A stretch of 33,627 nt of DNA from Ignavibacteriota bacterium (lineage in GTDB: Bacteria; Bacteroidota; Ignavibacteria; UBA10030). Below, piece by piece: positions 1 through 33,627 of the stretch. Where the stretch lies: NCBI GenBank assembly GCA_022616555.1, contig JAKEEG010000026.1, positions 1-33,627 of the forward strand, read 5' to 3'. Positions within the stretch are counted from its first letter, which is position 1. Each line of letters starts with the position of its first letter. The translations under genes were made by a program, and so were the position numbers. The notes beneath the pieces were generated by a model. The model saw only the letters and a list, made by a program, of their open reading frames with translations, did no database searches and had not been told where the DNA came from.

Positions 1-1
1 C

Positions 2-634
2 ATCTACGTGTGGACGCACGACAGCATTGGGTTGGGCGAGGATGGTCCCACCCACCAACCGATTGAGCAGCTTGCGGCGCTTCGTGCAATTCCCAATATG
101 ACGCTCATTCGCCCTTCGGATGCTAACGAAGTCGCAGTCGCATGGCGCGTGGCTATCGAGCATAAAACAGGCCCTGTCGGGCTTGCATTGACAAGACAAA
201 AATTGCCGGTGTTCGACCGCACCAAGTACGCGTCAGCGGAAGGCTTGGCGCAGGGCGCGTATGTGATGGCGGAATCCGGCGCGCCTCAAATAATACTGAT
301 TGGCACCGGCTCAGAAGTCCAGCATGTGGTTGCCGCATACGAGCAATTGGTGAAAGAAGGCGTCGGTGCGCGGGTGGTGTCAATGCCCTCGTGGGAGGTG
401 TTTGAACGCCAGCCGAAGGAGTATCAAGATAAAGTCTTCCCCGCTTCGATCAAGAAGCGGCTCGCAGTCGAAGCAGGCTCACCAATGGGCTGGCACAAGT
501 ATGTAGGCGATGGCGGCGAGGTGTTCGGGATAACGACGTTCGGGCATTCCGCTCCCGTTGACGCCGTGATGAAGGGCTACGGCTTTACGGCGGAGAATGT
601 GCTAAAGAAGGCTAAGGAGTTGTTGAAGAAATAG
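2..634 (+). CDS. tkt: Transketolase, C-terminal part (5' end cut by window edge)
   Basis: Transketolase moves two-carbon ketol units between sugar phosphates in the non-oxidative pentose phosphate pathway, using thiamine diphosphate. The reading frame is open from base 2, so the true start lies upstream. The visible part opens in the pyrimidine-binding domain with the hallmark stretch THDSIGLGEDGPTHQP, whose histidines belong to the active site in the family. It continues through the RPSDANE segment into the C-terminal domain (IILIGTGSEVQ, then VEAGSPMGWHKYVG and FGHSAP). About 210 residues of an expected 650-680 are present. The gene ends with TAG and the next start follows 15 bases later. 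Identity is secure; which isoform it is cannot be told. Confidence 0.95.
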   Translation: MYVWTHDSIGLGEDGPTHQPIEQLAALRAIPNMTLIRPSDANEVAVAWRVAIEHKTGPVGLALTRQKLPVFDRTKYASAEGLAQGAYVMAESGAPQIILIGTGSEVQHVVAAYEQLVKEGVGARVVSMPSWEVFERQPKEYQDKVFPASIKKRLAVEAGSPMGWHKYVGDGGEVFGITTFGHSAPVDAVMKGYGFTAENVLKKAKELLKK

Positions 635-649
635 ATTAAAAATCGAATA

Positions 650-1150
650 GTGAAAGAAGACATTATAATATTCGAAAACTCGGATGGATCTTCTATTCCT
701 AAGAACTTCTGGAAGGTTTTCTCCTTTTTCGTTGGGGTCTCATTAATTATTATTCTCTTGGGCAGCATTAAAAGTTGGGACAAGGTCGATTTCATATTCA
801 GTGCAATGGTCACTACAATAGGTCTAGTCTTTGCTTTTCTGATGGCAATAAAAGCAGTGTATAGGGATTTTACAAGGATTGAGTTTGGTACCGAGGGAAT
901 TCACCTTTCCTCTCCGTTGTATATAAAACGAAGAATAGGAAGATATAAATTCATACCTTACCAGTCGTGTAATGTTAGGGAATGGCATTACTGGAAACTA
1001 ACAGTTTTCTACAGTTTGCAAATAAGAAATAATAGAAAACATGTTTGCAATATTCTTGAGGCAAGTTGGAAGGAGAGTTATACGGCTATTAAACGAGGGT
1101 TAACAAAGAGATTAGAGTCAACCCAATATTCATTCGAAAAATGGCATTAA
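650..1150 (+). CDS. Small membrane protein with two helices and a PH-like tail, unrecognised
   Basis: I do not recognise a named family. The 166-residue product has two hydrophobic segments at about residues 22-40 and 50-68. A soluble tail rich in aromatic and basic residues follows, with the look of a bacterial PH-like (YcxB-type) domain; that fold is inference only. The start is a GTG 15 bases after the transketolase stop, with no clear ribosome binding site. Base composition is strikingly AT-rich (many ATA, AAT and TTT codons) compared with the GC-balanced genes on both sides. This suggests recent acquisition or a fast-evolving accessory gene. A 20-base perfect palindrome begins directly after its stop codon. 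Confidence 0.6.
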   Translation: MKEDIIIFENSDGSSIPKNFWKVFSFFVGVSLIIILLGSIKSWDKVDFIFSAMVTTIGLVFAFLMAIKAVYRDFTRIEFGTEGIHLSSPLYIKRRIGRYKFIPYQSCNVREWHYWKLTVFYSLQIRNNRKHVCNILEASWKESYTAIKRGLTKRLESTQYSFEKWH

Positions 1151-1170
1151 GGCGAGGATATATCCTCGCC
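1151..1170. repeat. Perfect 20-bp palindrome
   Basis: GGCGAGGATA followed at once by its exact reverse complement, starting one base after the stop of the AT-rich gene. In RNA it would fold into a hairpin with 10 complementary bases per side. There is no T-run after it, so a simple intrinsic terminator is not well supported. It could be a transcript-end hairpin or a protein-binding dyad. Confidence 0.6.
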
Positions 1171-1246
1171 TTCCAGAACAGAGCCGTAACACAACCTTTA
1201 CACTTTCGAAACAGCTGTACTGCAAAAAATTCCCTATCGTGTTGCA

Positions 1247-2863
1247 ATGAAAACATTCCTCGTATTCTGTCTTCTCCTTTTCGTAAACTGCCAAGCGATC
1301 CAGACGCAAGCTGAACGCAAGCCCAAGCTCATCGTTCTTATTTCCGTAGACCAGATGCGCGCGGATTATTTGGACAAATTTGCACACCAGTTCACAGGCG
1401 GGTTCAGACGACTGCTTGACGAGGGCGTCATATACACCAACGCCGACCTCGGTTACGCTGCCAGCGAGACGGGTCCCGGGCATGCAACTCTTGCAACGGG
1501 AGCGTTCCCGCGCACACACGGGATCGTTGAGAATGATTGGGTGGATCCCGTCACAAAGAACGACATTTACTGCGTTGAAGATTCCACCGCCCTGCCGGTC
1601 GAAGGCGAAGGCGGCGGGTATTCTCCGCGCAATCTCGCGGTGACCGCATTCGGCGATTGGCTCAAAAGCGCGTCGCCCGCGTCGAAAGTTGTTTCCGTTT
1701 CCGCGAAAGACCGTTCTGCAATATTAATGGGTGGACAGCATCCTACGCTCGCCTTCTGGTATCACGACCGGAGCGGGCGGATGGTGACCTCGGATTATTA
1801 CCTCAAGCAATTGCCCGCGTGGGCGAAACGGTTCAATGATTCTGGGTGGATTCAAAAAAATGTGCCTGAGGCGTGGACGAAGTCCCTGCCCGAGGAAGCA
1901 TTTGCCGGAGATACGCCGGATTCGTACGACGCTGAAGCGCTGTGGGATTCGAGCACAACGTTTCCACACAAGTTTAGCCTGAAGAGAATCACACAGCAAA
2001 TTAAGGCCAGCCCATACGTCGATAAGCTGGTTTCCGATTTTGCTTTGATCGCGCTCAAGGAAGAACAGCTCGGCTCGCGCGGCGTAACGGATTTTCTTGC
2101 CGTGAGCTACTCGTGCACTGATTATGTCGGGCACGATTACGGTCCCAACAGCCACGAGATACGCGAGCACATCATTCAGCTCGATAAGACAATCGGAGAG
2201 TTTTTAGCCGCGTTGGAGCGGCAGGTTGGAAAAGAAAATATGATCGTCGCGCTAAGCGCCGACCACGGCGTGCTGCCGTTACCGGAGTATCTGACTGAAT
2301 TCAAACACCTGCCGGCGCGGCGTATTGATACGCGGCAGACTGTCGTTCCGCAGGCACGGGAGCTTGACCGGAAGATGCAGAGAGAGTTCAACATTTCGGA
2401 AAATTTAATCGACCCAAGCGGCTTTCTCAACTACCGCGCAGCCGCAGCACAAGGCGTTGATAGCATGCGGCTGGAACAGCGCTTCCGGGCGGGAGCGCTT
2501 TCAATTGACGGCGTGGAGGATGTGTATTTTCAACGGGAATTGAGAAACGCCAACACGCCGCACAGGCTTTACCTCGAAAAATACGTACGCGGCTACTACC
2601 CACCGCGCAGCAGGGACTTTTTTGTCCGGTTCTGCGAACTTTGTCTCGTGGGCACGCGGGTGCGCGGCACTACTCACGGAACGCCGTACCCGCACGATAC
2701 ACACGTGCCGGTTGTATTCTGGGGAATGAAGCTAGAACCGGAGCGAATCGACAGGGCGATTCTCGCTGTCGATATTGCGCCAACTCTCGCTCAAGCGGCT
2801 GGTATTGAGTATCCCAAAACAGTCGAAGGACAGACATTGGAAGAAGTGCTTAAACAGCAATAA
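1247..2863 (+). CDS. Secreted alkaline phosphatase family protein (PafA-like)
   Basis: A 538-residue exported hydrolase of the alkaline phosphatase superfamily, predicted to release phosphate from phosphomonoesters outside the inner membrane. Residues 1-22 form a signal peptide; the Cys at 15 might allow lipidation but the lipobox is weak. Two-metal ligands and catalytic residues are visible: Asp35 in ISVDQMR, the probable nucleophile Thr75 in ETGPGHATLATG, Asn96, Lys154 and Arg156 in AKDRSAIL, Asp292 and His296 in SCTDYVGHDYGPN, Asp339-His340 in SADHG, and a late His in THGTPYPHDTH. The Asn, Lys and Arg set is the signature of the phosphate-irrepressible PafA branch rather than E. coli PhoA. 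A diesterase role is possible but less likely given Lys/Arg. The ABM-like gene follows 15 bases downstream and may be co-transcribed. Confidence 0.88.
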   Translation: MKTFLVFCLLLFVNCQAIQTQAERKPKLIVLISVDQMRADYLDKFAHQFTGGFRRLLDEGVIYTNADLGYAASETGPGHATLATGAFPRTHGIVENDWVDPVTKNDIYCVEDSTALPVEGEGGGYSPRNLAVTAFGDWLKSASPASKVVSVSAKDRSAILMGGQHPTLAFWYHDRSGRMVTSDYYLKQLPAWAKRFNDSGWIQKNVPEAWTKSLPEEAFAGDTPDSYDAEALWDSSTTFPHKFSLKRITQQIKASPYVDKLVSDFALIALKEEQLGSRGVTDFLAVSYSCTDYVGHDYGPNSHEIREHIIQLDKTIGEFLAALERQVGKENMIVALSADHGVLPLPEYLTEFKHLPARRIDTRQTVVPQARELDRKMQREFNISENLIDPSGFLNYRAAAAQGVDSMRLEQRFRAGALSIDGVEDVYFQRELRNANTPHRLYLEKYVRGYYPPRSRDFFVRFCELCLVGTRVRGTTHGTPYPHDTHVPVVFWGMKLEPERIDRAILAVDIAPTLAQAAGIEYPKTVEGQTLEEVLKQQ

Positions 2864-2878
2864 CAGGAAGGGTAGCCC

Positions 2879-3184
2879 ATGATCGCACGAATGTGGCGCG
2901 GCAGAGTGCCTGCAGCAAAAGCCGACTCGTATAACGAGTATCTCAAGAAAACGGGTTTCGCAGATTACCAGGCGACGCCGGGCAACAAGGGCGTGCTCGC
3001 TCTGCGGCGCATCAAAGGTGACGAGGCGGAGTTTCTGCTTATTACGCTGTGGGATTCGTATGAGTCGATTAAGAAATTTGCCGGCGAGGACTACGAAAAA
3101 GCACGGTACTATGCCGAAGACAAGGATTTCCTGCTTGAGTTCGAGGAGCACGTAAGCCATTTCGAAGTGCTGGTGAAACCATAG
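2879..3184 (+). CDS. Antibiotic biosynthesis monooxygenase-like (ABM, dimeric alpha/beta barrel) protein
   Basis: A 101-residue cytosolic protein with the ferredoxin-like alpha/beta pattern of the ABM fold. It opens with IARMWRGRVP and a helix carrying Tyr residues (YNEYLKKTG), then GVLALRRI and a strand FLLITLWDSYESIKKFAG, and closes with a hydrophobic strand (FEVLVKP). Such proteins form dimers and include heme-degrading or quinol-oxidising enzymes and many of unknown role; no specific substrate can be read from this one. The start has a good ribosome binding site (AGGAAGG) and lies 15 bases after the phosphatase stop, so the two are probably one transcription unit. The gene ends three bases before the end of the oppositely oriented membrane/SpeE-like gene. 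Confidence 0.75.
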   Translation: MIARMWRGRVPAAKADSYNEYLKKTGFADYQATPGNKGVLALRRIKGDEAEFLLITLWDSYESIKKFAGEDYEKARYYAEDKDFLLEFEEHVSHFEVLVKP

Positions 3185-3187
3185 AGC

Positions 3188-5467
3188 CTACTCATTTTGT
3201 TGCAGGCGAGTCTGTAGCCAGTCGATGGTCATGCGCGGCCGTTCCGAGAACATGTGCCGCAGCAAGTAGTACTCGGTGCACGGATGATTGTCCGTCACAG
3301 ATGGAAAGTCGCTCAGTGCACGTTGCATCATCTCCCGGTCGGCAAGATATGATGTAAATACTTTTTTAGGCGGCACGCCTTCGTGGACTTCCTGGAAATC
3401 CTTCACCACCGCATTGCTAGTAAAGATTTCCTGCACACGCGATGAATCGATGACAATCGGCGACTGCGAGCCGAACATAAACACGCCCGGCGTATCCCAG
3501 AATGAGCCAAACACCGCAACGTGCTCGAACACATCGGTGAAGGATTTCATCGCCATGGCAACATCGTCCTCGCGGGAACCGAACCACATCCACTGGCACA
3601 CCAGCCCGCCTTCCCGCAGGCGGGGAATAATCTGCCTGTAAAACTCCTGAGCGTAAAGCACGGTTGTGCCTGCCGCATTAAACGGCGGCGGCGGGTCTAT
3701 GGTTACGAGATCGTATTGCTCGCCCGTCGTCAGCACATAATTTCTGCCGTCGTTGATGATGACGCGGCCGTTCGGGTCGCTCAAAACGCTTTCAGCGTCG
3801 TCATGAAAGAGGTCGAACACTTGAGGGACCGACGGCACCAGTTCAACCACGTCAACCTGCAATCCGTGCTTGAGCGCCGAGCGGAATGTGGAACCCATGC
3901 CAAAAGCGATCACCAGCATACGCTCCGGGTTCTTGTGCAGCGCTATGGGCAAGTGCGCCATAAAGCGTGTCTCTGCGACTTTCATGGTCGTTGCAACACC
4001 GTCGATCTTCAGCGTCGCGTTGATGTGTCCATTGCTTTTTGCGGCAAACACGGATGCAACTTCGTCCTCCAGTATGCGCCACTCGCCACGCCCATCGCTC
4101 ACACTGCTAATGAGCCGGCGTGTAGCGCCGTCATGAAACTGTTCACGCCCGCTTTGGAACAATACAACACCGCCGATAAGCGCCGCCAGTACGAGCACCG
4201 GGTACGCTTTCCGGAAGAGTTGTGCTCCCGTCGAGACTTCTAAAACCGATACTGCAAGCGCGATGAGGATATTTGCAAGCGCAAGGAGGATAATACTATG
4301 TGCGGTGCCCAGCATTGGAAGCAGAATAAAACTTGCAATGAACGCTCCGGCAATCGACCCGGCGCTGTTCGAGGCGTACACCACGCCGACGTTTTTTCCC
4401 GCGCGGTCGTCACCGTTCACCAAAACTACAACCAGCGGAAATGAAACACCCATCAATACGGTTGCTGGAAGGATCACGCCAAGGAGTACGAGCGGTCTCG
4501 CAATATCTACCGACGTACTGACGAGAAAGACAGAAACGACAGCGCACATTCCGATTGCAAGCTGGCTGAATGAAAACAGCCTCCAGCGTGAACGCACACC
4601 CGTAAGGAATCGATGGTACAGCAGGCTCCCGAGGGCGATGCCCAATAAGTACACAGCGAGAATGGAAGCGAACGCGTAAATGACTGTATCCACCCTCGGT
4701 GTTAACAGGCGTGTCCATAATACCTGGTATCCGATAGCCGTTAAGCCGGAAAGAGCGTACATCGCGAGGAGTATCGCCTCTTTGCGGCGGATCGCCGGAG
4801 CCTGCCCGGAAGATGGCGCAATTGTAGGCTGAACATCGTCGCCCGCGAGAAGCCACGCAACTCCTCCCACAAGCACGTTCACCCCGATAGCCGTGTAGAG
4901 CGTGCCATGAATTCCAACAAGCTCAATCAACACCAACCCCGCGGCGAGTACGCCCAGTATTCCTCCGAACGTATTAATGGCATAGAGCAAGCTAATATTT
5001 TTAGCGGCATCGCGATACCGCAATTCGATAAAACTCACCAGAGCGGGGAGCGTCGCTCCCATAAGAATTGTGGGGATGAGTAATGCCAACGAAGCAACGG
5101 CAAATTTGATTAAGAGAATCGCCGGCACTGAACCAGGCTCTCCCGCGAGCGAAATATAAAGCTGCGAAATATTTTCGATAATGAATTTTGAACCCAACGC
5201 GCTGAGCCCAACACCCAATTCAAGCAGTCCGTACAACCTGAGTAACCGCCGGGAAGACAACAGGTCTGTCCACCTGCCGAACATAAAACTGCCGAGCGCC
5301 AACCCCGCCAGGAACGCTGCGACCACGGCAACAATCGAATGCGTGGTGTTACCGAACACCAGCACCAACATGCGTGTCCAAACTATCTCATACATCAGGC
5401 CGGCGGTACCGGAGAAGAAAAAAAGTAATGCGATAAAAACGGTAGAAGTCTTTTTGTTCATAAGCAT
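3188..5467 (-). CDS. Fused polytopic membrane domain and spermidine synthase-like domain
   Basis: A 759-residue protein. The N-terminal 450 or so residues hold many hydrophobic helices, beginning FIALLFFFSGTAGLMYEIVW, a signature of the MFS-like half of fused spermidine synthase-type proteins. The C-terminal part (from roughly residue 500) is a Rossmann-like domain with LVIAFGMGS, an acidic strand end VDVVELVP, and INDGRNYV. At the position where true aminopropyltransferases have a DSSDP-like catalytic loop, this protein has TIDPPPPFNAAGT, so polyamine synthesis is doubtful. The substrate is unknown. The start at 5467 (MLMNKK) or two codons later at 5461 cannot be decided. It stands alone on its strand with a 250-base leader containing a small hairpin. 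Confidence 0.82.
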   Translation of the reverse strand: MLMNKKTSTVFIALLFFFSGTAGLMYEIVWTRMLVLVFGNTTHSIVAVVAAFLAGLALGSFMFGRWTDLLSSRRLLRLYGLLELGVGLSALGSKFIIENISQLYISLAGEPGSVPAILLIKFAVASLALLIPTILMGATLPALVSFIELRYRDAAKNISLLYAINTFGGILGVLAAGLVLIELVGIHGTLYTAIGVNVLVGGVAWLLAGDDVQPTIAPSSGQAPAIRRKEAILLAMYALSGLTAIGYQVLWTRLLTPRVDTVIYAFASILAVYLLGIALGSLLYHRFLTGVRSRWRLFSFSQLAIGMCAVVSVFLVSTSVDIARPLVLLGVILPATVLMGVSFPLVVVLVNGDDRAGKNVGVVYASNSAGSIAGAFIASFILLPMLGTAHSIILLALANILIALAVSVLEVSTGAQLFRKAYPVLVLAALIGGVVLFQSGREQFHDGATRRLISSVSDGRGEWRILEDEVASVFAAKSNGHINATLKIDGVATTMKVAETRFMAHLPIALHKNPERMLVIAFGMGSTFRSALKHGLQVDVVELVPSVPQVFDLFHDDAESVLSDPNGRVIINDGRNYVLTTGEQYDLVTIDPPPPFNAAGTTVLYAQEFYRQIIPRLREGGLVCQWMWFGSREDDVAMAMKSFTDVFEHVAVFGSFWDTPGVFMFGSQSPIVIDSSRVQEIFTSNAVVKDFQEVHEGVPPKKVFTSYLADREMMQRALSDFPSVTDNHPCTEYYLLRHMFSERPRMTIDWLQTRLQQNE

Positions 5468-5534
5468 TGTGCGGAAGAAAAGTGTTTAAAATAGTAGCCA
5501 GCTTTTGTAGGAAAAGCAAGAAACTTAAGTGATG

Positions 5535-5550
5535 GAGAGCACCTGCTCTC
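5535..5550. promoter_or_regulatory. Small inverted repeat upstream of the membrane/SpeE-like gene
   Basis: GAGAGC, a four-base loop ACCT, then GCTCTC, about 70 bases ahead of the leftward gene start and 170 bases ahead of the rightward NAD(P)-binding gene. It could be an operator or a leader hairpin. The rest of 5468-5717 shows nothing else I can support. Confidence 0.25.
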
Positions 5551-5717
5551 TTTAATGACCGCCCCGCAAAAATGCACAATGCGTTATCAAAACGTCAAAT
5601 GTTGCAAGCTGTAGCAGAAAGCTCTTTCCTTTCTTCGGGACATTCTCTACATTGAGCTGAGCGTGTTTCTCTATTCGCCTCGAAAACGACAAGTATCCTC
5701 ACGACACTCCATTCCAT

Positions 5718-6350
5718 ATGAATCTACTGATCATCGGCGCGACGGGCGGGACAGGCCGCCAGTTGGTTACTCAAGCACTCGAACAGGGGCATACTGTCAC
5801 TGCTTTTGCGCGAAATCCAGCAAAAGTAAACATCCGGCACGAGCGGCTCACTGTTGCTCAGGGTAATGTGTTAGATTACGCTTCGCTCGAAAAGGCTGTG
5901 CAGGGAAAGGATGCCATCTTGTGTGCATTGGGGCACAAACGATTCGTCATCCCATCCTCCATTCTCTCGGAAGGCACAAAAAATATTCTCACTGCTATGA
6001 ACGCGCACGGGCTGAAGAGATTGATTTGCGAAACGTCGTTAAGCGTCGGTGATAGTTTTGGAAAGTTAGGGCTGTATTACACGCTGTTTGTGATTCCGTT
6101 TATTGCGCTATTTTATTTCATGGATAAGGGAAAACAGGAAAGATTGATTCGTGAGAGCGATACCGAATGGACGATTGTCCGCCCCGGACAGCTCACAAAC
6201 GGCAAAAAGCGCGGCGTGTACCGTCATGGTCCGGATGTTGGCAACTATATTCTCACTGTGCACATTTCCCGCGCTGATACAGCAGATTTTATGCTGAAGC
6301 AGGTACCCGATAAGACCTACCTTCGAAAAACGGTGGCCGTGGCATACTGA
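5718..6350 (+). CDS. NAD(P)-binding atypical short-chain dehydrogenase (NmrA / flavin reductase-like)
   Basis: A 210-residue soluble oxidoreductase-fold protein. The N-terminus has the dinucleotide-binding loop LLIIGATGGTGRQL, a dinucleotide-selecting segment FARNPAKV, and the acidic element VLDYASL typical of the atypical SDR/NmrA group. There is no classical YxxxK catalytic pair. The C-terminal half contains WTIVRPGQLTNG and ISRADTADFML, also common in this family (biliverdin reductase B-like and sugar epimerase-like proteins). It may act as a reductase or redox sensor; the substrate is not known. It is monocistronic, divergent from the upstream gene, and ends in a shared bidirectional terminator. 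Confidence 0.85.
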   Translation: MNLLIIGATGGTGRQLVTQALEQGHTVTAFARNPAKVNIRHERLTVAQGNVLDYASLEKAVQGKDAILCALGHKRFVIPSSILSEGTKNILTAMNAHGLKRLICETSLSVGDSFGKLGLYYTLFVIPFIALFYFMDKGKQERLIRESDTEWTIVRPGQLTNGKKRGVYRHGPDVGNYILTVHISRADTADFMLKQVPDKTYLRKTVAVAY

Positions 6351-6357
6351 AAACTAC

Positions 6358-6384
6358 AAAAGCCAGATTCATCATCTGGCTTTT
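6358..6384. terminator. Bidirectional intrinsic terminator
   Basis: AAAAGCCAGAT, a five-base loop, then ATCTGGCTTTT: an 11-bp stem with an A-run on one side and a T-run on the other, placed between two convergent genes ending at 6350 (+) and 6412 (-). It would work in both directions. Confidence 0.88.
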
Positions 6385-6411
6385 GTGTTATACACCTCAT
6401 GTTAGTTGCGT

Positions 6412-9093
6412 TCAGCTCCCTATCCAATAGCTCAACTTGACCAGGAAGACGTTATCCGCCGGCTCGGCAAAAAGCTCGTCTGTGTCGCGGCTGAAGTTAA
6501 ACTCCCGTACCAATCCCGTATGATTTCGCAAATGCTGCCAAACAACGTAGAGCGTGGAGCCCGGGAGATATTCCCACCTCAGCACCATATTTGCCTGAAT
6601 CGAGCGGAAGTTAAAATCATCCTGCCCAAAGTTATTACCAAACTGGAACGGCGCCGCAGGCCCACCAGCACCGTCTGGATCAACCGTGTATTGGCGTGTT
6701 GTTGGGTTGTAGGTAATCGAGCCTTTATCTCTGCCGTAGACGGCGAAATCGTATGTCCTCGGCTGGAGAAATTCCTTGTACTCCGAAAAGTCTCGCGCTT
6801 GAATAAGAGGCCGCACGGACAACTGGAGCGAGAGGTCCGGCGTGAACGCCCAATCCACGCTTGTGCTGATGGAGAAATTCGTGAGCGAAACATTGGCGAA
6901 CACGTACCGCCTGCCGTAGGTCGCAGTTGCCAGCGCGTCGGTCACGCCGGTGATGTACTGGTCGGTATCGCGCTCGAACCCAAGCTGCGGGGACACGCGA
7001 ATCTGTACCGCCGGCGTCGGTCGCAAATAAACGTTAAGGTTCAAGTACTTATCATACTCGCCCGAATCGTCTTGTCGGTACGATGCTGAAAAGCTCGCGT
7101 AGATTTTTTCACGATCGTCGCTCTGCGTCCAGAAACCGGTACCGTACTGCCGCACAACCGTCATAAACGGTCCACCGCGCGTCAATTTGTCGTTGAGATT
7201 ATCCGGATAGAGGTACGCCCATGTTTCAAACTGCCAGAAGTTTAGAAAGGTAGAATAAAATCCGCCTTCATACCCGCCAAATACTCGGTCTCCACTGAAT
7301 GTCCACGCGTGCGTACTATAGGCGTACGCGCCATAGCTCCGGAATATATTCCCCGGCTCCCGATCGTTATACCGGTAGAACGTTGCAAACGAACGGCGGT
7401 CGGAATTACTCGCGAAGCCCATGTCGTTCATTTCGAGTCCCGGAGACATTTCCTGGTAAGTCAATGAACCGACCCAGTTCCCACCACCAACCTTCATGAT
7501 ACCGATTTCGGCATTATAGCCCGAGAGCGAAGTTCTATTGGTGTCGACATCAGAGGTAGCATTATCCGGCCGCTGGAAATAATGCGTGGACGACCGCTGG
7601 ATGCGCTCGATTGCTGCCCTATCTCCAGTCACATGCGTCCCCGCTACCATGCCGGTAACCAGCCAGTTGCGCTCGCTCCACTTATGCTCGAAGTCCAATC
7701 CGCCGCTGAGCGCGGACTTCGTCATGATAGGATTGAACGCCTGATCGTTGAGGTCACGGTTCACAGACGTGAGCAAACCACCGACAGTGGTTTCTCCGCC
7801 GAAGTCTTTCTTCACCCTGCCGACAAAATAATTGGTGAACGGCTCGACAAACGCGGATTGCTCCACGCCAGAGCCGTCGATGTAACGTGCGGACTCACGC
7901 CTCGTTGCGGCGTCAAGCACGCCGACCGACCACCCGTCGGCAGTCTTGCCGCTTAGCTTCGCCGCGCCGAGGATGGTTGTTTGTTCCGGCATATCGACAT
8001 ACGCAGCGCCGATGCCGCGCTGCGGCTGTCTGCCGATGCGGCGGGAGTAAAAATAATCGCCGCCGCCGTAGCTGTTAAAGTTGCGCGAGCGCCCGAAGCT
8101 GCCGAAGATTTCCGAGCCTTCGAGGAAAAACGGCCTGCGCTCGTCGTAAAACGTTTCGAATGCAGAGAGGTTAATAACAGCGGGGTCGGCCTCGACCTGC
8201 CCAAAGTCGGGGTTGATGGTGCCGGTGAGCGTGAACTCCGTGCTTATGCCGTACTTAAAATCAGCGCCAACGTTCCCGAACAGATCGTTCTCCTTGTAAT
8301 ACGGACTGCCGGGCGAGCGATTCGGCGAACGCGTAAGCCTCGAGACAACGTACGGCAGTACTTCAAATCGCGCCGGGGAGCTTAATCCTGTAATTCCTGT
8401 CAGTGTTCCGTAATTACCGACATAGCTTCCGAAATCGGCTGGCTCCGGACTCCAATGCGAAAGCTCATCGTTACGCGCCATTGTGCGTTGAAAGTTCACT
8501 CCCCACGTCAACTCCTCTGAAGCGTCGTTGAAACGGAGTTGAGAGAGCGGTATGCGGAACTCCGCTGTCCATCCCTGTGCATCTCGCTGTCCGGCTGCTT
8601 CCCAGACGGCATCCCAGGTATAGTCTTCGCGTGTATCGTTATAGATGAGCAGATCCTTTTTTACACCGGCTGGGTTGACGCCGAAGGAAAATGCCGTCCG
8701 CTTGTCATAATAGCTATCGAACTCCACAAAGAACCAGTCGCTCAGCACGCTGCCATCCCGACGGAACAGCTCACCTACCACCGAATCGGGTGAAGAGTCG
8801 TACATCCGCGCGGCGACATAGATTGCGTCATCATCGTACACCACCCACGCTTTCGTCTGTTGCGTAGCGGGAGAGCCTTCGTGCGGCTTCATTTGAATAA
8901 AGCCGTCAGCTTTCTGAGCGGTCTGCCACACTGCTTCGGCGATGTTCCCGTCGATAACGATTGTGCTACCGTTTAACTTTTCAGCTCGAATGACCTTCGT
9001 CGCACGCAGCGCAGACGCACCGTTATCTGACGATTGCGCGAGAAGAATAGACGGTAGAATGAGACAAAAACAAAAAACAAGCCACCGACTCAT
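6412..9093 (-). CDS. DUF5916 outer-membrane protein with N-terminal CBM9-like domain
   Basis: An 893-residue exported protein. A signal peptide covers about residues 1-19 (cut after LLAQ). Residues about 45-250 resemble the carbohydrate-binding family 9-like domain found at the front of DUF5916 proteins (TIVIDGNIAEAVWQTAQKAD, AWVVYDDDAIYVAARM, and later FRIPLSQLRF and WGVNFQR). The rest is rich in alternating aromatic strands (YFYSRRIGRQ, YFVGRVKKDF, YLNLNVYLRPTP) and is likely an outer-membrane beta-barrel. The family is widespread in Bacteroidota and relatives, but its function is not settled; sugar or peptide handling at the surface is a guess. It is transcribed alone, leftward, and shares a terminator with the NAD(P)-binding gene. 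Confidence 0.88.
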   Translation of the reverse strand: MSRWLVFCFCLILPSILLAQSSDNGASALRATKVIRAEKLNGSTIVIDGNIAEAVWQTAQKADGFIQMKPHEGSPATQQTKAWVVYDDDAIYVAARMYDSSPDSVVGELFRRDGSVLSDWFFVEFDSYYDKRTAFSFGVNPAGVKKDLLIYNDTREDYTWDAVWEAAGQRDAQGWTAEFRIPLSQLRFNDASEELTWGVNFQRTMARNDELSHWSPEPADFGSYVGNYGTLTGITGLSSPARFEVLPYVVSRLTRSPNRSPGSPYYKENDLFGNVGADFKYGISTEFTLTGTINPDFGQVEADPAVINLSAFETFYDERRPFFLEGSEIFGSFGRSRNFNSYGGGDYFYSRRIGRQPQRGIGAAYVDMPEQTTILGAAKLSGKTADGWSVGVLDAATRRESARYIDGSGVEQSAFVEPFTNYFVGRVKKDFGGETTVGGLLTSVNRDLNDQAFNPIMTKSALSGGLDFEHKWSERNWLVTGMVAGTHVTGDRAAIERIQRSSTHYFQRPDNATSDVDTNRTSLSGYNAEIGIMKVGGGNWVGSLTYQEMSPGLEMNDMGFASNSDRRSFATFYRYNDREPGNIFRSYGAYAYSTHAWTFSGDRVFGGYEGGFYSTFLNFWQFETWAYLYPDNLNDKLTRGGPFMTVVRQYGTGFWTQSDDREKIYASFSASYRQDDSGEYDKYLNLNVYLRPTPAVQIRVSPQLGFERDTDQYITGVTDALATATYGRRYVFANVSLTNFSISTSVDWAFTPDLSLQLSVRPLIQARDFSEYKEFLQPRTYDFAVYGRDKGSITYNPTTRQYTVDPDGAGGPAAPFQFGNNFGQDDFNFRSIQANMVLRWEYLPGSTLYVVWQHLRNHTGLVREFNFSRDTDELFAEPADNVFLVKLSYWIGS

Positions 9094-9448
9094 GAGGCCT
9101 CCTTCAAGATTTCAGAGTGAGGGGATTGACCATTGTATGATGCGTAGAAATAACAAAACGCTACGCACAATTATTATAAAGTGGCGGGACATTGTTAAGA
9201 CTGCCCGAAAAGTAAAAAGGTTGCAGTTGGGAGCACTTTTTTCTTACTTTTGATGGTTTTCTCGATATTCAGTGTCCCAAAAATCGTTCATGCATCGCTT
9301 TATACGCATTCTCCGGGTGAAATCATGCCAGACCTACCACCACGCGCGTGTGGGAAGATTCCAAGCCCATTTGGGGAATTTCCACAGGTATTATAGAAGG
9401 TGGTTCAACCCCCGATTTCGGTCTTATCGCTCCCACAGCGTAATTTTT
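9094..9448. other. Intergenic region between divergent genes
   Basis: No credible gene. It must hold promoters for the leftward outer-membrane gene and the rightward dehydrogenase. A weak hairpin (GCGTAG ... CTACGC) lies near 9140-9170. Nothing more is supported. Confidence 0.4.
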
Positions 9449-10272
9449 ATGGAAAAACATACAAAAACAGACAAGACTATACTCATAACCGGCGCTACAG
9501 ACGGAATCGGGAAAGAAGCAGCCGTTGAACTCGCGAGGTCGGGAGCGACGATTATCGTCCACGGAAGAAATACCACGCGCAAGAAGCTGTGCGCGATATC
9601 GTGAAGGCTTCAGGGAATCAAGCTGTAGAACCAGTGGTTGCGGACTTTACCTCTTTAAAAGAAGTGCGGAATATGGCGGACAATGTGCTGAAACGATATA
9701 AGAAACTCGACGTGCTGGTCAACAACGCCGGCGTGTATATGAGACATCGTGAGCTGACAGAGGACGGCTTCGAGACGACGTTTCAGGTCAACCATCTCGC
9801 GCATTTCCTGCTCACGCACTTATTGCTGGACCTCTTGAAGCGCAGTGCGCCCTCGCGTATTATCAACGTCAGCTCGATGGCGCATTCTAACTCCAAACCG
9901 GATTTCGATAACCTGCAGGCAGAGAAGAAATTTAGCGCGTACGGCGCTTATTCCTTATCGAAACTCGCCAACATTCTCTTTACATATGAGTTAGCAAACC
10001 GGCTGCAAGGAACGGGTGTAACTGTTAACTGTCTTCATCCAGGAGTAATTGCAACGAAATTGCTGCGCGCTGGGTTCGGCAGCTTTGGCGGCTCGAGCGT
10101 GCAGAATGGCGCACAGACAATTGTCTATCTCGCACGCTCGCCCGAAGGCGGGAAGGTGACAGGAAAGTATTTTGTGTGGAGCAAAGCGGTGGAGTCCTCA
10201 CCCGTAACGCACGACCGAAAACTGCAGAAAGAACTTTGGGACATAAGTGGAAAATTGGCCGGGATGCATTAA
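9449..10272 (+). pseudogene. Short-chain dehydrogenase broken by one frameshift
   Basis: Two adjacent frames together make one classical SDR (retinol dehydrogenase-like). The first frame starts at ATG 9449 and carries the cofactor loop ILITGATDGIGKEAA up to IIVHGRN (codon ending 9571), then runs out of family and stops at 9603. The second frame resumes the family sequence with AQEAVRDIVKASGNQ from about 9577 and continues to 10272, with VNNAGVY, NVSSMAH and the catalytic YSLSK. The break lies at 9572-9576 and needs only one missing base (or two extra). Without it the protein would be about 274 residues, normal for the family. It is either a recently dead gene or a sequencing error. A GTG at 9589 could start the second half, but that piece lacks the cofactor loop. 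Confidence 0.85.
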
Positions 10273-10305
10273 AGCTTTAACACTGTGTGCGGAGTTAACT
10301 CGCCG

Positions 10306-13300
10306 TTATTGCTTAGCGTCAACAACTTGGTGAAGAATGTGCAGCACATGATTGGGTGTATACGGTTTTTGGATAAAAGCGCTCACCCCCGATTTCATAA
10401 GCTCTGATTTATTTTCCGGGTCAATATAGCCACTTGCTAATATGACTTTCGCGTCGGGGTTCAGGCTATGGATTTGCTTGAACGTATCTTCACCACTCAA
10501 GAGCGGTAATCCCATATCGGTTATGACCGCTAAAATCGAATTCCCGTGCTCTCGATAGAGTTCCACTGCTTCCTGACCATCCCCTGCAGTAATAACGGAG
10601 TACCCCTGTGATTTCAACAGCGCATGGAGCAAATCGCGAAGCGTTACCTCGTCTTCGACAATCAGGATCGTGCCTGTTCTCCTGTGAAGTATTTCTGGTA
10701 TCGGCTCGGACGATTCGTATTCGATGGCAGCAGGCTCTTCAGCGGGAAAGAAAAACCGGAACGTGGTTCCAACCCCGGGTGTACTGATAACGTCAATAAA
10801 GCCATCATGGCTTTCAACGATTCCATGCACGAGGGATAGGCCTAATCCTGTGCCTTTGCCGACTCCCTTTGTCGTAAAGAACGGTTCAAAAATTCGCTTG
10901 GCGGTTGCCTCATCCATTCCTACGCCCGTATCGCTGATTTCTGTTCTAACGTACTCGCGGTGGCTTGCATCAGGATGCACTGCACTCACCTCGGCGAAGG
11001 GAACCGCCCGTGTTGTAATGGAAAGTGTACCACCTTTTGGCATGGCGTCGCGCGCATTGACACACAGGTTAAGCAACACTTGATGAACCTGTGTCGCGTC
11101 GGCAAGAATAGAGGGGAGATCAGGCTGAAGGTCGGAGACGACGTTAATCGTTTTGGGGAACGTTTCCTTGATGAGCTTTACGATTTCACCAACCATTTCA
11201 TTGATAGTGATGGATTCTTTAATGGATTCCGATTTACGCGCAAACATTAACAGTTGTTTGACGAGCGCCGCCCCGCGTTGACTGGCTCTATCGATCGCGT
11301 CAAAGCTTTTCTTCGCATTTTCATGCTTTGGATAAATGCGTTCGAGTAGCGTTAAATGTCCGATAATGATGCCGAGAATATTATTAAAATCATGGGCAAT
11401 TCCGCTTGCGAGCGTACCGAGGCTTTCGAGGCGTTGACGTTGCTGCAGTTGTTCTTCCAATTCCCGCCGCTTTGTATCGTCAATGAGATAACCTTTCAAG
11501 TGTACCAGCCGATTGTTCTGGTCGAACTGCCCGCTGATATTCCCAATGATCGAGAGAGGGGTTCCATCTGTCTTGACCATTCGGATTTCGTAATACTCGA
11601 GCTTGCGCTCACGCAGCAGATTGGAAAAGAACCGTTGGCGTTCCTGAGAAGAGCGGAAGAACGTTTCCATATTCGCTTTGAGCGCCTGTTCTATCGAGGA
11701 AAAACCGAACATGCGGGCGAATGCAGGGTTACAGGTAACGATTTGCCCTTCGGGTGTGCAAATAAAATCGCCGGTCAAATCCTCCATGAAAAACTCTTCA
11801 TACTGCTCCTTGGCAAGCTCGATTTCGCGTTCTTTCTGCCGCAGCTCGGTAATATCTTCTGCAACACCAGCAACGCGATAGACATTCCCAGTATTATCGC
11901 GAATTGGGAATGCCTTGTCATGGATCCATCGCACCTCGCCGTCGGGCCGAACAATCCGGTAGATTTCGTCGTATGTTCCTCTGGTTTGCTTGGAGACAGC
12001 ATCTTGCACTACTCGCTCGCGGTCATCGGGATGGATAGCTTCAGCCCAGGAAAGTGGATTGGCATACAATTCTTCGCGAGTCCTGCCCCAAATTTCTTCG
12101 TACCCTTTACTCACATATAACATTGAAAGCTTGGATGTATCGGTCATCCAAAAAACTTCCCTGATGGAATCTGTCAACTGACGGAATCGTTCTTCGCTCA
12201 GACGGAGTGCCTCACTCGCTTTTCGACGTTCCGTCACATCTTGCATGATGCCGAACATTCTTTGAGGTTTTCCTGTTTCATCCCAAATCACATCCCCCCT
12301 ACTGTGTACAGCGAATACCTCGCCGTTGGGTCGAACAATACGGTACTCCACATCGTAACGCTGTTCCCCGCGTAAAGCCTCTGCGGATGCTCGCATCACA
12401 TGTTCTCGATCGTCCGGATGAATCATTTTTTCCCATTGCCGTTGCCACTGACTCAAGTCGAAGGTTCGTTCACCGGCGGGCAATCCCAGGATATGGCAGC
12501 TTTGTCCGGAAATGGTGACACGATTGGCTGCAAAATCACGGTCCCAATAACCGAGGTTTGCTATTTGTTCCGCTACTTCCAACTTTCGCTCGTTTTCCCG
12601 CAGCTCCATCTCAGCCAGTTTGCGTTCTGTGATATCCATCTCCGTGCCCACGTATTCAACTAAGTCGCCAGACTCGTTGAGAATGGGATGACCGATCGAA
12701 TGGATATATTTTATGCTGCCATCCGGAAGAACAGCCCTGTATTCCAACAGGCAGTCCGTTTTCTCGCGGATTGCCGCCTCGATCTTGGCAATGCACTCGG
12801 CTCGGTCATCCGGGTGAATGAGCTGTTGAGCAGTTTCCCATGAGGGAATACCATTCGCAGAATCCAGCCCGAAGATGCGAAAATGCTCCTTTGACCAGTG
12901 AATGAGTTTTTGAGTTGCGACATCCCACGCCCAGCTGCCTGTATGGGCAATCTTCTGAGCTTCCGCGAGGTAGTACTCGCTCTTCCGTAAAGCTTCTTCC
13001 GAACGCTTGCGTTCGGTGACATCCACCAACACAGCGATGTTACCGATGATGTTGCCAACGGCGTCCTTCAACGGCGAGGCATAAATGCTGTAGTCGATTG
13101 GGCTGCCATCTTTTCGTTGCCGCCGCACCTCCACGCCTGCGAGTGTTTTGCCTTGCCGAACCATCTCACGAAATCGTCGAAACTCTTCTTGTTTCTCCGG
13201 CTGTACAGTCGGCAGTAGACGCCCCATCACCTCTTCGGCTTTCCAGCCGAGCATTTTTTCTGCTGCAGGATTCCACACTAACTGTACATTTCCATCAAGG

Positions 13301-13887
13301 TCTAATCCGAGAATTGCGGTGGGAACGGAGTTGATGATCGTCTGCAATAAATCATTCGACTGGTGTAATTCAGCCGCTATCTGTTTTTGTTCGGTAATGT
13401 CACGCGATATACCTAAGATGCGTCTGACTGCACCTTTCTGGTCGCGAAGCGGTATGAGTATGGAATGAAATGTACGACGGCCAGAAGGGAGGTTAAGCGT
13501 AGCTTCTTCTTCAACCGGTACACCGGTTTTCACACAGTGCCGGTATTTTGCGTTAACAATGCGAGCAGTTTCCTCCGAAACAGTTTCTTCTTGTGTTTTC
13601 CCGATAAGCTGATCGCGAGGGATCCCGGATACGCGCTCCAGAGCGGGGTTGATTTCCAGATTGCGAAATCGTCCATCGTCTAATACTTCAAGTAAGTACA
13701 TGCTATCCGGAGAGTGCTCAAAAATTTCGCCGTAATGTTGTTGGTTTTCTTGAAGTCGCTTAGGTGTACCGGAAGGATTAAAACCGGGCTGCCCCGAAGT
13801 AGCGCTGTCGGTTGGTAGGGCAACACCCCGAGGGCCTGTGGAGGTTTTGCCAGATTCTTGCCGTGGATGCCTCGATGGCTTTTTCAT
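10306..13887 (-). CDS. Hybrid sensor histidine kinase with six PAS domains and a receiver domain
   Basis: About 1193 residues, with no membrane segment, so a cytosolic sensor. Domain order: a disordered start, about six successive PAS/PAC units between residues 45 and 810 (each ending in a DITE, DVTE or similar linker such as GISRDITEQK or GIMQDVTERRK), then a histidine kinase core. The core shows the phospho-acceptor His in SGIAHDFNNIL, the N box LNLCVNARDAM, SDTGVGMD, and the ATP lid TTKGVGKGTGLGLS. A C-terminal receiver (TILIVEDE, phospho-Asp in VITDMGLP, IQKPY) completes it. Start choice: ATG at 13887 has a strong site GGAGGTG at 13891-13897, better than the ATG at 13923. No response regulator gene is adjacent, so the output partner is unknown. 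PAS units may bind heme, flavin or small ligands; none can be assigned. Confidence 0.93.
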   Translation of the reverse strand: MKKPSRHPRQESGKTSTGPRGVALPTDSATSGQPGFNPSGTPKRLQENQQHYGEIFEHSPDSMYLLEVLDDGRFRNLEINPALERVSGIPRDQLIGKTQEETVSEETARIVNAKYRHCVKTGVPVEEEATLNLPSGRRTFHSILIPLRDQKGAVRRILGISRDITEQKQIAAELHQSNDLLQTIINSVPTAILGLDLDGNVQLVWNPAAEKMLGWKAEEVMGRLLPTVQPEKQEEFRRFREMVRQGKTLAGVEVRRQRKDGSPIDYSIYASPLKDAVGNIIGNIAVLVDVTERKRSEEALRKSEYYLAEAQKIAHTGSWAWDVATQKLIHWSKEHFRIFGLDSANGIPSWETAQQLIHPDDRAECIAKIEAAIREKTDCLLEYRAVLPDGSIKYIHSIGHPILNESGDLVEYVGTEMDITERKLAEMELRENERKLEVAEQIANLGYWDRDFAANRVTISGQSCHILGLPAGERTFDLSQWQRQWEKMIHPDDREHVMRASAEALRGEQRYDVEYRIVRPNGEVFAVHSRGDVIWDETGKPQRMFGIMQDVTERRKASEALRLSEERFRQLTDSIREVFWMTDTSKLSMLYVSKGYEEIWGRTREELYANPLSWAEAIHPDDRERVVQDAVSKQTRGTYDEIYRIVRPDGEVRWIHDKAFPIRDNTGNVYRVAGVAEDITELRQKEREIELAKEQYEEFFMEDLTGDFICTPEGQIVTCNPAFARMFGFSSIEQALKANMETFFRSSQERQRFFSNLLRERKLEYYEIRMVKTDGTPLSIIGNISGQFDQNNRLVHLKGYLIDDTKRRELEEQLQQRQRLESLGTLASGIAHDFNNILGIIIGHLTLLERIYPKHENAKKSFDAIDRASQRGAALVKQLLMFARKSESIKESITINEMVGEIVKLIKETFPKTINVVSDLQPDLPSILADATQVHQVLLNLCVNARDAMPKGGTLSITTRAVPFAEVSAVHPDASHREYVRTEISDTGVGMDEATAKRIFEPFFTTKGVGKGTGLGLSLVHGIVESHDGFIDVISTPGVGTTFRFFFPAEEPAAIEYESSEPIPEILHRRTGTILIVEDEVTLRDLLHALLKSQGYSVITAGDGQEAVELYREHGNSILAVITDMGLPLLSGEDTFKQIHSLNPDAKVILASGYIDPENKSELMKSGVSAFIQKPYTPNHVLHILHQVVDAKQ

Positions 13888-14209
13888 AGCCACCTCCCTG
13901 TTGAGACAATTCCACAGTGGCAACTTCAGTTATACTGCAGGAACCCAGCCGGGCACATCGCTCATAGACTCGTGTACTCGGCACATACGCTGCACAATGC
14001 TCTCACACTTTCCCCGCTTCACTCATGCAAAGTGTATGTCGGTTGTCATTGTGGCGTACGAATATCAATTGTTTCTTATCAAAAGTCAATACCGATTTAG
14101 TGGTAGGGAATTTATAGAGCATAGTGTCGCAAAATTTTTTCAGTGATATTGAAAAAGCTGAGATTATTCCTTCAGCCGTTGAAGTTAAAACCTCAAGCAA
14201 AAAAAACGC
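13888..14209. other. Intergenic region upstream of the kinase
   Basis: It contains the kinase ribosome binding site (13891-13897) and presumably its leftward promoter. No gene, RNA or clear terminator for the kinase or the upstream side was recognised. Confidence 0.4.
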
Positions 14210-15370
14210 TTAATACAAAAACATCGGCTTGCCTAACAAGTGAGCGACTTTGGGACGATAGTTTTCGATATCGTAGAGCTCGTTCACATCGAGGCGCTTT
14301 AATCCCTGGGTAATCGTCTCAATGGGCACGGTCGTATACTTCCCTTCGCGCAGTGCGACCATTTTGCCGTACTCTTTCTTCAACACCAAATCCGTTGCCA
14401 GGCTGGCGAAGCTGATCGCCACCATGCGGTCGAGCGCGTCCGGCTCGCCGCTGCGCATGAGGTACGCCACGCGCTGGTACACCGTGTGCACGCCGAGAAT
14501 TTTCCGTAATGCCTGTTCCGCTGTCTCGCCGATACCACCCAATTTTTTGTGGCCGTAGGCGTCCTCTTCCCCGTATTCCACCACCTGCCCGCCGATGAGG
14601 TGTGCACCTTCGGAAATCGTCATAATCGCGTAGTTGCTCGGATTGTGCGAGCGGTCTTCGTCGAGGAACTTCGCAAGCTTCTCGACATCGAACGGCACCT
14701 CGGAGATAATTGCCCGGTCCACGCCAGCGAGGTACGCGGAAATGAGCGAGGTCTCACCGGAGTTCCGCCCGAACAATTCGACGACCGCGATGCGCTCATG
14801 CGAGCCTGCCACCGTCCGCAGCGCAGTGATGAAATTTACGCTGCGCGTGACCGCTGTCGAAAAGCCGATGCAATAGTCCGTGCCGTAGACATCGTTGTCC
14901 ATCGTCTTGGGAATGGCGATCACCGGAAAGCCTTCCTTGTGCATACGCACCGCATAGCTTTGCGTATCGTCTCCGCCGATTGTAATGAGCACATCCAGCT
15001 TGAGTTGTTCAATGACTTTGAGAATGTGCGGAGTAAAATCCACTCTGTCGTCCTTGCCGAGCTTTTCATGCTCTGCCGTGCGCAAGAATGCCGGGATGTC
15101 CGCCTTTTTGACCTTGCCCGGATTTGTGCGCGAAGTGTGGAGGAACGTTCCGCCCGACCTGTCGATCGTGCGTGTGTTCAGCTTATCCAAACGGATGTAC
15201 TGTTCGCCTTCGTTCGTTTTGCTATTGAGGTCATAGTTCAGGAATCCGCCCCATCCTTTACGAAGGCCAATGACTTCTGCGCCGCTATCCGCAGCGCGAT
15301 AGACAACAGCCTTAATGCAGGGATTCAAACCCGGCACATCGCCGCCACCGGTCAGTATTCCGATTTTCAT
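14210..15370 (-). CDS. 6-phosphofructokinase, pyrophosphate-type active site
   Basis: A 386-residue enzyme converting fructose 6-phosphate to fructose 1,6-bisphosphate. Motifs: [13 protein letters not shown] (residues 4-16), ITIGGDDTQ (129-137), [12 protein letters not shown] (154-165, catalytic Asp158), and ELFGRNSGE. Two positions separate ATP- from PPi-dependent enzymes in this family: ATP users have Gly after GGD and Gly before TIDND, PPi users have Asp and Lys. Here both are the PPi type, Asp135 and Lys155. Pyrophosphate is therefore the likely phosphoryl donor and the step may be reversible. Start choice: ATG at 15370 is 7 bases after AAAGGA, while the ATG at 15376 is almost on top of it. 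The CAP lipoprotein gene ends 38 bases upstream on the same strand. Confidence 0.9.
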
Positions 15371-15408
15371 GTTCATATCCTTTGTCGATGCTTTCTTGTT
15401 AGGGGAAG

Positions 15409-15897
15409 CTACCTGGTTAATACAAAAATCTGTGTTGCGTAGTACGAGCCGTCCGCGCTTTTGGCAATTCCGACGCCGGTAAACTCGAAATCCCCCACAA
15501 TGTTTTCGAGATGTCCCTTGCTGGCGATCCATCCTTCGACGAATTTCTGCACGGGATCATCGTACCCCCAATTCACCCCGACGTTTTCAGAGCTATTGCG
15601 AACTTGCATCTTTGCCGCAATTTCTTTCACTCGGTTCTCAAAGCCCGCATGAGAGAAGCGCACTCTATTCGACGCCATCCGCTCGCTGTGCCTGAGGGCG
15701 CGCTCGCCTATGATATCGCTCCACTCCAACGGCTTAAGCCTCTGCGAAACACGGTACTCATTGACAAGAGTAAATGTGCGCCGTTCCATTTCACGGATAA
15801 ATTCCGTACGAGGGGCGATATGCTGAATCGGCGCGGAACAACCCATTACAAAAACGACAATCGATGCAAGAACCCATCTCAAAAATACCCGTTCCAC
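15409..15897 (-). CDS. CAP/SCP-domain lipoprotein (YkwD-like)
   Basis: A 162-residue predicted lipoprotein. From a GTG at 15897 the protein begins [20 protein letters not shown], a good lipoprotein signal with lipobox VMGC and a mature Cys at 20. The CAP domain follows with [52 protein letters not shown] and the closing strand. The two His residues (RFSH and KGHLEN) and the Glu residues match the usual CAP cleft. CAP proteins in bacteria are extracellular and mostly of unknown activity. The start codon and the first residues lie inside a MITE-like repeat (15877-16004); the next in-frame ATG is inside the lipobox, so the repeat appears to supply translation initiation. Confidence 0.82.
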
Positions 15898-16004
15898 GTC
15901 ATTCCCGAATGCTTTTGTCGGGAATCCAGTCGGTGGATGCCCGCTTACAAACCTGCCTGCCGGCAGGCAGGTCTGCGGGCATGACAGGCTTATAGTTTTT
16001 AAGA
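15877..16004 (-). repeat. MITE-like dispersed repeat, copy 1
   Basis: About 128 bases. Read on the minus strand it starts TCTTAAAAA, then CCTGTCATGCCCGC, a first hairpin closed by GCGGGCATCCACC, then TGGATTCCCG ... CGGGAATGAC (second hairpin), and ends ATTTTTGAGA, so the ends are inverted repeats. Copy 2 at 25581-25685 has the same plan. In this copy the first hairpin loop carries an extra 22-bp perfect palindrome (15951-15972) made of CCTGCC/GGCAGG units. It has no coding capacity of its own. Confidence 0.8.
15951..15972. repeat. 22-bp perfect palindrome nested in the MITE-like repeat
   Basis: ACCTGCCTGCC followed directly by its exact reverse complement. It lies in the loop of the first hairpin of copy 1 and is absent from copy 2, so it looks like a second small repeat inserted into, or expanded within, the first. 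Confidence 0.75.
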
Positions 16005-16055
16005 GCGTTGCTAATATGACCCTCATCGAATCCCTCAAACCTCAACAGTATTTCA

Positions 16056-19000
16056 TCACTCCCAATAAAATTTCCCGCGCTTCTTCGGATTGTTGCCGAT
16101 CTCATCCCCAGTCGCCGCGTCATACAGCCTGCCGTTCTTCATCACGTACCGAATGGATTCGCTGTTGCGGATGTTTTCCAGCGGGTTCCGTTCCATCACG
16201 ATCAAATCGGCAAGCTTGCCGGGCTCGAGCGAGCCAAGGTCTTGACCCAAGCCGATGTATTCCGCCCCGTTGAGTGTCGCGCAGCGGATGGCTTCGAGGT
16301 TCGTCATTCCGCCCTGTTGGAGCATCCATAATTCCCAATGCGCTCCCATTCCTTGCAATTGCCCGTGCGCGCCAAGTTGGACTTTCCCGCCGGCGTCGAG
16401 CACTTTCTTCAAGGCCTTCGAGGTTTCAACATAGGAATAGTCATCTTCGCTTGCCATGGGACGGCGGCGTGAGCGGGAGTCGATAATCTCCCGCGGGGTA
16501 TAGCGCAGCAACCGCTCGTTTTTCCAGACGTTAGTCACTTGGTACCAATAGTTCTCTCCCATTAACCCGCCATAGTTCACAATGAGGGTCGGCGTTAATC
16601 CTGTTTTCGATTTCGAAATAAGCTGAACAACATCATTATAGAGAGGCGCGATGGGTATGTTGTGCTCGATGCCCGTGTGCCCGTCCAGCACCATGGAGAG
16701 ATTCCAAAAGAAGGTTGAGCCGCCTTCCGGCACCACCATCATCTTCAACTCTCGCGCAGCTTCGATAATTTGCTGGCGCTGGTCACGTCGCGGCTGGTTG
16801 TAGCTCTTGACACTGAATGCCCCGACGGCTTTCAGCCGACGGAGGTGGGACATGGCGTCGTCGAAATTATTCACAACGGCTTTGAACGAACCTTCCGCGC
16901 CGTACAAAATTGTACCCGTGGAATACATTCTCGGTCCCGTCATCATCCCCGCTTTGATCATCTCGGAGTTAGAAAAGACGTAATCTGTAGAAGCTGACGG
17001 GTCGTGCATGGTCGTGACGCCGAACATCAAGTTCGCATAGTAAATCCAATTGGTTTGTGGCGACCAATCTCCGAAATTGCCATGAGCGTGCACGTCGATC
17101 ATTCCGGGCATGATGTATGCCCCGCTCACATCCACGCGTTTCGCACCGGATGGTACCGTTACAGTCGACGACGGACCGATCGCCGTAATGCGGTTACGGT
17201 CGATAACGATTGTGGCGTTCTGAATCACCTCGTCGCCCTTCATACTAATGACCGTTGCGCCAACGAGCGCCGTCACTCCGGTGGGAACATCGGTTTGCGC
17301 TTGAAAGCCGATGTGCATTCCCACCGTATCCGGTTTTTCCTGCACGGAGTCTTTCGCTCCCGGCATAAACGTAAAGGTATCGGTAAGGTCGCGGGAGAAG
17401 AGTTCTGGACCCAGCGACCAGTACAATTTTTTGCTGTTCCCGCTCCAGCTCAAATTATTCGCCGCGTCGCGGGTAAGTTTTTTCATCGGGTAGTCCGAAG
17501 AATTGGGGCCTATACTTACCGCTTGTCCTGTTATGGGGAACGGAGCTAGGTATGCCTGGTAGCGCTCCACCAGCCCAACCCATTTCTCATCAGGTGAAAG
17601 TTCTATCTCCTGCGCGTTCTCGGAGGTGAGATGCACGCGTCGATGTTCGCCCATAAGTCCAACGCTCACGAGCGCGTTCTTATCGCCTTCGCGCGAGAAG
17701 AGGAATATTCTATCACCGGACTTCGCAAACCGCGGACGTGAACCCTCATCAGTAATCAGATCGACCTTCCCTCCGTCAACGGACATCCAGTACACCCCCG
17801 TTTCCTTGCTATAGAGGTTGCCGCGCAGGTTATTGCCGCCGATCTTCCGAAACACTATTCGCTTTCCGTCTGCAGAAAACGAAGGCTCTGCGAATGTTCC
17901 TTTTGTTGTCGTCAATTTTGTTTGGCTGCCGCCATCTGCTCGGACTTTTTGAATGGCGCCCATCTCAGCATCGTTCCATGTGGCGTACACAATCCATTTG
18001 CCATCGGGAGAGAACGAAGGGAACATCTCGCTGTTTTTTTCGTCGCGCGTCACGCGCTTTGGCGTGCCGCTCGGAATGGTGCGAACCCACAGTTTTCCAA
18101 GAGCGGCATAGACGACGGATTTTTCATCTGGTGCAATCGTCACCCACCGAAGCGCCTTTACGTCGAATTTATCCGGCGAAACATCCTGCGGAAATCGCAC
18201 TGCGTCGGTTATCGAGTGCTTTACCTTCACCGTAAATGGTATGTTCACCGCCTGCTTCGAGTTGACATCGAGCTTCCAGATCTTGCCTTGTGCCCAGATG
18301 ACGATGTGCTTGTTGTCGGGTGTCCACGAGAAGCCGGGATACACGCCGAAGATTGCCCAGACTTCCTGCTGGTCGTGGCTCAGGTTATCATAGATAGGCG
18401 TTTCGCGTCCGCTCTCGATGTCGTAGAGATAAAGCACGGATTTCAATCCCACGCGCCGCACGAAGGCTATTGTTTTTCCATCTGGCGACGGCTGCGGCCT
18501 TGCCGAGCCCCCTGCAGCGCGAATGTACTGCTCTGTTTTGCCTGTCTCGCGGTCGAGCCGCTGCACAACGTAGATAACGCCGTACGGGTCTTTGTTATAT
18601 TGAAAGCCTCCGCCCGAGGTTACGTCTTCGCTATAGTACACGTATCTGCCGTCGGGAGAAATTGCCGGCTCGCCCGCGTCTTGCTCCCAGTTGCGGCGCT
18701 TTGTCAGCTGGAGGCCGTTCCCGCCGCCGATGTGGAAGAGCCACATCTCGCCTGCGCCAAGTGAGCGCGTGTTGCGGTAGTGCTTTCTGCCGACAACATA
18801 ATTTCCATCCGGCATCCACACAGCGTTGTTCACCTGCCGCTCTTTTTCCTTGGTGATCTGTTTCGGGTTAGAACCGTCCGCGTCCATAACCCAGATATTG
18901 TCGATACCATCCCTATCGCTAGTGAAGGAAATCTTTTTTCCATCTGGGCTAAACCGCGGCTGGACGTCGTACGACGAGCCGCTCGTCAACGCCTTCGCTT

Positions 19001-19229
19001 CCCCGCCGCTCACCGGCATCGAATAGATATCCCCCAGTAAATCGAAGACTATCCACTTTCCATCGGGACTGACGTCAACCGCCATCCAGGTGCCTTCCGA
19101 TGTTTCCAATTCGATATCCACCGCCGGACCGTGCTGAGCGGAAATATCCCATTTTTTATCGTCTTTCGACTGTGCGATCAGGCTAAGAACCGGCAGCAGG
19201 AGGATAAGGAAGTAACGAACGATTTTCAT
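16056..19229 (-). CDS. Secreted TolB-propeller / amidohydrolase fusion
   Basis: A 1057-residue exported protein. A signal peptide (KIVRYFLILLLPVLSLIAQ) is followed by two runs of TolB/WD40-like propeller blades over roughly residues 30-640, each blade showing the SPDGKxI pattern (VSPDGKWIVFDLLGD, FSPDGKKISFTSDRDG, FSADGKRIVF). From about residue 680 comes an amidohydrolase-type TIM barrel: the strand GATVISMKGDEVIQNATIVI, the metal motif GMIDVHAHG, SVKSY, GIEHN, LGAHGQ, and the closing GSLEPGKLADLIVMERNPLENI. It probably cleaves a peptide or amide in the periplasm; the substrate is unknown. Start choice: ATG at 19229 directly precedes the signal peptide and has AAAGGG upstream. The divergent neighbour pair also includes a TolB-like protein. 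Confidence 0.9.
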   Translation of the reverse strand: MKIVRYFLILLLPVLSLIAQSKDDKKWDISAQHGPAVDIELETSEGTWMAVDVSPDGKWIVFDLLGDIYSMPVSGGEAKALTSGSSYDVQPRFSPDGKKISFTSDRDGIDNIWVMDADGSNPKQITKEKERQVNNAVWMPDGNYVVGRKHYRNTRSLGAGEMWLFHIGGGNGLQLTKRRNWEQDAGEPAISPDGRYVYYSEDVTSGGGFQYNKDPYGVIYVVQRLDRETGKTEQYIRAAGGSARPQPSPDGKTIAFVRRVGLKSVLYLYDIESGRETPIYDNLSHDQQEVWAIFGVYPGFSWTPDNKHIVIWAQGKIWKLDVNSKQAVNIPFTVKVKHSITDAVRFPQDVSPDKFDVKALRWVTIAPDEKSVVYAALGKLWVRTIPSGTPKRVTRDEKNSEMFPSFSPDGKWIVYATWNDAEMGAIQKVRADGGSQTKLTTTKGTFAEPSFSADGKRIVFRKIGGNNLRGNLYSKETGVYWMSVDGGKVDLITDEGSRPRFAKSGDRIFLFSREGDKNALVSVGLMGEHRRVHLTSENAQEIELSPDEKWVGLVERYQAYLAPFPITGQAVSIGPNSSDYPMKKLTRDAANNLSWSGNSKKLYWSLGPELFSRDLTDTFTFMPGAKDSVQEKPDTVGMHIGFQAQTDVPTGVTALVGATVISMKGDEVIQNATIVIDRNRITAIGPSSTVTVPSGAKRVDVSGAYIMPGMIDVHAHGNFGDWSPQTNWIYYANLMFGVTTMHDPSASTDYVFSNSEMIKAGMMTGPRMYSTGTILYGAEGSFKAVVNNFDDAMSHLRRLKAVGAFSVKSYNQPRRDQRQQIIEAARELKMMVVPEGGSTFFWNLSMVLDGHTGIEHNIPIAPLYNDVVQLISKSKTGLTPTLIVNYGGLMGENYWYQVTNVWKNERLLRYTPREIIDSRSRRRPMASEDDYSYVETSKALKKVLDAGGKVQLGAHGQLQGMGAHWELWMLQQGGMTNLEAIRCATLNGAEYIGLGQDLGSLEPGKLADLIVMERNPLENIRNSESIRYVMKNGRLYDAATGDEIGNNPKKRGKFYWE

Positions 19230-19416
19230 AATGCGCCCTTTCATTAGGTCTTCAGATGAATCGCTGTGGCGAGATAACTTAAAAAGAGGTGCGTCGGAAA
19301 TCAAGGTGAAAATAACCGCACGCGCGTTAAGAAATTCCAACTTTCAGTAACGGCGTGATTCCAAACACTATAGTTTTTGACTTTTTGCGCCCTAGTCAAT
19401 ACATTATCAACTGTCT

Positions 19417-19632
19417 ATGGACACATACACAATCATGATTGTCGCCCTGGGCGCCGGCATCGTCTATATGGGGCTGATGCTGTTCAAACGCGTCCGCGCG
19501 TTCCGCTCCATGCCGGATGAAGATACCACGTCTCAACGCTCGGACGTTCAACGGCTGCTGCAAAAACATCTCGAAGAACAACAAAAAAAATCCGAAGAAC
19601 AGGACAGCCAAAAAACGAGCGACAAAGCATGA
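19417..19632 (+). CDS. Small single-pass membrane protein, unrecognised
   Basis: A 71-residue protein with one hydrophobic segment at about residues 5-23 (TIMIVALGAGIVYMGLMLF). A basic stretch (KRVRAFRS) and a long charged Gln/Glu/Lys-rich helix that could be a coiled coil (QRLLQKHLEEQQKK) follow. By the positive-inside rule the C-terminal tail is probably cytosolic. No family is recognised. Its TGA overlaps the ATG of the next gene (ATGA), so the two are translationally coupled and likely work together. Confidence 0.65.
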   Translation: MDTYTIMIVALGAGIVYMGLMLFKRVRAFRSMPDEDTTSQRSDVQRLLQKHLEEQQKKSEEQDSQKTSDKA

Positions 19633-20531
19633 GAAGAACATGCAGATTCATTTCAATTTCCATCGTCCTGCTGTACTGCACTGCCATTGCCCGGCAACAC
19701 CCCTCAACAGATATTTGGCTCGTCCCCCTCTCAACGACCGAAGACTCACTTCAAGCTGGAACGCCGATAAACATCACCAGCCGCGCCGAGTACGACAACC
19801 AGCCGTCGTTCCTGACGGATGGCACTGGGTTGCTCTATACATCGATTCAGACTAACCCGCCAGGACCGCATGAGCCGGCACAAACCGATATCCTTCGCTA
19901 CGACATTGCAACAAAACTCACCACGCGCATCACGATAACGCCCGAAAGCGAGTACTCTCCAACACTAATGCCGGGAGGGAGAGCATTTTCCGTTGTCCGT
20001 GTTGAGCAGGATTCGACTCAACGCCTCTGGCAATTCGGGTTAGACGGTCAGCGGCCTTCCGTGATCCTGCCAAACATTAAAGCAGTCGGCTACCATGCGT
20101 GGATAGACGCCAACATGGTTGCGCTGTTCGTGATCGGCAATCCACTTACGCTACAAGTGGCAAACGTCGGCACAGGTATATCCGATACCGTTGCAGTCAA
20201 CATCGGACGTTCCATCCATAAGGTACCGGACAGAGATTCCATCAGCTACGTTCATAAGGTATCCGAGAACGAATGGTGGATTAAGGAAATCGGTATTCAC
20301 ACACGAAATGAATCGAACATCATCCAAACACTGGAACGAACCGAGGATTATGCGTGGACGCCGAACGACTTTGTCGTAATGGCTCAGGATTCTAAATTGT
20401 TGATGTACAAAACCGGGCGTGCAGCCAAGTGGATGGAGTTCGCGGATTTTTCCAGTTACAACATTAAAGGCATCACGCGCATTGCCATAAGCCCGAAAGG
20501 CGACTGGCTCGCATTTGTGGCTACTGAGTAG
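19629..20531 (+). CDS. Exported TolB-like beta-propeller protein
   Basis: A 300-residue protein with an N-terminal signal peptide (about residues 5-22, cut after AIA or ARQ) and TolB/WD40-type blades. These include DIWLVPLSTTEDS, YDNQPSFLTDGTGLLYTSIQ, ESEYSPTLMPGGRAFSVVRVEQD, DDFVVMAQ-like strands and the closing AISPKGDWLAFVATE. There is no enzyme domain, so it may bind a partner or ligand in the periplasm. It is coupled by an ATGA overlap to the small membrane protein and ends at a strong terminator. It diverges from the propeller/amidohydrolase gene, which has a similar fold; a shared role is possible but unproven. Confidence 0.8.
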   Translation: MRRTCRFISISIVLLYCTAIARQHPSTDIWLVPLSTTEDSLQAGTPINITSRAEYDNQPSFLTDGTGLLYTSIQTNPPGPHEPAQTDILRYDIATKLTTRITITPESEYSPTLMPGGRAFSVVRVEQDSTQRLWQFGLDGQRPSVILPNIKAVGYHAWIDANMVALFVIGNPLTLQVANVGTGISDTVAVNIGRSIHKVPDRDSISYVHKVSENEWWIKEIGIHTRNESNIIQTLERTEDYAWTPNDFVVMAQDSKLLMYKTGRAAKWMEFADFSSYNIKGITRIAISPKGDWLAFVATE

Positions 20532-20540
20532 AGCAGGCGT

Positions 20541-20578
20541 ACACAAAAAAACCCGACCGATGGTCGGGTTTTTTGTGT
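20541..20578. terminator. Bidirectional intrinsic terminator
   Basis: A run of A, then CCCGACC, loop GAT, GGTCGGG and a run of T, with further ACACA/TGTGT pairing outside. It lies between convergent genes ending at 20531 (+) and 20599 (-). Confidence 0.92.
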
Positions 20579-20598
20579 GTGTAAATTGAAATAAACAA

Positions 20599-21165
20599 CT
20601 ACATGCCGCTCCACGGGGGCGCCACGCCAGTCGAGCGTGCATAGGCGATAGACTGCCCAAGCGTCTCGTGCTGGTGGTTGGAAGCAAACACAATCATTTC
20701 GAGCATCGACATCTTGTTACCGAAGAAATCCACTTCCTTGCCGAGGTCGCCATCCGGAACGCTCTTCACGTAGTCATTCACCGCCATGAACGATTTCTTC
20801 ACCGCATCGACGATTGCTTTTTTGTCGGTCGTCGATTTTTCGAGTTGCATGGGGTTAACGCCCTCAGGCACTTTGCCGCCCATCTTCATCAACGTGATGT
20901 AATTCCCCACCGCAACATGCAGAAAGGATTCCGCAACGGAGCGGATGCCCTCGGCGGGCCGCCAGTTGTATTTATCCTGCGGTATGGCATCGGCAAGGTC
21001 GACAAACTTTTTCTCGATGGCCATCGATTGTTTGAGAAATGCCCCCTGCACACTGGCTTTCATCAAGTTGTCTTTCATCTTCTCCTGGGCAAGTGCGCCA
21101 AAGAAGACACAACACAACAAGAGCGCAACGCCAAGAAGGCGTGACACCGTTTGAACATTTTTCAT
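20599..21165 (-). CDS. Exported DinB-like protein
   Basis: A 188-residue protein of the DinB/YfiT four-helix superfamily, with a signal peptide (LLGVALLLCCVFFGALAQ, about residues 8-26), so it acts outside the cytosol. The DinB-like helices carry the expected metal-site histidines: one in AESFLHVAVGNY and two in ASNHQHETLGQSIAYAR; the conserved WRPAEGIRS element is also present. In the family such proteins bind a divalent metal and some are thiol transferases; the function of exported members is not known. Start choice: ATG at 21165 has a strong AGGAGG-type site at 21169-21175, better than the ATG further upstream. It is transcribed alone and ends at the shared terminator. Confidence 0.85.
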   Translation of the reverse strand: MKNVQTVSRLLGVALLLCCVFFGALAQEKMKDNLMKASVQGAFLKQSMAIEKKFVDLADAIPQDKYNWRPAEGIRSVAESFLHVAVGNYITLMKMGGKVPEGVNPMQLEKSTTDKKAIVDAVKKSFMAVNDYVKSVPDGDLGKEVDFFGNKMSMLEMIVFASNHQHETLGQSIAYARSTGVAPPWSGM

Positions 21166-21245
21166 AGATCCTCCTGAATGAATTTGAAGCGGTTTGGTAC
21201 GACGGTTAGCTAAGTAGAACATTAAAATTAACAATTCGTTCCATG

Positions 21246-21262
21246 GCATATTGTAAATATGC
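21246..21262. promoter_or_regulatory. Operator-like dyad upstream of the DinB-like gene
   Basis: GCATATT, GTA, AATATGC: 7-base arms with a 3-base spacer, about 80 bases ahead of the leftward DinB-like start. The AT-rich dyad could bind a regulator of that gene; this is inference from position and symmetry only. Confidence 0.3.
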
Positions 21263-21604
21263 GGCAGAATAAAAAGCCCACTGTACTGGCAGCGGCGGAC
21301 TTACACTGCAAGAATCCGCAGGGTCAACTTCCGGCTCGCGCACCGAGCTGGCGGTCCAACATAATCAATCCAGCAAGCAAACCCTAGAAAGTATGCTCCC
21401 TTTCTGCATGTTGACGTTCAGAATAAACAAAAGCTTAAATAATGCTGCAACTAGTATATTTTAATAGCTTTTGTGTGGAACTGAAATTCGACCTGAACCG
21501 ATTTGAACCGTTTTAATGTTCAAAAAATAAATACTATATTCAAGAGCAGTTTTTGAGTTGAAAATGATTCACACTTTTGTCAGTTGGACTGTGGTACGAG
21601 TACG
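21263..21604. other. Intergenic region ahead of the corrinoid activator gene
   Basis: Apart from the ferritin remnant at 21324-21383, no gene is visible. The AT-rich part 21420-21560 presumably holds the promoter for the activator operon. I looked for a cobalamin riboswitch (B12 box and its upstream partners) and did not find a convincing one. Confidence 0.4.
21324..21383 (-). pseudogene. Ferritin C-terminal remnant
   Basis: Read leftward, 19 codons plus TGA give GLLAGLIMLDRQLGARAGS, nearly the same as the end of the intact ferritin at 27941-28438 (GDAPAGLIMLDRQLGARAGE). Several codons differ synonymously, so this is an old paralogue and not a fresh copy. An in-frame TAG lies just before the match (21384-21386), and no further ferritin sequence is seen on either side. 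Confidence 0.8.
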
Positions 21605-23245
21605 ATGCTCTATTTCAATAACGAAAGCACAGAGGCTCCGGAGGGTGCATCGCTCTTTGAGTGTGCCGAATCGCTCGGCATTTACGTCCCCACCTCCTGC
21701 GTGAAGCAAGGAAAGTGTAGAGAGTGCATGGTGGAGGTAACAGAGGGGATGGACCACCTTACGCCTAAGGTACATCAAGAAAGTCACCTCACCGGGAATC
21801 TGCGCCTCTCGTGCCGGGCTCGGGTACTGAACGAATCCGGTACCATCCGATGCCATACGCTAAGACGAAGCAATATTAGAGTTGAACGTCATGCCTTGCA
21901 CCTGCCCGCGCGCCGGCAACTGACTGTCGACCCGGCAATCACTCGCAAGGATGGCAGTATTCTCTGCGACGAGCAGGAGATAGGCCGCGGGAATGGATCT
22001 CTCTACGGCATAGCGATGGACCTCGGCACTACAACGGTCGTGCTGCGGCTCATCAATTTGGAAACGGGCGAGATTGTCGCAGACTCGTCGTTTGAAAACC
22101 CGCAGCGCTTCGGCGGGTCGGACGTCATGTCCCGCATTCACTTCGATACGATGCACCGTGGGAAGCTGCTACAACGAACGCTCGCCGGGTACGTAAGCCA
22201 CGCCATCGAAAAAATGCCGGCCGACCCGAATGCCATCTACGAGATGGTGGTAGCGGGAAATTCCACCATGCGCGATCTTTTTTTCCGTCTTAATGTGTAC
22301 TCCATTGGCCAGAATCCGTATCAGTCCATTACCGAAATCGAAATGAAGGAAGGCAAACGCTCCACGACGAGCGTAACCACCACACCGAAGCGGTTGGCTC
22401 TTCCGCTGAATCCACAAGCGCGAGTGTACGGACTTCCCATTATCAGTGGACATGTGGGGGCAGATACATCCGCATGTATGATGGCCATTGACATTGCAAA
22501 CGAAGACCGCTTGGTTGCGATCATGGACATCGGAACCAATACGGAGCTCATCCTCGGTAACAAGCATAAAATTCTGGCGGCATCATGTCCGGCAGGTCCG
22601 GCGTTTGAAGGAGGAAAGATCTTCTGCGGGATGCCGGCGCTTCCCGGGGCAATCGAGCAGGTTGAGATTCAAGACAACGGTACGGTGAATACCCGCGTTA
22701 TCGGCGACGTGCCGTCCGAGGGTATCTGCGGCTCCGGCCTCGTGGATGTCCTGAGCGAGCTCATGAGAACCGGCCGCATGAATTCGCTCGGCCGCTTTGG
22801 GTATGAGGACAAAGAATTTATCTTAGATTCCAGCATCAACCCGCCGGTACAGTTGAACGAAAGCGACATCAACGAGCTGGCGCAAGCCAAAGGCGCGAAC
22901 GTCGCCGGGCTGCACATTATTTTCGAACGATACGGAGTGAGCTTCGATGACGTGGATCAATTTTATCTTGCCGGAGCGTTCGGAAGGCACATCAATATTC
23001 AATCAGCAAAACGAATAGGGCTGATACCGAACATCGACGACTCAAAAATTGTCCAGGTCGGCAATGCTTCTATTGAAGGGGCGAGCGCTGTGTTGATTTC
23101 CCGCTCGAGACGGGCTGAGCTTGAAGAACTGGTGAAGCGAGTGGAACACTGTAGACTGGAAACGCATCCGGATTTCTTTAATTATTTTGTCGAAGGATGC
23201 CAATTTCATCCGGTCGATTCCCTGAAACCTCATGCACACGGCTGA
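21605..23245 (+). CDS. RACo-type corrinoid activator: [2Fe-2S] ferredoxin plus ASKHA (DUF4445) protein
   Basis: A 546-residue protein of the reductive activator of corrinoid proteins family, which uses ATP and a low-potential electron to return inactive Co(II) corrinoid to Co(I). Residues 1-85 form a plant-type ferredoxin with cluster ligands Cys32, Cys38, Cys41 and Cys70. From about residue 134 comes the actin-like ASKHA ATPase: AMDLGTTTVVL, VVAGNSTMRDLF, IMDIGTNTELIL, SGLVDVLSELM and YLAGAFGRHIN. Start choice: ATG 21605 begins right at the ferredoxin strand LYFNNES; a TTG at 21584 would add seven residues. It overlaps the next gene, heads the rightward set, and faces genes for a corrinoid carrier and methyltransferases, the expected partners. 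Confidence 0.92.
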   Translation: MLYFNNESTEAPEGASLFECAESLGIYVPTSCVKQGKCRECMVEVTEGMDHLTPKVHQESHLTGNLRLSCRARVLNESGTIRCHTLRRSNIRVERHALHLPARRQLTVDPAITRKDGSILCDEQEIGRGNGSLYGIAMDLGTTTVVLRLINLETGEIVADSSFENPQRFGGSDVMSRIHFDTMHRGKLLQRTLAGYVSHAIEKMPADPNAIYEMVVAGNSTMRDLFFRLNVYSIGQNPYQSITEIEMKEGKRSTTSVTTTPKRLALPLNPQARVYGLPIISGHVGADTSACMMAIDIANEDRLVAIMDIGTNTELILGNKHKILAASCPAGPAFEGGKIFCGMPALPGAIEQVEIQDNGTVNTRVIGDVPSEGICGSGLVDVLSELMRTGRMNSLGRFGYEDKEFILDSSINPPVQLNESDINELAQAKGANVAGLHIIFERYGVSFDDVDQFYLAGAFGRHINIQSAKRIGLIPNIDDSKIVQVGNASIEGASAVLISRSRRAELEELVKRVEHCRLETHPDFFNYFVEGCQFHPVDSLKPHAHG

Positions 23246-24038
23246 TGACGAGATGACGTCATTTGAACTCTTCGATACCGCGCCGACTGTTGATGTTCGA
23301 GAAGCGGAGTATATGCGCTTGCTGGGCTACCCCCGAGGGTACACGCTTGAGGGCCGCGCGCAGGAGCTTGCTTCATGGGCACACAAGTGGTACCAGGAAC
23401 ATGGAAAGCCCTGGATCTACGCGCGGCAGGTGCAGGAAGTGGAATTCGATAAGAAAAGCGTCCGGGTAGCAGGAGCAACCTTTTCTCCGGGAAGGCTTGC
23501 AGAGAAAATGGTTCAGGCGCACGCGACCAGTGTTATGTTGGTTGCCGTCAGTACGGGGCCGGAATGCGAAGAGACGGCGCGCAGACTATGGGACGAGGGG
23601 AAACCGGACGAGTATTTTTTTCTTGAAATTTACGGCTCTGCGGTGGTTGAACAGCTTGTCGCCGCTGCTTCGTATCTACTGTGCGAGTGGGCAGACCAGC
23701 ATCACGCAGCAGTGTTGCCCCACTACAGCCCAGGATATCCCGGCTGGGGCATTACGGACCAGCAGGCACTGCTGAGGCTCATCGTTGAAAAGCCGGGGTT
23801 ATTGCTGAATGAACGAATCAGCGCTTTTGATACCGGGATGCTCAAACCAAAAAAATCGATGCTCGCGGTTTTTGGCATCACCTATCGTCCCGAGCTTGTT
23901 CCGAAACTGACAGAGTTGATTCCTTGTGAAAACTGTTCACTGCTAGGCTGCCAGTACCGTCGCGCGCCGCAGAAATACTCACTGCCCCGGCTCGAGCAGG
24001 TACGCAACTGGCAACAAAAGAGAAAAACAGAAGTATAG
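23232..24038 (+). CDS. MetH reactivation domain-like protein with C-terminal Cys cluster
   Basis: A 268-residue stand-alone protein resembling the AdoMet-binding reactivation domain of cobalamin-dependent methionine synthase. The signature segment is HYSPGYPGWGITDQQAL (residues 164-180), matching the RPAPGYP-type motif of that domain; an ARQVQEVEF-type strand and the LLCEWADQHH helix precede it. At the C-terminus Cys232, Cys235 and Cys240 (PCENCSLLGCQYRR) form a cluster not found in MetH that could bind a metal or Fe-S cluster. The start at 23232 overlaps the activator stop; ATG 23253 is an alternative seven bases after that stop. The role is probably docking with, or AdoMet-dependent remethylation of, the separate corrinoid protein encoded downstream on the other strand. 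Confidence 0.82.
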   Translation: MHTADDEMTSFELFDTAPTVDVREAEYMRLLGYPRGYTLEGRAQELASWAHKWYQEHGKPWIYARQVQEVEFDKKSVRVAGATFSPGRLAEKMVQAHATSVMLVAVSTGPECEETARRLWDEGKPDEYFFLEIYGSAVVEQLVAAASYLLCEWADQHHAAVLPHYSPGYPGWGITDQQALLRLIVEKPGLLLNERISAFDTGMLKPKKSMLAVFGITYRPELVPKLTELIPCENCSLLGCQYRRAPQKYSLPRLEQVRNWQQKRKTEV

Positions 24039-24069
24039 ATTAATCGTAACGAAAGGACGTTACTATATT

Positions 24070-24396
24070 ATGGTCAAACTTTGTGACGTGAACCAAGCCG
24101 CACGAGAAAAGCTGCCACCGACCTTCACCGACAAATCCGGCATCGGCGTGCATTATATCGATGCATTCATCAAGCCGATGAACAAGAGCCTGGAAGACGG
24201 TACGCGCGTGGCGTGCAAGCGAAAGGGGTTGAAGATTACGTTCACCGTAGGAACGAAGAAGGGCGAAGGATTGATGCGCAGGCTCGATGTGAGCAAAGAC
24301 CCTATTGTGATGCTGCAGGCTGCACTGCAGGAGGCAGCAAAAGCGGCGGGCGTGGAACTACAAGTTACTGAGAGTGAGATTTTACTCACGCCGTAA
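24070..24396 (+). CDS. Unrecognised 108-residue protein in the corrinoid cassette
   Basis: I do not recognise this protein. It is soluble, without signal or membrane segment, and has a mixed alpha/beta look: KLPPTFTDKSGIGVHYIDAF, then a positively charged strand region (RVACKRKGLKITFTVGTKKGEG), a helix (DPIVMLQAALQEAAKAAGVEL) and a final strand. Two Cys (residues 5 and 49) are not arranged as a metal site. The start has a purine-rich site (GAAAGGA) at a slightly long distance. It lies 31 bases after the reactivation-like gene on the same strand, so it is probably co-transcribed. A role in corrinoid activation or as a subunit is a guess from position. Confidence 0.7.
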   Translation: MVKLCDVNQAAREKLPPTFTDKSGIGVHYIDAFIKPMNKSLEDGTRVACKRKGLKITFTVGTKKGEGLMRRLDVSKDPIVMLQAALQEAAKAAGVELQVTESEILLTP

Positions 24397-24447
24397 AGCA
24401 CCGGTCGCTTATGCCGTTTCAAATAAATAAGTGACAGTAACCACCCC

Positions 24448-24485
24448 GTCCCGACAACCCTTCGACAAGCTCAGGGCGTCGGGAC
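24448..24485. repeat. Inverted repeat between the convergent corrinoid operons
   Basis: Outer arms GTCCCGAC and GTCGGGAC enclose an inner stem around CCCTTCGACAAGCTCAGGG, a short repeat type common in intergenic DNA of many bacteria. With no T-run it is not a classical terminator, though it may end transcripts from 24396. Nothing else was recognised in 24397-24626. Confidence 0.6.
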
Positions 24486-24626
24486 ACTCCTCGTTAGTTA
24501 GGAGGGGAAAAAGCGCTGGGCGCTCTGTTCCGCCATCGACCCACGAATAGACACCAACTCTACGCCAAAGAGAAACGCTGAAGGGTTATAAAGTTTTTCG
24601 CAGAGTGGCTGCATGGCCTAGCTGAA

Positions 24627-25562
24627 TCACTTGACCAATGACGCCGATTTCTGTTGATGAGTTGCGTTAAATTGGTCGACCATCTTGCGTATGGCTCGAG
24701 TATGCGCAGGCGTGCTACCACAACAGGAGCCGACGATATTACCGCCTGCTTCGAGGAGGTCCGTTACCGAGGCGGCCATTTCCTCCGGCAACTGTTTATA
24801 AACAGCCTTCCCTCCTTCTAGCACGGGAAGCCCGGCGTTCGGTTGTCCCATAGTAGGGAGATTACAGGATTCGCGATAGAGCTGCACGACCTTCACGGCC
24901 GCGGCCATGTCTACCCCTGTCCCACAATTCAGGGCGACAATGTGCGCCCCTCTTTCCTGAATGAATTCAGCCGCCTGCCCCGGTAGCACACCCATCATCG
25001 TCACATAAAATGACTTGTCGGCGGACAGGTCGTACGCCAACGACGCGATAATACTCGGCGCGCCGGCGGCTTTCGCCGCATCGATCGCGATACCGATTTC
25101 ATCCAGCGAGGTCTGGGTCTCTATCATGATGGCATCCACTCCAGCCTCAACAAGCGCGGCGCATTGTTCCTCGTACGCGGAGCGGGCTTCAGCCTGGGAC
25201 ATGTCGCCGTACGGTTCCAGGATCGCTCCCAGCGGCCCGACGTCGCCCAAGACATAACCAACTTTGTTGCTGAACGCTTCGCGCGCAATCCGAACTGACG
25301 CCTGATTGATGGCCCGCACTTCATCGCCGTGGCCATGGCGCGTAAGCATCGTTCTGCTGCCGCCGAAAGTATTGGTGATGAGACAATCCGCACCCGCGTC
25401 GACATATTCTTTTTGGATTGCCAGAACGCGCTCGGAATGCGTCAGGTTCCAGTGCTCGCCACAACCGCCCAGCTCTAGGCCTGCGGCCATGAGCTGCGTG
25501 CCCATCGCCCCGTCGCAAACGAGTCGTCGTTCGCGCACAATGTCATGAAGGAGTTTTTTCAT
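24627..25562 (-). CDS. Homocysteine S-methyltransferase (MetH module 1 / BHMT-like)
   Basis: A 311-residue single-domain enzyme that would pass a methyl group to homocysteine, giving methionine. The N-terminus VCDGAMGTQLMAAG (residues 15-28) is the family hallmark. Zinc ligands are visible as Cys213 (ALNCGTG) and the Cys280-Cys281 pair (GSCCGSTPAHTRAI). The length matches the isolated N-terminal module of MetH; no folate, cobalamin or reactivation module is attached, and these parts occur as separate neighbouring genes or are missing. Start choice: ATG 25562 (MKKLLHD) begins at the family's normal N-terminus; longer reading would run back into a repeat. It is the last gene of the leftward set, separated from the PF13769-like gene by a MITE-like element. 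Confidence 0.9.
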   Translation of the reverse strand: MKKLLHDIVRERRLVCDGAMGTQLMAAGLELGGCGEHWNLTHSERVLAIQKEYVDAGADCLITNTFGGSRTMLTRHGHGDEVRAINQASVRIAREAFSNKVGYVLGDVGPLGAILEPYGDMSQAEARSAYEEQCAALVEAGVDAIMIETQTSLDEIGIAIDAAKAAGAPSIIASLAYDLSADKSFYVTMMGVLPGQAAEFIQERGAHIVALNCGTGVDMAAAVKVVQLYRESCNLPTMGQPNAGLPVLEGGKAVYKQLPEEMAASVTDLLEAGGNIVGSCCGSTPAHTRAIRKMVDQFNATHQQKSASLVK

Positions 25563-25580
25563 TGGGATTAATAGAACCCA

Positions 25581-25685
25581 TCTCAAAAATAGTACTCTGT
25601 CATGCCCGCGGATTTTAGGCGGGCATCCACCCGCTGGATTCCCGCTAGAAGCATGCGGGAATGACATAAGGGGGGATTTTTGAGA
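25581..25685 (+). repeat. MITE-like dispersed repeat, copy 2
   Basis: About 105 bases from TCTCAAAAAT to ATTTTTGAGA, perfect 10-base inverted ends. Inside are TGTCATGCCCGC, GCGGGCATCCACC and TGGATTCCCG ... GCGGGAATGACA, the same two-hairpin core as copy 1 (15877-16004) but in the opposite orientation. It fills most of the 133-base gap between the PF13769-like and homocysteine methyltransferase genes. Confidence 0.8.
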
Positions 25686-25695
25686 CTGCTTTTAG

Positions 25696-25950
25696 TTAAG
25701 GAAACTGTTTCTCCAATTCTTGTTTGACAGCTTGCGCCACCTCTTCAGCAGTGCCCTCTCGTTCTTGCTCTTCGCTCCAGTTCCACTCGTTCAGATACGC
25801 GTCTGTCTCTGTTAAGCCCTGCGCCTGGGCCGATTGGTCGATGCGCGCAGTGAAACGCTGCGCCAATTCCAATTTTACCTCATCGACGTCGTCCCACGCT
25901 TTGACCTCTGAGGGAATTTTCTGCCAATACAGAATTTGATATGTCGCCAT
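25696..25950 (-). CDS. Small PF13769-like ("virulence factor") protein
   Basis: An 84-residue acidic soluble protein. It opens YQILYWQKIPSEVKA and continues with AQRFTARIDQSAQAQGLTETDAYLNEWNW and an acidic helical tail (GTAEEVAQAVKQELEKQF). This pattern matches, from memory, short proteins labelled virulence factor (PF13769) in alphaproteobacteria, which begin with a VYWRDIP-type strand and contain DAYLAEW. The label has no demonstrated meaning here. It sits between the corrinoid carrier (23 bases away) and the homocysteine methyltransferase, so a structural or assembly role in corrinoid methyl transfer is more plausible than virulence. The family call is moderate; the function is unknown. 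Confidence 0.65.
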   Translation of the reverse strand: MATYQILYWQKIPSEVKAWDDVDEVKLELAQRFTARIDQSAQAQGLTETDAYLNEWNWSEEQEREGTAEEVAQAVKQELEKQFP

Positions 25951-25973
25951 GCCTACAGAGTCTCCAGAGTGCG

Positions 25974-26615
25974 TTATTTTTTGTCTACCAAACGAAGAAA
26001 GAGATCGACAGCGTTGGAAGCATCTGACCCGTAGCCGTCGGCGCCGATTTCATCGGCAAACGATTGGCTGATGGGCGCGCCGCCGATGGCCGTCTTAATG
26101 TGGCCTAAGCCTTTTTCTTTGAATCCGTCAACCACGACTTTCATGTACGTCATCGTCGTTGTGAGGAGGGCGCTCATGCCGACAATATCCGGCTTCACGT
26201 TATCCACGGCAGCGAGGAATTTGTCGAGCGACTGGTCTACGCCGATATCGTGCACTTTGAAGCCGGCGCCTTCAGCCATCATGCAAACGAGGTTCTTGCC
26301 GATGTCGTGCAGGTCTCCGCGAACCGTCCCCATCAGGAGAACGCCCGCGGGCTTCACCGCGGAATCTTTCGCCGTCAACAGGGGCTTGAGCACACCCATA
26401 CCCGCTTTCATCGCACGCGCGGCAATCAACACCTCGGGCACATAGAGAATATTGTATTTAAAATCTTCTCCCACTACGCTCATCCCTGCAATAAGTCCCT
26501 CCGTCAAGATCTGTTGCGCAGTCTGGCCTTCGGCAAGCGCGTCTTTCGTCATCTGTTCAACCTCTTTGGCCTTGCCTTCGTAGAGGTATTGATTCATTAG
26601 CGCATAATCTGGCAT
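25974..26615 (-). CDS. Corrinoid (methylcobamide) carrier protein, MtbC/MtaC-like
   Basis: A 213-residue carrier with the two-domain build of methanogen and acetogen corrinoid proteins and of the MetH cobalamin module. Residues 1-85 form the helical cap (LTEGLIAGMSVVGEDFKYNILYVPEVLIAARAM). Residues 88-213 form the B12-binding Rossmann domain with the cobalt-ligating His103 in the DxHxxG motif (GDLHDIGKNLV, 100-110), GMSALLTTT and TAIGGAPIS. The cobamide cycles between Co(I) and methyl-Co(III), carrying methyl from a donor-specific enzyme to an acceptor enzyme. It lies 21 bases after the UroD-family methyltransferase and upstream of the homocysteine methyltransferase, matching donor and acceptor sides. 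Confidence 0.93.
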   Translation of the reverse strand: MPDYALMNQYLYEGKAKEVEQMTKDALAEGQTAQQILTEGLIAGMSVVGEDFKYNILYVPEVLIAARAMKAGMGVLKPLLTAKDSAVKPAGVLLMGTVRGDLHDIGKNLVCMMAEGAGFKVHDIGVDQSLDKFLAAVDNVKPDIVGMSALLTTTMTYMKVVVDGFKEKGLGHIKTAIGGAPISQSFADEIGADGYGSDASNAVDLFLRLVDKK

Positions 26616-26636
26616 ATGTCTGTTTTTCTCCGTCTG

Positions 26637-27683
26637 CTAACGTTTAGAATTAAATTCGTCCAATGCTTTCTGCATAGCCAAAATGTTTTCGCGCGGCATT
26701 CCCGGGCTTGTCCCACCGCCGACGGACAGGATAATGCCTTCGCCTCCGCTTTTCTCCAGCACATCGAGCGTGGCCTCCCGAACCTCTTCCGGTGTGCCGC
26801 GAACGCCAATTTCAAGCGGATTGACATTTCCCATCAGGCACATCCGCTTGCCGATACGCTCCTTGACTTCCGCAATGTCCGTTTGCTTACCCCAATTCAA
26901 CACGTTGAAACCGCAATCGGGCAGGTAGTCCAAGCATGCATTGACATCTGCATCATTGTGGTAAATTTTGACCCAGTCTTTCGGGAATGCGTCACAAATT
27001 TTCTTGAGGTACGGATGCGCGAATTCCTTATAATGCTCCTCGTTGATGAACCCGACGATGTCATCAAGAATGAAAATGCCCTCGACGGTATCGCCCATCG
27101 CCTTGTGCTGGGCTTTCAGCCAGTCGATGATGAGATTGGTGGAAAGGTTAATTAACTTATGCGCCCACTCCGGCTTCTCAACAATGTCGATCATAAAATC
27201 CGTTGTGTTTCGCACGAAGCCCGCCGTGCACAGAGGTCCGCGTGAGGTGACAAGCGGGAGAATTTCCCCGGTGTCGAGGATGCTCTGCCTGTGCATGCGC
27301 ATTCGGTGTAGCGTCATCCCCATGAAGGCGTCGGCCTCGACCTCGTACTCGGGGAAATTGTCGATGTCCTCGATATGGTAGAGCGTGTGGTACTCGCTGG
27401 GCGTGTTGTTCTGCCAGAATTTAATTTTTGAGCCCAGTGCGGACGGCTCTGCCGCCATGCCGTATTCCATCCACCACGACGGGACAAAAATGATATCGGG
27501 AAACTCGTTGTGGATCTTCAGATTGGATTCGAACCACAACTTCGGGTCGAGAAAATAATCCATATGGTTGAGACCGAGGTATCCCGGTATCCACGGGCTG
27601 TCGATAATCAACGCCATCGGGATTTTGTCGAGCTTCTCAAGCCGAGCCGCCTTTTTAAACGTTTCCCATTGTTCGGGTCTCAT
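26637..27683 (-). CDS. UroD-family methyltransferase, probable methyl donor:corrinoid enzyme
   Basis: A 348-residue TIM-barrel protein of the uroporphyrinogen decarboxylase superfamily, in the branch of corrinoid methyltransferases and O-demethylases (MtaA, MtbA, MtvB-like), not heme synthesis. In thiol methyltransferases MtaA/MtbA the zinc site is HxC plus a distant Cys. Here the first motif is His242-Asn-Asp244 (VKIYHNDADVN) and the expected late Cys is in a Gly run (SVGGGTSPGMPRENILAM, residues 320-337). The enzyme thus lacks both Cys ligands, so it is unlikely to methylate coenzyme M or a thiol. It more likely takes methyl from an unknown substrate to the adjacent corrinoid protein. The start has AAGGAACGGAG upstream. 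First gene of the leftward set. Confidence 0.85.
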   Translation of the reverse strand: MRPEQWETFKKAARLEKLDKIPMALIIDSPWIPGYLGLNHMDYFLDPKLWFESNLKIHNEFPDIIFVPSWWMEYGMAAEPSALGSKIKFWQNNTPSEYHTLYHIEDIDNFPEYEVEADAFMGMTLHRMRMHRQSILDTGEILPLVTSRGPLCTAGFVRNTTDFMIDIVEKPEWAHKLINLSTNLIIDWLKAQHKAMGDTVEGIFILDDIVGFINEEHYKEFAHPYLKKICDAFPKDWVKIYHNDADVNACLDYLPDCGFNVLNWGKQTDIAEVKERIGKRMCLMGNVNPLEIGVRGTPEEVREATLDVLEKSGGEGIILSVGGGTSPGMPRENILAMQKALDEFNSKR

Positions 27684-27887
27684 GCTCCGTTCCTTTCGTC
27701 AAGCTTTCATGTTAAGTACAACGGTACGTCTTCGCCCTGTTCATAGTCCAACAGACGGTCGTTAGTACGGCAACGACATGGAGGTAGAGCGGATTTTTCT
27801 CAGGAACAATTCGACCAGAAATACCGCGATGGGGCATTGCAATTGATACTAACTCATAAACAGTGGGTCGATGGGTGAGAGACGAGC

Positions 27888-27919
27888 TTTTTGTCATCAT
27901 AAAGAGATGATGACAAAAA
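27888..27919. repeat. Long inverted repeat downstream of ferritin
   Basis: TTTTTGTCATCAT, six-base loop, ATGATGACAAAAA: a perfect 13-bp stem 22 bases past the ferritin stop. The T-run is on the 5' side of the hairpin on both strands, opposite to a normal intrinsic terminator, so it may be an mRNA-end hairpin or an operator for the leftward methyltransferase operon that starts at 27683. Confidence 0.6.
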
Positions 27920-27940
27920 TCAATCTTTGGATGAACTCCA

Positions 27941-28438
27941 TTACTCTCCCGCCCGAGCACCTAGCTGGCGGTCCAGCATAATCAATCCGGCAGGCGCATC
28001 GCCAACCTGTTTGAGCAATTCGATGATGTCCGATGCAGTTTTTTCCTCCTCCACCTGCTCGGTAATAAACCACTGTAACATCACCTGCGTGGGATAGTCC
28101 TTTTCTTTGACTGCCATTTCATAGAGGTTGTTGATGAGCCCGGAAACCTTTTTTTCATGCTCTAGCGCCTGTTTCATCACATCGAGCGGTTTTTTGAACT
28201 CCGTAGGCGGTTTGTCGATCGCATCGAGCGTCACCCTATCGTTCCGCTCATGAATGTACTTGTAAATCTTCATCGCATGACCATTCTCCTCCTTGCTCTG
28301 GAGCTGCATCCAACGGGCAAACCCCGGGAGGTTTGACGACTCGAAATGGGCGGACATAGAGAGATACAAATGCGCCGCGTAAAACTCATGTGTAACTTGT
28401 TCATTCAACGCTTTGAGCATCGATTTGCTGAGTTGCAT
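27941..28438 (-). CDS. ftnA: Bacterial non-heme ferritin
   Basis: A 165-residue four-helix subunit that would assemble into a 24-mer iron store. Ferroxidase residues are in place: Glu18 (VTHEFYAAHLYLSM), Glu51 and His54 (EENGHAMK), a Glu in ALEHEKKVS, and Gln128 (ITEQVEEEK). No heme-ligating Met typical of bacterioferritin is evident. Start ATG 28438 has AAGGA upstream. It is transcribed leftward toward the methyltransferase operon with a 260-base gap and is probably a separate unit. Iron storage near heme genes and Fe-S-dependent corrinoid activation may be chance. A decayed copy of its C-terminus is at 21324-21383. Confidence 0.95.
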   Translation of the reverse strand: MQLSKSMLKALNEQVTHEFYAAHLYLSMSAHFESSNLPGFARWMQLQSKEENGHAMKIYKYIHERNDRVTLDAIDKPPTEFKKPLDVMKQALEHEKKVSGLINNLYEMAVKEKDYPTQVMLQWFITEQVEEEKTASDIIELLKQVGDAPAGLIMLDRQLGARAGE

Positions 28439-28978
28439 AAGGTCGTTCCTTATATTAATAAGACGTATTCTTAATTTGATCGAATGTTTGGACAGAAAAT
28501 GTAAGGTAAATCTTCGTTAATGGCAACGCCTTACAAAATCTTCAAAAGGGGCAATTTATCGAGCGAAATTTATGCTGTCCTTGTTGAGCAGTGCAAAGAG
28601 ATTTCGTATTCAGTATAAAATCTTGAACCAGTAACGTTGTCATCTTTACGCGCGGGCTTGAAACATAAACCTCTTGATTGTATTTAGAGCGTAGTTTTTT
28701 ACCAAGCAATATCCCGCTCATTCCTCTCCTTGATTTTCGAGCATTACTGTGGTACGTTTGGGGTAACTACGATAGTACCAAAGAGCTGGGGGCCTTTAAG
28801 CGAGACGGTTATTCTCTTCTACTCCTCTTGCTTGCTTGGATCTAAGATATATTCTCAAAACTGAGAATACCATTGAATAATCCTCAGAGTTCCGGCGAAA
28901 ATATCGTATTCCCGTGATGGTATAGTTATTGCGGATTATCATGTCGAAATTGCCTTATCCATGCAAATTTCATAACTA
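28439..28978. other. 540-base intergenic region between ferritin and heme genes
   Basis: AT-rich and without credible coding sequence on either strand. It must contain the divergent promoters of ferritin and the hem operon. The only clear structure is the dyad at 28851-28868. No tRNA or known riboswitch was recognised. Confidence 0.45.
28851..28868. promoter_or_regulatory. Operator-like dyad upstream of the hem operon
   Basis: ATTCTCA, AAAC, TGAGAAT: 7-base arms, 4-base spacer, about 110 bases ahead of the hemX-like start. Placement between ferritin and heme genes makes an iron, heme or oxygen regulator an attractive guess, but the sequence does not clearly match a known box. Confidence 0.35.
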
Positions 28979-29815
28979 TTGGACAACATTACTTTCTTGA
29001 TTATCAGCCTCATCAATATCCTCTTGCCATTGCTCTATGCCATCACCACATGGTTCTATGGCAAGGCTTTCTTTAGAGACGATGAAAAAGGGAAAAAATT
29101 CAAAACTCCCTTCCTTGCGATCACCGTTCTTACACATCTGGCTTATCTCATCATTCGGACGGCTGCGTTCGACCACCCTCCGATCACCACGGTTGCCGAG
29201 ATTATGTCGCTTATCGCGTTCTCAACCGGCGCTGCTTACTTGGTCATTGAACGATTAACGAAAGTAAAGAACACCGGCTACTTTATTCTCGTTCTTGCTT
29301 TTTTCTTCCAGCTGGGGTCATCCGTATTTATCCAGGACTTAATTGAAGTAAACCCGGTGCTGCGAAGTAAACTGCTCGGCATCCATGTCTCCACCGCGTT
29401 ATTGGGATATACGGCCATTACGATTTCGGCGGTGTACGGGTTCCTCTATTTAATGTTGTATCACAACATTAAATCGAAACGCTTCGGAGTCATTTATGCG
29501 AAGCTGCCGAACCTTGAGTCCCTTGAACGCATGAGTTTCCTTTCGACCCTGCTCGGATTTCTGTTTATCACCATCGCCATCGTGATCGGTTTGGTGTGGC
29601 TGCCGAAGGCGTACGAGAGCTTTTCTTACTTCGATGCAAAACTGCTCGGCACAATGGCTGTCTGGTTCCTGTACGGCGCAGGCTTGCTGGCAAACAAAAT
29701 GCTGGGATGGCAAGGACGGAAAATTATGGTATTGTCGCTCGCTGCTTTCGTCCTTTCCTTTTTTTCGTTAACGGCAATTAATATGTTCCTGACCAGCTTC
29801 CATAGTTTCTACTGA
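28979..29815 (+). CDS. hemX: HemX/CcsA-like cytochrome c assembly-type membrane protein
   Basis: A 278-residue protein with about eight hydrophobic helices, related to CcsA/ResC/HemX. The family-type segment GIHVSTALLGYTAITISAVYG carries a conserved His that in CcsA relatives helps bind heme. A second helix pair is preceded by DHPPITTVAEIMSLIAF. The WWD motif of true CcsA is not seen, which favours HemX. In Bacillus, HemX lowers glutamyl-tRNA reductase levels; here the gene is directly fused by a TGATG overlap to hemA, fitting a similar role. Start choice: the only reasonable start is TTG at 28979, since a stop (TAA) lies four codons upstream and the first internal ATG is too late. This is the first gene of the heme cluster. 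Confidence 0.82.
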   Translation: MDNITFLIISLINILLPLLYAITTWFYGKAFFRDDEKGKKFKTPFLAITVLTHLAYLIIRTAAFDHPPITTVAEIMSLIAFSTGAAYLVIERLTKVKNTGYFILVLAFFFQLGSSVFIQDLIEVNPVLRSKLLGIHVSTALLGYTAITISAVYGFLYLMLYHNIKSKRFGVIYAKLPNLESLERMSFLSTLLGFLFITIAIVIGLVWLPKAYESFSYFDAKLLGTMAVWFLYGAGLLANKMLGWQGRKIMVLSLAAFVLSFFSLTAINMFLTSFHSFY

Positions 29816-31125
29816 TGGGTAATCGAGACGACTATATGAATGTGATTGTGCTGGGAATTAATCATCGGACGGCGCCTCTGGAAGTGCGCGAGAAACTCTG
29901 GTTCTCCTCCGAAGAAATGTCGACTGTCTTACCCCTTGTTCAAGAACGCTGGTTCACAGAGTGCTTCATGGTTTCAACGTGTAATCGCACCGAAATCTGC
30001 GGCGTTCCATCGACTACGAACGGAAATCTTCCAAGAATTGACAGCCTCGGGCAGTATCTAATCGACTCAAAATCCGCCACGGGCCAAATACAACAACGGC
30101 ATTTGTATCTGCTCAGGTCCGCGACAGCTGTGAACCATTTTTTCAAAGTTGCTTCCGGCATTGATTCGATGATTGTCGGGGATTTTCAAATTGTGAACCA
30201 AATCAAAGAAGGATTTAAGCTCGCGCAGGAAAAAGGAACTGTAGGCCCTGTCTTGAATCGGCTGGTGCAATCCGCATACCATGCGAGTAAACGTGTTCGC
30301 AATGAATCCCGCATTGGCGAGGGGGCCGTTTCGGTCAGCTATGCGGCGGTTGAGCTTGCCACGAAAATTTTCGCAGACTTCTCGAAAAAGTCCGCTCTCT
30401 TGATCGGAGCAGGGGAAACCGGTGAATTAACTGCACGCCACCTCGCGGCAAAGGGCATTGGGAAGCTCTGGATCGCCAACCGAACGTATTCTAAAGCAGA
30501 GCAGCTGACACAATCATTAGGCGGAACTGCCGTAGAATTCAACCGGCTCAATGAAGCAATAGCCGCAGTGGACATCATCATCACTTCTGTTGAATCTCCC
30601 CAGGCAATTATTACCGCTCCACAACTCTCGCACACCATGAAGGAACGTTCGCACAAGCCTCTCTGTATTATCGATATCGGCGTGCCTCGGAACGTCGACC
30701 CTGCCGCCAACGCGATTGAGAATATATTTCTGTACGATGTTGACGCTCTTTCCAACGTGGTTGATCAAAACCTGAAAAAGCGTGAATCTGAAATTCCCAA
30801 AGTGAATCCCATATTGTTGGAGGAGTTGAAAGAGTTCCATGAGTGGTACTCTGCGTTAGACGTCAGCCCGACGATAGCCGACCTGTATACGCATTTCGAG
30901 GAGATCAGGAACAGCGAAGTCGCAAAGCACCTCAACCGTTTTTCCACCCAGAACGACAAGGAACTGCTGGACCTCGTGACAAAGCGCATCATGAAGAAGC
31001 TTCTGCACATCCCAACCACGATGTTGAAAAACGGGCACGACGAACCTGGCGAATTGAAATATAAAAAGATTCATCTTCTGCGGGCACTTTTTGGCTTGAA
31101 TAAGAATGAACGTAAGGATACATGA
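29815..31125 (+). CDS. hemA: Glutamyl-tRNA reductase
   Basis: A 436-residue enzyme that reduces glutamate on its tRNA to glutamate-1-semialdehyde with NADPH, the first step of C5 tetrapyrrole synthesis. Visible are GINHRTAPLEVREKL, the nucleophile Cys56 in VSTCNRTEICG, SMIVGDFQIVNQIKEGF (Asp where many homologues have Glu), the NADPH loop LLIGAGETGELTARHLA and a C-terminal helical dimer region. The start at 29815 overlaps the hemX stop (TGATG); ATG 29836 gives a more typical N-terminus (MNVIVLGINH) and is equally possible. Its stop overlaps the hemC start (ATGA). hemL (semialdehyde aminomutase) and hemB are not in this window. Confidence 0.96.
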   Translation: MGNRDDYMNVIVLGINHRTAPLEVREKLWFSSEEMSTVLPLVQERWFTECFMVSTCNRTEICGVPSTTNGNLPRIDSLGQYLIDSKSATGQIQQRHLYLLRSATAVNHFFKVASGIDSMIVGDFQIVNQIKEGFKLAQEKGTVGPVLNRLVQSAYHASKRVRNESRIGEGAVSVSYAAVELATKIFADFSKKSALLIGAGETGELTARHLAAKGIGKLWIANRTYSKAEQLTQSLGGTAVEFNRLNEAIAAVDIIITSVESPQAIITAPQLSHTMKERSHKPLCIIDIGVPRNVDPAANAIENIFLYDVDALSNVVDQNLKKRESEIPKVNPILLEELKEFHEWYSALDVSPTIADLYTHFEEIRNSEVAKHLNRFSTQNDKELLDLVTKRIMKKLLHIPTTMLKNGHDEPGELKYKKIHLLRALFGLNKNERKDT

Positions 31126-32102
31126 AGAGAACGAAACTTGTGATCGGATCCCGTGGGAGCGAACTCGCCAGGTGGCAAACCGATTGGTTAGCCGGCCAAC
31201 TCAGACGGCTCCACCCTACAGTCAGCGTAGAAGTAGTCCTTATTAAGACGACGGGCGACAAGATTCTTGATTCTCCCCTATCAAAAATTGGGGGCAAGGG
31301 GCTGTTTACGAAGGAAATAGAGAAAGCGTTACTCGATGGAACAATCGACCTTGCGGTCCACAGTTTGAAAGACCTGCCAACGGTAATCCCGGAAGGTCTC
31401 ACCATCGGTGCGGTGACGGAACGGGAAGACGTGCGCGATGTGTTTATCTCGCACCCGGCGAAGAAGTATTCATCGTTCAAAAGCGTTCCAGTGCACGGAA
31501 TAATAGCAACTGGGAGCCTGCGCAGGAGGTGTCAACTTCTGCACCATCGGCCCGACCTTACCATTGTGGACCTCCGGGGCAACTTGCGCACGCGGCGCGA
31601 GAAGCTCAGCGATTCGGACTGGGATGGGATGATACTTGCGCGAGCCGGTTTGTTGCGCCTCGGGTGGACCGAACTCATCAGCGAAATTTTTGAGCCCGAG
31701 TACATGCTACCTGCCGTTGGGCAAGGTGCGTTGGGCGTGGAAATACGAGACAATGACAAAGAGCTTCAGGCGTTGCTGGCACCGGTGCATCATCACGCAA
31801 CAGCGCAGGCGACATCCGGAGAACGAGCGCTGCTGAGAGAGCTTGAGGGCGGCTGCCAAATTCCCATCGGAACGTTTGGAACGATAGCAAACCAGACATT
31901 TCAACTCCATGCTATGGTGGGCAGCCTGGACGGCACAACTGTCGTCCGCGGCTTTACGCAGGGCCCAGCCACTGAGGCTGAGGAACTTGGCAAGCAGCTT
32001 GCGCACGACCTTGTTGCGAGAGGCGCCGGGAAAATTCTTGAGGAAATACGAAATGCAGAAACAACACCGCGTAGTTCAGACGCAACAAGCACCGATGTCT
32101 AA
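31122..32102 (+). CDS. hemC: Porphobilinogen deaminase (hydroxymethylbilane synthase)
   Basis: A 326-residue cytosolic enzyme linking four porphobilinogens into hydroxymethylbilane. Motifs: GSRGSELARWQ, IKTTGDKI, KGLFTKEIEKALLDGTIDLAVHSLKDLPT with catalytic Asp84, RRRCQLLHHRPDL, and the dipyrromethane cofactor attachment Cys245 in LEGGCQIPIG. The C-terminus is a little longer than usual, with a Thr/Ser-rich tail, and overlaps the start of hemD. The start overlaps the hemA stop by four bases. Confidence 0.96.
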   Translation: MKRTKLVIGSRGSELARWQTDWLAGQLRRLHPTVSVEVVLIKTTGDKILDSPLSKIGGKGLFTKEIEKALLDGTIDLAVHSLKDLPTVIPEGLTIGAVTEREDVRDVFISHPAKKYSSFKSVPVHGIIATGSLRRRCQLLHHRPDLTIVDLRGNLRTRREKLSDSDWDGMILARAGLLRLGWTELISEIFEPEYMLPAVGQGALGVEIRDNDKELQALLAPVHHHATAQATSGERALLRELEGGCQIPIGTFGTIANQTFQLHAMVGSLDGTTVVRGFTQGPATEAEELGKQLAHDLVARGAGKILEEIRNAETTPRSSDATSTDV

Positions 32103-32880
32103 CGTAGGCGCGGGGTGTCCGCTATCGGGAAAGACTATCCTCGTCACCCGCCAGCGCGAGCAAGCCACGAAGCTCGTCGAGTTGTTGAAGCAGAATGGCG
32201 CAGAAGTTGTTCTGTTTCCGACAATCGAGATTATCCCGCCCGATAATTGGGACATGTGTGATAACGCGCTGACAACAATCAGTATGTACGACGGTATTAT
32301 TTTTACCAGTGCAAATGCCGTGCGGTATTTCATGAGTCGCACCGTTGAAATTCACAAGGACAGTAACGCAGCATTAGGCAAGAAAAGTATTTTTGCCGTG
32401 GGCAAAAAAACGCAGGAGGCGGTGGAAAATTATGGCTTGCATGCCACCGTCCTTGAAGGGACATACGACAGCCGGACGCTCGGAAAGCAACTCTCACAAC
32501 TGGAACTCAATGGAAAGCGTTTTTTGTTTCCCAGAGGAAGTTTGGCGCGCGCGGAATTCCTTTCCGCGCTCAGAGAACAAGGCGCTGTCGTCGATGAAGT
32601 GATTGTGTATCGCACACAACTGCCATTATCGATAGATAGTAAACCTGTTGAAGAACTATTAAAGAAAAACGGAATCGACATGGTGTTGTTCTTCAGCCCT
32701 TCCAGTATTACAAATTTTTTAAGCGTGATTCCGCGCGACCTGCTGACGACTGCTCGTATAGCTGCAATCGGCCGCACAACGGAGGAAGCGGCGCAAGCCG
32801 TGAAGCTACGCGTAGACCTTGTTGCCGATGAGCCAACGACGGAGCATCTTGTGACATCGATTATGCAATTTTATGAGTAG
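32095..32880 (+). CDS. hemD: Uroporphyrinogen-III synthase
   Basis: A 261-residue two-lobed enzyme that closes and inverts ring D of hydroxymethylbilane. The family is poorly conserved, but [69 protein letters not shown] and [13 protein letters not shown] are typical, including the conserved Ser/Thr positions after the strands. ATG 32095 overlaps the hemC stop by eight bases; ATG 32053 would add 14 residues. hemE follows 25 bases downstream. Confidence 0.92.
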
Positions 32881-32905
32881 GCAGACCGCAACACAACCTA
32901 CACTT

Positions 32906-33627
32906 ATGAAAGCACCCGCGTTGCAGAATGATGTATTTCTGCGTGCGTGCAAGCGCAAAGACGTTGAGCGCACGCCCGTCTGGTTTATGCGGCAGGCAGG
33001 CAGGTACTTGCCCGAGTACCGCGCAGTGCGCGAGAAAGTCGATTTCCTAACGCTTTGCAAAACTCCCGACCTCGCCGCCGAAGTCACTATACAACCCGTT
33101 GATTTAATCGGTGTGGATGCGGCTATTATTTTTTCTGACATCCTTGTTATCCCGGAAGCGATGGGGATGACACTCATCGTAGAGGAAGGCAAAGGAGGAC
33201 CCCGCTTTCCTTCACCTATACGCTCGAAGCAAGAAATCAACGCGTTGGCAGTCCCGGACCCTTCTGAGCGGCTGAAATTTGTCATGGACGCAATCAGACT
33301 CACCAAAAAGGAATTAGCAGGGAGAGTGCCTCTGATCGGCTTTGCCGGTTCCCCATGGACGCTTGCCACATACATGGTTGAAGGCAAAGGCTCAAAAGAT
33401 TTTCGCCACGCAAAAGAATTCATGTATTCTACACCGCGAGAGATGCACACATTGCTCGATAAACTCGCCCGATCTGTCGCCGCGTACCTCAACGCGCAGC
33501 TCGAAGCTGGTGCCGACGCCATACAGATATTTGACACGTGGGGCGGCATACTCGCGCAGGAAGAATTCGAAGAATTCTCCCTGCGCTACATCGGGCAAAT
33601 TCTGTCGTTGCTCAAAACGAACGGCGC
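32906..33627 (+). CDS. hemE: Uroporphyrinogen decarboxylase, 3' end cut by window edge
   Basis: The true heme-pathway decarboxylase, which removes four carboxyl groups from uroporphyrinogen III. The frame runs from ATG 32906 without a stop to the end of the window, 240 codons of about 345. Signature segments are present: the first family signature [16 protein letters not shown] with the substrate-binding Arg pair, [15 protein letters not shown] with the catalytic Asp, and the second signature [16 protein letters not shown], followed by QIFDTWGG. It is clearly distinct from the UroD-like methyltransferase at 26637-27683, which lacks these motifs. It ends the visible heme cluster. Confidence 0.96.

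Follow-up and report, generated by a model that had tools for sequence, protein, structure and literature searches.

Genes of the cassette

The window, i.e. the whole stretch of DNA that was analysed, is 33,627 nucleotides long and comes from an Ignavibacteriota bacterium. Seven of its genes concern us here (Table 1), all of them intact open frames at about the positions first annotated. The inventory drawn up by the initial annotation holds in full: Pfam searches identify five of the genes, and AlphaFold with Foldseek the reactivator.

Table 1. Cassette genes and the repeat between them, in window coordinates
Feature	Position	Strand	Basis or remark
RACo/RamA-type corrinoid reductive activase	21605..23245	+	2Fe-2S ferredoxin, RACo middle and C-terminal domains
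U268, stand-alone relative of the MetH activation (AdoMet-binding) domain, 268 aa	23232..24038	+	AlphaFold/Foldseek, hhalign
U108, conserved 108-aa cassette protein, function unknown	24070..24396	+	in 46 of 80 named loci
HMT, single-domain homocysteine S-methyltransferase	24627..25562	-	PF02574, zinc-cysteine motifs
Dispersed repeat between the PF13769 gene and HMT	25563..25690 (limits approximate)	none	matches in its own genome
PF13769-family small protein, role unknown	25696..25950	-	Virulence_fact PF13769, 58.4 bits
CP, corrinoid-binding methyl carrier with DxHxxG motif	25974..26615	-	PF02310, PF02607
UroD-family methyl-donor enzyme, predicted corrinoid O-demethylase	26637..27683	-	PF01208

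The activase matches RACo_C_ter (PF14574, 249.7 bits), Raco_middle (PF17651, 126.7 bits) and Fer2 (33.4 bits), and so has the combination of domains expected of a RACo/RamA activase; the NCBIfam models AcsV and Rama_corrin_act, which are narrower, matched it as well, below their cut-offs. A TTG at 21584 is an alternative start of this gene. The carrier CP has the B12-binding (87.9 bits) and B12-binding_2 (65 bits) domains that are also characteristic of MetH, with the motif DLHDIG at residue 101, and a search of its own genome with CP gave, apart from CP itself, MetH alone at E 1e-5. The PF13769 protein is present in 53 of the 80 named loci; the papers listed by a literature search for PF13769 or homocysteine were all on homocysteine.

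HMT (S-methyl_trans, 203.8 bits) keeps the zinc-cysteine motifs NCG and GSCCG of the homocysteine domain of MetH, and its best match among solved structures is 1q7m. Its open reading frame extends to 25667, the first 35 codons being repeat. Searched against its own genome, the whole frame gave 26 matches; of these, 23 cover no more than its first residues, and all but one of the 23 stop at or before residue 38. Because these residues recur across the genome, i.e. belong to a dispersed element, we moved the start: HMT probably begins at residue 36 (ATG at 25562), and we read the repeat as a false N-terminus.

Pfam gave no match for U268 or U108, for the C-terminal part of two U268 homologues or for two U108 homologues, and a sequence search of both window proteins against solved structures led nowhere. 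The AlphaFold model of U268 (pLDDT 81.9) matches the Thermotoga protein TM0269 (1j6r) in Foldseek at E 1e-10, and each of the 19 matches below 0.001 is a methionine synthase entry containing the activation domain. Going by the fold of this model, U268 is a relative of the AdoMet-binding activation domain of MetH. Its distant homologue U248, from a sister cassette, scores 37.6 bits with PF02965 (cut-off 25), and the two align with 97.3% probability when U248 is compared with the U268 profile in hhalign; the alignment of this profile with the activation domain of the organism's own MetH is weak (10.9%). Several U268 homologues carry a Cys-rich extra domain at the C-terminus, which is absent from the window copy (alignment of 15). 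The model of U108 is confident (pLDDT 89.1); Foldseek found no match for it below 0.001, and the best one in a second structural comparison had Z 3.7 over 49 residues, with an rmsd of 3.2.

Conservation of the seven genes as a unit

Gene content of loci was determined by tblastn with reference proteins, ignoring alignments of less than 30% of the query. A clustering of neighbours based on open reading frames was dropped: UroD formed a cluster in just 57 of 83 loci, probably because it lost out to longer antisense frames. The complete set of seven was observed in 29 of the 80 named loci, and in 25 of these 29 it lies on one strand; 15 of them have the bare order UroD-CP-PF13769-RACo-U268-HMT-U108. 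Hence the two convergent sets of the window belong to one system, as the initial annotation had supposed when it proposed this survey. In Gemmatirosa kalamazoonensis KBS708 all seven genes stand in a row after UxuA. The pairwise distances of the seven proteins over 37 loci (alignments covering less than 60% of the query ignored) are correlated with r from 0.60 to 0.90 (21 values), none of which was reached in any of 500 permutations. As far as sequence comparison can tell, the seven genes are one corrinoid methyl-transfer system, and their recurrence is more than chance.

Absence of the cassette from relatives, which together with a complete MetH or MetE was to have counted against a methionine synthase in pieces, is not what we see: of 31 other members of the family, a close UroD (88-91%) with adjoining cassette genes occurs in 4 and a diverged UroD in 9 more. 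Within the stretches fetched, HMT was present in 9 of 10 genomes of clade I versus 20 of 35 of clade II (alignments covering less than 35% of the query ignored); of the named loci, 53 extend 7 kb or more downstream of UroD, and 40 of these have it. Many diverged relatives have no homocysteine gene nearby, which speaks against the route proposed below.

The methyl donor

The initial annotation could name the donor only as an unknown methylated compound, and this can now be made more specific. We sampled 391 genomes of the class and observed UroD (E 1e-40) together with the alpha-glucuronidase GH115 (E 1e-30) in 40, UroD only in 5, GH115 only in 3 and neither in 343; these are raw genome counts, and by genus (n=189) both occur in 24 and each occurs apart in one. 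All 43 genomes with GH115 also have GH10. With GH10 as a control, UroD is found within the 59 GH10 genomes in 40 of 43 with GH115 versus 2 of 16 without. Since UroD tracks GH115 even there, we rejected the simple explanation that it does no more than mark xylan degraders. Every class relative with a close UroD (84-91%), 9 in all, has GH115; UroD and GH115 share a contig in 25 genomes and are at most 10 kb apart in 20.

The association extends beyond the class. The genomes behind 50 of the 80 named loci, going by their titles mostly from other phyla, have GH115 in 38 cases, GH67 in 40 and either in 44, the same 50 being used for both counts, and the background of GH115 is 12 of 227 genomes in the phylum of genome G417 (by title an Acidobacterium). 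Of the 80 named loci, 10 include UxuA and 16 include GH67, and in genome G022 the cassette is followed by UxaC. The neighbour labelled ExuT is an MFS_1 protein whose best NCBIfam model, below its cut-off, is a D-galactonate transporter; GH51, AraB and SASA are likewise our own, putative labels. The window's own genome speaks against the predicted donor: it has a glucuronate isomerase but no GH115, GH67 or GH10 match at E 1e-30, and there are no xylan genes in the window.

Plant xylan as a rule carries 4-O-methyl-glucuronic acid as a side group, and the methyl ether of this acid is a large one-carbon pool. Based on the co-occurrence with GH115, 4-O-methyl-glucuronate is the donor that we would predict, and the UroD enzyme, given also its H-x-D metal site, is most likely an O-demethylase for it.

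Proposed route

We infer the reactions, the substrate, the direction of transfer and the contacts between the partners as follows. GH115 or GH67 alpha-glucuronidases would free 4-O-methyl-D-glucuronate, the side group of plant glucuronoxylan. The UroD enzyme would then move the methyl of the 4-O-methyl ether, from this sugar acid or from a uronic-acid derivative, to the Co(I) of CP, and the remaining glucuronate would enter the normal uxaC/uxuA route. HMT would use the methyl on CP to turn homocysteine into methionine, and some relatives may feed it into folate as well, by means of a pterin-binding methyltransferase and MTHFR. The ATP-driven RACo and the MetH-type reactivator U268 would return the oxidised carrier to Co(I). 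The regular members U108 and the PF13769 protein have no role assigned in this scheme. We hold the reading as a whole, from demethylation of 4-O-methyl-glucuronate by UroD through CP to homocysteine via HMT, to be probable, with considerable room for error.

Two further points make us careful. One methyl per sugar would exceed the methionine need of a cell growing on that sugar, by our own reasoning, and a second sink is therefore expected. Further, an aryl methyl ether offers an easier leaving group than a plain alkyl one does.

Alternative acceptors and donors

The alternative that we take most seriously is that the machine is the same and folate is the main acceptor, HMT merely skimming off methyl for methionine. 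MTHFR is found near the cassette in 17 and a pterin-binding methyltransferase in 15 of the 80 named loci, and in locus L027 a PurU-like protein of the formyl-transferase family (Formyl_trans_N + ACT) directly precedes UroD. The claim that UroD replaces the folate module is therefore to be narrowed: UroD does stand in its place, but folate enzymes are near a minority of loci. On the other hand, 19 of the 29 complete loci have neither folate gene in the stretch, and none of the seven window proteins is a folate enzyme or carries the folate module PF00809. In our opinion a mainly folate-directed flow is rather unlikely, though it deserves to be kept in mind.

The donor could also be an aromatic methoxyl group, from lignin fragments or ferulate, with xylan genes adjoining because lignin and xylan occur together. 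Indeed the cassette encodes together a PF01208 methyltransferase, a carrier and a RACo, which is the layout of the three-component O-demethylases Odm, Vdm and Mtv and of the chloromethane system CdmBCA, with their ATP-dependent activating enzyme, as PMC13222342 describes them. According to the same source, the second methyltransferase of these systems serves folate and their substrates are aryl methyl ethers or haloalkanes, whereas the acceptor enzyme linked in the cassette is of the homocysteine type, a methyl-carrier:folate methyltransferase is not among the seven, and the predicted substrate is a sugar ether. That the metal site is not of the sulfur type would suit an aromatic donor too. 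But the tracking of GH115 within GH10 genomes speaks against such a donor, the named neighbours include the glucuronate genes UxaC and UxuA, and no aromatic pathway was seen among the neighbour representatives scanned in passing. An aromatic donor seems improbable to us.

A methyl-sulfur or methyl-selenium system is a much poorer candidate. Type 1 mlp clusters (PMC10418091) do resemble the cassette in having a UroD/MtaA-like enzyme (MtaA/MtbA-like in our case), a carrier and a Ram protein without a folate methylase. They differ in that at least two Mlps are required, with a His-Cys-Cys zinc site, while the cassette has one UroD enzyme with His-x-Asp; loss of one or both Cys ligands has been tied to O-substrates (PMC10418091). 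The window enzyme (URO-D, 142.7 bits) has H242-N243-D244 and G322-G324, which are invariant in an alignment of 14; the UroD of locus L105, with an in-frame TGA, was excluded from this alignment. Among the donor enzymes, every clade I sequence (85 of 85) and every clade II sequence (35 of 35) has the H-x-D site, hence H-x-C was observed in none of 120 distinct sequences (6 duplicates and 1 short match set aside), and H-x-C...GC in 12 of 12 UroD2. As a point against our own reading, clade II enzymes keep a Cys near the place of the third ligand (SCGGG), two residues before the canonical Cys, and their metal site may be His-Asp-Cys. No sulfur or selenium gene was among the neighbours named in passing. 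We rejected this explanation on the metal site and find it very hard to believe.

A split but sole methionine synthase is a less credible reading of the cassette still. The homocysteine, B12 and reactivation modules are indeed there as separate genes, a homocysteine enzyme is a usual partner across the loci, and to that extent the description of a methionine synthase in pieces stands. That the cassette is the methionine synthase of this organism is nevertheless not supported: a complete MetH elsewhere in the genome, named beforehand as one half of the refuting evidence, was found (1212 aa, with homocysteine, pterin, B12 and activation domains), besides a homocysteine methyltransferase-MTHFR fusion, and the seven lack a folate module. 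The sole-synthase explanation was rejected on the full MetH, and because of that MetH the cassette is an extra methyl-input route beside it.

A duplicated uroporphyrinogen decarboxylase of the haem pathway in an accidental neighbourhood has practically nothing left to recommend it: haem genes do lie 2-6 kb away and the hemE model TIGR01464 matches weakly, but the score of 62.1 bits is far below the cut-off of 302.95, while the true HemE, a separate gene from 32873 on, reaches 321.3 though cut by the window end, and we rejected the duplicate accordingly.

Relation to known systems and significance

The best structure matches of HMT and U268 are the methionine synthase of Thermotoga maritima (1q7m, which we take to be TM0268) and its separate reactivation protein TM0269. 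That synthase includes the folate module that the seven genes lack, and we know of no UroD donor enzyme that goes with TM0268/TM0269. In Ruegeria pomeroyi and Phaeobacter inhibens the MtgBCDE system, a methionine synthase that is likewise split, also has a separate carrier, a homocysteine enzyme and a Ram-type activase. There one carrier serves both the methyl-donor enzyme and homocysteine (PMC12478193, PMC5764234), as linkage lets us predict for the cassette. The differences are these: the donor enzyme for glycine betaine is of pfam06253 (MttB-like), a family to which the cassette enzyme (PF01208) does not belong; the pterin module is essential in MtgBCDE and not among our seven; the helper is DUF1638 instead of a MetH-type reactivator, PF13769 and U108; and metH, present in the window genome, is absent from both organisms.

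Our literature search, which covered titles and abstract openings, mostly outside subscription papers, returned no corrinoid enzyme tied to demethylation of 4-O-methyl-glucuronic acid among the matches listed. We are evenly divided on the broadest form of our proposal, an oxygen-independent, B12-dependent demethylase, present in many phyla, for the unactivated sugar methyl ether of 4-O-methyl-glucuronate from glucuronoxylan. Such an enzyme system would methylate homocysteine directly and so connect the breakdown of xylan with methionine, bypassing folate. If it is true, it would show how such bacteria handle a common methyl ether of the plant cell wall, name genes for 4-O-methyl-glucuronate demethylation together with a marker for metagenomes, and widen the substrate range of corrinoid O-demethylases to sugar ethers. 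One-carbon supply would then be tied directly to polysaccharide breakdown.

Composition of the cassette

All seven genes named in the initial annotation are intact in the window, and Pfam directly supports five of the seven proteins. The 268-aa protein (U268), which has no Pfam match, had been read as a stand-alone MetH reactivation-like protein, and its predicted structure (pLDDT 81.9) is consistent with that reading: Foldseek matches the model to TM0269, the MetH reactivation protein of T. maritima (1j6r; E 1e-10; TM-score, taken over the target, 0.83), and 19 of 19 hits at E <0.001 are methionine synthase entries containing the activation domain. The confident model of the 108-aa protein (U108; pLDDT 89.1) gave no Foldseek match at E <0.001. 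Eight of 15 aligned U268 homologues (L119, L124, L125, L127, L146, L150, L160, L174) carry a C-terminal domain of about 150 aa with conserved Cys (TTC, GCxC, SRxHKW), without a Pfam match in the two homologues scanned; the window protein lacks this domain after 24038. The homocysteine methyltransferase (HMT) probably starts at 25562 and not at 25667, because the ORF opens with ~35 codons of repeat.

Features of the window and of related loci (L numbers)
Feature	Position	Strand	Remark
RACo-type activase		plus	
U268		plus	
U108		plus	
UroD-family enzyme		minus	
Corrinoid carrier (CP)		minus	
PF13769 protein		minus	
Single-domain HMT		minus	
Dispersed inverted-repeat-like element	window 25563-25690		between PF13769 gene and HMT; 23 more genomic matches to its translation
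CcsB, HemA, HemC, HemE genes	window 28979-33627		genuine HemE truncated where the window ends; distance to the UroD-family methyltransferase 5 kb
UroD gene	L105:9405-10436		in-frame TGA; sequencing error or decay
PurU-like protein (ACT + Formyl_trans_N)	L027:7773-8660		immediately before UroD
Amidohydrolase (PF01979)	L171:9844-11124		also at 10 other named loci, at many alongside MTHFR and pterin methyltransferase; unexplained in a methyl-transfer cluster
MerR-type/B12-binding regulator	L113:6607-7500		after UxaC, near the G022 cassette; B12- or light-linked control possible
UroD2 (H-x-C, GCD)	L033:6007-7011		within diverged-cassette stretch; also at 11 other clade II loci

Conservation of the cassette

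A contig scan with the UroD alignment gave at least 591 pattern matches, at least 568 of them relatives, and 80 loci were kept (the named loci), with titles including Ignavibacteria, Verrucomicrobia, Acidobacteria, KSB1, Gemmatimonadota and Phycisphaerae. The seven genes travel together: all are present at 29 of the 80. In 15 of these 29 the genes share one strand in the bare order UroD-CP-PF13769-RACo-U268-HMT-U108; a further 10 also keep to one strand but differ in order or include folate genes, and four are in convergent halves, as in the window; MTHFR and pterin methyltransferase are both missing from the stretch at 19. On plasmid 1 of Gemmatirosa kalamazoonensis KBS708 the genes SDR-UxuA-UroD-CP-PF13769-RACo-U268-HMT-U108 are consecutive. 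UroD stands alone at 13/80 loci. Contig ends cut many of the 80, but of the 53 that extend 7 kb or more downstream of UroD, 12 lack a match to CP in the stretch and 13 a match to HMT. Under a different cut, 37 of 85 loci examined (window included) hold all seven genes. Across these, the pairwise distances of the seven proteins are correlated with one another (r 0.60-0.90, uncorrected for common descent of the hosts), and no permutation out of 500 attained any of these values. HMT is the most loosely coupled member (r 0.60 with UroD).

Association with glucuronoxylan-type genes

Four relatives of the window's family carry the same kind of cassette among hemicellulose genes: GH10, GH115 and GH43 immediately precede UroD in G023, GH43 precedes it in G022 (where the contig begins), and GH10 lies a few kb before it in G030 and G017. 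The G022 cassette is followed by an esterase-like gene and by UxaC (glucuronate isomerase). We therefore examined co-occurrence in 391 genomes, an even sample of the class Ignavibacteria, with UroD at E 1e-40 and GH115, GH67 (both alpha-glucuronidases) and GH10 at E 1e-30, and found UroD in 45, GH115 in 43, GH67 in 36 and GH10 in 59. UroD and GH115 occur together in 40 genomes, UroD alone in five (the window's own, G006, G026, G058, G131), GH115 alone in three (G007, G351, G373, each in at least 400 contigs) and neither in 343 (Fisher p 2e-45, kinship ignored). Counted over 189 genera, 24 have both, one (the window's own) UroD only and one GH115 only. With GH67 the figures are 31 both, 14 UroD only and five GH67 only; with GH10, 42, three and 17. 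GH10, present in 43/43 GH115 genomes, serves as the control for general xylan degraders: among its 59 genomes UroD is found in 40 of 43 with GH115 versus two of 16 without (p 5e-9). Where UroD and GH115 share a contig, they lie within 10 kb in 20 of 25 genomes.

From the genomes behind the 80 named loci we hand-picked 50, most of them belonging to other phyla according to their titles (L134 being Ignavibacteriaceae); 38 have GH115, 40 GH67 and 44 either. Among those counted as Acidobacteriota from their titles, GH115 is in 15/20 UroD genomes (one weak, with stops) versus 12/227 genomes sampled from G417's phylum (title Acidobacterium); of these 12, two are known UroD carriers. Within the stretches of the 80 loci we found GH115 at 10, GH67 at 16, UxuA at 10 and an L029-like MFS transporter at four; 31 loci have one or more of six glucuronoxylan-type genes (raw count).

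The donor enzyme and its diverged relatives

UroD-family S-methyltransferases are reported to bind zinc via His-Cys-Cys, whereas in O-type enzymes other residues stand in for one Cys or for both (PMC10418091). Donor enzymes of the window copy's clade (clade I) have H-x-D and S-V/L-GGG in 85/85 distinct sequences. The diverged clade II (32-37% identity, in 35/391 class genomes) has H-x-D and SCGGG in 35/35; its Cys precedes the canonical third ligand by two residues (alignment to 4ay7), so the site could be His-Asp-Cys. At 12 clade II loci a second UroD-family gene, UroD2, is of S type, with H-x-C and GCD. By these motifs the donor resembles O-type enzymes, and UroD2 resembles a thiol methyltransferase. 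The presence of zinc in the donor is not certain, since CdmB and the Moorella O-demethylase are described as lacking it (PMC13222342). Clade II stretches examined include CP in 20/35, HMT in 20/35, U248 (a distant U268 homologue) in 18/35 and all three in 16/35; in L032, U248 scores as a MetH activation domain (PF02965).

Proposed reaction and fate of the methyl group

We propose that UroD would transfer the methyl of 4-O-methyl-glucuronate, as free acid, aldouronic acid or later intermediate, to Co(I)-CP, giving glucuronate and methyl-Co(III)-CP; HMT would then form methionine from homocysteine and regenerate Co(I)-CP, while RACo and U268 would rescue Co(II)-CP. The initial annotation took the cassette for methionine synthase in pieces. 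The organism's genome encodes a full MetH of 1212 aa (homocysteine, pterin, B12 and activation domains), and the cassette is therefore not its sole methionine synthase; an HMT-MTHFR fusion is also encoded, and CP as query (E 1e-5) matches only itself and MetH. Two points weigh against this scheme: methyl flow during growth on the sugar should exceed the need for methionine, hence a further sink is likely, and HMT is not beside UroD at every locus, in clade II genomes as at named loci. Methyl may also pass to folate where MTHFR (near the cassette at 17/80 named loci) and a pterin-binding enzyme (15/80) occur, and in L027 the PurU-like protein adjoining UroD suggests release as formate.

Relation to known systems and to the window

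Roseobacters have a carrier common to demethylase and methionine synthesis, their donor enzyme being pfam06253 whereas that of the cassette is of the UroD family (PMC12478193, PMC5764234, PMC12366255); UroD-type O-demethylases acting on aryl ethers are known (PMC13222342); and folate-independent core synthases exist (PMC7857596), resembling truncated MetE (PMC12478193) and different from the cassette. A UroD donor, carrier, HMT and MetH-type reactivator tied to alpha-glucuronidase was not found among the open-access papers listed, going by their titles and abstract openings.

Also weighing against the proposal, the window's own genome has UxaC but no GH115, GH67 or GH10 at E 1e-30, and nothing pointing to xylan was seen in the window. 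Uptake of free methyl-uronate or a different hydrolase would be needed in this organism, unless the role of the cassette has changed. GH115 is present in 9/9 class relatives whose UroD is 84-91% identical to the window copy, which favours the same role for the window cassette as in its GH115-bearing relatives.
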